A stretch of DNA of 64,000 bases, from contig CAJOEI010000003.1 in NCBI GenBank assembly GCA_905233465.1, forward strand, positions 1 through 64,000, read 5' to 3'. Origin of the DNA: an uncultured Bacteroidaceae bacterium. Its GTDB lineage: Bacteria > Bacteroidota > Bacteroidia > Bacteroidales > Bacteroidaceae. Below are positions 1 to 64,000 of this stretch, piece by piece (the first letter of the stretch is position 1; the number at the start of each line of letters is the position of its first letter). The notes beneath the pieces were generated by a model that was given only the letters and a program-made list of their open reading frames with translations, was not told the origin of the DNA and did no database searches. A program made the position numbers and the translations under genes.

Positions 1-6
1 GCTTTT

Positions 7-786
7 CTATTTCATCAGCACGCGGTCGCCACAGCGACGGGCGAGTTCTTTCTGTGCTGCCTTGGCCTCGCCTATGGCTTGCATAACCTCCTGCAGACGG
101 TTTCTGTCGGCCATAGCTTCGAGGCTGCGCAGCTGCTGCATCAGCGATGATATGCGCTCCTCGATGATGGCCAGTTTGTAGTCTGTCATCAGATGGGGTA
201 CCAGATCCACAAGACGCTCTTCCTCTGTCTCGATGGTCTTCACACGGCTGTGAATCTTGCTCAGCGTCTCATTGTCGTGTGCCAACTCGTTGGCAATGCG
301 GGCTATCTCAATGTCGGGATGGTTCTCGAAGTAGCGGTCGGCACGGAAGCCCTCTTCGCCGCCATGCTCCACGGCTTCATCCAGGATGCGGGCGTAGATG
401 GGCGTACGCAGGCTGATGTCATCCTCATCGAGCGAGAAGCGTATGAAGTCCGTAACAGTGAGCTGTCGGGGCTGACCTTGCTCGTCCTCCACAGTGCACA
501 TCACCTTCTCCCCATGACGTATCACCATCTGCATGAGAGCCCGTTCCTTGCGTTGGAAGAGGGCGGCCCCACCCCCGGCCCCTCCCCTGTTAGGGAGGGG
601 AGAGGGGAGTGGTTCGACAGGCTCACCATGAACTGGTGTGAGGGGTGTGTCGCACCGGAGGCGGATGCGCACGGTGCGTCCTGCTGTGGCGGCGATGTAG
701 CCTTGGCGTATGTCGGCCTTGGAGGTGGCCATGCGCTTGTAGTCGTCGCTGAGGACGAGGAACTTGCGCTCTATTTCATAATGCAC
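7..786 (-). CDS. In-frame chimera: CYTH N-terminus + GC-rich repeat + DnaG primase C-terminus
   Basis: The 259-residue ORF has three parts. Residues 1-44 (MHYEIERKFLV ... GRTVRIRLR) match the start of CYTH/triphosphate-tunnel proteins. Residues ~45-73 (HGEPVEPLPSPLPNRGGAG) are the translation of a repeat also found elsewhere in this window. Residues ~74-259 (FQRKERALMQMVIRHGE ... LSKIHS ... EEERLVDLVPHL ... GDRVLMK) resemble the C-terminal helicase-binding part of Bacteroidetes DNA primase. The rest of the CYTH domain (the acidic/basic tunnel strands) and the primase zinc-finger and TOPRIM core are both absent, so neither activity should survive. The DnaG identification rests on recalled family patterns. 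It is either a real repeat-mediated rearrangement or a repeat-collapsed assembly join. It should not be annotated as a functional CYTH enzyme or primase. Confidence 0.75.
   Translation of the reverse strand: MHYEIERKFLVLSDDYKRMATSKADIRQGYIAATAGRTVRIRLRCDTPLTPVHGEPVEPLPSPLPNRGGAGGGAALFQRKERALMQMVIRHGEKVMCTVEDEQGQPRQLTVTDFIRFSLDEDDISLRTPIYARILDEAVEHGGEEGFRADRYFENHPDIEIARIANELAHDNETLSKIHSRVKTIETEEERLVDLVPHLMTDYKLAIIEERISSLMQQLRSLEAMADRNRLQEVMQAIGEAKAAQKELARRCGDRVLMK
562..632 (-). repeat. GC-rich palindromic element inside the CYTH/DnaG chimera
   Basis: On the minus strand the core reads CTCCCCTCCCTAACAGGGG followed by AGGGGCCGGGGGTGGGGC. It is preceded by an 18-20 bp tag (ATGGTGAGCCTGTCGAACC) that recurs at 43951-43969. 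The element is translated in frame and marks the exact junction between the CYTH-like and DnaG-like parts. Confidence 0.85.
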
Positions 787-989
787 CTATGTAATTTACA
801 ATTTTACGATTTTACAATTTCGCGACAATGCATCAGCGCGGCGAAACCGCGCTGCACACTGCCGCAAGGGGAAGAAGGCGCCTTTATGAGCGCAATGGAA
901 AATGGAGTTCAATTCACAATGATCAATGTTCAATGATCAATGTTCAATGTCCAATGATCAATGTTCAATGTTCAATGTTCAATGGCTTG
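787..989. repeat. Intergenic short-repeat array with GC palindrome
   Basis: No gene is supported here. The stretch holds a TTTACGATT-type array (about 795-825), a perfect 8-bp hairpin CAGCGCGG-cgaaa-CCGCGCTG (834-854), and an array of 7- to 9-mers of the type TCAATGT/TCAATGA (about 930-985). The same classes of arrays sit in many other gaps of this window. Confidence 0.8.
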
Positions 990-1133
990 TTAGTTGCGTC
1001 CCCAGAAGACGTAGCTGATGAACATGATGATGAAGAGGGCTGCGAGGGCCCAGATGATGTAGTTGATGACGCGTTGTGCCTGCTGCTTCTCGCGTGCTGC
1101 ACGACGCTCGTCGCGGTTTTGCTTCTTTTTCAT
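990..1133 (-). CDS. 47-residue single-pass membrane protein, function unknown
   Basis: This ORF is too short for the ORF track. It begins MKKKQNRDERRAAREKQQ, a highly charged cytoplasmic-type N-terminus, followed by one hydrophobic segment (about residues 22-43, YIIWALAALFIIMFISYVF) and a short WGRN tail ending in TAA. The positive-inside distribution predicts an N-in orientation. It lies on the same strand as prfB, about 100 bp downstream, with a repeat hairpin and a TTTACAG array between. I do not recognise a named family. The clean start, the charge/TM architecture and the intact frame in otherwise repeat-rich DNA support a real gene. Confidence 0.6.
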   Translation of the reverse strand: MKKKQNRDERRAAREKQQAQRVINYIIWALAALFIIMFISYVFWGRN

Positions 1134-1140
1134 AATATAA

Positions 1141-1219
1141 TTTACAGTTTACGGTTTACAGTTTACAAGTTTTTGGAGTTATAATGTGGAGTTAAAAAAG
1201 AACTCCACATCATAACTCC
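1141..1219. repeat. TTTACAG array plus long inverted repeat GGAGTTATAATGTGGAGTT
   Basis: A short TTTACAG-type array (1141-1167) is followed by GGAGTTATAATGTGGAGTT-aaaaaag-AACTCCACATCATAACTCC (1175-1219), a 19-bp stem with one mismatch. A shorter copy of the same palindrome is at 43443-43470, also just downstream of a minus-strand gene. No strong T-tract follows on the minus strand, so this looks like a repeated palindrome rather than a simple intrinsic terminator. Confidence 0.75.
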
Positions 1220-1237
1220 CTAAAGTTGAGTTCTTGA

Positions 1238-2347
1238 TTATTCTCCTCCAAACTGCATGAGGTATGCTTTGATGAAGGGGTCTATCTTGCCGTCCATGAC
1301 TGCTGTGACGTCTGATGTCTGGTGTCCGGTGCGGTGGTCCTTGACGCGTCTGTCGTCGAAGACGTAGGATCGTATCTGTGAGCCCCATTCTATTTTCTTC
1401 TTTCCGGCCTCGACCTTGGCTTGTTCCTGCATGCGATGCTGCAGTTCCTTGTCGTAGAGCATGGAGCGCAGGAGTCGTAGTGCGTTCTCCTTGTTCTTGG
1501 GTTGGTCGCGTGTCTCGGTGTTCTCGATGAGTATCTCCTCTTCCTCGCCGGTGTAGGGGTCTTTGTACTGATAGCGTAGGCGCACTCCGGACTCGACTTT
1601 GTTGACGTTTTGTCCTCCTGCACCGCTGCTGCGGAAGGTGTCCCATGAGATGCGTGCGGGTTCGATGTTGACGTCAATGGTGTCGTCGACGAGTGGTGTG
1701 ACGAAGACGCTGGCGAAGCTTGTCATACGCTTGCCTTGTGCGTTGTATGGTGAGACGCGCACGAGTCGGTGTACGCCGTTCTCGCCCTTGAGGTAGCCGT
1801 AGGCGTATTCGCCGATTATCTCGAGTGTACATGACTTGATGCCGGCGTCGTCGGCTTCCAGGAGGCTGCTGACGACGCATCGGTAGCCGTTCTGCTCGGC
1901 CCATCGCATGTACATGCGCATGAGCATCTCTGCCCAGTCCTGTGCCTCGGTGCCTCCTGCTCCGGAGTTGATCTTGAGGACTGCGTCCATGGGGTCTTCT
2001 TGCTGCCGGAGCATGTTGCGGAGCTCGAGTGCTTCGAGTGCTGCGGTGCAGCGTGCGTAGATGTCGTCGACTTCCTGCTCGGTGACGAGTTGTTCGCGAT
2101 AGAAGTCGAATGCTGTGGCGAGTTCGTCGGTGAGTGTGCGAACTTCGGCGTAGTCGTTGAGCCATTTCTGTAGGCTCTTGACTTTCTTCATCTGCTCTTC
2201 TGCGCGCTTGGCGTCTTCCCAGAAGTCGGGAGCCTGTGTGCGCAGCTGTTCTTCCTCGTACTCCATCTGTTTTGCTGGGATGTCGAGGTAGCGGTGGAGT
2301 GCTGCGGTGCGCTCTTGTATATCCTTGAGTTGTTCGGTTGTTATCAT
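1238..2347 (-). CDS. prfB: Peptide chain release factor 2
   Basis: RF2 recognises UGA/UAA stop codons and triggers peptide release on the ribosome. From MITTEQLKDI the protein is 369 residues. The catalytic GGQ motif lies at about 244-246 (SGAGGQNVNK) and the codon-recognition loop reads SPY at about 199-201 instead of the classical SPF. NSGAGGTEAQDW is also typical. I chose the ATG at 2347 rather than the ORF-track start because the upstream 13 residues are not family-like. The frame is continuous through the region (HRYL-DIP) where many bacteria have the programmed CUU-UGA frameshift, so autoregulation by frameshifting is absent. The gene follows the acyl-CoA synthetase by 48 bp and may be co-transcribed with it. 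Confidence 0.97.
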   Translation of the reverse strand: MITTEQLKDIQERTAALHRYLDIPAKQMEYEEEQLRTQAPDFWEDAKRAEEQMKKVKSLQKWLNDYAEVRTLTDELATAFDFYREQLVTEQEVDDIYARCTAALEALELRNMLRQQEDPMDAVLKINSGAGGTEAQDWAEMLMRMYMRWAEQNGYRCVVSSLLEADDAGIKSCTLEIIGEYAYGYLKGENGVHRLVRVSPYNAQGKRMTSFASVFVTPLVDDTIDVNIEPARISWDTFRSSGAGGQNVNKVESGVRLRYQYKDPYTGEEEEILIENTETRDQPKNKENALRLLRSMLYDKELQHRMQEQAKVEAGKKKIEWGSQIRSYVFDDRRVKDHRTGHQTSDVTAVMDGKIDPFIKAYLMQFGGE

Positions 2348-2395
2348 ATATTTAGTTGTGTTCGCTGTGAACAGCGACATACTCAACGTGGTTGG

Positions 2396-4204
2396 TTACT
2401 CGGCATACATCGCGTCAATTTGTGCTTTGTAGTTCTTGGCGATGACGGGTCGTTTGATTTTGAGTGTGTTGGTGAGTTCGCCTCGCTGCATGGAGAATGG
2501 TTCCGGGAGTAGTGTGATGCATTTGACTTGCTCGTAGTGTGCGAACTCCTGCTGTAGGGTCTCAATGCGGTGCATGACCATTTGGTTGACGAGTGGGTTG
2601 CTGCACAGTTGCTGTCGGTCTTCAAATGCTATGCCGTTGTCTGTAGCCCATTGCTCGAGGAGTTTGTAGTCAGGAATGACGAGTGCTGACACGAACTTGT
2701 GTTCGTCGGCTATGACGGCCACTTCATCGATATATCTGTCTACGACGAACTTGGACTCGAGTGTCTGTGGGGATATGTACTTGCCGTTGGAGGTCTTGAA
2801 GAGATCCTTGATGCGGTCTGTGAGGTAGAGTTCTCCGTCCTTGATGTATCCGCAGTCGCCTGTGTGGAACCACCCGTCCTCGTCGAAAGCCTGGGCTGTG
2901 ATTTCGGCTTTGCGGTAGTAGCCTCGTGTGATGGTATCGCCCCGCAGGAGTATCTCATTCTGTTCGCCGAATTTGATGTCTATGCCATCGAGGACACGTC
3001 CCACGGAGCCGATGCTTGCGGGTGAGTGATGCCAGTCGCAAGACACTGTGGCGGTGGTCTCGGTCATGCCGTAACCGGCCGTCATGCGTATGCCTACGGA
3101 ATGCACGAACTCCTCTATGGCTGGCGGGATGAATGAGCCAGCTGTGGGGAAGAAGTTGGCGCGTTCGAGGCCGAGGCGTTTCTTAAGCAGTGATAGTATG
3201 GTGCGCTCGTAGAAGGCGTATTTGAGTTTGAGTGCCATCGGTGGCACGAGTCCCTTGAGACGATATTCGACGTTGTAGCGTCGGCCCACGGAGAGGGCGT
3301 CGAGCATGAGTTTGCGTTGCATGGGGCTGCTGCTGCCAATCTTCTCCTGCACGCCGCTGTAGACCTTTTCCCAGAAGCGCGGCACGGCGGCCATGCATGT
3401 GGGGTGTACCTCGCGCAACGTCATCTGTATGTCTTGAGGACGGAGGTTTATGGCCAGCTGGCAACCGCGTGAGAGGCACCAGTAGCTCCAGGCGCGTTCG
3501 AAGACGTGGGTAAACGGCAGGAAGCACATGATGACATCCTTCTCCGTCAGGTCCATAATCTTGTCGTTGGCAGGAATGGCAGCGGAATACATCCGCTGTG
3601 TAATCATCACACCTTTTGACACACCTGTGGTGCCGCTGGTGTATAGTATGTTGATGAGGTCGTCGGGTTGGACGGCCTCGTTGCGGCGGATACGCTCGGC
3701 ATCATTGTCGAGGCTCTGCCCCATGGCAAGGAACTCCTCGAAGGTCATGGATACCTGATCGCGCTCGTTGCGCTGCACGGTGGGGTCGAAGATTATGAGG
3801 CGTTCCAGCGTGGGGCACATCTTGAAGACACGGAATGCTGTGTTATACTGATACTGCTCTCCAACAAATACAAAGCGCACCGATGCGTCGTTAATCATAT
3901 ATTGAATCTGCGCCTCGCTGCTTGTGGCATAGAAAGGTATGCTCACGGCCCTGATGCCGTATGCTCCGAAATCCACGCATACGCCTTCGGGCTTGTTCTG
4001 CGTGAAGACGGCGATGTTCTCCTGTTCGGCCACGCCGAGTGCGAGCAATGCACGCGAGACCTGTGCCACGCGTTCGGAGAACTGTGTCCATGTGATTTCG
4101 CGCCATGTTGATGTGGCATAGTCGCGATAGCTTAAGGCCACTTTCTGACCATATACTTTGGCCTGCTCGTGTATGAGCTGCCCCAAATTACATTTCTGAA
4201 GCAT
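2396..4204 (-). CDS. AMP-forming long-chain fatty acid-CoA ligase
   Basis: A 602-residue member of the adenylate-forming superfamily, which converts a fatty acid, ATP and CoA to acyl-CoA via an acyl-AMP. The P-loop-like signature YTSGTTGVSKGVM is near residue 190, the YGMTETTATVS motif is in the middle, and the hinge/ATP region (GWFHTGDCGYIKDGELYLTDR) is near the C-terminus. Length and motifs match the long-chain (FadD/FAA-type) branch. A TATTTTTG -7 element 23 bp before the start gives it its own promoter, and prfB follows closely. Chain-length preference cannot be read from the sequence. Confidence 0.93.
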   Translation of the reverse strand: MLQKCNLGQLIHEQAKVYGQKVALSYRDYATSTWREITWTQFSERVAQVSRALLALGVAEQENIAVFTQNKPEGVCVDFGAYGIRAVSIPFYATSSEAQIQYMINDASVRFVFVGEQYQYNTAFRVFKMCPTLERLIIFDPTVQRNERDQVSMTFEEFLAMGQSLDNDAERIRRNEAVQPDDLINILYTSGTTGVSKGVMITQRMYSAAIPANDKIMDLTEKDVIMCFLPFTHVFERAWSYWCLSRGCQLAINLRPQDIQMTLREVHPTCMAAVPRFWEKVYSGVQEKIGSSSPMQRKLMLDALSVGRRYNVEYRLKGLVPPMALKLKYAFYERTILSLLKKRLGLERANFFPTAGSFIPPAIEEFVHSVGIRMTAGYGMTETTATVSCDWHHSPASIGSVGRVLDGIDIKFGEQNEILLRGDTITRGYYRKAEITAQAFDEDGWFHTGDCGYIKDGELYLTDRIKDLFKTSNGKYISPQTLESKFVVDRYIDEVAVIADEHKFVSALVIPDYKLLEQWATDNGIAFEDRQQLCSNPLVNQMVMHRIETLQQEFAHYEQVKCITLLPEPFSMQRGELTNTLKIKRPVIAKNYKAQIDAMYAE

Positions 4205-4227
4205 GTCGTATTGTGGTTTTGTTGGTG

Positions 4228-4235
4228 CAAAAATA
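4228..4235 (-). promoter_or_regulatory. Bacteroidetes -7 element (TATTTTTG) for the acyl-CoA ligase
   Basis: The minus strand reads TATTTTTGCACC, matching TAnnTTTG, 23 bp upstream of the ATG at 4204. Confidence 0.65.
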
Positions 4236-4273
4236 CAGATTAATCTTGAAACCGACGCTCACAAATGTGAAAA

Positions 4274-4696
4274 TTATGAGGTGGCCAGTAATTTTTTGAG
4301 AGCCTCATCCTCGGCAGCCTCCATAATGGCGCGCTGACCTGGCCCCTTGTCGTTGATGCTGCATAGGTGTAGTATGCCGTGAATGATGACTCGATGGAGC
4401 TCGTTGTCGTATGCCTCACCCAGCGTTTGTGCGTTGGAGCGTACGGTGTCGATGCTTATTATGATGTCTCCGGAGATGATGTTGGCCTCGTCGTAGTCGA
4501 AGGTGATGATGTCGGTGTAGTAGTCGTGGCCCAGAAACTGGCGGTTTACCTGTAGAATCTGTTCATCATTTGTCAGGACATAGTTCACCTGTCCCACGCG
4601 TCGACCGTGTGATGCGGCAACGGCCTCTATCCATTGCCTCAGACGGTCCTCGTCAATCTGTGGCTTGTCAATGTCTAAAGTCTGGAAGGTGATCAT
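4274..4696 (-). CDS. ybeY: Endoribonuclease YbeY (16S rRNA maturation)
   Basis: A 140-residue UPF0054-family metallo-RNase involved in rRNA 3'-end maturation and ribosome quality control. The zinc-binding region reads HRVIIHGILHLCSINDKGPG. Two histidines of the classical HxxxHxxxxxH motif are present, while the position of the third is changed, a pattern I associate with Bacteroidetes YbeY. The size is standard. It starts 10 bp after sufD on the same strand and is probably translated from the sufCD transcript. Confidence 0.92.
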   Translation of the reverse strand: MITFQTLDIDKPQIDEDRLRQWIEAVAASHGRRVGQVNYVLTNDEQILQVNRQFLGHDYYTDIITFDYDEANIISGDIIISIDTVRSNAQTLGEAYDNELHRVIIHGILHLCSINDKGPGQRAIMEAAEDEALKKLLATS

Positions 4697-4706
4697 TGGC
4701 TGTTAT

Positions 4707-5873
4707 TCATTTGTTGGCACACAGCTGACACTCGGCACAAGCACGGAAGCGGTGTTCGACAAGGCAGGACAGCCGCGGGCGCAGCTCCTCAAGAGGAATC
4801 ATGCCAATCACCTCGGCGGCGAAAGCTTGCTTGAGCAACATGCGTGCATCGGCATCGGCAATGCCTCGCTGCCGCATGTAGAATAGAGCATCGGCGGGTA
4901 GCTGTCCCACCGTGGCTCCGTGCGAACACTCGACATCGTCGGCATATATCTCGAGCATGGGCTGCGACCACACGCGTGCCGTGGATGTGCAAACGAGGTT
5001 GGCATTGCGCTCTATGCTTTTGGTCTGTACGGAGCCTTCAGGCACGAGTATGCGTCCTGCGAAGGCCACTTCGGCATGGTCGTCGACAACGTTCTTATAC
5101 AGTTGCTCGCTGCGGCAACCCACTGCGGCATGAGTTATCACGGTGTTAGCGTCCACATGCTGATGTCCGTCGGCTATGGCGCAGCCAAGCAATGTGGTGC
5201 TGCTGCCCTCTTCGGCCAGGCTAACGTGTGTCTGGCTGCGTGAGAGCCCGCATGTCAGCGTGAATGCAGCGTGGGTGAATGTGGCATCCTTTGCCACGTG
5301 TGAATAGAGGTTGTGGAAGCGCCTGTATTGGTCGTGTGTCTGTTCGATGTCATAGATTTCGACATGCGCACCAGTTTCTACAAAGACTTCTGTCACCTGT
5401 GTGGTGAGCATCTCCTGTTCGGCTGCCGTCTCGTCGATGATAAGCTGCAGCGATGTGCCTGCTTCAGCAATGACCATCAGCCTGCGATGTTGCATCAGTG
5501 GCGCAGTGGCGCGACTGGTGTAGCGCAGGTGTATCGGGTTGCCTGGTGCATCACCGTGTTTGGCTCGTAGCACCGTTACCTCCTGTGCCAGTGCGGTGTT
5601 GAGAGCTGTGATGGCATCTGTGTTGCAGTCGGCCAGGGTGCCATAGGTGTCAGGCACATCGGTTTGTGGCGGAGCCTTGCGGAGTTGTAGTCCGTAGTTT
5701 GGTGCCAGTGCTGCGGCCACGTCGGTGTAGCGATACGCCTCCACGTGCCGTGTGGGCAAGCCATTGGCCAGCAGCGCGCGTGCCGCTTCGTCGCGGCGAG
5801 CATTGATGATGCTCGATGAATGGGCATCTATCAGCACGCGTTGTTCGTTGAGTAGATCAAGGTACTGGTTCAT
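4707..5873 (-). CDS. sufD: Fe-S cluster assembly protein SufD
   Basis: A 388-residue SUF scaffold subunit. The C-terminal core has the family signature DVECSHGATVGQLPADALFYMRQRG. SufD normally forms the SufBC2D scaffold that assembles Fe-S clusters using sulfur from SufS. Its start overlaps the sufC stop by 4 bp (ATGA type), so translation is coupled. The expected partners SufB and SufS are not in the window: sufC has its own promoter and downstream comes ybeY. Confidence 0.93.
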   Translation of the reverse strand: MNQYLDLLNEQRVLIDAHSSSIINARRDEAARALLANGLPTRHVEAYRYTDVAAALAPNYGLQLRKAPPQTDVPDTYGTLADCNTDAITALNTALAQEVTVLRAKHGDAPGNPIHLRYTSRATAPLMQHRRLMVIAEAGTSLQLIIDETAAEQEMLTTQVTEVFVETGAHVEIYDIEQTHDQYRRFHNLYSHVAKDATFTHAAFTLTCGLSRSQTHVSLAEEGSSTTLLGCAIADGHQHVDANTVITHAAVGCRSEQLYKNVVDDHAEVAFAGRILVPEGSVQTKSIERNANLVCTSTARVWSQPMLEIYADDVECSHGATVGQLPADALFYMRQRGIADADARMLLKQAFAAEVIGMIPLEELRPRLSCLVEHRFRACAECQLCANK

Positions 5874-6610
5874 GCCTGAAACTGTTCGAATCCGTGTTTC
5901 TCGATCTCTGTGGCAAGCTCTGGTCCGCCAGTGCGTACTATGCGTCCGTCTATGAGCACATGCACCTTGTCTGGATGCAGATAGTCCAACAGGCGCTGGT
6001 AGTGTGTGATGACAATGGCCGATGTCTCAGGCTTGCGCAGACGGTTGAAGCCTTCAGCCACCACGCGCAGCGCATCGACGTCCAGACCCGAATCGGTCTC
6101 GTCGAGGATGCAGAATGATGGTTCGAGCATAGCCATCTGGAAAATCTCGTTGCGCTTCTTCTCTCCTCCGCTGAAGCCCTCGTTTACAGAGCGTGATGTC
6201 AGCCGGCTATCCAGTTCCACCAGTTTGCGACGTTCGCGCATCAACTTGAGGAAAGCTCCGGCATCGAGGGGCTCCAACCCTTGGTGCTTGCGCTTGGCAT
6301 TGAGTGCCGTTCGCAGGAAGTTGACCATCGAGACACCAGGTATTTCCACTGGTTGCTGGAATGAGAGGAAGATACCCTCGTTGGCTCGTTCGTCAGGTGG
6401 CAACGCCAGCAGGTCGCGGCCGTTGTATGTCACCGAACCCTCGGTGACGGTGTATGCAGGATGTCCAACCAGGACGTTGGAGAGAGTCGATTTACCGGCT
6501 CCGTTGTGTCCCATCAGAGCGTGCACTTCACCGTCGCCAATTGTCAGGTCTATACCCTTTAATATCTCTTTGCCGGCAACGGTGGCATGTAGATTTCTGA
6601 TTTCAAGCAT
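5870..6610 (-). CDS. sufC: SUF system ABC-type ATPase SufC
   Basis: A 246-residue ABC ATPase energising the SufBCD scaffold. Walker A is GHNGAGKST, the signature region is FSGGEKKRNEI, and Walker B is near SFCILDETDSGLDVDA. The start at 6610 gives the family N-terminus MLEIRNLHA. It is the first gene of the unit: a TACCTTTG promoter element lies 29 bp upstream and a divergent gene follows, so sufB is not upstream as in the usual sufBCD order. Confidence 0.95.
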   Translation of the reverse strand: MLEIRNLHATVAGKEILKGIDLTIGDGEVHALMGHNGAGKSTLSNVLVGHPAYTVTEGSVTYNGRDLLALPPDERANEGIFLSFQQPVEIPGVSMVNFLRTALNAKRKHQGLEPLDAGAFLKLMRERRKLVELDSRLTSRSVNEGFSGGEKKRNEIFQMAMLEPSFCILDETDSGLDVDALRVVAEGFNRLRKPETSAIVITHYQRLLDYLHPDKVHVLIDGRIVRTGGPELATEIEKHGFEQFQA

Positions 6611-6639
6611 TTCAGATGATTGTCATTGGTTTTGCGGCG

Positions 6640-6647
6640 CAAAGGTA
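6640..6647 (-). promoter_or_regulatory. Bacteroidetes -7 element (TACCTTTG) for sufCD-ybeY
   Basis: The minus strand reads TACCTTTGCGCCG, a perfect TAnnTTTG, 29 bp before the sufC ATG. It supports sufC as the first gene of its transcript. Confidence 0.7.
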
Positions 6648-6721
6648 ATGAAAAACGCTGCTTTTTGCCACGCTGAACGGGAAAAAGTGGGATGTTTGTT
6701 GGGAGTATTAACAATTCTTTG

Positions 6722-6729
6722 TACTTTTG
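6722..6729 (+). promoter_or_regulatory. Bacteroidetes -7 element (TACTTTTG) for the TlpA-like gene
   Basis: TACTTTTGTGCCCGC lies 41 bp upstream of the ATG at 6771. A possible -33 TTTG is at 6695-6698, with spacing slightly longer than the consensus. Confidence 0.65.
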
Positions 6730-6770
6730 TGCCCGCAAAACTCAATCTTACAACTCTCATCTTTTGACGT

Positions 6771-7892
6771 ATGAAAAAATTTATCTCCATCGTGGTCATT
6801 GTGATTGTTGCTGCAATGACATTCAACTGCACCAAGGCTAAGGGCTATACTATCAAGGGAACTGTCGTGGGTGCCGCTGACGGCGACACCGTAAGTCTCA
6901 TTGAGGGCCGAGGCAATGAGATGGAAGTGCTGGCTAATGCAGTGGTTAAGAACGGCAAGTTCACCATCACCGGCGAGCAGGACTCCACGCGTCTGCTTTT
7001 CCTATCCTATGTAAGCAACGATATGCAGCGCAATGCCACGGCATCGTTGTTCGTGGAGAATGCCGAGATTCTCGTAACATTGAATCCAGACTCAGCTGTT
7101 GCTGACGTGCGCGGCACACATGCTAACGAGATATGGACGGCTTTTGCCCGCCACAACGAGCAGCGCTCCAGCGTGGGCATGAAGGCTTTCTATGCCAGCA
7201 TCGATACAGCAGCTACGCCCGAAGCACGCAAGGCTGCCAAGGAACAATTGGATGCTATTGAGGCCGAGCTCACGGATTTCTATAAGGATTTCATCCAGAC
7301 CAATCGCGATAATGTCGTAGGACAGTTTGTGCTTGCCAGCTATGCTGAGCAGCTTGAGGACGAAGACTTTGTCAAGGCTCAGCTCGACGCAATAGACATG
7401 CAGAAGGCTATTCCTGCCGTTCGCAGGCTCAAACAACTTAAAGATATTCAGGCTGAGACCGCCGTTGGAAAGCCTTACAAAGACATTACTGCCGAGACTC
7501 CAGGTACGGAGATTCTCAGCGTGAGCAACTTCGTAGGCCGTCAGGGTGTGAAGCTCCTGATGATAGATTTTTGGGCCAGCTGGTGTGGTCCATGCCGTGC
7601 TGAGATGCCCAATGTGAAGGCTGTTTATGAGCGTTTCCACTCTCAGGGCCTTGAGATTCTCGGCGTGAGCCTTGACAACGACGAGGACGACTGGCGTGAA
7701 GCCATTGACCAGATGGATATGACCTGGCCTCAGATCTCTGACCTCTGTGGTTGGGAGAGTGCCGGTGCAGCAGCTTATGGCGTGCGTGCCATACCTGCAA
7801 CGGTGTTAATTAAGGACGGAATCATCGTTGCGCGCAATGTACGCGGTGCGGAGCTTGCAAAGAAGGTCGAAGAACTGCTGCAACAAGATTGA
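6771..7892 (+). CDS. TlpA-like thiol-disulfide oxidoreductase lipoprotein with DUF4369-like N-domain
   Basis: A 373-residue envelope protein. The N-terminus (MKKFISIVVIVIVAAMTFNC) is a lipoprotein-type signal with a candidate lipid-attached Cys at residue 20. Residues ~25-120 resemble the DUF4369 beta-sandwich found before Bacteroidetes thioredoxins. The C-terminal domain (about 235-373) has WCGPC at 271-275 and the cis-Pro segment VRAIPATVLI. It probably reduces or rearranges disulfides in periplasmic clients. The stop overlaps the following TTG start (TTGA), indicating coupling with the methyltransferase. Confidence 0.9.
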   Translation: MKKFISIVVIVIVAAMTFNCTKAKGYTIKGTVVGAADGDTVSLIEGRGNEMEVLANAVVKNGKFTITGEQDSTRLLFLSYVSNDMQRNATASLFVENAEILVTLNPDSAVADVRGTHANEIWTAFARHNEQRSSVGMKAFYASIDTAATPEARKAAKEQLDAIEAELTDFYKDFIQTNRDNVVGQFVLASYAEQLEDEDFVKAQLDAIDMQKAIPAVRRLKQLKDIQAETAVGKPYKDITAETPGTEILSVSNFVGRQGVKLLMIDFWASWCGPCRAEMPNVKAVYERFHSQGLEILGVSLDNDEDDWREAIDQMDMTWPQISDLCGWESAGAAAYGVRAIPATVLIKDGIIVARNVRGAELAKKVEELLQQD

Positions 7893-9145
7893 CAACATCC
7901 GAATTCATCAGCACGCATAAAACAGACGACGTCCATCGGTTGGCTCTTTCCAAGCCTCCGGCGGGCGTCGACCTGCATTATGCCCTGCAGCAGATTGAAG
8001 GCTGGCAGTTGGCTTGCAGCAAGCTGCCCACATGGGCTGCGACCGACGACATAAAGTATCCGCCACGGATAGCGCTTGAACAATGCTCAAGCGAAGCGAC
8101 GGCTCAATACAAGACACGGTTGCTGGGTGACGCAGCCCCTCCCCCGACCCCTCCCCTGTTAGGGAGGGGAGCCTTCTGCAATGCTTTTGCTGACCTCACG
8201 GGAGGTTTAGGCGTGGATTTCATGGCGCTTGCTCCATGCTTTGGTGTTGCAACGTATGTCGACAGACAGACGATTTTGGTTGATGCGGCGCGTCACAACG
8301 CTTCTCAGCTGTTAGGTGGCGCAACTATGGAACGCCTCAATTTCGTTTGTGCCACAGCAGAAGATTATTTACGTGAAATGGAGCCTGTCGACGTGCTCTA
8401 TTTGGATCCTGCACGGCGCGATGCAACCGGACGTAAGGTGGCTCTCATTGCAGACTGCAGTCCTGATGTAGCTCTACTGCATGATTTGTTGATGCAACGT
8501 TCACGCCGATGCATCATCAAGCTGTCTCCGATGCTTGATATTACGGCTGCCCTGAGCGTTTTGCCAGCAGCCGTTGAGGTGCATGTAGTGAGCGTTGACG
8601 GGGAGTGTAAGGAAGTGATAGTTGTGCTTGACAGGGAGCATCATGATATCGTCATCCACTGTGCAATGATATCAAAGGGGGGAGGTCGGGAGGTGGCTCT
8701 TTTCAGTTTTACACCTGCCGAGGAAGCTGTCTCGTCGCCGTTGCTTGCAGACGGGATAGACGAGTACGTCTACGAACCAGATGCGGCGTTGCTCAAGGCT
8801 GGTGCCTTTCGCAGTGTGGCATTGCGTTATGGCCTGCTCAAGCTGGCAACTGATACACATCTATATACTTCATCTGCACTACTGCCAGAGTTCCCAGGCC
8901 GCTGTTGGCGTGTGGTGGGGCATTGTGGGTTTGGTAAGCGAGAATTGCGCTCCATGCTTGCTGGTGTGCGTTCAGCGGAGATTGGTGTTCGTGGCTTTCC
9001 TGGCAGCGTAGCCAGCCTGAGACGTCAGCTGCACTTGTCTGACGGTCCAGATGCCCATCTCATCGCCACTACACTCGCCGATGGCAGCCATCGCTTGTTA
9101 CGTGTTGAGCTTGTGCAAAAAAGCTCCGCCGCACTGTGTGTATGA
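7889..9145 (+). CDS. Class I SAM-dependent methyltransferase with THUMP-like domain, carrying an in-frame repeat insert
   Basis: A 418-residue protein resembling the Bacteroidetes THUMP-like methyltransferase group, presumed to act on RNA. The TTG start, overlapping the previous stop, gives the family-like N-terminus (FISTHKTDDVHRLAL). The SAM-binding loop is FADLTGGLGVDFMAL and the catalytic-type motif is VDVLYLDPARRD. Between KTRLLGD and FADLTGG sits AAPPPTPPLLGRGAF, the translation of the GC-rich palindromic element and foreign to the family. It lies just before the SAM loop, so activity may be affected, although the frame is intact to the normal C-terminus. The last codons also encode the terminator of the opposing gene. 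Confidence 0.85.
   Translation: MTTSEFISTHKTDDVHRLALSKPPAGVDLHYALQQIEGWQLACSKLPTWAATDDIKYPPRIALEQCSSEATAQYKTRLLGDAAPPPTPPLLGRGAFCNAFADLTGGLGVDFMALAPCFGVATYVDRQTILVDAARHNASQLLGGATMERLNFVCATAEDYLREMEPVDVLYLDPARRDATGRKVALIADCSPDVALLHDLLMQRSRRCIIKLSPMLDITAALSVLPAAVEVHVVSVDGECKEVIVVLDREHHDIVIHCAMISKGGGREVALFSFTPAEEAVSSPLLADGIDEYVYEPDAALLKAGAFRSVALRYGLLKLATDTHLYTSSALLPEFPGRCWRVVGHCGFGKRELRSMLAGVRSAEIGVRGFPGSVASLRRQLHLSDGPDAHLIATTLADGSHRLLRVELVQKSSAALCV
8132..8173. repeat. GC-rich palindromic element inserted in the methyltransferase gene
   Basis: CCCCTCCCCCGACCCCTCCC-CTGTTAGGGAGGGGA is the reverse orientation of the copies at 562-608 and 36594-36634. It interrupts the coding sequence in frame. Confidence 0.85.
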
Positions 9146-9161
9146 TACACAATGCGGCGGA
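9117..9161 (-). terminator. Intrinsic terminator of the minus-strand small gene, overlapping the methyltransferase 3' end
   Basis: On the minus strand TCCGCCGCATTGTGT pairs with ACACAGTGCGGCGGA, followed by GCTTTTTT. The stem lies partly inside the last codons of the convergent plus-strand gene. Confidence 0.75.
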
Positions 9162-9186
9162 CTTGATAGTGGTATAGATTGTGTTG

Positions 9187-9375
9187 CTATTCGTCCCAGT
9201 GGAAGTCCCAGAGGTCATTGCCGTCCTGTTGTTCCTTGACACGTGCAGGCAGGTCGGCTCCATCACCATATTCGAAGCCGGCATTGCCGTCAACAGTGAT
9301 ATTGCTTGTGACGAGTATGGAGCTGTACGTTGAAGGTAAGATGACACATGTCATCGGTCGTTTGTATGTTTTCAT
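9187..9375 (-). CDS. Small MKxYxxP...WDxxW protein next to T9SS cargo
   Basis: A 62-residue protein starting MKTYKRPMTCVILPS and ending in an acidic/aromatic tail (NDLWDFHWDE). The ORF can start 12 residues earlier at an ATG overlapping the cargo stop codon (9411). I prefer 9375 because the paralogue at 39604-39804 begins MKKTYIIPM. Both encode ~60-66 residues, lie directly downstream of a giant T9SS-type protein, and end in a W-D-x-x-W-type tail. No signal peptide or catalytic motif is evident. Function unknown: a secreted accessory, a peptide-like product or a chaperone are all possible. Confidence 0.6.
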   Translation of the reverse strand: MKTYKRPMTCVILPSTYSSILVTSNITVDGNAGFEYGDGADLPARVKEQQDGNDLWDFHWDE

Positions 9376-9407
9376 AATGTTCATGTCGTTCTGCTCTTGG
9401 TCCCTCT

Positions 9408-12400
9408 TCATTTAACTACCATTTTCTTTTTGTTGACGATGTAGATGCCGCGTTGTAATTTGTCATTTACCATTTGTCCGGCGAGGTTATAGCAATTGTC
9501 AGATTGTAAATTGTCAAATTGTCCAATCGTATTGATGCCAGTGGTGGTGTCGTCGAAGTTGAGGACAAATGTATTTACGTTGGCTGCTCCTTCGTTGATA
9601 TGGAAATATGCCCTGAAAGCGTTGACCTTATATCCTTGTGCAGAAGGCCAATGCAGGCGATTGTCAGCAGCGACATACAGGTTGGACTTGTCTCCGCTGG
9701 GTAATGGGGTGGGGGAGTAAGTACCCTGGAAGGAGACAGTGGCGTCAACGCTGGTAACGGCTGTGGCGGGGGCGTCAGATAGTGTTACGTTGGTGAACGA
9801 TGGGTTGACAATGTCGTCGCCAGCAGTCCATTTAATTATGTACGGCACACCGGCTTCAATAGTTGTGGCATCTTTGAAGTTGAGATACAGTGTGTTTCCT
9901 TCGATGCCGGTGGTGTGTCCGTTGTATGTGCCGTTGATGTCGAGTTGCTTGAGTGCTGCTGGTGCGAGCTGCGCCTGGACCTGTTCTGCTGTCATGCTGA
10001 ATGGCAGGCAGATGGTGTTCCAACTGTTGTCCTTGTAGAGTGTGCGGCCTTGCAGAGTGACGTTGGCGAGCACTTGATAGGCATTGTTGATGGTTGTGGC
10101 ATTGTCTGAATTGTCAAGCAGTGTGACGCTGGCGGGTGTGACATCGTTGGAGTACTGATACTTGAAAGTTACAACTACTGGATGGTGGTCGCCGAGCGGC
10201 GTATTGTCGTCATTGGCTCCGCCATTGAGTGCGTTGACATAGCCGTAGGTGTAGTCCTGTTCAATGCGGAAGGTCTGTGGTGTGAGCCGAACGGTGTTAG
10301 CGGCAGTGGGGTTGATGTAGATAATCTTATCCACAATCTCGTACTTGGAGTAGTCTGTTGGGTCGGTGGCATCAGTGAGGTCGCTCATGTCGGTTGTCGG
10401 ATATATGCCTCCCCGATAGAACTCTACCCATACATCACTCATGGTAAGGTTGCTGCTGAGTCGGTTCTTGAAATGCGAGATTATGTCTTCGCGTGTCCAT
10501 CTGCTGTTGGTGTCGCCGATGATGAGTTTTGCACGGCTGAGGTCGCTTGCATTGATGGCATCGCAGAGTTGCTCCCACTGAGCGTGGCGTGACCATGTGG
10601 CATTGGTGTCGCCAGCATCCATGTGAAGTATATATACGTCGATGACAATACCTCCTTGCAGCGTCATGTCGTAGTGGCGGAAGCCCTTCTCTACGTATTG
10701 GTTGCCATCTGTTGATTCTGTGGAGTTCCAGCGTGTCCAACTTTCGTTGGAGGCTCCGAAGCTGTTCTTCCAGATGAGGTTCAGGCCGTCGGTCTCAACG
10801 TGGAGATTTCCTTTTATTAGTTCTCCATAGTCGAGTCCGCCGACGCTAAGTGTCTTTCTAATTGTGCCGCAGGAATAGTTGTCATTGAGATACTCCATGA
10901 GGGATCCGTTGTAGTTGAAGTCTTCGGAGCAACCGATAAAGTCATAGTTTTTTGAAGCGAGGTACTGACTTATCTTGAGCGTGCCTTCGGCTCCAGGCCC
11001 GTCGGGGTTCAGTTCATACTTACCAACAACATAATTGATTTCCTTTGGCAGACCATCAACGTTGAGTGCCACGCATGTGAAGGTGCCTTCCGTGACATTT
11101 CGGTATGGCATTATCACAAGTGTGGCATTATCAGCACTTGTCTTGAAGTATGTGCGGCCTACAGGCAGTGTCATCGTGCGTGTGGGGGTAGAGCCTGTGG
11201 CGGAGGCGCAGGGAACGTTGCCATTGGTTGTGTAGATGAGTTCGTTGAGCGGGCCGATGAGCTGGTATTCGGTGTTGTAGTCCACGTCGTAGTAGTACCA
11301 CTGGCCTGCGATTAGCTTTGTCCCGTTGTTGGGCAGACGCACAGCAACGCCATCGAGATACAGTGAACGGCAGTGCAGCTGCACGTCGTCTAACTTGAAG
11401 AAGGTTTGAGTTTCACCTTCATGACCTCCCACCCACCATCGTCCGGTGCTCTCACACGTAATAGTGAGTTGACCGTCGGTGATGATGGTACCTGACGTGT
11501 TGACGCGGATGCCCGTGCCGTCGCCTTGTCCGTTTTGTGTCACGGTGTTGTTATTGGCGGAAAGTGTTACGGTGCGGCCTTCCCATGCGGCTACAACGCC
11601 TGACACCTCATACTCGCCTGCAGGCAAATCGCTGATGGTCTGGCTGACGCTGAGCGACGGTGCCCACCACTGGTAGGCATTCATCAGATAGCTGCCGTCC
11701 TTGTTCGTCATACCGTAATCACCGCGAACCATGAACTCATTGTTGCTATCTTCTTTACCACTGAGCGTCCATCCTGTATCGTCACCTGTCTCAAATGATG
11801 GGTTCTGCACATGCCATGTTGCATCGCTGTTGCTGATAGTTTGTTGTAGGCTGAGTAGATTGGCACGGCTGATGCGCCACAGCCGATAGTGCCCAGCCTC
11901 GTCACCCGTGGTGTTGCGGCGGTTCAGTGCTATTGGCTCATTGGCCTCCACACGGTTGTTCCACGGACCCATGTAGCCACATGCCCAGTTGTCGGATGAA
12001 ATGGGGTATTTGCCGTTCTCGAAGAGCCAATAGCCGTTCTGGTATGTCGGTTTGAGATAGCACCAGTCGGACATTGTGGGCTCGGTGTATGTGAGTACAT
12101 ACATATATCCCGCGTTGTCGTGTGTCTGGAAGAGGCTTGTATGCAGCACTACGTTGCGCAGACCTATGTACTCATTCTCCTTCTCTATGGTGAAGAAGTT
12201 CGATAGGTCGGTGACAGGGTCACCAGCTTGACGGTAGCGTAGGGCCTTTGTGTCCTCACCAGCCCATCCGGGTTTTGCCTCGTAACGGCCAATACCGACA
12301 AAGAGTTGTGTGTTTTCAGCAGCCGTGATGAGGTAGCACTGTTGCGGGTCGGCAATGATACCGTCTTCGGATGTCACTTCTGTGAACCCTCGAGCTGTAT

Positions 12401-12488
12401 TGACATAGGTCGTATAGTCTGTAGCTAAGGTAGACAATGTGGCGGTCAGTATGGCAAACGAAAGTGTAAATAGATGTAAGATACGCAT
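9408..12488 (-). CDS. Large T9SS-type secreted protein with endonuclease/exonuclease/phosphatase-like core
   Basis: About 1026 residues from MRILHLFTLSFAILTATLST, a Sec signal peptide; the 22 ORF-track residues upstream overlap the promoter and are excluded. An N-terminal beta-rich region, possibly carbohydrate-binding, includes SQTISDLPAGEYEVSGVVA. The central domain has EEP-superfamily landmarks in order: CVALNVDGLP, an acidic segment (IGCSEDF), VYILHMDAG, LIIGDTNSRW and LGDHHPVVVTF, suggesting a secreted nuclease, phosphatase or phosphodiesterase. A C-terminal region (NSWNTICLPFSM) seen in Prevotella secreted proteins precedes the tail CYNLAGQMVNDKLQRGIYIV, typical of T9SS type A sorting domains. 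Substrate unknown. The linker before the tail (FDNLQSDN) is encoded by a heptamer array. Confidence 0.82.
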   Translation of the reverse strand: MRILHLFTLSFAILTATLSTLATDYTTYVNTARGFTEVTSEDGIIADPQQCYLITAAENTQLFVGIGRYEAKPGWAGEDTKALRYRQAGDPVTDLSNFFTIEKENEYIGLRNVVLHTSLFQTHDNAGYMYVLTYTEPTMSDWCYLKPTYQNGYWLFENGKYPISSDNWACGYMGPWNNRVEANEPIALNRRNTTGDEAGHYRLWRISRANLLSLQQTISNSDATWHVQNPSFETGDDTGWTLSGKEDSNNEFMVRGDYGMTNKDGSYLMNAYQWWAPSLSVSQTISDLPAGEYEVSGVVAAWEGRTVTLSANNNTVTQNGQGDGTGIRVNTSGTIITDGQLTITCESTGRWWVGGHEGETQTFFKLDDVQLHCRSLYLDGVAVRLPNNGTKLIAGQWYYYDVDYNTEYQLIGPLNELIYTTNGNVPCASATGSTPTRTMTLPVGRTYFKTSADNATLVIMPYRNVTEGTFTCVALNVDGLPKEINYVVGKYELNPDGPGAEGTLKISQYLASKNYDFIGCSEDFNYNGSLMEYLNDNYSCGTIRKTLSVGGLDYGELIKGNLHVETDGLNLIWKNSFGASNESWTRWNSTESTDGNQYVEKGFRHYDMTLQGGIVIDVYILHMDAGDTNATWSRHAQWEQLCDAINASDLSRAKLIIGDTNSRWTREDIISHFKNRLSSNLTMSDVWVEFYRGGIYPTTDMSDLTDATDPTDYSKYEIVDKIIYINPTAANTVRLTPQTFRIEQDYTYGYVNALNGGANDDNTPLGDHHPVVVTFKYQYSNDVTPASVTLLDNSDNATTINNAYQVLANVTLQGRTLYKDNSWNTICLPFSMTAEQVQAQLAPAALKQLDINGTYNGHTTGIEGNTLYLNFKDATTIEAGVPYIIKWTAGDDIVNPSFTNVTLSDAPATAVTSVDATVSFQGTYSPTPLPSGDKSNLYVAADNRLHWPSAQGYKVNAFRAYFHINEGAANVNTFVLNFDDTTTGINTIGQFDNLQSDNCYNLAGQMVNDKLQRGIYIVNKKKMVVK

Positions 12489-12520
12489 TGAGAATATTTG
12501 TTTTATCGAGTTTGACGGTG

Positions 12521-12528
12521 CAAAGCTA
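12521..12528 (-). promoter_or_regulatory. Bacteroidetes -7 element (TAGCTTTG) for the EEP-domain secreted protein
   Basis: The minus strand reads TAGCTTTGCACCG, 32 bp before the ATG at 12488. Its position supports the shorter start. Confidence 0.65.
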
Positions 12529-12572
12529 CATATTATTTTTGGACTGCACTGCACATAAAGTCTTTTTTTTGA

Positions 12573-12609
12573 TAAAAAAGCTGCGCAAGGAACATCATCC
12601 TTGCGCAGC
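12573..12609 (-). terminator. Intrinsic terminator of pnp
   Basis: On the minus strand GCTGCGCAAGGA-tgatgt-TCCTTGCGCAGC is a perfect 12-bp stem followed by TTTTTTAT, 30 bp after the pnp stop. Confidence 0.92.
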
Positions 12610-12638
12610 CAATGGTAACTGTATGTTTTGTGTCTTTA

Positions 12639-14882
12639 TCAATTACGGCGTTCGCCGCGGTCGTGGCGTTCTCCACGCTCACTGTGTTCACCGCGTTCGG
12701 GACGATCGCCGCGCTCGCGACGTGGACGGGGCGGACGCTCCACATAGCCTTCGGGCTTGGGCAAAAGGACGCGGCGTGAGAGCTTGAACTTGCCCGTCTT
12801 TGGATCGATGTCCAAGAGTTTAACGGTCATCTTGTCGCCTTCCTTGATGCCTGCTTCCTCGACGGTCTCGAGGCGCTTCCAGTCAATCTCGGAGATGTGC
12901 AGCAGGCCGTCCTTGCCAGGCATGAACTCTACGAAGCAGCCATAAGGCATGATGCTGCGTACAGTACCCTCATAGACTTCGCCGACCTCGGGGATGGCCA
13001 CGATTGCGCGAATCTTGGCCAAGGCTGCATTGATGCTCTCGGCATTTGGACCGCTGACCTGCACCTTGCCCACTCCATCCTCTTCGTCGATGGTGATGGT
13101 TGCACCGGTGTCTTCCTGCATGCCCTGAATAATCTTTCCGCCCGGGCCAATGACAGCACCAATGAACTCCTTCGGGATGATGATCTGCTCGATGCGGGGC
13201 ACGTGGGGCTTAAGTTCTGGACGCGGTTCGGGCATTGTCTCGAGTATCTTGCCGAGGATGTGCTCGCGGGCCTGCTTAGCCTGCATGAGTGCCTTCTCAA
13301 GAATCTCATAGCTGAGGCCGTCGCACTTGATATCCATCTGTGTGGCTGTGAGGCCGTCGCGCGTACCAGTGGTCTTGAAGTCCATGTCGCCGAGGTGGTC
13401 CTCGTCACCGAGAATGTCGGAGAGGACTGCGTACTTGTCTTCACCCGGGTTCTTGATGAGACCCATAGCGATACCGCTGACGGGCTTCTTGATGGGTACA
13501 CCAGCGTCCATCAGGGCGAGGGTGCCAGCGCATACGGTTGCCATTGAGCTGGAACCGTTGCTCTCGAGGATGTCGCTGACAACGCGGACGGTGTAGGGAT
13601 AGTCTGCGGGAATCTGACCCTTCAGGGCGCGCCATGCGAGGTGGCCGTGGCCGATCTCACGACGGCCTACGCCGCGCTGAGCCTTGGCCTCGCCTGTGGA
13701 GAAGGGCGGGAAGTTGTAGTGCAGGAGGAAACGCATGTATGAGCGGTCGAGGACGTCATCCACGAGCTTCTCGTCGAGCTTGGTGCCGAGGGTGACGGTG
13801 CTGAGGCTCTGGGTCTCACCACGTGTGAAGATGGAGCTTCCATGAGGTCCGGGCAGCGGGCTCACCTCGCACCAGATGGGGCGGATGTCGGTGGTGCCGC
13901 GGCCGTCGAGACGGATGCCCTCGTCAAGGATGCAACGGCGCATAGCGTCGCGCTCCACGTCGTGGTAGTAGCGGTCAACGAGCGCGTTCTTCTCCTCGAG
14001 TTCTGCGGCTTCCATGTCAGCATGGGCTGCAGCATAACGTTCCTTGAAATCTTCGCGGATCTTCTCGAATGCCTCAGCGCGGGCGTGCTTCTCCAGGGCC
14101 TGCTTCGTGATGTCGTAGGCGGGCTGGTAGCACTCCTTGTTGACCTGCTCGCGTAGTTCCTCGTCGTTGACTTCGTGGCAGTATTCGCGCTTGACGTCCT
14201 TGCCGAGTTCCTTGCTGAGCTCCTTCTGCAGGCGGCACATGGGCTTAATGGCTTCGTGAGCGACCTTCAGAGCCTGGAGCAGATCCTGCTCGCTGACCTC
14301 TTTCATCTCGCCCTCAACCATCATTATGTTTTCTTCGGTAGCACCGACCATGATATCCATGTCGGCATCCTTCATCTGCTCGAATGTGGGATCAACGATG
14401 TATTCGCCGTTGAGACGAATCACTCGTACCTCAGATATGGGACCATCGAAGGGAATGTCTGAGCAGCTAAGAGCTGCGCTGGCAGCAAAACCGGCCAGCG
14501 CATCAGGCATATCCACGCCGTCGGCACTGTACAGGTTAACATTTACATAGACCTCAGCATGATAGTTGCTGGGGAAGAGGGGACGGAGCGCACGGTCGAC
14601 AAGGCGACAAGTGAGGATTTCGTCATCATTGGCCTTACCTTCGCGCTTCGTGAAGCCACCGGGGAAACGTCCGGCAGCCGAATATTTCTCGCGATACTCT
14701 ACTTGAAGGGGCATGAAATCTGTGCCTGGCACAGCGTCTTTTGCGGCACACACTGTTGCTAACAACATGGTATTACCCATGCGCAGCATCACGGCACCGT
14801 CAGCTTGCTTGGCAAGCTTACCAGTCTCGATGGATATTTCACGACCATCGGGCAGCTGGACTGTCTTTGTGATTACGTTCAT
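12639..14882 (-). CDS. pnp: Polynucleotide phosphorylase
   Basis: A 747-residue 3'-5' phosphorolytic exoribonuclease of RNA turnover. From [16 protein letters not shown] it shows two RNase PH domains ([11 protein letters not shown] in the first; [17 protein letters not shown] with the catalytic Asp region in the second), then KH ([16 protein letters not shown]) and S1 ([17 protein letters not shown]) domains. The tail after the S1 domain is an Arg/Gly/Glu-rich repeat ([12 protein letters not shown]), probably disordered and RNA-binding. I start at 14882 because the 20 upstream residues are not family-like. A weak -7-like TACCTTTA is upstream on the minus strand. Confidence 0.97.
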
Positions 14883-15070
14883 CTTACGATTCAAAAATAA
14901 AATTGCGTCAAAAAAAGTATACTTTCGTCTCAAATCAAGCATTGCAAATGCAATGCAATGTCAAAAACGGCGTAAAGGTACGCAATTCCATGCTACTTCA
15001 ACACAGAATGTCAGAACCTTTAGGTTTTTTTAACTGACATATAGCTATCACAGCCAGAACTCCTTAGGCG

Positions 15071-15976
15071 TTAGTGTTCTATTTTACTACTCATCAGTTG
15101 TTCAACCCTGTCTCGGCAGAGCTCCATGAGCCATTTGGGTGTAGATGTAGCTCCGCAGATGCCAATTGAGAGATTGTCGATTGCAATGTCGGAGTTAATA
15201 ACAAGATGCTCTGGCTTTATTTCTGCCGGAGTATCAATCATATATGATTGTTGATTGGCGCGCTGGCATTCGCCGAAGAGCACACGGCCGTTGCTGCTCT
15301 TGTGTCCACAGACAAAAAAGACCACATCATGTCGTGCAGCGAAGTCGCGAATATGCGGCATGCGATTGGCCACTTGCCGGCAGATGGTGTCGGCATATGT
15401 GAAATTTGCAGTATCAGTGATGTGTTCTCGTATGTATTCCACCACTTGACGGAAACCTTCGAGCGATTTTGTGGTTTGGGAGTAAAGTGCAATGTCTCGC
15501 GAGAAGTCCAGCTTCGCTGCTTCTTCCACATGTTCAATGACAATGGCTGTGCCGTTGGTCTGGCCTTCCAATCCCAAAACCTCGGCATGTCCCCTTTTGC
15601 CATATATGACAATCTGGCGTTTGTGCTGTGGGTCGCTGTCGTATTCGCGCTTGATGCGCTCCTGCAAATGCAGTACGACAGGGCATGTCGCATCTATAAT
15701 ATTAATATTGTTTGCGCGCGCGCACGCGTAAGTAGATGGCGGCTCGCCGTGAGCGCGCAGCAAAACATTAGCATCATGCAGCATCCTGAATTGCTTGTGG
15801 TCGATAGTGCGCAGCCCCATGTGCTCCAGACGTTCTACTTCCCGACCATTGTGCACGATGTCGCCGAGACAGTATAGTTCGTGGCCACGTGCCAGCTCCT
15901 CTTCGGCTTTGCCTATGGCACGTGTCACGCCGAAACAAAAGCCCGAACCAGTGTCAATCTCGATGGTCATGGTCAC
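15071..15976 (-). CDS. ispH: 4-hydroxy-3-methylbut-2-enyl diphosphate reductase
   Basis: The last enzyme of the MEP isoprenoid pathway (HMBPP to IPP/DMAPP), a [4Fe-4S] protein of 301 residues. The three cluster cysteines are visible in GSGFCFGVTRA, DATCPVVLHLQER and ADTICRQVANR. RAHGEPPSTY carries the substrate-binding His. The ATG two codons in (MTIEID) is an alternative start. It lies 39 bp downstream of cmk on the same strand. Confidence 0.95.
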   Translation of the reverse strand: MTMTIEIDTGSGFCFGVTRAIGKAEEELARGHELYCLGDIVHNGREVERLEHMGLRTIDHKQFRMLHDANVLLRAHGEPPSTYACARANNINIIDATCPVVLHLQERIKREYDSDPQHKRQIVIYGKRGHAEVLGLEGQTNGTAIVIEHVEEAAKLDFSRDIALYSQTTKSLEGFRQVVEYIREHITDTANFTYADTICRQVANRMPHIRDFAARHDVVFFVCGHKSSNGRVLFGECQRANQQSYMIDTPAEIKPEHLVINSDIAIDNLSIGICGATSTPKWLMELCRDRVEQLMSSKIEH

Positions 15977-16015
15977 TTAATAGCGAACAATCGTCATATT
16001 GTAATAACGATTCCG

Positions 16016-16705
16016 TTAGTCTGTTAATCTATGGAACTGCTCAATGAGCCATTGTTTCTGTTCTTCAATGGTGAGATGGCTATTATCCAACACCAGCGCA
16101 TCTTCAGCTTGGCGTAATGGCGCTACGGCACGTGTTGAGTCGATGTGGTCGCGCTCACGCAGGTTCTGCAAGACTGCATCGAAATCGGCGGGTTCACCCT
16201 TTGCCACAAGTTCATCGTAACGGCGCTGGGCTCGCACTTCGTCTGAGGCAGTGACAAAGACCTTCATTTCGGCATGTGGGAAAACAGCAGTGCCGATGTC
16301 GCGTCCGTCCATCACTATTCCGCCTTCGATGCCCATTTGCTGTTGTTGTTGTGTCATTGCCTTGCGTACAAATGGTATGGCAGCCACAGGGCTGACATGA
16401 CTACTAACCTCCATCGTACGGATATCACGTTCCACATTTATGCCATTGAGATATGTTTCGGGTCGTCCGGTCTCTGGATTCAGCTGGAATGAGACATGTA
16501 TCTGTGGCATCAAGGGCTCCAGCGTCTTAGTATCGATACTGCCGTCTGCAAGTACGAGGTTGTGTTGCATGCAGAACAATGTGCATGCACGATACATGGC
16601 ACCGCTGTCAATATATATGTAACCTATCTCGCGAGCTAAATCCTTGGCCATAGTGCTTTTGCCGCAAGAGCTATGTCCATCAATGGCAATGGTAATCTTT
16701 TTCAT
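16016..16705 (-). CDS. cmk: Cytidylate kinase
   Basis: A 229-residue (d)CMP kinase. The P-loop is [19 protein letters not shown], the NMP-binding region follows ([14 protein letters not shown]), and [20 protein letters not shown] and the lid region ([13 protein letters not shown]) are intact. It sits between porQ and ispH on the minus strand and is likely co-transcribed. Confidence 0.96.
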
Positions 16706-16751
16706 TATAGCGTTGCAGATTAGTAGTTAATAATGATGTTGTTAAAGGTGA

Positions 16752-17738
16752 CTATAGTGTGTACTGTGCATTGAAAAGGAAACTCGGAGCTGAGACATGA
16801 TACTTGGCGTATGCCACATCCAACTTGAACCGTTTAAGTTTCACTCCGGCACCGAAGCACAGCCCCGCTCCATGACTGCTACCGGCAGCCTTCATCTCGT
16901 ATGCTCTACGGAAGTTGAAGCCAGCAGAGATGTATAGTTGTTCTATGGGCAGGATGTCCAATCCTATGGCAAAGTGATTTGTCAGCTTGCGGCCAAAGCC
17001 CACTGTGCCCTTGCTGCTATAGAAGTCGGAGTCGCGCCAGCGTGTAAGGTCTGTAAGTGTCATAGTGAACTGAAGCGGAGCACTTTCAAGACGCTTGGTG
17101 ATGCCTGCCCGCAGGTCAAATGGCAGCCGCTCATGGTGGTCGCCAAAGCGATGCACCTGGCCGCCGAGATTGGCCGCCACCAATGAAACAGACAGGTCGC
17201 GTTGTTCGTTGTAGGCATTCAGGCCGAGGTCCACGGCTAATGCTACTGAGCTAAATTCGCCATAGTGGGAATATATGAACTTACCTGTGGCACCTCCCGC
17301 CAAATACTCTGTCAGTGTATAGGAATATCCGCCTGAGATGGCCATGTCTAAGGCTGAGAAGTCACCCATCTCAATGCCTTCTACGGTGGTCTCACGCAGT
17401 GTGCCATAGCCCACAAACTGCACGCCGACACCCCAAGTGCCCCGTTCACCCGAAGCCATCACCCACGATGCTGAGCCAGACTTACAGCCACGCATATATG
17501 TCAGGAAACTGAGGTTGAGGCTGCGGTCGCTTACGTTGGACATCAAGGCCGGGTTCTGCATCAGCAGTGAGGCATCGTCATCAGTAAGAGAGACATTCTG
17601 CCCGCCCAGCGCCATCCCGTGTGCAGATGTTGGCAACTCCAGGAAATTAAATACCGACGTACTCTGCGTCTGTCCGCGTCCTGCAAGAGTCGCTGACAGA
17701 AGAAAGACAGTGTAGAGTATCGTGCGTTTGATGTTCAT
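16752..17738 (-). CDS. porQ: Type IX secretion system protein PorQ
   Basis: A 328-residue outer-membrane beta-barrel of the FadL/PorV-like fold, beginning MNIKRTILYTVFLLSATLAG (signal peptide). The N-terminal plug-like segment FLELPTSAHGMALGGQNVSL is characteristic of PorQ. In T9SS, PorQ forms part of the attachment complex with PorU/PorZ/PorV. The start is placed at 17738 because the promoter -7 element (17754-17761) lies inside the longer ORF. The porQ-cmk-ispH order is familiar from Bacteroidales. Confidence 0.88.
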   Translation of the reverse strand: MNIKRTILYTVFLLSATLAGRGQTQSTSVFNFLELPTSAHGMALGGQNVSLTDDDASLLMQNPALMSNVSDRSLNLSFLTYMRGCKSGSASWVMASGERGTWGVGVQFVGYGTLRETTVEGIEMGDFSALDMAISGGYSYTLTEYLAGGATGKFIYSHYGEFSSVALAVDLGLNAYNEQRDLSVSLVAANLGGQVHRFGDHHERLPFDLRAGITKRLESAPLQFTMTLTDLTRWRDSDFYSSKGTVGFGRKLTNHFAIGLDILPIEQLYISAGFNFRRAYEMKAAGSSHGAGLCFGAGVKLKRFKLDVAYAKYHVSAPSFLFNAQYTL

Positions 17739-17753
17739 TGTCGTAATTGCGTG

Positions 17754-17761
17754 CAAAGATA
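17754..17761 (-). promoter_or_regulatory. Bacteroidetes -7 element (TATCTTTG) for porQ-cmk-ispH
   Basis: The minus strand reads TATCTTTGCACG, 15 bp before the porQ ATG. The predicted leader is under 10 nt. Confidence 0.65.
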
Positions 17762-17888
17762 CATAATAATTCATTATATTAACGAACGAAAAGGGCGTTT
17801 TGAGGTGTAGGATGTGCTTTTTTTGAAAAAAAACAACGTATTCTTAAAAAAAAAGTCGCAAAGAAATCGTGTTATCGAAAATTTGTGC

Positions 17889-17896
17889 TACTTTTG
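17889..17896 (+). promoter_or_regulatory. Bacteroidetes -7 element (TACTTTTG) for tonB
   Basis: TACTTTTGTCGCG lies 70 bp upstream of the tonB ATG and matches TAnnTTTG. Confidence 0.6.
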
Positions 17897-17966
17897 TCGC
17901 GTTAAGGCGCAAAAAATGCGCCTATAGCACTTATTTTAGCATTAAAGATAAAACAAAAATAACACT

Positions 17967-18686
17967 ATGGAAGAGATTAAGTCTATGACAGACGAGCTTC
18001 GTGGCCAACGCGGTACAAGCCTGTTGCTGGGTTACGTCTTGGTGCTCGCACTGATGTTTGTGGCTTTTGAGTACACGACACGAGAGATCAAGATTCAGGA
18101 ATTCGAGCCTATCTATGAGAGTGCCTTTGAGGAGGATATGATTCCCATCACCACTCAGAAGGAAGTCATGGCTCCGCCTCCTGCTGCTGCACCAAAGGTA
18201 GCAGAGATTCTGAATATCGTGGACAACGAGACCGAGCTCAACGAAGAAGAGGTGCAGACTTCCGAGGAAGTTAATCAGGCCATTACAACAGCTACTGGTG
18301 ACGGCGCTCCGACCGCTGTTGTCGCTGCACCTGGTCCTGTGGGTCCCGTGCGTGAGGAGTCTGATGACGACCGCATCTTTGAAGTCGTTGAGGAGAACGC
18401 AATGTTCCCTGGCGGTGATCAGGCATGTTACGAATGGCTCTCGAAGCACATCAAGTATCCCAGCATTGCGCAGGAGCAAGGCATTCAAGGTCGAGTATTT
18501 GTGCAGTTCGTCGTCAATAAAGACGGTTCTATTGTAGATGTTAAAGTGATGCGTTCACCCGACCCCTCTCTCTCCAAGGAGGCAGAGCGTGTCGTCAAGG
18601 AGATGCCGAAGTGGAAGCCTGCGCGTCAGGGTAACAAGCCTGTGCGTTCACGCTTCAACCTTCCCGTTATGTTCCGTCTGCAATAA
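17967..18686 (+). CDS. Energy transducer TonB family protein
   Basis: A 239-residue inner-membrane-anchored periplasmic protein. One N-terminal transmembrane segment (LLLGYVLVLALMFVAF, about residues 18-35) is followed by an acidic, Ala/Pro-rich spacer and a C-terminal TonB domain (about 145-239: YPSIAQEQGIQGRVFVQFVV ... VMRSPDPSLSKEAERVV ... NLPVMFRL). It would transmit proton-motive force to outer-membrane receptors. No exbB/exbD is adjacent, so it is an orphan tonB. Confidence 0.92.
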   Translation: MEEIKSMTDELRGQRGTSLLLGYVLVLALMFVAFEYTTREIKIQEFEPIYESAFEEDMIPITTQKEVMAPPPAAAPKVAEILNIVDNETELNEEEVQTSEEVNQAITTATGDGAPTAVVAAPGPVGPVREESDDDRIFEVVEENAMFPGGDQACYEWLSKHIKYPSIAQEQGIQGRVFVQFVVNKDGSIVDVKVMRSPDPSLSKEAERVVKEMPKWKPARQGNKPVRSRFNLPVMFRLQ

Positions 18687-18741
18687 TGCACAAAGCTTTG
18701 ACGATAGTGACCTAATATATAATAAGGTAGGTCTATATTCA

Positions 18742-18784
18742 AACACAGAGGCTGCACTCATTTTGGGTGCAGCCTCTGTGTTCT
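18742..18784. terminator. Bidirectional hairpin between tonB and the TIGR04076 gene
   Basis: AACACAGAGGCTGCAC pairs with GTGCAGCCTCTGTGTT, a 16-bp perfect stem between convergent genes. It is followed by TTCTTC on plus and preceded by AAT-rich sequence for minus. It probably terminates both. Confidence 0.75.
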
Positions 18785-19090
18785 TCAGTCATCAATCACT
18801 TCGAGATAGAAGCTGAAAGGTCTAAAACCGTCGTTGCAACTGATCATGGCGCTCATGGGATTCTTCATCCAGCCGTCATAGAAGTTGCCTTGCCCCGCCG
18901 CCAAAGCCTGCACAAATGATTTCATTGAGTCCCATGCCGACGGGCAAAGCCCTGCCGGGCACTGACCATCAACGGCAATCCATTGCTGTCCTTCAATGAC
19001 ATCACAGGTGTGTTCAATGGGATTCTCATATCGCGACATCAAGTCAGGATATACCGTCTGCCGAATGGCTGTTATGCTGACTTTGTTCAT
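18785..19090 (-). CDS. TIGR04076 family protein
   Basis: A 101-residue protein. The segment [17 protein letters not shown] and the C-terminal [16 protein letters not shown] match the pattern of TIGR04076, a small Cys-containing family of unknown function. Cysteines at [17 protein letters not shown] and SCNDG could bind metal (inference). The start overlaps the ribBA stop by 4 bp, so it is the last gene of the ribBA transcript. Confidence 0.75.
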
Positions 19091-20292
19091 TTATTGAAAT
19101 GCAGTGTATGGCCCATGCGCTCCTGTTTTGTGCGAAGATATCGTTCGTTGTATGGGTTGGGTTGTATCTCAATGGGCACGTTCTCAACAATCTCCAATCC
19201 GTATGCCTCCAATCCGACCCTCTTGACGGGGTTGTTTGTCAGAAGTCGTATCTTGTGCACGCCAAGCTGCCGCAGAATTTGTGCACCCACGCCATAGTCT
19301 CGTTCATCAGGCTTAAAGCCGAGATGTACATTGGCCTCCACGGTGTCGTCGCCTTGTTCCTGTAGTTTGTAAGCACGCATCTTGTTAAAGAGTCCTATGC
19401 CGCGGCCCTCCTGGTTCATGTATAGCAGGATGCCTTTGCCTGCATTGTCAATCATCTGCATGGAGCGGTGCAGCTGTTCACCGCAGTCACATCGCTGGCT
19501 GCCGAAGATGTCGCCCGTGGCGCAGCTGGAATGCACGCGTACAAGAATGGGTTCGTCTGGTTGCCATGTCCCTTTGATGAGTGCCACGTGTTCGAGGCCG
19601 TTGGACTTCTGGCGGAAGGTGATGTCGCGGAAATGTCCGTATGCTGTTGGCAGGTCAACCTCTGGAGCGGCTTCTACCATCTGTTCTCTCTCAAGGCGGT
19701 ATGCTATGAGGTCGCGTATGGTGATTATACGTATTCCGTGTCGCTGTGCCACTTCCTGCAGCTGTGGCATGCGAGCCATAGTGCCGTCGGGGTTGAGTAT
19801 CTCTATCAGTGCCGCAGCAGGTTGCAGCCCGCTGAGCCGTGCCAGGTCAATGGCTGCTTCGGTATGTCCGGCGCGTCGAAGCACTCCTCGGTCCTGGGCA
19901 TAGAGTGGGTTGATGTGTCCGGGTCGTCCAAAGTCTGATGCCTTAGCCTGCGGGTTGGCCAGATGGCGTATGGTAGCAGCGCGGTCGGCCGTGCTGACTC
20001 CCGTTGTGCAACCGTCCAGTTTGTCCACTGTGACAGTGAATGGTGTGCCCAGCACAGAAGTGTTGTCTTGCACTTGGTGTGGCAACTCCAGTTCTTCGGC
20101 TCTGGATATGGTTATTGGTGCACAGAGCACTCCGCGACCTTCGCGGAGCATGAAGTTGACTTTCTCGGGTGTTATCATCTCGGCTGCCGTGATGAAATCA
20201 CCTTCGTTCTCGCGATCTTCATCGTCAACAACAATCACAAATTTGCCTTGCTTGAAGTCTTCCAATGCATCGGCTATAGAAGATAGGGTCAT
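19087..20292 (-). CDS. ribBA: Bifunctional DHBP synthase / GTP cyclohydrolase II
   Basis: A 401-residue fusion that makes both precursors of riboflavin. The N-terminal DHBP synthase half carries [16 protein letters not shown] (acidic Mg site) and a [13 protein letters not shown]-type substrate loop; the C-terminal GTP cyclohydrolase II half has the zinc cysteines in [20 protein letters not shown] and [15 protein letters not shown]. Both active sites look intact. It follows the LptF/G-type permease by 61 bp, filled with a TTGAAAA/TTGAAAG array. No FMN riboswitch is seen upstream. Confidence 0.97.
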
Positions 20293-20340
20293 TGAAAGTT
20301 GAAAATTGAAAGTTGAAAATTGAAAAATGAAAGTTAGTTT
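20293..20340. repeat. TTGAAAA/TTGAAAG heptamer array
   Basis: The plus strand shows GAAAGTTGAAAATTGAAAGT and continuing units immediately upstream of the ribBA start (minus strand). The array makes up nearly all of the gap to the preceding gene. Confidence 0.8.
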
Positions 20341-20353
20341 ACTATTTGCTGTT

Positions 20354-22267
20354 TCAAGTTCCTTGCAATGTGCTTACTTTGCCTATTATGGCATTGAGTG
20401 CAGTGGGCATAGCGTTGAGGTCTCTAGCCAGCAGTATTCTGTATCGCCAGATGCGTAGCCACATCACTATTCCTGCAGGGAAGAAGAGTCCGACAGCCAT
20501 GTTCATCTTGCGGGTCCTGAAGGGACGCGTGTGTGCGTCGGGGATGAGTTTAGGCACACGGTTGAGTAGTGCTATCACGTGTATGTCGCGTTCGTTGCCC
20601 AGTTCCTCTATGGCTGCATCCAGCCTATCGCTGAGCTGTGTCACTTCGGTGTCTGGCTCGTAGCGGAAGAAGAGGCTGAAATAGCTGGGCATGAGCAACA
20701 GGTGGTGGTGGTGGAGATATGATGTGCTATCCTCGGCGATGGTCTGCAGCTCCGGGATAAGGCGTGCGTAGTCCGGCTCTTCCATCACAATTTCTTTGCG
20801 AGCCACGATGTAAAAGCGCTCGCGCAGGCCGAGCAATCGCCTAAAGAAGCGTATGTATGCTTCCATGTTGAACACGGTACTGTCCTTATTTGCTTTCACG
20901 GTGAGCCAGATACCGACAGGTGTGAGCAACGCTGTGCTGAGCCATAGGCCGAAGGCTGTTTCCCACTTGCCGGTTTCGGCCAGCTTCTCTCCCAGTGCGT
21001 TGATCATGTAGTATATGATGAAGATAACCACCGATACCACGACTGGAACGCCTAATCCGCCCTTACGGATGATGGCTCCGAGAGGTGCTCCTATGAAGAA
21101 AAATATGATACACGCAAGTGCAAGGCTGAACTTCTTGTGTCGTTCGCGCATGTGTATGCGCAGTGTGCGGTTGATTCCGTAGTAGAAGTCCTGTAGTGAT
21201 GTTGTCTGTGTCTGTCCGGCCTGTGCCCGGCTGACGGCGACGCGTGCTGACTGGCTGCGTTCGTTGTCGGTGAGGCGTGCGAAGATGGTGTCGAAAGGAG
21301 TATCTGCTTTAGCTGCTGCAGCGATGATTTTGGCAGAATCGCTGCGGCCGTTGAGGTGAGTACACTGCAGGAAGCTCCAGCTATATTGCTTGAATTGCTC
21401 CAATCCCATTGAGTCCAGTCGTCCGCTGATGCTGTCTATGCCTCGTGTGAGCATTTCAAGATTCTTTGTCTGGGCGTTGCCGTTGAAGAGCTCTGCATCC
21501 ATGACGCTGAAGTTGTTGTCAAATGGGATAAGGTCGACTTCCTCGAGGAATGTCTCGCGCATGTATGGCACTGTGGCATGGTCGAGGGCGTTGCCTGTGT
21601 TCTGCATATTGCGGAACCGGCGGCCGTCGTAGAGCGTGAGCTTGAGATGCATCTGCTCGGCTGTGGTCTGCATGCGGCCGGAATCGGCCATGACCACCTG
21701 TGTGTCGTCGAAGTTGCGCCCCTGTGTGTAGATGAGTATGCCATATAGCATACCAGTTTCTATATCTTTGCGCTGAACGAAAAGGTTGTAGCCTGGTATC
21801 TCATTATAGAAGATGCCCTCTGGAATCTCCATCTCGGGGCTTTTCTGTTTGGTGGAGTAGAGCAGTGCAGCCAGTTGCTTGCTCGACTCTGGTGCTATGA
21901 CGTTCTGGAAATAGAACGAGCCTGCTGCCACAATCACAGATACGACCATCACAGGTTGCAGGATGCGCAAGAGGGGAATGCCGGCAGCTTTCATTGCCAG
22001 CAGCTCCAGACGCTCGCCCATATTGCCAAAGCTGATCAGCGAGGCCAGCAGCAGTGCCAACGGCAGCGATAACGGCACGAGCGTCATTGAGGCATAGAAG
22101 AAGAATTTCACCCACACCTCAAAGGGCAGGCCCTTGCCGATGAGGTCGTCGACATAACGCCACAGAAACTGCATCATCAAAATGAACAGGCATATGAAGA
22201 AGGTGCCTGCAAAGAGTAGGCAAAACTGCTTCAATATGAAGATGTCAAGTTTCTTGATGATGCGCAT
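20354..22267 (-). CDS. LptF/LptG (YjgP/YjgQ) family permease
   Basis: A 637-residue inner-membrane protein of the LPS export ABC system. The N-terminal membrane block ([20 protein letters not shown] ... [20 protein letters not shown]) is typical. A periplasmic jellyroll-like region (about 110-330) follows, then more TM segments ([20 protein letters not shown] ... [20 protein letters not shown]). A ~150-residue C-terminal extension beyond E. coli LptF/G is usual in Bacteroidetes. Whether it is the F or the G subunit cannot be decided. It lies between the alkaline phosphatase and ribBA in one orientation. Confidence 0.9.
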
Positions 22268-22317
22268 GAGGGGCGGCCTACGGCCGCAGTTTAAAGTTTA
22301 AGGTTTAAAGTTTAAAG
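22268..22317. repeat. GC palindrome plus TTTAAAG array
   Basis: GCGGCCTACGGCCGC is followed by TTTAAAGTTTAAGGTTTAAAG units. The same combination, reversed, precedes gpmI at 36721-36783. Confidence 0.8.
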
Positions 22318-22329
22318 TGGAGGTGGCCT

Positions 22330-23787
22330 TTATTCTTCAACCGTGTAGCCGGCTATGCGGGCCATGGCGGGTGCAATCTCGATGTTGTTAATGCGGCCCT
22401 GGAAGACCTCCGTACCGGGACCTATGGCATATACTGGAACGTAGCCATTGCTGTGTCCGCCACTGGCCCAGCTGATGAGTGACACTTCAGAGAGAATGTG
22501 CTTGACGGTCTCGCAGAGGTCGCTGATGCGTCCCTTGACATCGTTCGTGGCCTTGGTGCGGGCATCTGCGGGAGCGTCAGCTGGCAAACCACTGACCACA
22601 TTCATGGCTTTCTCAATATTGTTCCATCTGCCTTGCAAGCGCTGTTGCTGCTTCTCGTCGAGGCTGATGCCGGTGCCGAAGCCCATCAGTTCGTGCAGCT
22701 GCTTGTCTACGGCAGCCTTAGTAAATTTCTTAGGCGAGCGCTTGTATTGCTCGTTGAGGATCCATTTCAACTCGTCGATGCTGCAGCGCTGGTAGCGTAG
22801 CAACTCGGTGTGTAGCTCATACGGGCCGCGCCCCATGACCAGGCCGCCTGTCTCGTGGTCAGCACTGATGACGATGATGGTCTCGTCGGGATGTTGCTCG
22901 TAGAACTCGTAGGCCACCTTGACGGCCTTGTCCAGGTCGAGCACCTCGTTGATGGCATTGCCGATGTCGTTGCGATGGCAAGCATAGTCTATCATGCCGC
23001 CTTCAATCTGGAAGAAAAAGCCGTCTTTCTGTTTCGACATCAGGAAGTTTATGCCAGCACGTGTGATCTGTTCCAGCGTGAGGTCGTCCTTTGTCTGGTC
23101 GATGGCGTATGGAATGTGGTCGCTTTCGAGCTTTGCGTTTTGTGCGTCACTCTGGATGAGGATGACCTTGTCGGCTTTGCGTCCGCGTTTGGTGTATTCT
23201 TTATAGCTCTTCACGATGGTGTAGCCAGCATCCTTTGCCTGCTGGTGCAGCGATGGCTCACCATCCTTGGTGTATGGACGGTGGAAATCGGCGCCGCCGA
23301 AGAAGTCATAGCCACTGGCACAGAGGTCTTTGCCGAGCTCGTAGTACATTTGTCGGCTGGGCTGATGTCCGTAGAACGATGCTGGTGTGGCATGTGTGAT
23401 GGCTACGCTTGTGGCCACGCCCACGGCTTTGCCGGCCTTATGTGCCCAAGCCGCGATGCTGGTGCATGGTGTCTCGAGATCCTCAAGCACGCCGATGGCG
23501 CCGTTTTTTGTCTTGTGGCCGGTGGCCAGTGCCGTGCCACCGGCAGCAGAGTCTGTCACTCCGTTAGTGGCGGAGTAAGTGTTTACCATACCCACTACGG
23601 GCAGGCTGGCCATGAGGATGGGTTCGTAACCAATCTTCCCTTTCACGGCTGCAAGATATGTTTCAGTGACGTTGATTTGATTGACTCCCATGCCGTCGCC
23701 GATGAAATAGAACACATACTTCACTTCGGCGCTGGCGGCCAGACACAATGTTGCTGCAAGGAGCAGCGAGAGAAAACGCTTTAGCAT
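22330..23787 (-). CDS. Alkaline phosphatase (PhoA superfamily)
   Basis: A 485-residue secreted phosphomonoesterase. The signal peptide is MLKRFLSLLLAATLCLAASA. Metal ligands and nucleophile are recognisable: YFIGDGMGVNQIN, VTDSAAGGTALATGHK (Ser nucleophile in DSA), VISADHETGGLVMG and the C-terminal ASGGHSNGYVPVYAIGPG. It probably hydrolyses phosphate esters in the periplasm or at the surface. No Pho-box can be assigned. Confidence 0.94.
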   Translation of the reverse strand: MLKRFLSLLLAATLCLAASAEVKYVFYFIGDGMGVNQINVTETYLAAVKGKIGYEPILMASLPVVGMVNTYSATNGVTDSAAGGTALATGHKTKNGAIGVLEDLETPCTSIAAWAHKAGKAVGVATSVAITHATPASFYGHQPSRQMYYELGKDLCASGYDFFGGADFHRPYTKDGEPSLHQQAKDAGYTIVKSYKEYTKRGRKADKVILIQSDAQNAKLESDHIPYAIDQTKDDLTLEQITRAGINFLMSKQKDGFFFQIEGGMIDYACHRNDIGNAINEVLDLDKAVKVAYEFYEQHPDETIIVISADHETGGLVMGRGPYELHTELLRYQRCSIDELKWILNEQYKRSPKKFTKAAVDKQLHELMGFGTGISLDEKQQQRLQGRWNNIEKAMNVVSGLPADAPADARTKATNDVKGRISDLCETVKHILSEVSLISWASGGHSNGYVPVYAIGPGTEVFQGRINNIEIAPAMARIAGYTVEE

Positions 23788-23824
23788 GAGGTTATGAGAT
23801 TATAGGGTTTATACTGTTGCTGAT

Positions 23825-24526
23825 TTATTCTAATATTGCTTTCTTGATTATAACATCCTGCAGCGGGCGGTCGTCCTTGTCGGTGGGCATGGCTTGTATG
23901 GCCTTGACCACTTTCATGCCGTCAATGACGTGGCCGAAGACTGTGTATGTACCGTCGAGGTGTGGCGTACCTCCATATTGCAGATAGTCGTTCCACATGT
24001 CATAGGACATCTCTATGCCCTGTTCGGCCAGTGCAGCGCGCTGCTTGCCCAGCGCCCCTTCGCCCCACGAGCGTCCGTAGACAATATAGAACTGTGACCC
24101 GCTACTGCGCATCTCGGGGTTGACGTCGTCGCCCTCGCGTGCTGCGGCCACGGCTCCGCGCACGTGGTATAGCCACGGCAGACAGAACTCGGGCTCAATG
24201 GTATATGCTGGGCCGCCGTCGCCCAATGGCTTTGTGCGTGGTGGCGAGACAATGCTGTCGCCATCTGTGTGAACGCGGCTGTCGGGGTCGCCGCCTTGTA
24301 TCATAAAATCGCGGATAACACGGTGAAACAGAGTGCCGTCGTAGTACCCCTCGCTGCAAAGTCGCAGGAAGTTGTCCCGATGAAGAGGCGTTTCGTCGCT
24401 TAGTTCTATGCGTATCACGCCAGCTGTGGTCTCCAAGCGCACGCGGTTGGGCTTGGTCTTGGCACATGCGCCGACAAAAGACCATACCAGCATTAACAAT
24501 AATAAACAATGTCTTAGCTTTAGCAT
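23825..24526 (-). CDS. Cyclophilin-type peptidyl-prolyl isomerase, lipoprotein
   Basis: A 233-residue PPIase that speeds proline isomerisation in envelope proteins. Starting at MLKLRHCLLLLMLVW it has a lipobox-like SFVGAC, then the cyclophilin core: GTLFHRVIRDFMIQGGDPDS, SSGSQFYIVYGRSW and TVFGHVIDGMKVVKAIQ. The 24526 start is favoured because the -7 element lies at 24532-24539, leaving an almost leaderless mRNA. The ORF-track start lies upstream of this promoter. An insertion between the QFYIVYG and YTVFGHV motifs is longer than in minimal cyclophilins. Confidence 0.93.
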   Translation of the reverse strand: MLKLRHCLLLLMLVWSFVGACAKTKPNRVRLETTAGVIRIELSDETPLHRDNFLRLCSEGYYDGTLFHRVIRDFMIQGGDPDSRVHTDGDSIVSPPRTKPLGDGGPAYTIEPEFCLPWLYHVRGAVAAAREGDDVNPEMRSSGSQFYIVYGRSWGEGALGKQRAALAEQGIEMSYDMWNDYLQYGGTPHLDGTYTVFGHVIDGMKVVKAIQAMPTDKDDRPLQDVIIKKAILE

Positions 24527-24531
24527 GGCTG

Positions 24532-24539
24532 CAAAGGTA
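24532..24539 (-). promoter_or_regulatory. Bacteroidetes -7 element (TACCTTTG) abutting the PPIase start
   Basis: The minus strand reads TACCTTTGCAGCC-ATG, with only 5 nt between the element and the start codon. Transcription from it would start at or next to the ATG. Confidence 0.65.
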
Positions 24540-24613
24540 TGCAAAAAAAGCGAGATGTGGAGTAGCGAGGGCTCTTTATCTTGTTTTTTAATCTTTTTTT
24601 ATGATTGTCGTAA

Positions 24614-24648
24614 CAAAAATCCCTCTATGCTTGCGCGTAGAGGGATTT
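24614..24648 (-). terminator. Intrinsic terminator of the tRNA-Gln operon
   Basis: On the minus strand AAATCCCTCTACGC pairs with GCATAGAGGGATTT around a short loop, followed by TTGTT. It lies directly after the first tRNA-Gln. Confidence 0.85.
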
Positions 24649-24654
24649 ACCTTG

Positions 24655-24725
24655 TTGGGCTACCCGGACTCGAACCAGGAAAGGCAGGACCAGAATCTGC
24701 AGTGTTACCATTACACCATAGCCCA
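24655..24725 (-). tRNA. tRNA-Gln (anticodon CTG), copy 1
   Basis: A 71-nt cloverleaf: acceptor TGGGCTA/TAGCCCA, D arm GTGTAATGGTAACAC, anticodon arm GCAGA-TTCTGGT-CCTGC with anticodon CTG (one A-C mismatch at the stem end), T arm CCTGGTTCGAGTCCGGG. CCA is not encoded. It is identical to the second copy. Confidence 0.95.
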
Positions 24726-24801
24726 ATGTGTTTCACGATATATAGATTCAGGGCAAAATAAACTTATGAAACGATTAAAGAGTGTCTTAACTTATCCTTT
24801 G

Positions 24802-24872
24802 TTGGGCTACCCGGACTCGAACCAGGAAAGGCAGGACCAGAATCTGCAGTGTTACCATTACACCATAGCCCA
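24802..24872 (-). tRNA. tRNA-Gln (anticodon CTG), copy 2
   Basis: Identical 71-nt sequence to copy 1, 76 bp further along. It is promoter-proximal, with a TACTTTTG element at 24892-24899. Confidence 0.95.
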
Positions 24873-24891
24873 ATCTTCGGATTTGCGGCTG

Positions 24892-24899
24892 CAAAAGTA
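24892..24899 (-). promoter_or_regulatory. Promoter -7 element (TACTTTTG) for the tRNA-Gln pair
   Basis: The minus strand reads TACTTTTGCAGCC, 19 bp before the tRNA 5' end. Together with a plus-strand TACTTTTG two bases away (24902-24909) it forms the perfect palindrome CAAAAGTAGGTACTTTTG. Confidence 0.7.
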
Positions 24900-24982
24900 G
24901 GTACTTTTGATGAAACGCACAAGCATTTCCCTAAAAAAATGTAATTTCGCGATGTTTTTTTCAGTTATCGGTTATTAAATAG

Positions 24983-24990
24983 TAACTTTG
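24983..24990 (+). promoter_or_regulatory. Bacteroidetes -7 element (TAACTTTG) for rsfS-ftsH-cdsA
   Basis: TAACTTTGCAGCC lies 24 bp before the rsfS ATG. Confidence 0.7.
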
Positions 24991-25014
24991 CAGCCTGAAA
25001 CCAAACTCAACTAA

Positions 25015-25377
25015 ATGAAACAATCCACACAGCAATTATTGACAAGTATACAGGATGGCCTGCAAGATAAAAAAGGTCATGACATAGTTATAGCTGATAT
25101 AAGCAGCATCACAGAGGCAATATGTGAGGCCTTTGTGATCTGCACGGCCAATTCCCCTTCACACGTACAGGCATTGGCCGAGAGTGTTGGCGAGAAGGCC
25201 CGAGAGCTCAGCGACGCACGTCCTACGGCCGTGTCCGGCATGGCCAATGCCATCTGGGTGGCGATGGATTACACAGATGTCATAGTACATATTTTCTTGC
25301 GTGAGGCGCGCGAATTCTATGACTTGGAACATCTGTGGGCCGATGCCGAGTTGACGGCAGTACCCGACTTGGACTGA
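25015..25377 (+). CDS. rsfS: Ribosomal silencing factor RsfS
   Basis: A 120-residue protein that binds L14 and blocks subunit joining in stationary phase. Family motifs are visible: VIADISSITEAICEAFVICT, the ANSPSHVQALAE segment, and WVAMDYTDVIVHIFLREARE with FYDLEHLW. It is the first gene of the conserved Bacteroidales cluster rsfS-ftsH-cdsA, 53 bp before ftsH. Confidence 0.95.
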   Translation: MKQSTQQLLTSIQDGLQDKKGHDIVIADISSITEAICEAFVICTANSPSHVQALAESVGEKARELSDARPTAVSGMANAIWVAMDYTDVIVHIFLREAREFYDLEHLWADAELTAVPDLD

Positions 25378-25430
25378 TAGTCGAAATGTCGAAATAACGG
25401 AAACCATAACGAAAACGCATAATAATCATC

Positions 25431-27407
25431 GTGGAACTTCAAGAACCCAACAACAACAAGAATAAAAATAAGATGCCGCGTTTCAATCTCACATGGTTGT
25501 ACGTGGCTATAGCTGTGGCATTGGGCTATCTCTTCTTTGCCGGAGGCGATAGCCAGCAGAGCGGTACGTCGAAGAATGTCACATACACCGTTTTCAAGCA
25601 ATATGTTGAGCAGGGCTATGCCAACAAGATTGTAGCCAACAAGGATGCAGGCTCAGTGCGTATGTATGTTAAGCCCGAGCACATCCGTGACGTGTTCGCC
25701 ACAGGTGTGGCGCAGACCGGCAAACAGCCCTTTGTTGAGGCCGACTATCCTTCTGCCGATAAGCTTGATGAGTTTGTGAGCCAGCAGCATGAACTCGGCA
25801 ACTTTACGGGTGAGCTAAGTTACAAGCGTCAGAACGACACGCTGTCGCAGCTCTTCTGGAATATCATGCCTCTGTTGGTAATCGTATTTGTGTGGATGTT
25901 CATCATGCGTCGCATGAGCGGTGGCTCAAGCGGCTTTGGTGGCATGGGCAGCATCTTCAATGTCGGCCGTTCAAGGGCGCAACTTGTGGAAAAGGGAGGC
26001 GAGAACGAGTCCAAGGTGACGTTCAAGGATGTTGCTGGTCAGGCGTCGGCCAAGCAGGAGGTGCAAGAGATTGTTGAGTTCTTGAAGAATCCAAAGAAGT
26101 TCACGGATCTGGGTGGCAAGATTCCCAAGGGTGCACTGCTTGTGGGTCCTCCGGGAACGGGTAAGACGTTGTTGGCCAAGGCTGTGGCAGGCGAGGCCGA
26201 TGTGCCCTTCTTCTCGATGTCGGGCTCAGACTTTGTTGAGATGTTTGTCGGCGTTGGCGCAAGCCGTGTGCGCGACCTCTTCCGTCAGGCCAAGGAGAAG
26301 GCCCCATGCATCATCTTCATTGATGAGATTGACGCTGTGGGTCGTGCACGTAGCCGCAATGTGGCTATGGGTGGTAATGACGAGCGCGAGTCAACGCTCA
26401 ACCAGCTGCTTACGGAGATGGATGGCTTTGGCACCAACAGCGGCATCATAATGATGGCTGCCACAAACCGTGCCGATATCCTCGACAAGGCACTGTTGCG
26501 CGCTGGACGCTTTGACAGACAAATCCACGTTGATCTGCCAGACCTGAAGGAGCGTCGCGAGGTCTTTGAGGTGCACCTGAAACCCATCAAGGTAGATGCA
26601 TCGCTGGATATCGACCTGCTGGCACGTCAGACACCCGGTTTCAGCGGTGCTGACATTGCCAACGTCTGCAACGAAGCTGCTCTCATCGCCGCACGTCATG
26701 GCAAGGAGGCAGTGACGAAAGAGGACTTCCTTGCTGCTGTGGACCGCATTGTGGGCGGTTTGGAGAAGAAAACAAAAGTGATGACCGAGGACGAGAAGCG
26801 CACCATTGCCATACATGAGGCTGGACATGCCACCATCTCATGGAACCTGCAATACGCCAATCCCCTCATCAAGGTTACAATCGTGCCGCGCGGACGTGCC
26901 TTGGGTGCAGCGTGGTATCTGCCCGAGGAACGCCAGATCACGACCAAGGAGCAGATGCTCGACGAGATGTGTGCCACACTGGGCGGACGTGCTGCCGAGG
27001 AACTCTTCACAGGTCACATCAGCAGCGGAGCAATGAATGACCTGGAGCGCGTCACCAAGCAGGCCTATGGCATGATAGCATACATGGGCATGAGCGACCG
27101 ACTGCCCAACCTGTGCTATTACAACAATGACGAATACTCGTGGCAGCGACCCTATTCCGAGGAGACGGCACGCCTTATCGATGAAGAGGCCAAGCGTATG
27201 ATCGCCGAGCAATATGAACGTGCCAAAGCGCTCTTGCTCCAGAAACGCGACGGCCACGGCCAACTGGCAGACCTGCTCGTGGAGCGGGAGGTGATTTTTG
27301 CCGAGGACGTTGAGAAAATATTTGGCAAGCGCCCCTGGGCCAGTCGGACAGAGGAACTGCTTGGAGGAGAGGAGGCGGCTGCGCCGCAGACTAATGTTGA
27401 AAGTTGA
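25431..27407 (+). CDS. ftsH: ATP-dependent zinc metalloprotease FtsH
   Basis: A 658-residue membrane AAA+ protease. The GTG start gives [20 protein letters not shown]; a GTG is accepted because the N-terminal Asn/Lys-rich segment is normal for Bacteroidetes FtsH. Two TM helices (about 18-36 and 145-162) flank a periplasmic domain. Walker A GPPGTGKT is near residue 240, Walker [13 protein letters not shown] follows, and the zinc site HEAGH is near 461. It degrades membrane and regulatory proteins. The last residues ([10 protein letters not shown]) and the stop are encoded by a GC palindrome and TTGAAAG repeat shared with other loci. Confidence 0.97.
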
Positions 27408-27426
27408 AAATTGAAAATTGAAAATG
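27380..27426. repeat. GC palindrome plus TTGAAAA array spanning ftsH stop to cdsA start
   Basis: GCGGCTGCGCCGCAG is followed by TTGAAAGTTGAAAATTGAAA units running into the cdsA ATG. Here the repeat encodes the end of FtsH and forms the entire ftsH-cdsA gap. Confidence 0.75.
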
Positions 27427-28230
27427 AAAAATCTTGTTCTTCGCACTATTACCGGCGTGGCCTTTGTGGCCGTTATGGTGGCCGGTATATTGTATAGCCC
27501 ATTGACTCTTTGGGCCTTGTTCCTCGTGATAGCAGTCCTCACCACATGGGAATTCACGGGCCTTGTCAACACGCGTCCTGATGTCCAGGTGAACCGTGTT
27601 GTCACCACCACAGCTGCCGCGCTGCTTTTTCTCGGTGTGTCAGCGATGCAGACCGACATCTTGCAGGCGCGGATGCTGATTGTGCCTTGGTTGCTCAGTA
27701 TGGTTTTTATCATGGTTGAGGAGCTCTTCCTGCAACGTGAGGATCCGCTAAGCAACTGGGCCTACTCCATGTTGGCGCAGATATATGTTGCCTTGCCTTT
27801 TGCGCTGTTGACAATGTTCCCGTCGCAGACCTATGTCATGGCCATATTCCTTTTCCTGTGGTGCAACGACACCGGTGCCTACTGCACGGGTTCGCTCATC
27901 GGACGTCACAAGCTCTTCCCCCGTATCTCACCAGGCAAGACATGGGAGGGCAGTGTCGGCGGCGCTGTGCTGGCCATCATCGCAGCGCTGATTATGGCCT
28001 TCTATGTCGACACCACACTTGCTCCCTGGCAGTGGGTGGCATTTGCCCTGACGGTGGTCGTCATAGGCACTCTGGGCGATCTCGTGGAGAGCCTCTTCAA
28101 GCGCAAGCTCGGCGTGAAGGATAGCGGCAATATCCTGCCTGGCCACGGAGGTATGCTGGATCGTTTCGACAGCAGTCTCATGGCGATTCCTGCCGTGATG
28201 TCATTGCTCTTCATCTTGGCAGCGCTCTAA
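27424..28230 (+). CDS. cdsA: Phosphatidate cytidylyltransferase
   Basis: A 268-residue polytopic membrane enzyme making CDP-diacylglycerol from phosphatidate and CTP. Hydrophobic helices fill the protein, and the C-terminal signature (FKRKLGVKDSGNILPGHGGM followed by LDRFDSS) is intact, as is ISPGKTWEGSVGG. I start at MKNLVLRTITG, 27424. The gene follows ftsH by a repeat-filled 16 bp. Confidence 0.95.
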   Translation: MKNLVLRTITGVAFVAVMVAGILYSPLTLWALFLVIAVLTTWEFTGLVNTRPDVQVNRVVTTTAAALLFLGVSAMQTDILQARMLIVPWLLSMVFIMVEELFLQREDPLSNWAYSMLAQIYVALPFALLTMFPSQTYVMAIFLFLWCNDTGAYCTGSLIGRHKLFPRISPGKTWEGSVGGAVLAIIAALIMAFYVDTTLAPWQWVAFALTVVVIGTLGDLVESLFKRKLGVKDSGNILPGHGGMLDRFDSSLMAIPAVMSLLFILAAL

Positions 28231-28316
28231 ACAAATGTTAAATCTACACCTTATCCGTTAAACGAAGCCTTAGCCAGTTTGTCATTTGTTTTGCATAAAC
28301 AAGACACAAACACCCA

Positions 28317-31300
28317 ATGAAGCACTTCATTATTTCTCTTTTGCTACTCACGCTGGCTACGGCCGCCAGCGCACAGAAGGGTACCGTCAGCGGTACTATT
28401 GTTGACGGCGAGGGCGAACCGTTGCCAGGAGCAATGATTGTCATCATGCAACCTGATAGTGTGCAGACAACAGGTCAGCAGAGCAAGGCCGACGGCACAT
28501 TCAGCATCGGCAACATCAAGCTTGGCTCATATATCCTGAGAGCATCATTCATCGGATACAAGACCGTTTTCGCCAACTTCGAACTGACTAAGAAAAACCG
28601 TCAAATCAATCTTGGGCAAATAACTCTGTTTGAGAATGCCAAGCTCATGCGTGAGGCTGAAGTGACGGCGCGTGCGGCTCAGGTGGAGATGAAGGCCGAC
28701 ACCTTTGTATATAATGCCGATGCCTTTCGCATCCCCGAAGGAGCCGACTTGGAGGCCCTTTTGAAGAAATTCCCGGGTGCAGAGATAACAGAAGAGGGAA
28801 CAATTAAGATCAACGGCAAGGAAGTAAAGAAGATTCTCGTTAAGGGCAAGGAGTTCTTTGGCAACGACACCAAGATGAGCCTGAAGAATATCTCTGCCAA
28901 ATCAGTGAGCCGCGTCAAGGCCTACGACCGTCAGAGCGATTACAGCCGCGTCACGGGCATCGACGACGGCGAGGAGGAGACAGTACTTGACCTGCAACTC
29001 AAGCCTGGTATGAGCGAGGGATGGGTCATTAATGCCGACCTTGCCTACGGCACAGAGCATCGTTATGCCGAGCGCCTGACCATCAGCCGTTTCCTCGAAG
29101 ACTTCCAATTCACCGTCGTGGGTGCTGCCAACAACGTCAACGATCGCGGCTTCGGTGGATGGGGTCGTGGCGGCAATGGCCTCACCGCGACTAAGAACAC
29201 CGGTGCCAACTTCGCTTGGAGCAACGGCCTCAAGCAGAACGAAGCCGGACGTCTGGAGCTTGGTGGCAATGTCCGCTACCGTCACACGTCCACAGACAAT
29301 CTGACACGCTCCAACAGCGAGACGTTCCTGACATCAACAGCTTCGCAGTTTGTCAACCGCCTCAGCCAGAGCTATGGTAGCAACTCCAATGTCAATGCAG
29401 ACTTGCGCTTCGAATGGCAGCCCGACTCAATGACGAACATCATCTTCCGACCTGCATACTCATACTCGACCAACAGAAACGAGAGCACAAGCCGTAGCGC
29501 TACATTCAACGATAGTCCATACGAAGCAGGCATGACGGATCCGCTCAATGAGTACGAGACATTTGATTATGGCGACAATGACATTCGTGTCAACGACAAC
29601 AACCGCGAGAACCTCAGTAAGAGCAGCAACTACAATGTCAATGGCTCGCTGCAGGTCAACCGTCGGTTCAACAAGGCAGGACGCAACATCACCTTCGACT
29701 TGAGTGGAGCCACAGGACAGAATGCGAGCGAGAGTTGGAGCCGTAGCCTTGTCAACTTCTACCAGAACACCGAGAGACCCTTCACGTTCACCAATCAATA
29801 CAACGACAACCCCTCCAAGAACTGGAATTGGCGTGCGCGCGTCAGCTACAGCGAACCCATCTTCAAGGGTGCCAACTTGCAGTTCTCGTATCAGTTCCAG
29901 CGCCGCTACACCGACAGCGACCGAACGATGTACAGCATTGATTCGCTGATGACTAACAGCACACTGCGCAATCAAGTCTTCGGATACATCTCCGACAACG
30001 ACATCATTCAGGCGCTGGTGCTCGGCTATACGCCCAATGCAGACATCCTGCAGGCTCTGCGCAACATCGAGAACTCGCAGTATGCAACCTACAATGAATT
30101 CAACCACGATGCCAACGTCATGCTGCGCTATCAGATTGGCGACTTCCGCATCAATGCTGGTGTGGGAGTACAGCCACAGACGACACACATGGACTACACC
30201 AAGAACCGTCTGGATACAACTGTCACCCGCCAGGTCTTCAACTGGGCACCGAGGCTCGATGTGCGATGGAAGATTTCCAACACCAGCCAGCTACGTGCAC
30301 GCTACAATGCATCAATGGGACAGCCGTCGATGACCAACCTCCTTGATGTGGACGACACCAGCGACCCCCTCAATATCAGTCATGGTAATCCTGGCTTGAA
30401 ACCATCGTGGACAAACCGCTTCTTTGTGTTCTACAATGACTTCAAGACAGAGCAACAGATGGGATGGGCGGCCAACCTCAACTTCTCCAACACCATCAAC
30501 AGCATCTCCAACCGCACGGTGTACTATCAGGACACAGGTAAACGCGAGACCACGCCCGACAACATCAATGGCAACTGGAATGCTGGCGCATTCCTTATGT
30601 TCAACACGGCGCTGGACAAAGGCAAATATTGGAATATTCACACTTCGCTGCGTACCAACTACAGCAACAATGTGGGCTACATGAGTGTTGACCAGACATC
30701 AAACTCTGTCAAGAGCACCACCAAGAACACCAGCATCGGCGACAACCTGCGCATCAACTACCGCAATGACATCGTTGAGGTAGGTGTCAACGGCGGCTTC
30801 GACTTCAACCACGCCCGCAATGGCATACGCGAGAGCGCCAACCTTGACACATGGACGTATGAATATGGTGGCAATCTGCAGGTCAACGCTCCGTGGGGAA
30901 CAAGTCTGGCGACAGATATCACTCAGCAGAGTCGACGCGGTTACGAGGATGAGTCCATGAACACCAACGAACTCATCTGGAACGCCCAGCTCTCACATTC
31001 ATTCCTCAAGAACAAACAGCTCACGCTCAGCGTGCAGTGGTATGACATACTGCGGCAACGCTCCAACATCAGTCGCACCATCAGCGCCATACAACGTAGC
31101 GACTCATGGAACAACGCCATCAATTCCTATCTCATGGTCCACGTCATCTACAAGCTAAACCTTGTTGGCAACAAGGAAGCGCGACGTGATGGTTGGGGTG
31201 GCCCGGGCTTCGGTGGCCCTCCAGGCGGTCCCGGTGGCGGCCCTGGTGGTGACAGACCTGCTGGCGGGCGATCTGGTGGTGGCCGGTCCAGCGTCGGTGG

Positions 31301-31325
31301 CCCTGGATTCGGTGGCGGCAGATAG
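28317..31325 (+). CDS. TonB-dependent receptor-like outer-membrane beta-barrel protein
   Basis: A 1002-residue protein with signal peptide MKHFIISLLLLTLATAASA. A carboxypeptidase-regulatory-like domain (residues ~22-110: GTVSGTIVDGEGEPLPGAMI), a plug-like region (TFVYNADAFRIPEGADLEAL ... KILVKGKEFFG) and a long beta-barrel follow. The last barrel strand (SYLMVHVIYKLNLVG) is followed by an unusual ~45-residue Gly/Pro/Arg-rich tail (GGPGFGGPPGGPGGG ...), so the protein does not end in the classical aromatic residue. No SusD partner is adjacent. Ligand unknown. Confidence 0.88.
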   Translation: MKHFIISLLLLTLATAASAQKGTVSGTIVDGEGEPLPGAMIVIMQPDSVQTTGQQSKADGTFSIGNIKLGSYILRASFIGYKTVFANFELTKKNRQINLGQITLFENAKLMREAEVTARAAQVEMKADTFVYNADAFRIPEGADLEALLKKFPGAEITEEGTIKINGKEVKKILVKGKEFFGNDTKMSLKNISAKSVSRVKAYDRQSDYSRVTGIDDGEEETVLDLQLKPGMSEGWVINADLAYGTEHRYAERLTISRFLEDFQFTVVGAANNVNDRGFGGWGRGGNGLTATKNTGANFAWSNGLKQNEAGRLELGGNVRYRHTSTDNLTRSNSETFLTSTASQFVNRLSQSYGSNSNVNADLRFEWQPDSMTNIIFRPAYSYSTNRNESTSRSATFNDSPYEAGMTDPLNEYETFDYGDNDIRVNDNNRENLSKSSNYNVNGSLQVNRRFNKAGRNITFDLSGATGQNASESWSRSLVNFYQNTERPFTFTNQYNDNPSKNWNWRARVSYSEPIFKGANLQFSYQFQRRYTDSDRTMYSIDSLMTNSTLRNQVFGYISDNDIIQALVLGYTPNADILQALRNIENSQYATYNEFNHDANVMLRYQIGDFRINAGVGVQPQTTHMDYTKNRLDTTVTRQVFNWAPRLDVRWKISNTSQLRARYNASMGQPSMTNLLDVDDTSDPLNISHGNPGLKPSWTNRFFVFYNDFKTEQQMGWAANLNFSNTINSISNRTVYYQDTGKRETTPDNINGNWNAGAFLMFNTALDKGKYWNIHTSLRTNYSNNVGYMSVDQTSNSVKSTTKNTSIGDNLRINYRNDIVEVGVNGGFDFNHARNGIRESANLDTWTYEYGGNLQVNAPWGTSLATDITQQSRRGYEDESMNTNELIWNAQLSHSFLKNKQLTLSVQWYDILRQRSNISRTISAIQRSDSWNNAINSYLMVHVIYKLNLVGNKEARRDGWGGPGFGGPPGGPGGGPGGDRPAGGRSGGGRSSVGGPGFGGGR

Positions 31326-31346
31326 CTTTTTAATTTTGAATAATAT

Positions 31347-32492
31347 ATGACCAATGCTTTTGCCCTTGTAGGGCGCATTTACCATTCCACACATATACCC
31401 AGGGCTCTGCCCTGGGCTAAGTGCTTTATAGACCTTCGGGTCGTTTCAGGTATCACTTTCTTATTGTCATCTGCTCCATTCCTTGCGCAGCCTCGCATGA
31501 TAGTCGAAGCCGACGTGATGAATATGGGTGAAGTGGTCTATCAGACGCCGCGTCGTGTGGTATTCAATATCACCAATCGTGGTGCCGACCCACTCGTCAT
31601 CAGCCGTGTGCAGCCGTCATGTGAGTGTACGAAGGTCACATTTCCGCAGCAACCCGTGCCGCCGGGTGGCACAGCTGAGATAGCTGCTACATACGATGCC
31701 CGCATGTTGGGCTCGTTCCAGAAAGAGCTTGAGGTATATACCAATGCCTCTTCCGAGCCCGTGTACCTCACCCTGCAGGGACGCGTCGTGCAGGCTGCAA
31801 CAGACTATACTGGTGAATTCCCCATAGACATGGGGGCTGTGAGACTTGCCAACAATGTTGTAGAGTTTGATGATGTCAACCGAGGTGACAAGCCTGTTGT
31901 GGCCATACCCATCGTCAATACATCAAAGGGCAGCTACCGGCCAGCGCTCATGCATCTGCCGCCATATCTCAGTGCGACCTACGAGCCAGAGCAGTTGGCT
32001 GGTGGACGTGTGGGACGCATACTGCTTGCCCTCAATACCGAGAAGCTCAAGAACTACGGCCTCACTCAGACATCGGTATATCTCGCCCGCCACATGGGCG
32101 ACAAGGTCAGCATGGCCAATGAAATAGAAGTATCAGCTCTGTTGCTGCCGGACTTCTCGCGCCTCAGTGCAGAGGATATGATGCGTGCGCCGCACATGCG
32201 CTTGAGTGCTGACAGCCTTGACTTCTCAGGGCTCCAGGGCAAGCAGAAGGCATCGCAGGTCATCACCATCACCAACGACGGTCGTCAGCCGCTCAACATC
32301 AACAGCCTACAGGTATATGGCAAGGTCCTGAGTGTCAGTCTCGCCAATCGTGTCATAGCTCCAGGTCAGCAGGTGAAGCTCAAGGTCACCATCAACCGTA
32401 AGTTCGAAAAGGCCTCCAAGACACGCCCACGTGTCCTACTCATCACCGACGACCCCACACGCCCAAAGACCATCATCAACGTCAAACTATGA
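31347..32492 (+). CDS. DUF1573 domain-containing exported protein (N-terminus overlaps a repeat)
   Basis: A 381-residue ORF. From about residue 50 it is a DUF1573/ASPM-SPD-2-Hydin-like protein (MNMGEVVYQTPRRVVFNITN ... VQPSCECTKVTFPQQPVPPG) with a second similar domain near the C-terminus, composed of Ig-like beta domains. Residues ~1-34 are encoded by repeat-type DNA containing the palindrome CCCAGGGC-TCT-GCCCTGGG. A plausible signal segment (SGITFLLSSAPFLAQ) comes only after it with no nearby ATG, so the true start is uncertain. The stop overlaps the meaB start (ATGA). Confidence 0.82.
   Translation: MTNAFALVGRIYHSTHIPRALPWAKCFIDLRVVSGITFLLSSAPFLAQPRMIVEADVMNMGEVVYQTPRRVVFNITNRGADPLVISRVQPSCECTKVTFPQQPVPPGGTAEIAATYDARMLGSFQKELEVYTNASSEPVYLTLQGRVVQAATDYTGEFPIDMGAVRLANNVVEFDDVNRGDKPVVAIPIVNTSKGSYRPALMHLPPYLSATYEPEQLAGGRVGRILLALNTEKLKNYGLTQTSVYLARHMGDKVSMANEIEVSALLLPDFSRLSAEDMMRAPHMRLSADSLDFSGLQGKQKASQVITITNDGRQPLNINSLQVYGKVLSVSLANRVIAPGQQVKLKVTINRKFEKASKTRPRVLLITDDPTRPKTIINVKL
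31391..31445. repeat. Palindromic repeat CCCAGGGC-TCT-GCCCTGGG in the 5' part of the DUF1573 gene
   Basis: A perfect 8-bp inverted repeat followed by CTAAGTGCTTTATAGACCTTCGGGTCG. I recognise this type of string as a recurrent element in gut Bacteroidetes (recall, not verified). Here it is read as coding sequence (ALPWAKCFIDLRVV). Confidence 0.55.
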
Positions 32493-33604
32493 TCCATCCC
32501 GAGAATAACGAAGAATATCGCGGCCTCACCGTCAACAGCGGTGTCGAGCAGCCATCCATTGTCAACCCATATCTCCAGCGAGGCCGTTTTGCTCGTCGCA
32601 GGCTCACCGCTGCCGACTATGTCGAAGGCATCATCAAGGGCAATGTCACAATACTCGGACAAGCCGTCACACTCGTCGAGAGCACCAACCCACAGCATCA
32701 GGCCATAGCACAGGAAGTCATAGAGAAATGTCTTCCCTACAGCGGCAACTCCATCCGCATTGGCATCAGCGGAGTGCCTGGAGCAGGCAAGAGCACCAGC
32801 ATCGACGAGTTTGGCATGCATGTCCTCCAGCGCACTGGCGGACGCCTTGCCGTTCTCGCCATTGACCCCAGTTCCGAGAAGACCAAGGGTAGCATCCTCG
32901 GCGACAAGACGCGCATGGAGAAACTCAGCACACACCCTGACTCCTTCATACGCCCCAGCCCCTCGGCAGGCTCACTCGGTGGCGTGGCACGCAAGACACG
33001 CGAGACCATCATCCTCTGCGAGGCAGCCGGCTTCGACAAGATATTCGTCGAGACAGTCGGTGTGGGCCAGAGCGAGACAGCCTGCCATTCCATGGTCGAC
33101 TTCTTCCTCCTCATCCAACTCGCTGGTACAGGTGATGAACTGCAGGGCATCAAACGAGGCATCATGGAGATGGCCGACGGTATTGTCATCAACAAATGTG
33201 ATGGTGACAATGTCGAGCCATGCAAACTTGCAGCACGCCAGTTCAGCAACGCCCTCCATCTCTTTCCCGCGCCAGAGAGCGGGTGGACGCCGCAAGTCCT
33301 CTGCTACTCCGGCTTCTATGGCCTCGGCATCAAGGAGGTGTGGGATATGGTCTACGCCTACTTCGATTTCACTCGGGCCAATGGCTACTTCCAGCATCGT
33401 CGCGCGCAGCAGGCCAAATATTGGATGTACGAGAGCATCAACGAGCAGTTGCGCAATGACTTCTACAACAACCCGACAATAGCATCCATGCTCGAGACGG
33501 CAGAACAATCTGTGCTCAACGGACAGAGAACATCATTCGTCGCCGCCAAGCAACTGCTCGATACCTACTACAACATCAGGCAGACAGCCGTCGAACAGCG
33601 TTAA
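32489..33604 (+). CDS. meaB: Methylmalonyl-CoA mutase-associated GTPase MeaB
   Basis: A 371-residue G3E-family P-loop GTPase that protects and loads B12 into methylmalonyl-CoA mutase. Walker A is SGVPGAGKSTSIDEFG, AIDPSSEKTKGSILGDKTRM and FVETVGVGQSE are family hallmarks, and the NKCDGDN base-specificity motif is present. No mutase genes (mutA/mutB) are in the window. It is translationally coupled to DUF1573 (4-bp overlap), an association whose meaning is unclear. Confidence 0.96.
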   Translation: MIHPENNEEYRGLTVNSGVEQPSIVNPYLQRGRFARRRLTAADYVEGIIKGNVTILGQAVTLVESTNPQHQAIAQEVIEKCLPYSGNSIRIGISGVPGAGKSTSIDEFGMHVLQRTGGRLAVLAIDPSSEKTKGSILGDKTRMEKLSTHPDSFIRPSPSAGSLGGVARKTRETIILCEAAGFDKIFVETVGVGQSETACHSMVDFFLLIQLAGTGDELQGIKRGIMEMADGIVINKCDGDNVEPCKLAARQFSNALHLFPAPESGWTPQVLCYSGFYGLGIKEVWDMVYAYFDFTRANGYFQHRRAQQAKYWMYESINEQLRNDFYNNPTIASMLETAEQSVLNGQRTSFVAAKQLLDTYYNIRQTAVEQR

Positions 33605-33613
33605 GTCCACCTC

Positions 33614-34882
33614 ATGGAACAGCTCCTGCACTATGTCTGGCAATACCGAATGCTGCCCGTCGAGCCGCTAAAGACTACCGACGGCGACAGCGTTGAAGTG
33701 ATAGACCCGGGTCTGCACAACACCGATGCAGGTCCGGATTTCTTCAATGCCAAGGTGCGGTTGTCCGGGACTATGTGGGTGGGCAATGTCGAGATACATC
33801 AGCGCTCCTCTGATTGGGTGCGTCATGGACATCACACGGATCCGGCCTACGACTCTGTCGTCCTGCACATAGCTGAGACGGTGGATTCGGATGTCTATAC
33901 TCAGTCAGGCCGGCGCCTGCCACAGTTGCAGCTCTCGGTGCCTGCTTCTGTCCGTGAACACTATGATTCGCTCTTGTCTACACAGGACTATCCCCGTTGC
34001 TGGCGCATCATACCCAGCCTGCCCTCGCTGAAGACACATTCTTGGCTTTCTGCACTTCTCTATGAGCGTCTGACGCAGCGCGGCAATCTTTGTCTTCAGC
34101 GTTTGCAGGCCGTAGGTGGCGATTGGGAGCGCACAACATTCATCACCCTGGCACGCAACTTCGGCTTTGGCATCAATGGTGACGCTTTCGAGACATGGGC
34201 CCGCCACATGCCTCTCCATGCAGCGGCTAAACATCACGACAATCTCTTTCAGCTCGAAGCCCTTTTCCTCGGCTCTGCAGGCCTGCTCTCCTCACCCGAG
34301 GCTGATGATTATCTGCAGCGTCTGCGTGCTGAATGGGATTATCTGGCACATAAGTTCCAACTCCCGGCTCCCATGTCGCCGTCGCTGTGGCGCTATTTGC
34401 GACTGCGCCCACAGAACTTCCCGCATTTGCGCATCGCACAGCTGGCACAGCTCTACCACCGCCAGACGGCCACCTATTCACGCCTCTTAGAGGCCACTTC
34501 GCGACAGGCTTTGCATGAAGCTCTTGACACTGAGCCATCCGAATACTGGCGCAATCACTATCTTTTCGGCATGCCGTCGGCACCGAGCCGCAAGCGGCTC
34601 TCTGCTGCCAGCCGCGACCTCATCATCATCAACACTGTCGCTCCGCTCCTCTTCGCTACGGGTATGGCCCACGACAAAGAGGCCCTGCAGGAGCGGGCCA
34701 TGAGGATAATAGACGAGTTGAAGCCCGAACAGAACTACATCACACGCCAGTGGCAACAATGTGGCATCACTGCCCAGTCTGCAGCCGACAGTCAGGCTTT
34801 GATACAACTCAAACGCGAATACTGCGACCGCCGCGACTGCCTCCGCTGCCGATTCGGATACGAATACTTGAAATCCAAATAA
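33614..34882 (+). CDS. DUF2851 family protein
   Basis: A 422-residue protein whose N-terminal block (MEQLLHYVWQYRMLPVEPLK ... GLHNTDAGPDFFNAKVRLSG ... GNVEIHQRSSDWVRHGHHTD) is diagnostic of DUF2851, a Bacteroidetes/Chlorobi family of unknown function. The Asp/Glu/Lys-like arrangement (DAGPDF ... NVEIH) resembles PD-(D/E)xK nuclease strands, but this is only a suggestion. A C-terminal CDRRDCLRCRFGYEYLK motif could bind metal. It starts 9 bp after meaB. Confidence 0.85.
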   Translation: MEQLLHYVWQYRMLPVEPLKTTDGDSVEVIDPGLHNTDAGPDFFNAKVRLSGTMWVGNVEIHQRSSDWVRHGHHTDPAYDSVVLHIAETVDSDVYTQSGRRLPQLQLSVPASVREHYDSLLSTQDYPRCWRIIPSLPSLKTHSWLSALLYERLTQRGNLCLQRLQAVGGDWERTTFITLARNFGFGINGDAFETWARHMPLHAAAKHHDNLFQLEALFLGSAGLLSSPEADDYLQRLRAEWDYLAHKFQLPAPMSPSLWRYLRLRPQNFPHLRIAQLAQLYHRQTATYSRLLEATSRQALHEALDTEPSEYWRNHYLFGMPSAPSRKRLSAASRDLIIINTVAPLLFATGMAHDKEALQERAMRIIDELKPEQNYITRQWQQCGITAQSAADSQALIQLKREYCDRRDCLRCRFGYEYLKSK

Positions 34883-34887
34883 CCGCT

Positions 34888-35298
34888 ATGCCAAAGAGTT
34901 ATAGATATGAGTTGAAGATGAAGGTCCGCGACTACGAGTGCGACCTTCAGGGCATTGTCAACAATGCCAACTACCAGCACTACACCGAGCACACACGCCA
35001 TGAGTTCCTACTCTCACAGGGCATCAGTTTTGCCGACCTGCACAACCGAGGCATAGATGCTGTGGTGGCTCGCATAACAATGCAGTTCAAGGTTCCACTG
35101 CACAGCGGAGATGAGTTCATCTCATGCCTCAATGTCACAAAGGACGGCGTCAAGTACGTCTTCCATCAGGACATCTACCGCCTGCCACAGCGCACACTCT
35201 GCCTCCGCGCCACCGTCGACTCCGTCTGTGTCGTCAATGGCCAGCTGGTGCGCGGCGTAGAAGAATTAGATAAGATTCTGAGCGTCGACATTTCATAA
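34888..35298 (+). CDS. Acyl-CoA thioesterase (4HBT hot-dog family)
   Basis: A 136-residue hot-dog-fold thioesterase. The active-site segment is VRDYECDLQGIVNNANYQHY (Asp/Asn helix region of 4HBT). The ORF-track start at 34750 runs back into the end of the DUF2851 gene; the ATG at 34888 (MPKSYRYELKMKVRD) is correct for the family and begins 5 bp after the DUF2851 stop. It probably hydrolyses short or medium acyl-CoA; the substrate is not determinable. Confidence 0.92.
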   Translation: MPKSYRYELKMKVRDYECDLQGIVNNANYQHYTEHTRHEFLLSQGISFADLHNRGIDAVVARITMQFKVPLHSGDEFISCLNVTKDGVKYVFHQDIYRLPQRTLCLRATVDSVCVVNGQLVRGVEELDKILSVDIS

Positions 35299-35308
35299 TG
35301 CCGAGTGT

Positions 35309-35403
35309 CGTTATATCGTTATACCGTTATACCGTTATATCGACATATCCGTGAAATCGTGAAATCGTGAAATCGTAAAATCGTGAAATTGTAAAATCGT
35401 AAA
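35309..35403. repeat. CGTTATAC and GTGAAATC/GTAAAATC arrays before dprA
   Basis: The gap holds CGTTATATCGTTATACCG units, then TGAAATCG/TAAAATCG nonamers running directly into the dprA ATG. No other gene is seen. Confidence 0.85.
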
Positions 35404-36540
35404 ATGTCAGAGCTTCTCTATCGCATGGCGATGACGCGCCTCATGCCTATGGCATCGAGGGAGCAGCGTATCATTCTGAATGAGCTGGGCTGTGCAACCG
35501 AGGTTTATGCCCATCGTCATGAGCTCCACCAGCTGCTCAGCCGCTCTGCATGGCGCGTGGCCGATGCCTTGGCTGACATGGACAGCGTGTTGGGGCGTTG
35601 CCAGGCAGAGATAGACTATTGTCGCAGTCACAACATCAGCATCCTCACTATCGGTGATGACGACTATCCAGCCCGCCTTGCCCAGGCCGATGACGCCCCT
35701 CTGGTGCTCTACGCACTCGGCCTGGGCGCGCGTCAGGTGCTCAATGCCCCGCATGTCGTCAGCGTCGTCGGCACACGACGTTGCACCGAGGCCGGCCGCC
35801 AGCTCTGCACACGCTTTGCTGCTGAGCTCCAGCAGCTCTTGCCCGACACAGTCATCATCAGCGGCCTGGCCTACGGCATCGACATCGCAGCCCATCGCGG
35901 CGCGCTGCAAGCCGGCCTGCCCACTGTGGCAGTACTTGCTCACGGCCTCGACCAGATATATCCACGCATGCATCGCGACACAGCCGTGCAGATGCTCCAG
36001 CAAGGAGGTCTCTTAACAGAATATATGAGCCAGACCACTCCCGACAAAGTCAACTTCGTACAGCGCAATCGCATCGTAGCAGCATTGGCAGATGTCGTTC
36101 TTGTCGTCGAAAGCGCCGCAAAGGGCGGTTCGCTCATCACGGCCAATATGGCCTTTGACTACGGACGCGATGTCTGCGCCTTCCCCGGACGTGTCACCGA
36201 TGCAGCATCGGCAGGCTGCAACATGCTCATACGCTCCACGCGTGCAGCACTCGTCCAGTCTGCAGCCGACCTCATAGAGACCATGCGCTGGCAACCGCAG
36301 ACACACACTCCCGACGGCATACAGACAGAGCTCCTGCCGCAGCTTACCGACGACCAACAAGCCATCATCAACGCCCTCCGCGACACAGACGAGGCCACGC
36401 TCACAGACATCTGCACACGCCTCCAATGGCCAGTGACACGGGTCATGCCCTTGCTCTTCGAGATGGAGATGAAAGGCCTCCTCCTCGCCCTCCCCGGCAA
36501 TCGCTACAAGAGCGCGGCGACGCCACAGTTGAAAGTTTAA
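35404..36540 (+). CDS. dprA: DNA-processing protein DprA
   Basis: A 378-residue protein that loads RecA on incoming ssDNA in transformation. An N-terminal HhH/SAM-like region precedes the Rossmann core (VVSVVGTRRCTEAGRQLCT ... IISGLAYGIDIAAHRGAL ... TVAVLAHGLDQIYPRMH ... NRIVAALADVVLVVESAAKG GS), and a C-terminal DML1-like winged-helix domain ends the protein (about 315-372). All core motifs are present, so it should be active. The 3' end abuts a TTTAAAG array (AGTTTAAGGTTGAAAGTTTA). Confidence 0.94.
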   Translation: MSELLYRMAMTRLMPMASREQRIILNELGCATEVYAHRHELHQLLSRSAWRVADALADMDSVLGRCQAEIDYCRSHNISILTIGDDDYPARLAQADDAPLVLYALGLGARQVLNAPHVVSVVGTRRCTEAGRQLCTRFAAELQQLLPDTVIISGLAYGIDIAAHRGALQAGLPTVAVLAHGLDQIYPRMHRDTAVQMLQQGGLLTEYMSQTTPDKVNFVQRNRIVAALADVVLVVESAAKGGSLITANMAFDYGRDVCAFPGRVTDAASAGCNMLIRSTRAALVQSAADLIETMRWQPQTHTPDGIQTELLPQLTDDQQAIINALRDTDEATLTDICTRLQWPVTRVMPLLFEMEMKGLLLALPGNRYKSAATPQLKV

Positions 36541-36789
36541 GGTTGAAAGTTTAAAGTAATTGTCCATTGTCCATTGTCCATTGTCCTCCCTTCTCCTCTC
36601 CCCTCCCTAACAGGGGAGGGGGCGGGGGTGGGGCTTGTCCATTATCCCTTTTCCATTAAATGGTGTTAATTTTTCCCTCTTCCCTTATGCCCCTTTAACA
36701 TAATTCATTACTTTTGCAAACACTTTAAACTTTAAACATTAAACTTTAAACATTAAACTTTAAACTGCGGCCGCAGGCCGCGTCCAATT
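36541..36789. repeat. Composite intergenic repeat: heptamer arrays, GC-rich element, GC palindrome
   Basis: In order: TTGAAAGTTTAAAG units, GTCCATT units (36560-36585), the GC-rich palindromic element CTCCCCTCCCTAACAGGGGAGGGGG-CGGGGGTGGGGC (36594-36634, full copy), a promoter, TTTAAAC units (36721-36766) and the palindrome GCGGCCGCAGGCCGCG. The GC-rich copy is the intact intergenic reference for those inserted in genes. Confidence 0.85.
36709..36716 (+). promoter_or_regulatory. Bacteroidetes -7 element (TACTTTTG) for gpmI
   Basis: TACTTTTGCAAAC lies 73 bp before the gpmI ATG. The leader would consist of the TTTAAAC array and the GC palindrome. Confidence 0.6.
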
Positions 36790-38310
36790 ATGGCAAAAAA
36801 AGCACTACTGATGATCCTCGACGGTTGGGGCATCGGCAACAAAAGCAAGGGCGACGTCATCGCCCAGACACCAACACCCTATATGGACTATCTCAACGCC
36901 ACTTATCCCCACAGCCAGCTTCTGGCCAGTGGTGAGAACGTCGGTCTGCCAGATGGACAGATGGGCAACTCCGAAGTCGGTCACCTCAACATCGGTGGCG
37001 GACGCATAGTATATCAGGATCTCGTCAAGATCAACCGCGCATGCCGCGACAACAGCATCATGGAGAACAGCGAGGTCAAGAGCGCCTTCGAGTATGCCGT
37101 GCGCGAGAACAAAGCCGTACACTTCATGGGCCTCACATCCGACGGCGGCGTCCATTCCAGCCTCGAACACCTCTACAAGCTCTGCGACATATCCAAGGAA
37201 TATGGCGTCAGCCGAACATTCATCCACTGCTTCATGGACGGCCGAGACACCGACCCACACTCCGGCATCCGTTTCATCCGTGAGCTCACACAGAAATGCC
37301 AGCAGACAGGCGCTGCCATCGCCAGCATCATCGGACGTTTCTACGCCATGGACCGCGACAAGCGGTGGGAGCGCGTCAAGATAGCCTACGACCTGCTTAT
37401 CTCAGCACAAGGCTATCAAGCCAAGGATATGGTCGAGGCAATGGAGCTCTCCTACGCTGACGGCGTCACCGACGAGTTCATCAAGCCCATCAACAACGCC
37501 AACATCGACGGTACCATCAAGGAGGGAGATGTCATCATCTTCTTCAACTACCGCAACGACCGCGCCAAGGAGCTCACCATCGTGCTCACACAGCAGGACA
37601 TGCCCGAGCAGGGAATGAAGACCATCCCCGGCCTGCAATACTACTGCATGACACCCTACGACGCCAGCTTCAAGGGCGTGCACATCCTCTTCCCCAAGGA
37701 GAATGTCGACAACACCCTCGGCGAATACATCTCACGCCAGGGCCTGCGACAGCTCCACACAGCCGAGACAGAGAAATACGCACACGTCACATTCTTCTTC
37801 AACGGCGGACGCGAGCAGCCCTACGAGGGCGAGGAGCGCATACTCGTCGCCAGCCCTAAGGTGGCCACCTACGACCTCAAGCCCGAGATGTCCGCCTACG
37901 AGGTCAAGGACAAACTCGTAGCAGCCATCAAGCAAGACAAGTACGACTTCATCGTTGTCAACTTCGCCAACGGCGACATGGTCGGACACACTGGCGTATA
38001 TCAGGCTATACAGCAGGCCGTGATAGCTGTTGACAAGTGCGTCAATGAGGTCGTTGAGGCAGCCAAAGCCAACGGCAACTACGAAGTCATCATCATTGCC
38101 GACCACGGCAATGCTGATAACGCCATCAACGCCGACGGCACCCCCAACACCGCCCACTCACTCAACCCAGTGCCATTCATCTACGTCACCGCCAACACCG
38201 CCGCCACAGTCCAAGACGGCATCCTCGCCGACGTCGCCCCCAGCATACTCCACATCATGGGCCTGCAGCAACCCAAGGAGATGACCGGCCACTGCCTCAT
38301 CAAAGACTGA
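36790..38310 (+). CDS. gpmI: 2,3-bisphosphoglycerate-independent phosphoglycerate mutase
   Basis: A 506-residue Mn-dependent glycolytic enzyme interconverting 3- and 2-phosphoglycerate. The catalytic Ser lies in [16 protein letters not shown] (about residue 60), and metal motifs include LMILDGWG at the N-terminus, [12 protein letters not shown] and [11 protein letters not shown]. Length and motifs are canonical. A strong hairpin 70 bp downstream may terminate it. Confidence 0.97.
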
Positions 38311-38323
38311 CAAATAAAAGCAT

Positions 38324-38342
38324 CACCCCCAGCCCCTCCCTT
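38324..38342. repeat. Partial GC-rich element interrupted by a TCCATTG array
   Basis: ACCCCCAGCCCCTCCCTT is the right half of the GC-rich element in reverse orientation; the sequence continues into TCCATTGTCCATTG units. Confidence 0.6.
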
Positions 38343-38380
38343 CCATTGTCCATTGTTCATTGTTCAGAGGGGGGATAAAT

Positions 38381-38435
38381 CTTAACCCTGACCTTAGACT
38401 AAGATGAAAGTCTATGGTCAGGGTTAAGGTTTTAT
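38381..38435 (+). terminator. Long hairpin downstream of gpmI
   Basis: CTTAACCCTGACC ... GGTCAGGGTTAAG (13 bp) encloses a second stem TAGACT/AGTCTA and is followed by GTTTTATG. It is the best terminator candidate for gpmI. Confidence 0.7.
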
Positions 38436-38448
38436 GTTATGCGCAATG

Positions 38449-38473
38449 TTCCGCTCGACCTCTGGTCGCTTGC
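38449..38473. repeat. 25-bp dispersed repeat TTCCGCTCGACCTCTGGTCGCTTGC, copy 1
   Basis: Identical over 25 bp to 43992-44016. It contains the small inverted repeat CGACC-tct-GGTCG. Confidence 0.8.
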
Positions 38474-38533
38474 ACTGCAAGAATGCTCAATGCCCAATGC
38501 AGTGCAAATGAAGCAGTTATCTTTTTTAACATT

Positions 38534-38700
38534 TTAGCGGTAAAAGGCCCGGGGGTTAGCAGTTGATGATCCAGGAGGTTTGCACTAAAACATCCGGGCC
38601 TTTCACGGAAAACTTCCAGGATCATTTTCCGCTAACCTCCGGATGTTTTCATGCCAACTTGTGGATGTTTTTGTCCCAACCTCCAGATGTTGCAAAAGTG
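38534..38700. repeat. Intergenic cluster of inverted repeats and three 22-bp direct repeats
   Basis: AAAGGCCCGG (38543-38552) and CCGGGCCTTT (38594-38603) form a 10-bp inverted repeat. TTAGCGG/CCGCTAA and ATGATCC/GGATCAT form further pairs. Units starting at 38634, 38656 and 38678 (AACCTCCGGATGTTTT type) repeat with an exact 22-bp period. An 88-residue ORF over this DNA is a repeat translation and is not called. Confidence 0.7.
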
Positions 38701-38742
38701 TGTTCTCAATTCTCAATTCTCAACTTTCATTGTCCATTATTT

Positions 38743-38783
38743 CCTCTCCTCTCCCTTGGGGAGAGGCTGGGAGTGGGCCTCCT
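38743..38783. repeat. Degenerate GC-rich element
   Basis: CTCTCCTCTCCCTTGGGGAG followed by AGGCTGGGAGTGGGCC is a diverged copy in the same orientation as the copy at 36594-36634. Confidence 0.6.
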
Positions 38784-38798
38784 CTTGCCTACATATGA

Positions 38799-38907
38799 AC
38801 CTACATGGTTCTATCATGCACAGTCATAATGTGTTAGATGCATGTTATGATGGCATGTAGGTTATTTTCTGGAAAACTACTGTGATGCGCGCGCGCGCGA
38901 GAGAGAA
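38799..38907. repeat. Stem-loop region followed by an alternating CG tract
   Basis: ACCTACAT (38799-38806) pairs with ATGTAGGT (38855-38862) around inner TGCA/CATAA palindromes. ATGCGCGCGCGCGCGAGAGAG follows (38886-38905), an alternating purine-pyrimidine run. No coding capacity is supported. Confidence 0.55.
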
Positions 38908-38963
38908 TAGTTAAATAATCATATTATTTTTTGTAGAATTGTTGTTGCTTCCCAAATAGTTTG

Positions 38964-38971
38964 TACCTTTG
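38964..38971 (+). promoter_or_regulatory. Bacteroidetes -7 element (TACCTTTG) for hicBA
   Basis: TACCTTTGAAACC lies 71 bp before the hicB start. TA modules of this type are usually autorepressed at the promoter; a repeat operator is not obvious here. Confidence 0.55.
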
Positions 38972-39042
38972 AAACCAAATTACGAGACGCTTCTCCCAGC
39001 TAATTGCTGAAGGATGGAGTTTCTCTTTGACAGGTAGGAAAT

Positions 39043-39267
39043 ATGGCAGAGTATACAATTATTATTGAACACGACCCTGTGACGGGGCTTTATTGCGGAC
39101 AATGTCAGCAATTGCCAGAAGCAATCTCTCAAGGCACTACAGAAGGTGAGTTGATGGACAACATCCGTGAGGCCATAGAGCTTGTACTTGAAGACAGGGC
39201 AGAGAACATCAGACGACTCTACACTGGCCGTCACATAACACGTCGCCGTATTGCCGTTAATGCATGA
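39043..39267 (+). CDS. hicB: HicB-type antitoxin
   Basis: A 74-residue protein with the HicB partial RNase-H-like fold signature: YTIIIEHDPVTGLYCGQCQQ, then LPEAISQGTTEGELMDNIREAIELVLED. It would neutralise HicA. It lacks an obvious C-terminal HTH/RHH DNA-binding domain and ends in a basic tail (GRHITRRRIAVNA). Its stop overlaps hicA by 4 bp, and the antitoxin-first order is one of the known arrangements. Confidence 0.88.
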   Translation: MAEYTIIIEHDPVTGLYCGQCQQLPEAISQGTTEGELMDNIREAIELVLEDRAENIRRLYTGRHITRRRIAVNA

Positions 39268-39461
39268 AGAAAGAGAAATTCCTACGTTTCCTGCGAGACA
39301 ACCATTGCATCCCCACTGGACGGCAGAAAGGCAGTCATGCGCAGTTTCAGAATCAGACCAATGGCAACAAGACCATTGTACCTATGCATAACGACATAGC
39401 TGAGCCGACAGCTCGTGCAATCTGCAAGCAATTAGGTATTCCGCCCGTAAAATTCAATTAA
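39264..39461 (+). CDS. hicA: HicA-type mRNA interferase toxin
   Basis: A 65-residue dsRBD-like toxin. The segment GRQKGSHAQFQNQTNGNKTI carries the catalytic-type His in GSH, followed by VPMHNDIAEPTARAICKQLG. HicA cleaves mRNA when free of HicB. The key residue looks intact, so the module is probably functional. It is coupled to hicB by ATGA. Confidence 0.9.
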   Translation: MKKEKFLRFLRDNHCIPTGRQKGSHAQFQNQTNGNKTIVPMHNDIAEPTARAICKQLGIPPVKFN

Positions 39462-39486
39462 TATTTATCGCACATACATCACAGTA

Positions 39487-39512
39487 GCAGCTGCAACACT
39501 CGTTGCAGCTGC
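39487..39512. terminator. Hairpin downstream of hicBA
   Basis: GCAGCTGCAAC-ACTC-GTTGCAGCTGC is a perfect 11-bp stem 26 bp after hicA. No T-tract follows on either strand, so termination is only possible, not certain. Confidence 0.45.
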
Positions 39513-39603
39513 TGCATAATATATTAGTTGAATCTTGCTATAGTTCAAGAATCATAGAACCTGAATTGTCAATTGTCCATTGTCAATTTTCAATTCTCTA
39601 TTA

Positions 39604-39804
39604 TTACTTGCTCCAGTCGTCATCCCATACGTTGTAGGATGACTGGCTGCCGTTATCACCCTTGACCATAGCTTCGCCAGTGGCATTGGCGTTATAGAAC
39701 GTGGCACTACCCGAAGCACCATTAGCTGTGAGCGAACCAGCGATGACCATTTGTTGCTGCACAGCCACCATCATGGTCATAGGAATAATATATGTCTTTT
39801 TCAT
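39604..39804 (-). CDS. Small MKxYxxP...WDxxW protein next to T9SS cargo
   Basis: A 66-residue protein: MKKTYIIPMTMMVAVQQQ, then a Gly/Ala/Ser/Asn-rich middle (GSLTANGASGSATFYNANAT) and the C-terminal YNVWDDDWSK. It starts in a 4-bp ATGA overlap with the preceding giant gene, so it is translationally coupled. It is the counterpart of the protein at 9187-9375, with the same start motif, size, acidic Trp tail and position. Function unknown. Confidence 0.7.
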   Translation of the reverse strand: MKKTYIIPMTMMVAVQQQMVIAGSLTANGASGSATFYNANATGEAMVKGDNGSQSSYNVWDDDWSK

Positions 39805-42800
39805 TTTACCAATACTTTTTTACCGTTAATAATATTGATGCCCTTCTGCATCTTGCTCAGGCGCTGACCTGCGAGGTTGTAAATGACGTTGGACATTGAA
39901 CATTGACCATTGACCATTGAACTGTCCTCATTGTCAATTGAGCGAATGCCATCCACAACAGCATCTAAGTCTATATTGAAGAACTCCTTTACATCTACAC
40001 CGCTCTCACTCTTCAAGATGCTGATGTATGCGCGGTTCTTGGCAACGGTTTTACCATTAGCTTTGTAGAAACCAATATTATCGTTAACCTTGTTCAGAAT
40101 ATAGTTATAGTTCGTTCCATCGTCCGTAGCTACTGTTGCACCAGTGCCTTTCACGAACTTGTTGCTAGTAACTGTTTCTGCACCAGTACCATCAAAGACA
40201 GGAATTTCCTCGGTCTTTGCTCCAGTACTATTATATATAAGAACACCAGTGTTAGCAGGGACCTTATTCACCTGAGTGAATGTTACACCTGTACCATTGC
40301 CTTTGGTAATAGCGATATAAGCGTTAATGTCATTATCTGTGAAGTCAAGAGGACTGTCGCTTGCATAAGTAGCGAAACCAGAAGCGTCAGAAATCTTAAC
40401 GACTTCAGCAAGTTTGGTCATTTCATCTGTGTTCTTAAGACCTTTAGTCGTAATATAGCCCGTAATATCTGCTTTTACTACGACCTTAGCAACACCAATA
40501 AAATGAGGATTATTCTGCACATTAAAGTTATCACGAATTGAACCCGAAGGTAGCTGGACAGCCACAGTATTATCAACATCGTCTTCATCTGGGTCATCCG
40601 CGATTGCTAAGTTCGTATTAGAATCTCCATTTCTTCCGAAATTACTCTTAGATCCACTTTTATAACTTCCAACGATATAACCTATTACATATTTTCCGGT
40701 TCCTTCTGCACCATTCTTCACCTCTGCTACAGTATAAGGATGAGCGGCTGTACCTGGAGCAGCAGTTACAGTAACTGTGCAGGAAGCATAGATGGAAGCA
40801 TTTTCGGTAGACTTAACTGTGATGGTTGCTTCACCAACGGCAACGCCAGTCACGACACCGTTTGCATCAACGGTGGCAATGGAAGTATTGCCCGATTCCC
40901 AAGTAACGTTCTTGTTCGTTGCGTTATTGGGGGATACGGTAGCAGTGAGTGTCGTTGTCTCACCAACATTCACAGATGCTGTGGCATTATTTACACTGAC
41001 GCCTGTCACGGCAACCGTATTCACGGTAATACTGTAGGTCGTGGTCTTGGTTGTTCCTTTGTGAGTATAAGAAACCGTGACAGTCTGCACACCTGCAGTG
41101 TTCATATTATAGCCTGTAAATGTTGCTTGACTTGTAACATCTGCGTTAGTTTCGTCATTGAATGTTGCCGTTACTGTCATGCCCTCATGCGAGAATGCAT
41201 CACCCACGTTGAATGTGGTAGGATAGGTGCCGCTCAGAGCGATAGACTCAAGTGCAGCGGGAGCCTTAACGGTAATGCTGTATGTTGTCGTCTTCTCAAC
41301 AGCATTCTCTGTATAACTGACTGTAACTGTTTTTATGCCTGTAGAAGACATGTCTGGTGTGCTGAAGGTAGCGCTGCTCGTAACAACAGCCTCAGAAGCA
41401 TCGTCATATGTAGCCGTTACCACTGCTCCCTCATGTGAGAAGGCGTCGTTAGTCTCGAACACGGTGGGATATGTACCAGAAACTGCGATAGAAGAGAGAG
41501 TCTTTTGCTTTTCGAGAGTTACCTCAGCACTACTAATAAAGCAATTTCCACTCAATGAAAATTCAACGCTCGTTGCCAAACCAGACCACGTTTTCCCATT
41601 CAGCGTTCCACTATTTACAGAAGGGGCATTCCATGTGTTGTTTCCACCAGTAGTGAAGGTGATTCCTTTTATATCATAACCCGAGGGGGCTGCAAACGTA
41701 ATAGTACTTCCATTATATACACGAATGTAGTCACCATCTCCACGAGGACGTGTGTTTGTACCATCGGTAATTGTCACTGTGACATTATCCTGAGATTTTA
41801 CAACAGGCAAAGCCCCTGAGTTAAGATTTCCTCCATTAGAAGACCCCAACCATTCATAGTTCATATTGAACGTTACGCTTGTTGGCTGAACATATTCGTT
41901 CACTGTAATTGCCTGTGTGGTTGTTTTGGTGACAGCGTTTTCAGTATAGCTTACAGTGATTGCTGTATTGCTTGTTGAGAGAGCAGTGGATGTAGAAGGG
42001 CTATATGTGCAGGAAGCCGTAACATCATCTGTAGTAGCGTCAGAATAGTTAGCCGTCACTACCATTCCTGTGGGATCAAATGTCTCCCCTTCAGTATAGG
42101 TTGTTTTAGTAGGTGCAGTTGTAATAGCAATACTACTCAAGGCGGGGTTTGTAACAGTAATGGTAGCCGTTGCTTCACCAGCGTTATAAGTGCCAGTTGC
42201 AGCCTGCTCTGCCTTTACGGTTACGCTACCTGCTGCAATGGCGGTTAGCGTGCTGCTTGAAAGAGTAGCATAGCTGCCTCCATCTGTTATGGTGTACGTA
42301 ACTGCCCCCGTGCTATTACTTTCGAAAAGCGTGCTGAGGTTAAGAGTTTTACCTATGCGTACGTTTCCATTGCTGAAAGTGATTGTAGGATCTACCTTGG
42401 CTGCAGTTTCCTCTTCTGTATTTACGCCCCAAAATACAGCGCGTTCACTATTGGCTGTTATAGTAATTGTAGCTGATGAAGTCAACGCTGTCGAAAGTGT
42501 AATTACTTTATAATAATTTGTCGTAGCATTTGCAGGTGTGGATAGAGTAAATGTTGTAGATGAACCGCTTATTCCATCATCTGCTGTTAAGGATTCTGCG
42601 TTAAGCAGCGTTGTCGAACCATTCTTGACAGTTAAAGTAGGGGATTTTCCATTCCAAGCTGCAATATGTATGTGAATGTATTTCGTTCCACTTGGAGCTG
42701 TAATCGTAGCGGATCCTCCGGAACCGCTCTTTCCCAGTTTTATACCATCATATTCAGTTCCGCTTGAGGAAAGCTTTACTTTACAAGTATTTACATTTGT

Positions 42801-42944
42801 TCCAGAAGTGGGAAGCGTGACATTGCTGGTATAAACGGCAGACTTGTCGCTTTGTCCCCACACACTTCCTGTTCCGAGGGAACACAATAAGGCTACGAGG
42901 AGGGCGATGCGTAGCCGGATTGAATTAAGTAAATTTTGTTTCAT
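39801..42944 (-). CDS. Large T9SS-type cell-surface protein with repeated Ig-like (BIG) domains
   Basis: A 1047-residue protein with signal peptide (LRIALLVALLCSLGTGSVWG). An N-terminal beta region is followed by tandem Ig-like repeats (SSIAITTAPTKTTYTEGETF; SSIAVSGTYPTVFETNDAFS; ESIALSGTYPTTFNVGDAFS), a BIG2-like repeat (VSVNNATASVNVGETTTLTA ... NTSIATVDANGVVTGVAVGE), an OB-fold-like DUF6359-type region (HPYTVAEVKNGAEGTGKYVI), and the sorting tail IYNLAGQRLSKMQKGINIIN. It is probably an adhesin or scaffold at the cell surface. The linker SSMVNGQCSMSN is encoded by an ATGGTCA/ATGTTCA array. It is visibly more AT-rich than the housekeeping genes around it. Confidence 0.85.
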   Translation of the reverse strand: MKQNLLNSIRLRIALLVALLCSLGTGSVWGQSDKSAVYTSNVTLPTSGTNVNTCKVKLSSSGTEYDGIKLGKSGSGGSATITAPSGTKYIHIHIAAWNGKSPTLTVKNGSTTLLNAESLTADDGISGSSTTFTLSTPANATTNYYKVITLSTALTSSATITITANSERAVFWGVNTEEETAAKVDPTITFSNGNVRIGKTLNLSTLFESNSTGAVTYTITDGGSYATLSSSTLTAIAAGSVTVKAEQAATGTYNAGEATATITVTNPALSSIAITTAPTKTTYTEGETFDPTGMVVTANYSDATTDDVTASCTYSPSTSTALSTSNTAITVSYTENAVTKTTTQAITVNEYVQPTSVTFNMNYEWLGSSNGGNLNSGALPVVKSQDNVTVTITDGTNTRPRGDGDYIRVYNGSTITFAAPSGYDIKGITFTTGGNNTWNAPSVNSGTLNGKTWSGLATSVEFSLSGNCFISSAEVTLEKQKTLSSIAVSGTYPTVFETNDAFSHEGAVVTATYDDASEAVVTSSATFSTPDMSSTGIKTVTVSYTENAVEKTTTYSITVKAPAALESIALSGTYPTTFNVGDAFSHEGMTVTATFNDETNADVTSQATFTGYNMNTAGVQTVTVSYTHKGTTKTTTYSITVNTVAVTGVSVNNATASVNVGETTTLTATVSPNNATNKNVTWESGNTSIATVDANGVVTGVAVGEATITVKSTENASIYASCTVTVTAAPGTAAHPYTVAEVKNGAEGTGKYVIGYIVGSYKSGSKSNFGRNGDSNTNLAIADDPDEDDVDNTVAVQLPSGSIRDNFNVQNNPHFIGVAKVVVKADITGYITTKGLKNTDEMTKLAEVVKISDASGFATYASDSPLDFTDNDINAYIAITKGNGTGVTFTQVNKVPANTGVLIYNSTGAKTEEIPVFDGTGAETVTSNKFVKGTGATVATDDGTNYNYILNKVNDNIGFYKANGKTVAKNRAYISILKSESGVDVKEFFNIDLDAVVDGIRSIDNEDSSMVNGQCSMSNVIYNLAGQRLSKMQKGINIINGKKVLVK

Positions 42945-43228
42945 TTGTTTGTGGTTTATGTTAATGTGATTATTTTACTATTTCACAAATTTACAATCCA
43001 TTAGATTTCATTATTTCACAAATTAGCGATTTTACGTTTTTGTAATTGGTGTGAATATATAGATTGGTATGTGAATATATATATAATATAGGTGTCGACA
43101 GATGCCCAATTGGGCGTGATTGTGTCGTCGTTTGTGTTGTTTTTCTTATTTCAAGCCGCGAAATTACACGTTTTTTCACATTTGACCAAGAAAAATAGCG
43201 GGAATTGTTTTTTTTTGTTAATTTCTTG
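42945..43228. other. AT-rich intergenic region without a convincing gene
   Basis: Apart from an AT-rich stretch (TGTGAATATATAGATTGG and TGTGAATATATATATAATAT near 43050-43090) and T-rich DNA, nothing gene-like is supported. It contains the 5' region of the minus-strand surface protein. Confidence 0.5.
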
Positions 43229-43236
43229 TACTTTTG
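43229..43236 (+). promoter_or_regulatory. Bacteroidetes -7 element (TACTTTTG) driving a structured RNA
   Basis: TACTTTTGCGCCC sits in front of ~180 nt of hairpin-rich non-coding DNA ending in an intrinsic terminator. Confidence 0.65.
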
Positions 43237-43242
43237 CGCCCG

Positions 43243-43424
43243 ATTACTTTACGGCGTGCCACAAAGTGGCACAAAGTGAGTAGTTTTTGTTTCAAATTTG
43301 GCAGCAGCCGATGTGAATCGCCTGACTGCTTTCATGAGTTTGTTGTCACCATCACCGAATTGGTCGATGGGTACAACTAAAACAGAAGCGCGACAGCCGT
43401 GAGGCCATCGCGCTTCGTCTCTTT
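43243..43424 (+). ncRNA. Candidate structured small RNA with four hairpins
   Basis: Between promoter and terminator there is no ORF but regular secondary structure. P1 pairs ATTACTTTAC with GTGAGTAGT and encloses GTGCCAC-AAA-GTGGCAC. P2 is GCAG..CGAT-GTGA-ATCG..CTGC with a GNRA-type loop. P3 is GTTGT-CCATC-ACC-gaatt-GGT-GATGG-ACAAC. P4 is the terminator GAAGCGCGA..GCC-GTGA-GGC..TCGCGCTTC. It could be a 6S-type or Bacteroidales orphan sRNA, or something new. It lacks the SRP RNA core motif and a tmRNA-like tag. Identity is not established. Confidence 0.6.
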
Positions 43425-43426
43425 TT
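43385..43426 (+). terminator. Intrinsic terminator of the structured RNA
   Basis: GAAGCGCGA pairs with TCGCGCTTC (perfect 9 bp) with an inner GCC-GTGA-GGC stem, followed by GTCTCTTTTT. Confidence 0.88.
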
Positions 43427-43442
43427 AATTATTTAAGTTTCG

Positions 43443-43470
43443 GGAGTTATAATGTGAACATCATAACTCC
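43443..43470. repeat. Palindrome GGAGTTATAATGTG..CATCATAACTCC, short copy
   Basis: Same palindrome family as 1175-1219 without the inner GAGTT/AACTC. It lies 27 bp downstream of the beta-flower gene stop (minus strand). Confidence 0.75.
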
Positions 43471-43497
43471 AGAAAGATGAATTAATTATATATGCCC

Positions 43498-43932
43498 TTA
43501 GAAGAAATTGAAGAAGAAGAACACTGCTGCCCATGTTCGGGGCACGCCCTTGGCGCTGCCCATGCTGCTGTTGTTGCGGTCGCGCACGGTGCCGTCGCTC
43601 TCTATGCGTCCGATGGTGGAGTTGTTGCGGTCGCGCACGGTGCCGTTACTCTCTACGCGTCCGATGGTGGAGTTGTTGCGGTCGCGTATGGTGCCGTCGC
43701 TCTCTATGCGTCCGATGGATGAGTTATTTCGGTCGCGTATGGTGCCGTTACTCTCTATGCGTCCGATGGTGGAGTTGTTGCGGTCGCGCACGATGCCGTT
43801 ACTCTCTATGCGTGCAACTTGTGAGTTGTTGGCGTTGCGGATATCCTGGGCCCGGGGAGAAGGGGATGCGGCGGACATGGATATGGAAATAATAAATAAT
43901 AAATAATAAATGATAAATAAGCGACTCTTCAT
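43498..43932 (-). CDS. 5-fold beta-flower type repeat protein
   Basis: A 144-residue exported protein. After the signal peptide (MKSRLFIIYYLLFIISISMS) come five 17-residue tandem units of the form IGRIESNGTIRDRNNSS (51-bp DNA repeats), each predicted to form one beta blade. The C-terminus MGSAKGVPRTWAAVFFFF is the usual end of this family. Function unknown. The start is placed at 43932 since residues upstream come from repeat DNA. Near-identical DNA units make copy-number change by slippage likely. Confidence 0.8.
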   Translation of the reverse strand: MKSRLFIIYYLLFIISISMSAASPSPRAQDIRNANNSQVARIESNGIVRDRNNSTIGRIESNGTIRDRNNSSIGRIESDGTIRDRNNSTIGRVESNGTVRDRNNSTIGRIESDGTVRDRNNSSMGSAKGVPRTWAAVFFFFNFF

Positions 43933-43939
43933 AATCAAT

Positions 43940-44081
43940 TTTACGATTTGGTTCGACAGGCTCACCATAAATCAACTTTAAACTTTAAACTTTCCGCTCG
44001 ACCTCTGGTCGCTTGCCATAGCAAGCGCTCGGCTTTGCCGCTTTGCTCTGCAAAGAACTTTCAACTGCGGCGCAGCCGCGT
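43940..44081. repeat. Composite intergenic repeat including the 25-bp element, copy 2
   Basis: It contains the GGTTCGACAGGCTCACCAT tag (43951-43969, also at 611-629), TTTAAAC units, TTCCGCTCGACCTCTGGTCGCTTGC (43992-44016), small GCAAGC/GCTTGC and GCAAAG palindromes, and TTCAACTGCGGCGCAGCCGCG at the transporter 3' end. Confidence 0.8.
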
Positions 44082-45818
44082 CTAAACGATGGAGTAGAGG
44101 AGTAGGATGATGAGCTGGGCCGTGAGGATGCGCAGGAACATGCAGAGGGGATAGACGGTGCTGTAGCCCACGGCTGGCGCGTCGTTGTTGGCGGTCTGGT
44201 TGGCGTAGGCCAGTGCGGGCGGGTCAGTGGTGGCACCGGCGATGAGGCCCATGAGAGTGAAGTAGTTCATCTTGTAGCGCAGGCGTGCCAGTACACCTAT
44301 AATTAATATAGGTATTACGGTGATGAGGAATCCTGCCCACACGTATGTGAGGCCGTCGCCCTCGGTCACTGTGTTCCAGAATGTGGCTCCCGCCTTGATG
44401 CCCACGGATGCGAGGAAGAGTACGAGTCCGAGCTCTCGCAGCATGAGGTTGGCTGATGTGGTGGTGTAGCTGACGAGATGGAGTTTGTATCCGAAGCGTC
44501 CGATGAGGATGGCGATGATGAGCGGTCCGCCGGCGAGGCCGAGCTTCACGGGTGTGGGCACGCCAGGCAGTGCTATGGGCATCATGCCGAAGACGATACC
44601 GACGACGATGCCGATGAAGATGGCGCTGAGGTTGGGGTGGTCGAGGCGCTTCACCTCGTTACCCATGACACCTGCCATGCGGTCGACAGCATCCTCGGGT
44701 CCTACGCACACGAGCTTGTCGCCAATCTGTATGCGCAGGTTGCGGTCGGCGAAGAGGTTCATGCCGTTGCGGTGGATGCGTGTGACGTTGACACCATAGA
44801 CCGAACCGAAGTGCATCTGTCCGAAGGTCTTGCCGTTGACTTCGGGCTTGGTCACCAAGATGTTCTTGGACACCATCTTAACATCTTGCTCCTCCCACTC
44901 GACATTATCCACAGGTCCTATGAAGGCTGAGATGGCTTCCCAGTCGTCTTCGGCGCAGGTGATGTACATCTGGTCGCCGACGTTGACGATGATGTCGCGG
45001 TTGGGGATGAGGACGTGCCCGTTATGCAGGAAACGCGAGCAGACGAAGTTGCGCCCGATGAATTCGCGGATTTGGAGTATGCTCTTGCCGTTGAGGGCTT
45101 TGTTCTCGGCGCGGAGTGTCATGCGGTGGGGCTTGGCGTGGGGATTCTCATTCATCTCACGCTCGATGTCCTCGGCCTCTTTCTTGAGGCTGATGCCACA
45201 GATGTAGCGCACGGCAATGGTGGCTCCGATGATGCCCACCACGCCAAGGGGATAGGCACAGGCGTAGCCCGATGCTATCTGAGGGAGGCCCACCCCCGTC
45301 CCCTCCCCAAGGGAGGGGAGATTTTTGTAGATAGTTGCCACGGCCTCGGATGCGGCACCAAGGCCGGGAGTGTTGGTGATGGCGCCGCAGAGCACACCGG
45401 TCATCATCGAGAGGTTCCAGACGTTGTCGCCGCCCTTGATGTCTGGGTTGTAGAAGAGGACGAAGTAGAGCACCAGCATCGTGACGACATTCAGGGCCAC
45501 GATGCCCATAGCAAGCATGTTGGCTGTGATGCCGCCCTTGGCAAAGCTCTCGAAGAAGCCCGGTCCCACCTGCAGACCTATGCAGTAGACGAAGAGGATG
45601 AGGCCGAAGTCCTGAACGTAGTTGAGCACCTCGGGCGTGCCTGTGAAGCCGATGTGTCCGGCGAGGATGCCAGCAAAGAGGACGAATGTGACTCCGAGCG
45701 AGATGCCGAAGATCTTGAAACGGCCAAGGGCTATGCCGGTGGCGATGACCAACGAATAGAGCACCACGATGTGGGCTATTGAGTCGGTGTTGGTGAAGAG
45801 GTTAATGAGCCAATCCAT
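44082..45818 (-). CDS. YidE/AspT-type transporter with two RCK_C domains, carrying a repeat-derived insert
   Basis: A 578-residue membrane protein of the aspartate-alanine-exchanger/YidE-YbjL group: two hydrophobic halves (about 10-190 and 400-578) flank two cytoplasmic TrkA-C domains (about 205-290 and 300-385). Each half carries motifs such as [19 protein letters not shown] and [19 protein letters not shown]. In the first half [20 protein letters not shown] contains the translated GC-rich element ([12 protein letters not shown]), in frame, where the family has a short linker. Substrate unknown. Confidence 0.88.
45283..45320. repeat. GC-rich palindromic element inserted in the YidE-type transporter
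   Basis: On the minus strand CTCCCCTCCCTTGGGGAGGGG is followed by ACGGGGGTGGGCCTCCC; it matches the other copies and keeps the frame. Confidence 0.85.
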
Positions 45819-45828
45819 GGTTTTATTT

Positions 45829-46003
45829 TACGATTTTACGATTTTACGATTTTACGATTTTGGTTCGACATCTCGACATCTCGATATAACGTTAAACGTT
45901 ATTACGATCCTATGTAATTCACAATTCATAATTCACAATGCACAATTGGGCTGCGCGGTGACTTTCAATGTTCAATGCTCAATGTTCAATGTTCAATGTT
46001 CAA
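45829..46003. repeat. Repeat arrays upstream of the transporter
   Basis: TTTACGATT units (45829-45862), CGACATCTCGATATAACG-type sequence and TTCAATG units (45965-46003) fill the gap between aroB and the transporter. Confidence 0.8.
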
Positions 46004-46015
46004 TGAATTCTCACC

Positions 46016-47065
46016 TTAGTTCTCTCGGTAGTAGTCGAGAGCCTCGCGGATGTCGTCGGGAGTTGCTGTCTGGTTGATGCGTATGTCGCCGACTGCGGCG
46101 AGGAGTGTGAAGTTGATTGTTCCGGCGGTGTTCTTCTTGTCGTGGCGCATGAGGTCGATGAGACTGTCGTAATGCTTGCATCCGAAGCTGAAGTGGCCAT
46201 AGTTGTCTCGCACGAAGGCCTCGACCTGATGCAGGCACTGTGTGGGGAAGCCGCAGCGTGTGGCGGCTAAGTACAGCTCAGGTATGAGGCCGTAGGCCAC
46301 AGCGTAGCCGTGCAGGATTGGCCTGTTCTGGGCCAGTGCAAAGCTCTCGAAGGCGTGTCCCACGGTGTGCCCGAGGTTGAGGGCTTTGCGTATGCCGTGC
46401 TCATGCGGATCCTCGGTGACAATGCGTTGCTTCACTGCTACGCTGCGTGCCACCATGTCGGCGAGTGCGGTGAAATCGACGTTTTCGAGGTCGAAACGCA
46501 GTAATTCGGCCAGAGTCTGCTCGTCGCTGATGAGGCCGTGCTTGAGCATCTCGGCATATCCGCTGCGTATGTTCTCAGTGTCCAACGTGCGCAGGAACTG
46601 CGTATCGAGGATGACTGTGTGGGGTGTGTTGAACACCCCGATTTCGTTTTTCAGGCCTCGGAAGTTGATGCCCGTCTTGCCTCCCACGCTGGCGTCGACC
46701 ATCGAGAGCAGCGTTGTGGGCACATTGACGTATGCCATGCCGCGCTTGAATGTCGAGGCAGCAAAGCCACCGAGGTCGGTCACCATGCCACCACCTATAT
46801 TAATAAGTAGTGAGTGGCGTGTGGCGCCGCCGTCCTGCATGGCAGCCCAGACGTGTGTGAGCGAATCGAGTGTCTTGGCTGCGTCGGTGGGCGGGATGGT
46901 TATCATCTGTGCCGCTGACAGGCACGCAACGTCGCACAGGCGCGGCCAGCAGCACTCGAGCGTGGTCTGGTCGGTGAGGACGAAGACGCGGTCGGGAGTG
47001 ATGGCGCTGACGGCTGCAGTGATGTCGGCTGCGATGTTGCGGCTTATGATGACGTTTTGATTCAT
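46016..47065 (-). CDS. aroB: 3-dehydroquinate synthase
   Basis: A 349-residue NAD- and Zn-dependent enzyme of the shikimate pathway, converting DAHP to 3-dehydroquinate. The nucleotide region GGGMVTDLGGFAASTFKRG, the VPTTLLSMVDASVGGKTGIN segment and LNLGHTVGHAFES (zinc His) are intact. A -7 element ends only 10 bp before the ATG, so its mRNA should be nearly leaderless. It is divergent from topB. Confidence 0.96.
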   Translation of the reverse strand: MNQNVIISRNIAADITAAVSAITPDRVFVLTDQTTLECCWPRLCDVACLSAAQMITIPPTDAAKTLDSLTHVWAAMQDGGATRHSLLINIGGGMVTDLGGFAASTFKRGMAYVNVPTTLLSMVDASVGGKTGINFRGLKNEIGVFNTPHTVILDTQFLRTLDTENIRSGYAEMLKHGLISDEQTLAELLRFDLENVDFTALADMVARSVAVKQRIVTEDPHEHGIRKALNLGHTVGHAFESFALAQNRPILHGYAVAYGLIPELYLAATRCGFPTQCLHQVEAFVRDNYGHFSFGCKHYDSLIDLMRHDKKNTAGTINFTLLAAVGDIRINQTATPDDIREALDYYREN

Positions 47066-47075
47066 ATATGCGGCG

Positions 47076-47083
47076 CAAAGATA
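47076..47083 (-). promoter_or_regulatory. Bacteroidetes -7 element (TATCTTTG) abutting the aroB start
   Basis: The minus strand reads TATCTTTGCGCCG, with 10 nt to the ATG; the predicted leader is 0-5 nt. Confidence 0.65.
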
Positions 47084-47175
47084 ATGAAAAGTTGAAAGCT
47101 GAAGCCTAAAACATGAAACTTTTTGTACCTTTCAAGCAAAAACTTTCAACTTTCAACTTTCAACTTTCAACTTTT
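47084..47175. repeat. TTGAAAG / CTTTCAA arrays between aroB and topB
   Basis: An inverted arrangement: GTTGAAAGCTGAAGC on the aroB side and AACTTTCAACTTTCAAC units (47141-47170) on the topB side. Confidence 0.8.
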
Positions 47176-47178
47176 CAC

Positions 47179-47186
47179 TACCTTTG
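47179..47186 (+). promoter_or_regulatory. Bacteroidetes -7 element (TACCTTTG) abutting the topB start
   Basis: TACCTTTGCGGCC is separated from the ATG at 47196 by 9 nt. The ORF-track TTG start (47184) lies inside this element, so it is not the real start. Confidence 0.7.
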
Positions 47187-47195
47187 CGGCCAATT

Positions 47196-49052
47196 ATGAT
47201 AGTTTGTATTGCAGAAAAGCCATCCGTTGCCCGCGACATAGCAAACGTGCTTGGAGCCAAGACCGAGCGCGGCGGCTACCTTGAGGGTAACGGATATCAG
47301 GTGACGTGGACCTTCGGACATCTCTGTGAGTTGAAGGAGCCTGCGGAGTATTCTCCGATGTGGAAGGCATGGAGCCTCTCGCAGCTGCCCATGATACCTC
47401 AGCGCTTTGGCATCCGGTTGAAGGCTGACAAGGGTGTGGAGCGACAGTTTGCCATCATCCAACAGCTGATGCAGGCAGCTGACGGCATCATCAACTGTGG
47501 TGATGCTGGTCAGGAGGGTGAGCTCATACAGCGATGGGTGATGCAGAAGGCCGGAGCCAAGTGTCCTGTGCAGCGTTTGTGGATAAGCTCACTGACTGAG
47601 GAGGCTATCCGCGAGGGCTTCCAGACGTTGCGTCCGCAGGATGACTACCAGAGCCTGTATGAGGCCGGACTGTGTCGCGCCATCGGCGACTGGACACTGG
47701 GCATGAACGCCACGCGGTTGTATACCATCAAATACGGCACCAACCGTCAGGTGCTCAGCATAGGACGCGTGCAGACGCCGACGCTGGCGCTGATTGTGAA
47801 CCGCCAACGCGAGATAGACAACTTCAAACCTGAGAAATACTGGGTGCTGACAACGGTGTATCGCGACACCACCTTCACCGCGGTGATGGAGGAGGGTGAC
47901 CGCGGTTTCCGCAGTGAGGAACAGGGCCAGAAAGCTTTGGAAGCTATCCGTCAGCTGCCATTCACCGTGACCAGCGTGGAGAAGAAGGCAGGCAAGGAAT
48001 CACCGCCACGCTTGTTTGACCTGACATCGTTGCAGGTGGAGTGCAACAAGCGCTTCGGCTACTCGGCCGACCAGACGCTGCAGCTAATACAGAGCCTATA
48101 CGAGAAGAAAGTGGCTACATATCCGCGTGTTGACACCACCTGCCTGCCCGATGACGTATATCCCAAATGTCCGCAGATACTGGCTGCGATGACACCATAC
48201 CAGAACTTCATCGCTCCGCTCACCGATGGCGGCAAGGCGCTGGAGAAACGCAAGACTGTGTTTGATAACTCAAAGGTCACCGACCACCATGCCATCATCC
48301 CCACTCCGACACCCGTCACCACGGTGCAGCTCTCTGTGATGGAGAAAAGGGTCTACGACCTCATTGCCCGACGGTTCATAGGTGCATTCTACCCCGACTG
48401 CCGTTTTGAGAAGACAACGGTGATGGGCGAAGTGCGCAGCGAAGGGTTGCACATCGGCTCCTTTGATGATTTTATCCCTTTCCGCGTCACAGGCAAACGT
48501 ATCATAGACCCGGCATGGCACATACTGTGGGAAAAGAAAGATTCCGCCGCCCCCGACACTCAGGACGAGGAACGCAGCCTGCCCGCTTTCCGCAAGGGTG
48601 AGAGCGGCCCGCACCAACCCAACCTGGCAGAGAAACAAACCACACCGCCCAAGCCATACACTGAAGCAACGCTGTTGCGTGCCATGGAGACAGCAGGACG
48701 AATGGTTGAGGACGACGAGTTGCGCGACGCCCTGAAGGAGAACGGCATAGGTCGCCCGTCAACGCGTGCTGCCATCATAGAGACGCTCTTCAAACGCAAC
48801 TACATACGCCGCGTCCGCACAAGCCTTGCGCCCACACCAACGGGCATACAGCTCATAGACCTCATACATGAGGAACTGCTCAAGAGCGCTGAGCTGACAG
48901 GTATATGGGAACGTAAGCTGCGTCAGATAGAACGTCGCGAATACGATGCTGCTACATTCATTGCTGAGCTCAAGCAGATGGTGACGGACATCGTTACTGC
49001 CGTGCTTAATGACCAAAGCAACCGGCACGTTTCTGCAGACGCAAAACAATAA
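47196..49052 (+). CDS. topB: DNA topoisomerase III (type IA)
   Basis: A 618-residue type IA topoisomerase. The N-terminal TOPRIM domain begins MIVCIAEKPSVARDIANVLG, with INCGDAGQEGELIQRWV carrying the DxD-type acidic site. SIGRVQTPTLALIVNRQREI follows, and the catalytic Tyr is in VATYPRVDTTCLP. The C-terminal core ends with NGIGRPSTRAAIIETLFKRN and a DLIHEELLKSAELTG segment. No C-terminal zinc fingers are present, as in many Bacteroidetes TopB. It probably decatenates recombination and replication intermediates. Confidence 0.94.
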   Translation: MIVCIAEKPSVARDIANVLGAKTERGGYLEGNGYQVTWTFGHLCELKEPAEYSPMWKAWSLSQLPMIPQRFGIRLKADKGVERQFAIIQQLMQAADGIINCGDAGQEGELIQRWVMQKAGAKCPVQRLWISSLTEEAIREGFQTLRPQDDYQSLYEAGLCRAIGDWTLGMNATRLYTIKYGTNRQVLSIGRVQTPTLALIVNRQREIDNFKPEKYWVLTTVYRDTTFTAVMEEGDRGFRSEEQGQKALEAIRQLPFTVTSVEKKAGKESPPRLFDLTSLQVECNKRFGYSADQTLQLIQSLYEKKVATYPRVDTTCLPDDVYPKCPQILAAMTPYQNFIAPLTDGGKALEKRKTVFDNSKVTDHHAIIPTPTPVTTVQLSVMEKRVYDLIARRFIGAFYPDCRFEKTTVMGEVRSEGLHIGSFDDFIPFRVTGKRIIDPAWHILWEKKDSAAPDTQDEERSLPAFRKGESGPHQPNLAEKQTTPPKPYTEATLLRAMETAGRMVEDDELRDALKENGIGRPSTRAAIIETLFKRNYIRRVRTSLAPTPTGIQLIDLIHEELLKSAELTGIWERKLRQIERREYDAATFIAELKQMVTDIVTAVLNDQSNRHVSADAKQ

Positions 49053-49093
49053 AACGCCGTCTTCTGCGTTTTAATACGTGAAACGCAGCTGAA

Positions 49094-51469
49094 ATGGCAA
49101 CACATTATTTCATAAAGCATTATTTCCACGGATGTCATGCTCGGCATGTCATCTTGTGGTGTGTGTGTGCCTGCGTGTTTGCCATCGTCACAGCTTCACT
49201 GGGCTCGTGCAATGCCGAAAGCGCATTGCGCAAAGGAGACCAATTCTATTCTCGCGGCGAGTATTTTGATGCTGCAGCCGAATATAAGAAGGCATATTCC
49301 AAGACTCCGATACGCCAGCGTGACCAACGTGGAGAACGTGCGCTGAAGATGGCTGACTGTTATCGGCGCATCAACTATACCGCTAAGGCTGTAGGCGCAT
49401 ATCAGAACGCAATACGCTATACCGAGAAAGCTGTCAGCGACCGCCAGAAGGCAGCCAAAGCCGAAGCCGAGCGTAAGGCTAAGAAACAGAAAAACAGCCG
49501 CAAAGGCAAGCAGGCTGCGGATGAGTCCACCAATGATGGAGACGCAATTCCCACGACGACCTTTGCCAGCGCAGAAGACAGCATTGCGGAAGCAACGATG
49601 CTGGCATCCACACTGCAGTTGGCGCGGCTGCAGCACAAGAACGGCGACTACAAGAACGCCATCAAGACCTACGAACGATATATTGAGCAAAGCCAGATAC
49701 TATATCCGCTGCACCCCGATGTGTGCACGCCGCAGAACGACACACTGGCCATGAATGGCCTCATCGGTGCCCGGTCAGCCCTGCGATGGAAGCAGACACC
49801 GACGTTGCACACTGTGCGTAAGGAGCCAATGCTCAATTCACGCAGGTCCGACTTTTCGCCTGCGCTGCTTGGCGAGGATGCTGACCAGCTTTATTTCACC
49901 AGCACCCGGCAACAGGCAACGGGCGACGACATCAGCGGCATCACTGGTACGAAGTATGCCGACATCTTCGTTTCGAAGAAGGACGAGAATGGCCGTTGGC
50001 AGGCTCCTGAGGTTATCGAGGGAGAGCTGAACAGCGAACTGGATGAGGGCGTATGCAGCTTCTCTCCAGACGGCAAGACGATGTATCTCACACGCTGCAC
50101 TACCGACCCGGACTATCCGCGCTATGCACAGATATTCACCTCTTCGCGCAGCGATGCTTCATGGAGCAAGCCATCTGAACTGAAGATCTCCAAAGACACG
50201 CTCTCGTGTTTTGCCCACCCTGCTGTCTCGCCCGATGGCGAATGGCTCTATTTTGTCAGCGACATGCCTGGCGGTCACGGCGGCAAGGATATCTGGAGAA
50301 TAGCCATCACATCTACTGGCAAGCTCGGTGGAGCCGAGAACCTCGAAGCGCCCATCAACACTCCCGGTGACGAGATGTTTCCATCATTCCGGCCCAATGG
50401 TGACCTGTATTTCAGCAGCGACGGTCATCCGGGCATGGGAGGTCTTGACCTCTTCTGTGCCCACGAGGACACCATCACCCACCAGTGGACGGTCAAGAAT
50501 CTCGGCTATCCAATGAATTCAGCAGCCGACGACTTCGGTATGACATTTGAGGGTGCACACAACCGTGGCTTCTTCTCCACAAGTCGTGGTGATGCCCGCG
50601 GCTGGGATCATCTGATGAGTTTCGAATGTCCTGAGGTGGTGCAGACCATCAAGGGCTGGGTGTATGAGCGCGACGGCTACGAACTGCCACAGGCGCAGAT
50701 ACACATCATAGCCAACGACGGCACCAACCAGAAACTCACACCGCGCACCGATGGTTCATTTACCTTTGAGGTGCAGCCACGTGTCAGCTACCTCATGCTG
50801 GCAACATGTTCCGGATACCTCAATCATGCAGAGCGTCTTACGCCAGACACATCCAGTGTCAGTCGTGAGTATGTGCTGCAATTCCCGCTTGCAAGCATCA
50901 ATGCCCCTGTGCTCGTGCGCAATGTGTTTTATGAATTCGACAGTGCCGAACTCACTGAGAGCAGCACCACAGCTCTTGACAGCCTTGTGGCGCTGCTCAC
51001 GGAGAATGCCAACGTCACCATTGAGCTTGCCAGCCACTGCGACTATAGGGGTAACGATGAATATAACTTGAAGCTGTCTCAGCGCCGTGCAGAGAGTGTG
51101 GTCAACTATCTCATACAGCACGGTATTGCTGCCGATAGACTGACGCCGAAAGGTTATGGCGAGAGCAGCCCGAAGGTCATCAAGAAACGCATAGCCGAAC
51201 AATATGCTTTCCTGCATGAAGGCGACACGCTCACCGAGGCCTTCATCATGGCATTGCCTGACGAAGAGCAACGCGAAGCAGCCAATGCCCTCAACAGACG
51301 AACCGAGTTCCGTGTCCTCAGGACAACATACGGTCTAAACCTCATGCCCCAGAAGGCTGAGGCAAATAAAGATGAAGAGGTTAATGCAGAAAAAGAAGAG
51401 GGTGGTGAGGACGATAATGAAGGCGATGATGACGACGAACAAATGGCCGAAAGTGCAAAAAAAGATTAA
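49094..51469 (+). CDS. PorE-like T9SS periplasmic/outer-membrane lipoprotein (TPR + PD40 + CRD + OmpA)
   Basis: 791 residues with the domain order of Porphyromonas PorE: a lipoprotein-type signal ending ASLGSC (Cys 39), TPR-like helices (about 45-215) interrupted by a Lys-rich linker (KAKKQKNSRKGKQ), a PD40 beta-propeller (about 240-500: SPDGKTMYLTRC, SPDGEWLYFVSDMPGG HGG), a carboxypeptidase-regulatory-like domain (about 515-590: IKGWVYERDGYELPQAQIHI), and an OmpA peptidoglycan-binding domain (about 620-720: NVFYEFDSAELTESS, LSQRRAESVVNYLI). A ~38-residue Asp/Glu-rich tail ends it. In T9SS, PorE tethers the ring complex to peptidoglycan; other OmpA-PD40 proteins remain possible. Confidence 0.78.
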   Translation: MATHYFIKHYFHGCHARHVILWCVCACVFAIVTASLGSCNAESALRKGDQFYSRGEYFDAAAEYKKAYSKTPIRQRDQRGERALKMADCYRRINYTAKAVGAYQNAIRYTEKAVSDRQKAAKAEAERKAKKQKNSRKGKQAADESTNDGDAIPTTTFASAEDSIAEATMLASTLQLARLQHKNGDYKNAIKTYERYIEQSQILYPLHPDVCTPQNDTLAMNGLIGARSALRWKQTPTLHTVRKEPMLNSRRSDFSPALLGEDADQLYFTSTRQQATGDDISGITGTKYADIFVSKKDENGRWQAPEVIEGELNSELDEGVCSFSPDGKTMYLTRCTTDPDYPRYAQIFTSSRSDASWSKPSELKISKDTLSCFAHPAVSPDGEWLYFVSDMPGGHGGKDIWRIAITSTGKLGGAENLEAPINTPGDEMFPSFRPNGDLYFSSDGHPGMGGLDLFCAHEDTITHQWTVKNLGYPMNSAADDFGMTFEGAHNRGFFSTSRGDARGWDHLMSFECPEVVQTIKGWVYERDGYELPQAQIHIIANDGTNQKLTPRTDGSFTFEVQPRVSYLMLATCSGYLNHAERLTPDTSSVSREYVLQFPLASINAPVLVRNVFYEFDSAELTESSTTALDSLVALLTENANVTIELASHCDYRGNDEYNLKLSQRRAESVVNYLIQHGIAADRLTPKGYGESSPKVIKKRIAEQYAFLHEGDTLTEAFIMALPDEEQREAANALNRRTEFRVLRTTYGLNLMPQKAEANKDEEVNAEKEEGGEDDNEGDDDDEQMAESAKKD

Positions 51470-51494
51470 AAATGCCCTTTCCCCCAAAGAAAAC

Positions 51495-51527
51495 CCTAAA
51501 CTTTAAACTTTAAACTTTAAACTTTTT
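51495..51527. repeat. TTTAAAC heptamer array upstream of corA
   Basis: CTAAACTTTAAACTTTAAACTTTAAACTTT directly precedes the -7 element at 51531, covering the -33 region of that promoter. Confidence 0.8.
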
Positions 51528-51530
51528 CCC

Positions 51531-51538
51531 TAACTTTG
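51531..51538 (+). promoter_or_regulatory. Bacteroidetes -7 element (TAACTTTG) for corA
   Basis: TAACTTTGCGCCC gives a predicted leader of about 110 nt before the corA ATG at 51657. Confidence 0.65.
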
Positions 51539-51568
51539 CGCCCGTTAAACCAATCCCTTTCATCCGTA

Positions 51569-51601
51569 ATGGACGACTATCATCAACGTAACACCAAGTA
51601 A
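51569..51601 (+). CDS. Possible 10-residue leader peptide (MDDYHQRNTK) upstream of corA
   Basis: A complete ATG-to-TAA mini-ORF inside the predicted corA 5' leader. It ends 17 nt before a hairpin that contains the corA start codon. No Pro- or stall-type motif is evident. It may be chance; the suggestion rests on position, by analogy with leader ORFs of Mg transporter genes. Confidence 0.3.
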   Translation: MDDYHQRNTK

Positions 51602-51618
51602 GGGGCTGGGGGCACAAG

Positions 51619-51659
51619 CATAAGCAGTGGCCTCCGGGCCAAACATCATTCTGCTTATG
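51619..51659 (+). promoter_or_regulatory. Hairpin sequestering the corA start codon
   Basis: CATAAGCAG (51619-51627) pairs perfectly with CTGCTTATG (51651-51659), whose last three bases are the ATG. An inner TGGCC-TCCG-GGCCA stem stabilises it. This would hide the start site unless opened. Confidence 0.5.
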
Positions 51660-52583
51660 CGTACTTTCTGGAATTTCAAGCGTGGGTTGCACACGCTGGA
51701 GCAGTGGGAGCCAAACTGTTGGGTGCAGGTCACATGTCCCACTGACGATGATGCCAACTTCCTGCAACAGGAATTGCACATTCCCGACTATTTCCTTGAC
51801 GACATTGCCGACACGGATGAGCGTGCCCGTTATGACTTTGATGACGGGTGGGTGCTCATCATCTTGCGCATACCGTATGTCAAGGAAGTCCGCTCGCGAA
51901 CGCCATACACCACAATCCCATTAGGTATAATCCTCAAGGGAGATGTCTGCATCACTGTCTGCAATTTCGAGACAAACCTGATGATTGACTTCGTCACCTA
52001 TCAGCAGCGGCGAGGTGTTGGCTTCACCGATGCTGTGGACCTTGTGTTCAGACTCTTCCTGTCGTCAGCGGTGTGGTATCTGAAGCGACTCAAGCAAATC
52101 AATGCACGCATCGAGGCAGCAAAGTTGCACCTGGACCGCAAAGTGGATAATGCAGACCTCATATCGCTGTCCCGCCTGCAAGACTCACTCACATATTTTG
52201 CCACATCCATCAGGGGCAACGAGACCCTGCTCTCCAAACTGAAATTCAAGCTGCCCGTTGACGAGCTTGATGCCGACCTCATCGAAGACGTGAGCATTGA
52301 GATGAACCAGGCGCGCGAGACCACAGGCATATATTCCAACATCCTTGATTCCACGATGGACACCTATGCCAATATCATCAACAACAACATGTCAACGGTG
52401 ATGAAGACCCTCACACTTGTGTCCATGTTCCTGATGGTGCCAACATTGGTTGCCAGCTTCTTCGGCATGAATCTCATCAACGGATTGGAAAGTAATGTGC
52501 TCGGATTCCCCCTCGCGATCGTCATTTCCGTTGCCCTGACCGCCATCTTCTGGTGGTATTCGAGGCGTAAAACGTGGATTTAA
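51657..52583 (+). CDS. corA: CorA-family magnesium/divalent-cation transporter
   Basis: A 308-residue pentameric channel protein. The cytoplasmic N-terminal alpha/beta domain is followed by long helices and two TM segments: TLVSMFLMVPTLVASFFGMN, carrying the GMN selectivity signature, and FPLAIVISVALTAIFWWYSR with a basic C-terminus. The start MRTFWNFKRGLHTLEQW is chosen at 51657; a GTG 30 bp earlier (51627) is the alternative. A leader hairpin and a mini-ORF precede it. Confidence 0.93.
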   Translation: MRTFWNFKRGLHTLEQWEPNCWVQVTCPTDDDANFLQQELHIPDYFLDDIADTDERARYDFDDGWVLIILRIPYVKEVRSRTPYTTIPLGIILKGDVCITVCNFETNLMIDFVTYQQRRGVGFTDAVDLVFRLFLSSAVWYLKRLKQINARIEAAKLHLDRKVDNADLISLSRLQDSLTYFATSIRGNETLLSKLKFKLPVDELDADLIEDVSIEMNQARETTGIYSNILDSTMDTYANIINNNMSTVMKTLTLVSMFLMVPTLVASFFGMNLINGLESNVLGFPLAIVISVALTAIFWWYSRRKTWI

Positions 52584-52664
52584 CAACCTTTTTTCCTATT
52601 TTATTAGGCTGTAAACGAAATTTTGCGTTAATTTGCAGCCCATTACAGCGGATTTCATACAATC

Positions 52665-52690
52665 CATTATCCATTATCCATTATCCATTT
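52665..52690. repeat. TCCATTA array upstream of the DUF349 gene
   Basis: ATCCATTATCCATTATCCATT ends 9 bp before the DUF349 start. A near-match -7 (TTAATTTGCAGCC, about 52629) is the only promoter candidate. Confidence 0.75.
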
Positions 52691-52698
52691 AACATCGT

Positions 52699-54597
52699 AT
52701 GAACGAGACCAATCCCCTGCAGCCCGCTCCCGAGGTGGAGAACGTGGCCGCAGAAGCACAGACAGAGCCTGCGCCCGAGACCGTGACGCAGGCTGAAAAC
52801 ATCGAGAACACAACAACAGAAGCCCAGGCACAAGTCGAGGCAGATGCTCAGCAGCCTGCAGAAGAGACTCTCACCCCAGAGGCTCCGCTTTACGAGACCA
52901 AGGAACAGGTTGTGGAGCGTGCACGGGCAATCGAGGCCGAAGGCACAGGTGGCGACAAGGCAGAGCTCGACTACCTCAAGCAGGTCTTCTACCGTTTGCA
53001 CAGAGCCGCACAGATTGCCGCCCGAAACGCTTTCGTGGAAGGCGGAGGTGCGCCCGAAGACTGGCGTCCGGAGATTGATGCTGCCGAGGAGAACTTCAAG
53101 AGTGCCATGCTCGCCATTCGCCAAAAGCGTGCCGAACTCGCTGAAGAGTTGGAGCGTTTCAAGGCTGAGAACCTCGATAAGAAGCTGGCAATCATCGAGC
53201 GCGTCAAGGAGCTCGCAACCTCACCTGAAGAAGCCAACCAGCATTTCGACGAGTTCAAGCAGCTGCAGGCCGCCTGGAAGGAAATCAAGGCCGTGCCCGC
53301 AGAGCGCGCAACAGAAATATGGAAGACCTACCAACACCACGTTGAGCAGTTCTATGACCTGCTCAAACTTAATATCGAAGCTCGCGAATATGACTTCCGC
53401 AAGAACCAGGAAGCCAAGGAGCGTCTTTGCCAGCAGGCCGAGGCACTCGCTGACGAGACTGACATCATCGCCGCATTCCAAAAGCTGCAGGCGCTGCATG
53501 CCGAGTACAAGGAGATAGGCCCTGTTGCCAAGGATCAGCGCGAAGCCATCTGGGAGCGTTTCAAGGCTGCCAGCACCATAATCAACAAGCGTCATCAGGA
53601 GCACTTCGAGAGCATCAAGGCCAAAGAGGAAGAGAACCTTGCAGCCAAGACCCAGCTTTGCGAGAGTGTAGAAGCTATACAGACCGACAACCTCAAGAGC
53701 TTTGCACAGTGGGATGAGGCTACCAAGCAGGTCATCGACATGCAGGCTCAGTGGAAGACCATAGGTTTTGCCAACCACAAGCAGAACGCCATCGTCTTCG
53801 ACCGCTTCCGCTCGGCATGTGATGCTTTCTTCACCGCCAAGGCCGACTTCTTCCGCAACGTCAAGGACGAGCAAAACCAGAACCTCGAGCAGAAACGTCA
53901 GCTCGTGGAGGAGGCTGAAGCCCTGCAGGATAGCACCGAATGGCGCAAGACAGCCGACAAGCTCATCAACCTACAGAAGCAGTGGAAGACCATTGGTGCA
54001 GTGCCACGCAAGTACAGCGAACAGCTGTGGCAGCGCTTCACGGCAGCCTGTGACCACTTCTTTGAGGCCAAGAACGCCGCTACATCCGACCAGCGCGCCG
54101 AGGAACGCAAGAATCTTGAAGACAAGCGAGGCATCATAGAGCAGTTGACACAGCTGGCACAGGACAAGGCCAACGCAACAATCGAACAGGTGCGTCAGCT
54201 GCAGGCACAGTGGGGCGAGATAGGACACGTTCCCTTCCGCGAAAAGGATGCCTTGTACAAGCAGTACCGTGCCGTTGCCGATGAGCTCTATCAGCACTTC
54301 GGAGCCAATCAGGTCAGACGTCGTCTTGAGGGATTCCAGAAGAGTGTTCGTCAGGCTGTGGCCAAGGGCGAGAGCACACTGAGCCGAGAGATGGATCGCC
54401 TGCAGCGCATATACGAGAGCCGCAAGGCCGAGATTCAGACCTATGAGAACAACCTCAACTTCCTCAACGCCACCAGCAGAAGTGGTAACACCCTTGTGGC
54501 CGAGATGAACCGCAAGGTGGAAAAACTGCGTGAGGAACTTGACCTCGTAGAGCAGAAGATCAAAGCACTGCAAGCCGAGATTAAGGCACAACAGTAA
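52699..54597 (+). CDS. DUF349 domain-containing coiled-coil protein
   Basis: A 632-residue highly helical protein. After an acidic Glu/Ala/Thr-rich N-terminus (about 1-70), five repeats of the form LQKQWKTIGAVPRKYSEQLW recur (LQAAWKEIKAVPAERATEIW; LHAEYKEIGPVAKDQREAIW; MQAQWKTIGFANHKQNAIVF; LQAQWGEIGHVPFREKDALY), the DUF349 signature. A C-terminal coiled coil ends in KIKALQAEIKAQQ. No enzymatic motif is seen; function unknown in Bacteroidetes. The intact terminator follows. Confidence 0.9.
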   Translation: MNETNPLQPAPEVENVAAEAQTEPAPETVTQAENIENTTTEAQAQVEADAQQPAEETLTPEAPLYETKEQVVERARAIEAEGTGGDKAELDYLKQVFYRLHRAAQIAARNAFVEGGGAPEDWRPEIDAAEENFKSAMLAIRQKRAELAEELERFKAENLDKKLAIIERVKELATSPEEANQHFDEFKQLQAAWKEIKAVPAERATEIWKTYQHHVEQFYDLLKLNIEAREYDFRKNQEAKERLCQQAEALADETDIIAAFQKLQALHAEYKEIGPVAKDQREAIWERFKAASTIINKRHQEHFESIKAKEEENLAAKTQLCESVEAIQTDNLKSFAQWDEATKQVIDMQAQWKTIGFANHKQNAIVFDRFRSACDAFFTAKADFFRNVKDEQNQNLEQKRQLVEEAEALQDSTEWRKTADKLINLQKQWKTIGAVPRKYSEQLWQRFTAACDHFFEAKNAATSDQRAEERKNLEDKRGIIEQLTQLAQDKANATIEQVRQLQAQWGEIGHVPFREKDALYKQYRAVADELYQHFGANQVRRRLEGFQKSVRQAVAKGESTLSREMDRLQRIYESRKAEIQTYENNLNFLNATSRSGNTLVAEMNRKVEKLREELDLVEQKIKALQAEIKAQQ

Positions 54598-54620
54598 ACA
54601 TAAGCCATCATGTATGGTAT

Positions 54621-54653
54621 AGCCCCCTCCCGCTCACTGCGAGAGGGGCTTTT
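54621..54653 (+). terminator. Intrinsic terminator of the DUF349 gene
   Basis: AGCCCCCTCCCGC-tcact-GCGAGAGGGGCT followed by TTTGTT, 23 bp after the stop. Confidence 0.82.
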
Positions 54654-54762
54654 GTTGCTGAACACACCGACATCCCTTGCATGGACTTACGAAAAAATCT
54701 TAAAATTGAGGTGAAAACATCAAAATCCCTCAACAACTGGCGCTGAAACGACAAAAAAGTGA

Positions 54763-54770
54763 TAAATTTG
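54763..54770 (+). promoter_or_regulatory. Bacteroidetes -7 element (TAAATTTG) for dapB-lepB
   Basis: TAAATTTGCACCG lies 21 bp before the dapB ATG. Confidence 0.65.
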
Positions 54771-54791
54771 CACCGCAAGTAAAGTGTAACG

Positions 54792-55562
54792 ATGAAAATA
54801 GCTCTTATAGGATACGGTAAGATGGGACACATGATAGAGCAGATTGCTCTTCAGCGAGGTCACGAAGTGGTGTGCCGTATCGACATTGATAACCAACAGG
54901 ATTTCGACAGCGAGGCATTCCGCAGTGCGGATGTTGCCATCGAGTTTACAGCTCCAGCTGTGGCATACGACAATGTGCAGCGCTGTTTCAGCGCGGGCGT
55001 GAAAGTCGTATCCGGCAGCACCGGCTGGATGGCCCAGCATGGCGAGCAAGTCCGCCGGCAGTGTGCCGATGGCGGCTGCACGCTCTTCTGGAGTTCCAAC
55101 TTCTCGGTGGGGGTGTATATCTTCAACCTCATCAACCGCCAGCTAGCACGGGTCATGAACGGTTTTGCACAATATAGTCCTTCGATGACGGAGGTGCACC
55201 ATATTCACAAACTTGACCATCCCAGCGGTACGGCAATCACTCTTGCTGAGACCATAGTCAACGAGGTGAACCGCATCGACAAATGGGCTGTCGGCACACT
55301 GACACAGCCCGACGGCTCAGTCATTGAGCCTCCTGCGGGTGGTGACGCTGCCAAAAACACCATCACCATTGACAGCGAACGTCGTGGCGAGGTGCCAGGC
55401 ATACACTCCATTGTGTGGGATAGTGAGGCCGACAGCATCACCATCACCCATGATGCCCATTCGCGTCAGGGCTTTGCCCTGGGGGCTGTGCTGGCAGCGG
55501 AATACACTGCCACGCATTGCGGCTGGCTGACAATGGATGATATGTTTGGAGCAATGAGATAA
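54792..55562 (+). CDS. dapB: 4-hydroxy-tetrahydrodipicolinate reductase
   Basis: A 256-residue NAD(P)H enzyme of the lysine/diaminopimelate pathway. The Rossmann loop is ALIGYGKMGHMIEQIA, and the catalytic block TEVHHIHKLDHPSGTAITLA is intact. The C-terminal FALGAVLAAEYTA helix is normal. It is followed by lepB in the order common in Bacteroidales. Confidence 0.95.
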   Translation: MKIALIGYGKMGHMIEQIALQRGHEVVCRIDIDNQQDFDSEAFRSADVAIEFTAPAVAYDNVQRCFSAGVKVVSGSTGWMAQHGEQVRRQCADGGCTLFWSSNFSVGVYIFNLINRQLARVMNGFAQYSPSMTEVHHIHKLDHPSGTAITLAETIVNEVNRIDKWAVGTLTQPDGSVIEPPAGGDAAKNTITIDSERRGEVPGIHSIVWDSEADSITITHDAHSRQGFALGAVLAAEYTATHCGWLTMDDMFGAMR

Positions 55563-55600
55563 TTGTTAGAAAGACAAAGATATAACCTCATAATCTTATA

Positions 55601-57061
55601 ATGAAGAAGCAAAAGAAGAAAGCCACATGGGGTGACTGGATGAAGATGCTGGTCTGGGTGGCTTTGTATATATGGTTCCTTGCTTGGGTTGATGCCTGGT
55701 GGGGACTCATCGTGGTGCCGTTTATCTTTGACGCGTATATCACTCAGTTGATTCCCTGGTCGTGGTGGAAAGAGCTGGAGAACCCTGTCACGCGCACCAT
55801 CATGTCGTGGGTGGACGCCATTGTGTTTGCACTTGTAGCGGTGTATTTCGTAAACATCTATTTCTTCCAAAACTACACCATCCCGTCGTCATCACTTGAG
55901 AAGAGTCTGCTTGTGGGCGATTATCTGTTTGTATCGAAGATGTCCTACGGCCCACGCGTGCCCCAGACACCACTGCATCTGCCGCTGGTGCAGCACACGC
56001 TGCCCAATGGTGCCAAGAGCTATCTCGAATGGCTGCGGTGGGACTACAAGCGCGTCTCGCCTAAGCCCGTGCAGCAGGGCGATATTGTGGTCTTCAACTA
56101 TCCGTCGGGCGACACCGTGGTGGCCAACCCGCGCTATCAGGCTGCTGACTTCTATGGCCTATGCTACGCCTACGGCAACCAGATCGTGGCCTCCAGCCCA
56201 GAGCCTAAGCCTGTCGTTGACAGTCTGTCGGCCATCGACCGCCGACGCTACTACGAGGCCATATATGCCATTGGCCGCAGCTATATCACCCAGAACAGTC
56301 AAGAGTTTGGCGAGCTCATAGCGCGACCCGTGGACCGTCGCGAGAACTATGTCAAGCGCTGCGTGGGACTGCCGGGCCAGACGCTGGAGATACGTGACCG
56401 CATCATCTACATTGACGGACAGGCCAGTAAGGAGCCCGAGAACGTACAATACAATTACTACGTGCGCCTTACAGCCGGCCGCGACCTGCCACAGCAGCTG
56501 ACGCGCGAGCTGGGTTTGGCCGAGGACGACCTCTTCGGGCCCAACGGCTTCCATCAGACAGGTATTCTGCCACTCACCGCCAAGGCCAAGGCTGCGCTTG
56601 AGCAGGCCACAGAATACGTGGAAAGCGTGACACTGGTGGAAGACAACTCTACCGACGAGCTTTATCCTCAGAACGGGCATCTGGGCTGGACGCGTGACAA
56701 CTACGGCCCCATCTGGATACCTAAGAAAGGCGAGAGCGTGCAGCTGACACTGGACAATCTGCCCATCTACGAGAGGCCAATACGCGTCTACGAGGGCAAC
56801 AGCCTTAGCGTGGATGACGACGGTACGATACGCATCAACGGCGAGGCTGCCACGAGCTACACCTTCAAGATGGACTACTACTGGATGCAGGGCGACAACC
56901 GCCACAACTCGGCCGACTCCCGCTATTGGGGCTTCGTGCCAGAAGACCACATCGTAGGCAAGCCCATCATCGTTTGGCTGTCAACAGACAAAGACCGCTC
57001 GTGGGGCGACGGCCATATACGCTGGAAACGACTGTTCCGCTGGGTGGAGAATATGAATTGA
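55601..57061 (+). CDS. lepB: Signal peptidase I
   Basis: A 486-residue membrane Ser/Lys protease that removes Sec signal peptides. N-terminal hydrophobic segments (about 14-60 and 68-90) precede the catalytic Ser in YTIPSSSLEKSLLVGDYLFV (about residue 103), the Lys in ENYVKRCVGLPGQTLEIRD, and box E (QGDNRHNSADSRYWGFVPED). The large size reflects a long insertion between these boxes, usual in Bacteroidetes. Only one lepB copy is present here. Confidence 0.95.
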   Translation: MKKQKKKATWGDWMKMLVWVALYIWFLAWVDAWWGLIVVPFIFDAYITQLIPWSWWKELENPVTRTIMSWVDAIVFALVAVYFVNIYFFQNYTIPSSSLEKSLLVGDYLFVSKMSYGPRVPQTPLHLPLVQHTLPNGAKSYLEWLRWDYKRVSPKPVQQGDIVVFNYPSGDTVVANPRYQAADFYGLCYAYGNQIVASSPEPKPVVDSLSAIDRRRYYEAIYAIGRSYITQNSQEFGELIARPVDRRENYVKRCVGLPGQTLEIRDRIIYIDGQASKEPENVQYNYYVRLTAGRDLPQQLTRELGLAEDDLFGPNGFHQTGILPLTAKAKAALEQATEYVESVTLVEDNSTDELYPQNGHLGWTRDNYGPIWIPKKGESVQLTLDNLPIYERPIRVYEGNSLSVDDDGTIRINGEAATSYTFKMDYYWMQGDNRHNSADSRYWGFVPEDHIVGKPIIVWLSTDKDRSWGDGHIRWKRLFRWVENMN

Positions 57062-57067
57062 CACACA

Positions 57068-57115
57068 AATACGTAAATCGTAAAATCGTAAAATTGTAAA
57101 ATTGTAAATTCAAAA
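57068..57115. repeat. GTAAAATC array before the GNAT gene
   Basis: CGTAAATCGTAAAATCGTAA and TGTAAAATTGTAAATTC units (about nonamers) fill the gap between lepB and the GNAT gene. Confidence 0.8.
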
Positions 57116-57116
57116 T

Positions 57117-58274
57117 ATGATTGCCATTAAGAAAGTAGAGAGCCGCAAACAGCTCAAGGAATTCATCAGGTTTAACTATTTCTTATATAAGGACAATACA
57201 TACGCCGTGCCTGACTTCCTCGAAGACATGCTCGACACATTCAACCGTCGCAAGAATGCAGCATTTGAGTTCTGCGAGGCCGACCTCTTCATGGCTTACC
57301 GCGACGGCAAACTCGTCGGCCGCGTGGCAGCAATCATCAACCACAAGGCAAACAAGACTTGGAATGTGCGCAACGTGCGTTTTGGATGGATTGACTTCGT
57401 GGACGACATCGAAGTTGCTAAGGCACTGCTCACAACCGTGGAGCAGTGGGGCCGCGAGCGCGGCATGACTAAGATTGTCGGGCCGCTGGGATTCACTGAT
57501 ATGGACCCCGAGGGCATGCTCACCGACGGCTTTGACCAACTGTCGACCTTCTCGTCAAGCTACAACTACCCCTACTATCCCAAACACCTTGAGGCACTGG
57601 GCTTTGAGAAGGAGGTGGACTGGGTGGAGCGCAAGGTGATGGTGCCCACCGACGACCATGCCCACGACGGTAACTATGAGAAATACATGCGTGTGGCTGA
57701 GATGAGCCGCAAACGCTATAACCTGCATGTGCGCAAGTTCAAGACTCATAAGGAAATCATTCATGCCGACAATGGGCAATACATTCACAAGGTGTTTGAC
57801 GTGGTCAATAAGGCATACGCTCCTCTCTATGGCTACAGCGAGATGAATGAGCGTCAGATAGACCAGTACGCAAAGACATACCTGCAATTCCTTGACCTGC
57901 GACTGCTCACAGTGGTGGAGAATGAGGACAACCAGCCCATAGCGATGGGTGTTGGCATGGGCAGCTTGTCACGCGCATTGCAGAAAGCTCATGGCAAACT
58001 GTTTCCATTCGGATGGTGGCATCTGCTCAAGTCTGTGTACATCAAGCACGAGCCAGTGCTCGATCTGCTGCTCGTGGCAGTGCACCCAGACTATCAGATG
58101 AAGGGCGTTAATGCACTCCTCTTTGCCGACATCATACCCATTGCCAAGGAAATGGGATTTGAGTGGGGCGAGACACATGTGCAGCTCGAGACCAACGAGA
58201 AGAGCCAGGGACAGTGGCAATATTTGGATTGTTCCATACATAAGCGCAGAAGATGCTTCCAGAAGACGCTATAG
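57117..58274 (+). CDS. GNAT-like acyltransferase family protein, function unknown
   Basis: A 385-residue protein of the Bacteroidetes GNAT-type group. The N-terminal part ([18 protein letters not shown]-like segment, then [20 protein letters not shown]) looks like one GNAT half; [20 protein letters not shown] is a recognisable conserved block; and the C-terminal half ([20 protein letters not shown]) resembles an acetyl-CoA-binding motif. The substrate cannot be predicted. The 3' end overlaps the parE ORF start by 22 bp, suggesting coupled translation. Confidence 0.72.
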
Positions 58275-60238
58275 TACAATATAACGACGACAACATACGC
58301 CATCTCTCCGACATGGAGCATGTGCGCACGCGTCCCGGCATGTATATCGGCAAGCTGGGCGATGGCACACATGCCGAAGACGGCATTTATGTGCTCCTGA
58401 AGGAGGTCATAGACAATAGCATCGACGAGTTCAAGATGGGTGCCGGTCGCCGCATCGAAGTGGACATCACTGATGACGGCTTGGTGCGCGTCCGCGACTA
58501 CGGCCGCGGCATCCCGCTTGGCAAGCTGGTGGAAGCCGTGTCGATGCTCAACACTGGTGGTAAGTATGACAGCAAGGCTTTCAAGAAAAGCGTGGGTCTC
58601 AACGGCGTGGGCCTCAAGGCCGTCAATGCTCTCAGCCAACGCTTTGTGGCCCAGAGTTTCCGCGACGGCGATACTCGACGTGCTGAGTTTGAGAAAGGTG
58701 AACTTATACAAGAGGCAAGCGTGCCCGATGGCTTTACAGGCGGTGCCGACGAGTCCGGCACTCTCATCGAGTTCATGCCTGACAGCAGCCTGTTCCATAA
58801 CTTCCGTTTCCAGTCGGAGTTTGTTGAGACCATGCTGCGCAACTACACCTATCTCAACACAGGCCTGACAATCATGTTCAACGGCCGACGCATAGCCTCG
58901 CGCAACGGACTGGTGGACCTGCTCACCGACACGATGACAACGCAGCCGCTGTACCCCATCATACACCTGCAGGGAGAGGACATTGAGATAGCCTTCACAC
59001 ACACCAACGGACAGTATGGTGAGGAATACCACAGCTTTGTCAACGGACAACACACCACACAAGGCGGAACGCACCAAAGTGCCTTCAAGAAGTATATCGC
59101 AGAGACAATCAAGGACTTCTCTGGCAAGAACTACGACTACACCGACATCCGCAACGGCATCGTGGCGGCTATCAGTATCAATATACAGGAACCCATGTTT
59201 GAGAGTCAGACCAAAATCAAACTGGGATCCACAACCACTGAGCCGGGTGGCGGAGGCATATCCATAGACAAGTTTATTGGCGACTTCGTCAAGGAGCAGG
59301 TGGATAACTACCTGCGACGCAATCCTGACGTGGCCGAAGTGATTCTGCAGAAAGCCACAGACAGCGAACGCGAGCGCAAGGCTATGGCAGGCGTGGCAAA
59401 GTTGGCGCGCGAACGCTCGAAGAAAGCAAATCTCCACAACCGCAAGTTGCGCGACTGCAGAATACACTTCAACGACCCAAAGGGCGACCGACAGGAAGAC
59501 TCGGCCATCTTCATCACAGAGGGTGACTCGGCCAGCGGTTCCATCACCAAGAGCCGGGATGTGCTCACACAGGCAGTGTTCTCACTGCGAGGCAAGCCCC
59601 TCAACAGCTATGGCCTGACGAAGAAGGTGGTTTACGAGAACGAGGAGTTCAACCTCCTACAGGCAGCCTTGAACATAGAGGATGGCCTTGATGGCCTGCG
59701 TTACAACCGTGTCATTGTGGCAACGGATGCTGATGTCGACGGCATGCACATACGTCTGTTGATGATAACATTCTTCCTGCAGTTCTTCCCAGAACTAATC
59801 AAGAAAGGTCACGTCTACATCCTGCAGACACCGCTCTTCCGTGTGCGTCAGCGTCGGAAGAAACTCTCCAAACAGAAACTCGAGGCGTTGGGCGAGACTG
59901 ACAACAAGGGCGACTTCATCACACGCTACTGTTATAGCGATGAGGAGCGCATGGACAGCATACAGGCTCTGGGGCCTGACCCCGAGATAACGCGATTCAA
60001 AGGTCTCGGAGAAATCAGTGCCGATGAGTTCCGCGCTTTCATCGGGCCCGACATGCGACTTGAGCAGGTGACATTGCACAAGAGCGATCAGGTGGCACAG
60101 CTGCTGGAATACTACATGGGCAAGAACACTATGGAGCGACAGGGCTTCATCATCGACAACCTTGTCATCGAAGAAGACAAGGCAGATGCCGATGATGAGG
60201 TGGAGCACGAATACAAAGACCTTGACGAAGTGCAATGA
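58253..60238 (+). CDS. parE: DNA topoisomerase IV subunit B (GyrB/ParE type)
   Basis: A 661-residue type IIA topoisomerase ATPase subunit. The ATP-binding GHKL region ([36 protein letters not shown]), the transducer, and the TOPRIM domain ([28 protein letters not shown]) are present, with [20 protein letters not shown] at the start. The short C-terminus favours ParE over GyrB. The start in the GNAT gene is accepted because residues upstream of MEHVRTRPG align with the family. The ParC partner is not in the window. Confidence 0.92.
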
Positions 60239-60687
60239 CGACAATCCTCTTCCCCGGGTCATTTGACCCATTCACACGAGGCCATCAGTCGCTTGTGCAG
60301 CGAGCTTTGGCCCTATTCGACAACATTGTTATTGCCATAGGCATCAATGAGCGGAAAAGCGGATGGATGAGTGCTGAGCAAAGGCTCCAAGCAATAGAGA
60401 CATTATATAATGGTAACGCGCGCGTGCGCGTAGTCACCTACAGCGGCTTGACAACTGACTTCGCGCGTGAGGTCGGCGCTACGGCCATTTTGCGTGGCGT
60501 ACGCACGATGCAGGACTTCGAATACGAGCTCCAGATGGCCGATATCAACCGACAGTTGACGGATATCGATACTGTGTGCCTCTTTGCCGAACCGCAGTAT
60601 GCGGCCATATCCAGCAGCGTCGTGCGCGAGCTGGCGCACTTCGGACACGACATCACAGCATTCGTGCCCGAAGGCTACAAGATATAA
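60235..60687 (+). CDS. coaD: Phosphopantetheine adenylyltransferase
   Basis: A 150-residue CoA-pathway enzyme. The nucleotide-binding loop is [40 protein letters not shown] is the conserved middle, and the C-terminal [16 protein letters not shown] is intact. The start overlaps the parE stop by 4 bp (ATGA). Confidence 0.95.
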
Positions 60688-60709
60688 TCACACAATATAG
60701 ACACGACAC

Positions 60710-62317
60710 ATGACACATATAAAACACAATAACCAATTCCACTTAGCACATCTCACATCGCTCATACTCGCTTGCATCCTGCCGGCGATGGTTTGTGCGC
60801 AGGTTACGGACCCACGTGAAAGAGCCATACGCAAGCTCTTGCAGTCAACGATGATGATCAATCAGCTCTACGTGGACACAGTCAATCTCGATCGTCAGGT
60901 GGAGGATGCCATCACGGGTATGCTCTCGAAACTCGACCCGCATTCCACATACACCAACCCGCGCGACACACGACGCCTGACTGAGCCGCTGCAGGGCAAC
61001 TTCGACGGCATCGGCGTGCAGTTCAATATGCTCGAGGATACGTTGTTGGTCATACAGACAGTGGCCAAGGGTCCATCGGAAAAAGCTGGCATCGTGGCTG
61101 GTGATCGCATCGTCAGCGTCAACGACACCGCTATTGCAGGTGTGAAGATGAGTCGTGAAGACATCATGAGCCGCCTGCGGGGACCGCGTGGCACAAAAGT
61201 GCATCTTGGCGTTGTGCGTCGTGGCATCAGCGACACGCTGGCATTCAACATCACACGCGACCGCATACCCATCAACTCCGTTGATGCCGCATTCATGCTG
61301 CGACCGGGCATTGGACTGATACGATTCTCAAACTTTGCTGCAACCACACATGAAGAGGTGACACAAGCCATCGAGCGCCTGAAAAAGCAGGGCATGAAAT
61401 CGTTGGTGCTTGACCTGCAAGGCAATAGTGGGGGCTATCTTGGTGCTTCCGCGGAACTTGCAAATGAGTTCCTCGAGAAAGGCGATATGGTCGTTTACAC
61501 ACAGGGGCGAGATGGTGCCAGGACAAGCGAATACCATTCTGAGGGCAAAGGTCTCTTCCGCGAGGGCCGTCTGGTGGTGCTCGTAGATGAATACAGTGCT
61601 TCGGCTGCTGAAATCCTGGCAGGAGCCATTCAGGATCAGGATCGTGGCATCATCGTTGGCCGCCGCACCTTTGGCAAGGGACTCGTACAACGGCCGCTGG
61701 AACTGGAAGACGGCTCAATGATACGTCTGACAATAGCCAGATACTACACTCCATCGGGCCGATGCATTCAGAAACCATACTCCAAGGGCGATGCCAAAAC
61801 ATACGCACGTGATGTCGTTGAACGCTACAATCGCGGCGAACTGACATCCGCCGACAGCATCCATTTCCCAGATTCCCTGCGCTATCGCACGCTCAGGCAG
61901 CGGCGCATAGTCTATGGCGGCGGAGGCATAATGCCAGACCTCTTCGTGCCATTGGATACAGCGCGCTACACGCGACTGTACCGCGAACTCAACGCGCGCT
62001 CGTATATCATCAATGCCAGCCTGAAATATATGGATGCCCATCGCGACGCCCTGCGACAAAGGTATCCTGACTTCGAGACTTTCGCGACCAATTTCACGCC
62101 TGAAGAAGACTATCTGGCCGAAATTATTGCTCAGGCCGAGACAAAAGACAAACTCAAGCCCGCTGATGACGACGAACGTCAGCGCACAATATCTTCATTG
62201 GCACTGACGTTGAAAGCTTTGATAGCTCGAGACCTTTGGGATATGTCAGAGTATTTCCAGATTATCTACGAACACGACCCAGTCGTGCAGGCGGCGCTGG
62301 AAACGCTCACCAAATAG
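60710..62317 (+). CDS. S41 family C-terminal-processing protease (CtpA-like)
   Basis: A 535-residue periplasmic protease. Signal peptide (SLILACILPAMVCAQ), then a PDZ domain (about 90-170: GIGVQFNMLEDTLLVIQTVA) and the S41 catalytic core (LVLDLQGNSGGYLGASAELA; the catalytic Ser in YSASAAEILAGAIQDQ; the catalytic Lys in RRTFGKGLVQRPLEL). It would trim envelope proteins. It follows coaD by 22 bp. Confidence 0.94.
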   Translation: MTHIKHNNQFHLAHLTSLILACILPAMVCAQVTDPRERAIRKLLQSTMMINQLYVDTVNLDRQVEDAITGMLSKLDPHSTYTNPRDTRRLTEPLQGNFDGIGVQFNMLEDTLLVIQTVAKGPSEKAGIVAGDRIVSVNDTAIAGVKMSREDIMSRLRGPRGTKVHLGVVRRGISDTLAFNITRDRIPINSVDAAFMLRPGIGLIRFSNFAATTHEEVTQAIERLKKQGMKSLVLDLQGNSGGYLGASAELANEFLEKGDMVVYTQGRDGARTSEYHSEGKGLFREGRLVVLVDEYSASAAEILAGAIQDQDRGIIVGRRTFGKGLVQRPLELEDGSMIRLTIARYYTPSGRCIQKPYSKGDAKTYARDVVERYNRGELTSADSIHFPDSLRYRTLRQRRIVYGGGGIMPDLFVPLDTARYTRLYRELNARSYIINASLKYMDAHRDALRQRYPDFETFATNFTPEEDYLAEIIAQAETKDKLKPADDDERQRTISSLALTLKALIARDLWDMSEYFQIIYEHDPVVQAALETLTK

Positions 62318-62343
62318 GGAATATCTCCTTTCTTGTAAGTGTG

Positions 62344-62364
62344 CCCGGCGGTTTTGCCGCCGGG
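62344..62364 (+). terminator. GC-rich hairpin after the S41 protease gene
   Basis: CCCGGCGG-ttttg-CCGCCGGG lies 26 bp after the stop. Only a weak T-rich stretch (GTTTCATCCTT) follows, so the terminator call is moderate. Confidence 0.6.
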
Positions 62365-62403
62365 GTTTCATCCTTCCTCTCCCTCTCTAATCCTCTTTTC
62401 TCC

Positions 62404-64000
62404 TCACTTTTTTTCATCAAGCACCGTGTATATTGAGTTCTGACTCTTATACTCCGGCACTATCTGTTTCATCATCTTCACTGTTCCCAGGTTGTCGAAG
62501 TCCTTACTGATCTTCAACAGCTTGTCTATGTCCGTATTGACCTCAGCGTAGTCGTATTCGCGCACATTGGCAATCTTGATCTTCTTGTTGAATGTCGGCT
62601 TTGTGCGTTCCTCGTCGCCAAGCACCTCTTCATAGAGTTTCTCGCCATCGCGCAGGCCTGTGAACTTGACTTCAACATTCTTTGCACCTGACAACTGAAT
62701 CATTCTGCGTGCCAAGTCGGCAATCTTCACGGGCTTACCCATATCAAAGACAAAAATCTCGCCGCCGTTGCCCATCGTGCCTGCCTCCAACACCAGCTTA
62801 CACGCCTCGGGAATAAGCATAAAGAAACGGATGATGTCAGGATGCGTGACTGTGACTGGTCCGCCATTACGTATTTGCTCACGGAACAATGGTATCACAC
62901 TACCGTTGGAACCCAGCACATTGCCGAAGCGAGTGGTCACAAATTGTGTCTTGCCATTCACTTTGCCGTCTTTGATGGCCTTGTCAAGAGACTGCACATA
63001 AATCTCACAGATGCGCTTGGAACAACCCATGACGTTAGTGGGGTTCACAGCTTTGTCCGTAGATATCATGACAAACTTCCGCACGCCATACTTCACAGAC
63101 AAATCTGCCAACACACGCGTACCCTCAATATTGTTCTGAACAGCTTCCGAAGGATTGTCCTCCATCATGGGAACATGTTTGTAGGCTGCTGCATGGAAGA
63201 CATACTCAGGTCGATATGCGACGAAGAGTCGCTCCATACTGGCTTTATTGGCGATGTTCGTCACGATGGCTTCCACCTTGATGCCTGCAAACTCGCGTGC
63301 CATCATCAGGCGGATGTCATGCTGCGGCGTCTCGGACTGGTCCACGAGAACCAACTGCGACGGCTCCCACTTGGCAATCTGCCTCACCATTTCCGAACCA
63401 ATGCTGCCTGCCGAACCTGTGATGAGTATGCGACGACCCCGCAACAGTTTCTCAACGGCTTCCAGATCCACCTGTATCTCTTCACGGGGTAGCAGGTCCT
63501 CGATGTCTACTTCACGCAACTGCGAAGCGCTGATGTCGCTCTTGCCGTCCCACTTATGAGCCTGTGCGAGGGTGAAGACTTGAATGCCGGCGTCAATAAG
63601 TCGCTCAGACATTTCAGAGTTAGCCATGAACCGTTCCGCCTTCAGCGGCGAGACAAGCAATGCGTTGGCGCCTTCTTTCCTCATGTAGTCAACGATATGC
63701 TCATCATTGCGATACACCTTGGCGCCAAGCAGCGTATGGCCGGGCATGTCATCTGAGTCGCTCAGGAAACCGCGCAGCTGGAAACGTTGAGGACGCTCCA
63801 TGCGGATGCTCTTGGACAGGGCCACACCACCTGCCTTGGTACCATAGATGAAGACGCGACGCGTGCTCCGGTCTGACTCCACTAATTCAAAAATATACTT
63901 CATGAGGATGCGCGCAGTCATCATCACAAAAGTAGCCAGCAACCAGGCAAACAACAGGTCGCGCCAAGCAATGGGCACCAACCAGCGGTCCGTATTCAAG
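62404..64000 (-). CDS. WbpM/CapD/FlaA1-type nucleotide-sugar 4,6-dehydratase, 5' end cut by the window
   Basis: At least 531 residues of a polysaccharide-biosynthesis SDR enzyme. A hydrophobic segment (LLFAWLLATFVMMTARILMK) belongs to the N-terminal membrane block and continues beyond the window, so the TTG at 63999 is probably not the real start. A CoA-binding-like middle domain (about 45-170) precedes the NAD loop RILITGSAGSIGSEMVRQI. VMISTDKAVNPTNVMGCSKR carries the Lys, and Met replaces the usual SDR Tyr as in WbpM-type enzymes. It makes modified UDP-GlcNAc-type sugars for capsule or O-antigen. Confidence 0.92.
   Translation of the reverse strand, partial: LNTDRWLVPIAWRDLLFAWLLATFVMMTARILMKYIFELVESDRSTRRVFIYGTKAGGVALSKSIRMERPQRFQLRGFLSDSDDMPGHTLLGAKVYRNDEHIVDYMRKEGANALLVSPLKAERFMANSEMSERLIDAGIQVFTLAQAHKWDGKSDISASQLREVDIEDLLPREEIQVDLEAVEKLLRGRRILITGSAGSIGSEMVRQIAKWEPSQLVLVDQSETPQHDIRLMMAREFAGIKVEAIVTNIANKASMERLFVAYRPEYVFHAAAYKHVPMMEDNPSEAVQNNIEGTRVLADLSVKYGVRKFVMISTDKAVNPTNVMGCSKRICEIYVQSLDKAIKDGKVNGKTQFVTTRFGNVLGSNGSVIPLFREQIRNGGPVTVTHPDIIRFFMLIPEACKLVLEAGTMGNGGEIFVFDMGKPVKIADLARRMIQLSGAKNVEVKFTGLRDGEKLYEEVLGDEERTKPTFNKKIKIANVREYDYAEVNTDIDKLLKISKDFDNLGTVKMMKQIVPEYKSQNSIYTVLDEKK

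Follow-up and report, generated by a model that had tools for sequence, protein, structure and literature searches.

A CYTH–DnaG reading frame at a contig edge is very probably an assembly chimera joined at a GC-rich palindromic repeat

An open reading frame at the edge of a contig from an uncultured Bacteroidaceae bacterium starts like a CYTH protein and finishes like the DnaG primase, which raises the question of whether the two genes were joined in a genome or by an assembler. The window analyzed here comprises the initial 64,000 bases of contig C3, which belongs to a metagenome-assembled genome (MAG) of 2.54 Mb in 57 contigs with a completeness of 84.8%; the frame, at positions 7–786 of the minus strand, encodes 259 amino acids and is open throughout its translation. 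A preliminary description had offered two interpretations, namely a fusion created in the genome by repeat-mediated recombination, or a join made by an assembler between two loci that each carry a copy of the same element; the evidence presented here favors the second and not the first.

The predicted protein consists of a CYTH N-terminus, a translated GC-rich palindromic unit and a DnaG C-terminal domain, and this order, recognized in the preliminary description, is borne out by intact homologs in congeneric genomes, which identify the DnaG (TIGR01391) and CYTH (PF01928) families as the sources of its two halves. Within the N-terminal part (residues 1–49; 640–786, minus strand), which derives from an inorganic triphosphatase-like gene, residues 4–49 are 78% identical to the intact 170-residue CYTH protein of congener G002, which scores 40.8 bits against PF01928. 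Compared with the CYTH family, the window ORF has only about the first third of the domain, so that it reaches 11.5 bits over profile positions 2–58 of 179, below the Pfam cut-off of 23.2. At the other end, residues ~58/66–257 share 52–55% identity with the C-terminus of the 712-residue DnaG of G010 (E = 1e-68), itself a 450-bit match to the TIGR01391 dnaG model; across the DnaG proteins of G010, G019 and G047, identity of this half is 52–56%, and the last ~183 residues (7–558, minus strand) are assigned to the C-terminal domain of the primase. Relative to the DnaG family, the ORF is without the zinc-binding, DNAG_N or TOPRIM parts, none of which gives a Pfam or NCBIfam match in it and all of which are present in the G010 orthologue, in agreement with the absence of the zinc and TOPRIM core reported before. 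The earlier identification of this half as a DnaG C-terminus also stands, whereas the label helicase-binding derives solely from where the piece lies, as it has no match to any Pfam model.

Each half lies in a recognizable genomic context. The CYTH part is accompanied by its native neighbor prfB (release factor 2; 1238–2386, minus strand), followed by a long-chain acyl-CoA synthetase-like gene (2396–4204, minus strand), and the same CYTH–prfB–acyl-CoA synthetase order is found in about 20 congeners. The stop codon of the DnaG part falls 6 bases short of the edge of C3, and this edge, GCTTTTCTATT (1–11, no strand assigned), matches the end of contig C50 exactly in inverted orientation, 11 bases being the longest match between the two ends; since folding of the C3–C50 edge site as a hairpin used three assumed joining bases, the 11-base match alone is taken as data. 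C50 carries a saccharopine-dehydrogenase-like gene (SDH) and recA, the gene order in G010 is dnaG–SDH–recA, and in G016 and other congeners dnaG does not adjoin SDH. From the 11 bases and the gene order in one congener, we infer that C50 and C3 would be adjacent.

The join itself is made of repeats. Its translated segment (residues ~47–76, within CDTPLTPVHGEPVEPLPSPLPNRGGAGGGA; 559–648, minus strand) contains one GC-rich palindromic unit, CCCCACCCCCGGCCCCTCCCCTGTTAGGGAGGGGAG... (566–612, plus strand), whose other copies are recovered by DNA search of the same genome with E-values down to 4e-14; there are about 40 copies in the MAG, including those at 8132–8171 and 36592–36634 of the window, and the coincidence of the junction with an element that recurs nearby is thus confirmed. 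On the CYTH side of this unit is a second short repeat, GTTCGACAGGCTCACCATGAAC (612–633, plus strand), with another copy at 43951–43972, where none is expected by chance, and further copies of 23–25 bases and 92–96% identity on C2, C4, C20, C25 and C35; a member of the GTTCGACAGGCTCACCATGAAC family is also in frame in an oxidoreductase-like ORF (L149:8807–8829). The GC-rich unit is close to CCCCACCCCCGACCCCTCCCCTGTTAGGGAGGGGAG and occurs singly or in inverted pairs separated by a spacer; a set of 43 unit copies included 8 close pairs, as befits the short GC-rich palindromes, often in inverted pairs, of REP/REPIN elements. Compared with shuffled sequences, the single unit at the join forms a weak hairpin (z = −1.7), and the paired copies in the RF3 and Era genes form one long hairpin each (z = −8.6 and −6.8, respectively). 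The pattern CCCCTCCC-N(2-9)-GGGAGGGG has 57 sites in the MAG and about 90–104 in G003, G015 and G018; it is absent from several congeners and from 19 of 19 searched genomes of other families. Three other contig ends stop at the unit, namely the end of C6, the start of C43 and the end of C44, which is about 20 times the expectation of 0.14 copies near contig ends (P about 4e-4). As candidates for missing parts of dnaG or CYTH these ends were rejected, since what adjoins them is intergenic sequence, an SbcC-like gene and a SusD-like gene; the SusD-like frame at the end of C44 (L147:915–1412; recognized by eye, with no Pfam match) stops at the element and is perhaps another element-related break.

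Other repeats of the window include short tandem arrays of 7–8-base units (TTCAATG, AAATCGTG, TTTAAAC and TTTTACGA) at 908–998, 35305–35422, 36719–36787 and 45816–46019, a 51-base tandem repeat in five overlapping copies of 68–100% identity at 43519–43842, and two identical 76-base copies at 24652–24727 and 24799–24874 with the appearance of a putative tRNA gene.

Beyond the join, the element lies in frame within conserved genes of the MAG, including those for RF3 (L136:2406–2505), Era (L132:3938–4040), CarA (L133:1769–1809), AsnB (L133:4080–4116), FolC (L141:1964–2001), UvrD/PcrA (L139:1524–1560) and a TonB receptor, among others. When 30 congeners were searched for RF3 and Era, both flanks matched in most of them with few bases in between, indicating an empty or nearly empty site; filled here and empty in most congeners examined, the RF3, Era and CarA sites resemble those of Rickettsia palindromic elements. 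In G002 this RF3 site is occupied by a similar insert of another variant, and the copy in the CarA–CarB linker is common to G015, an independently assembled species, with one residue changed. Because of the empty sites, the RF3 variant and the shared CarA–CarB copy, sequence comparison indicates that the in-frame insertions in conserved genes are real and not assembly noise, and copies in this and other genomes uphold the suggestion that essential genes can accommodate the element in frame. Translated element-like peptides are also found in the DnaG linkers of G003, G015, G019, G040 and G041, and the CYTH protein of G002 has extra length in the loop where the join falls. Given the in-frame inserts in conserved genes and the DnaG linkers of congeners, a copy is likely to reside in the DnaG linker and the CYTH loop of the true genes of this strain. 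As a separate observation, a single frame of about 950–1010 residues encodes CarA together with the first half of CarB in roughly ten species of the genus, those of the MAG and G015 being joined through element copies; the CarA–CarB frame is about 1450–1520 residues long in six other species, and about five have separate frames.

The remainder of the two genes was sought throughout the 2.54-Mb MAG, which yielded no match to the DNAG_N/primase core (PF08275), no DnaG C-terminus besides that of the window ORF, no second CYTH or CYTH C-terminus, and no reciprocal product joining a DnaG core to a CYTH C-terminus; nor did either missing part turn up as a broken contig. For the genes that precede dnaG in relatives, the MAG offers no close match, and of those that adjoin CYTH or dnaG in relatives, Dgt was located on C5 and a U32 peptidase on C9, neither of them beside CYTH. 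The lack of these partners has to be put down to the MAG being incomplete (84.8% complete). Outside it, 48 congeners and a further 32 families of the order were compared, and in none do both halves share a frame, consistent with the premise that neither family normally contains the other: CYTH matches fall in frames of about 157–282 residues, and nearly all DnaG matches in frames of about 640–760. Moreover, CYTH and DnaG matches are on different long contigs in G011, G012 and G016, so that a short local deletion between neighboring genes cannot give the join and is ruled out.

It is therefore with considerable confidence that we regard the ORF as an assembly chimera, with CYTH (beside prfB) and dnaG being separate, unlinked and complete genes in the cell. 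This reading is preferred because the halves never share a frame in the genomes compared, because the CYTH half retains prfB and the acyl-CoA synthetase gene as native neighbors, and because the DnaG half ends at a contig edge that matches the contig carrying SDH and recA; it is also preferred because the MAG is without a primase core, another DnaG C-terminus or another CYTH, because three further contig ends stop at the unit, and because the DnaG linkers of congeners hold element-like peptides and the CYTH loop of G002 is lengthened. The true CYTH gene would probably contain an in-frame copy of the element in the loop after RIRLR, and the true dnaG an in-frame copy of the same element in the linker that connects the polymerase core with the C-terminal domain; a short-read assembler would then have crossed between these copies, so that the 5′ portion of CYTH ran on into the 3′ portion of dnaG while the core of the primase and the C-terminus of CYTH stayed unassembled or unbinned. 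Two observations weigh against this reading, namely that neither missing part is seen on a broken contig and that dnaG lies apart from SDH in G016 and others. With its junction at the repeat and each half in its own native context, the locus supports the assembler join that had been proposed.

A real fusion of CYTH to the C-terminal domain of DnaG, made by recombination between in-frame element copies and accompanied by a complete dnaG in the unassembled part of the genome, is by comparison improbable. Such recombination is possible with an element of about 40 copies that lies in frame within many genes, the ORF is uninterrupted and 15% of the genome may be missing, but the sole DnaG C-terminus of the assembly appears to be in its native 3′ context; with no other DnaG C-terminus or core in the MAG, the event would have broken the only dnaG found, its reciprocal product is absent, and no congener shows it. 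The full dnaG that this interpretation places elsewhere thus gains no support from the assembly, which has neither a second DnaG C-terminus or CYTH nor a primase core. Less likely still is a DnaG end contributed by another member of the genus co-assembled from the same sample: although that end is just 49–56% identical to the ten nearest congener sequences and no DnaG was found in G002 or G018, both close to this MAG by prfB and RecA, such a source would leave the MAG without any dnaG of its own, and the edge of C3 has its match in C50, a contig of the same bin.

As a probable assembly chimera, the ORF should neither be annotated as a gene nor cited as evidence of domain fusion. An element that is present in high copy in some species of the genus and extends essential proteins would at the same time make assemblers join unrelated genes with the reading frame unbroken; the warning that it confounds MAG annotation fits this evidence, in that an in-frame join mimics a gene fusion, and apparent fusions in such MAGs need to be checked for repeats.

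The closest known parallel to the join is misassembly of the inter-locus (translocation) type, which arises at dispersed repeats when metagenomes are assembled from short reads, a problem addressed by metaMIC (PMC9661791). The locus is like it in that a repeat links two native gene contexts in a fragmented MAG and is also where other contigs end; it differs in having the repeat in frame in both parts, and therefore the join resembles a clean gene fusion. By-eye inspection of folded copies revealed no GTAG or CGTC tag beside the hairpin, and the element is therefore not filed as a GTAG/CGTC REP; a Y1_Tnp/RAYT transposase (PF01797), considered as its driver, gave no match in this incomplete MAG. 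Our literature search returned nothing specific on this kind of element in Bacteroidales. Its closest counterparts are the Rickettsia palindromic elements and intragenic REPs (PMC3733652), with which it shares a short palindrome, single or in inverted pairs, inserted in frame in conserved genes, and from which it differs in sequence and in its host, an uncultured genus of Bacteroidales. With species that have and species that lack an insert at the same site, "selfish DNA in proteins" of the Rickettsia type would become testable in a gut lineage.
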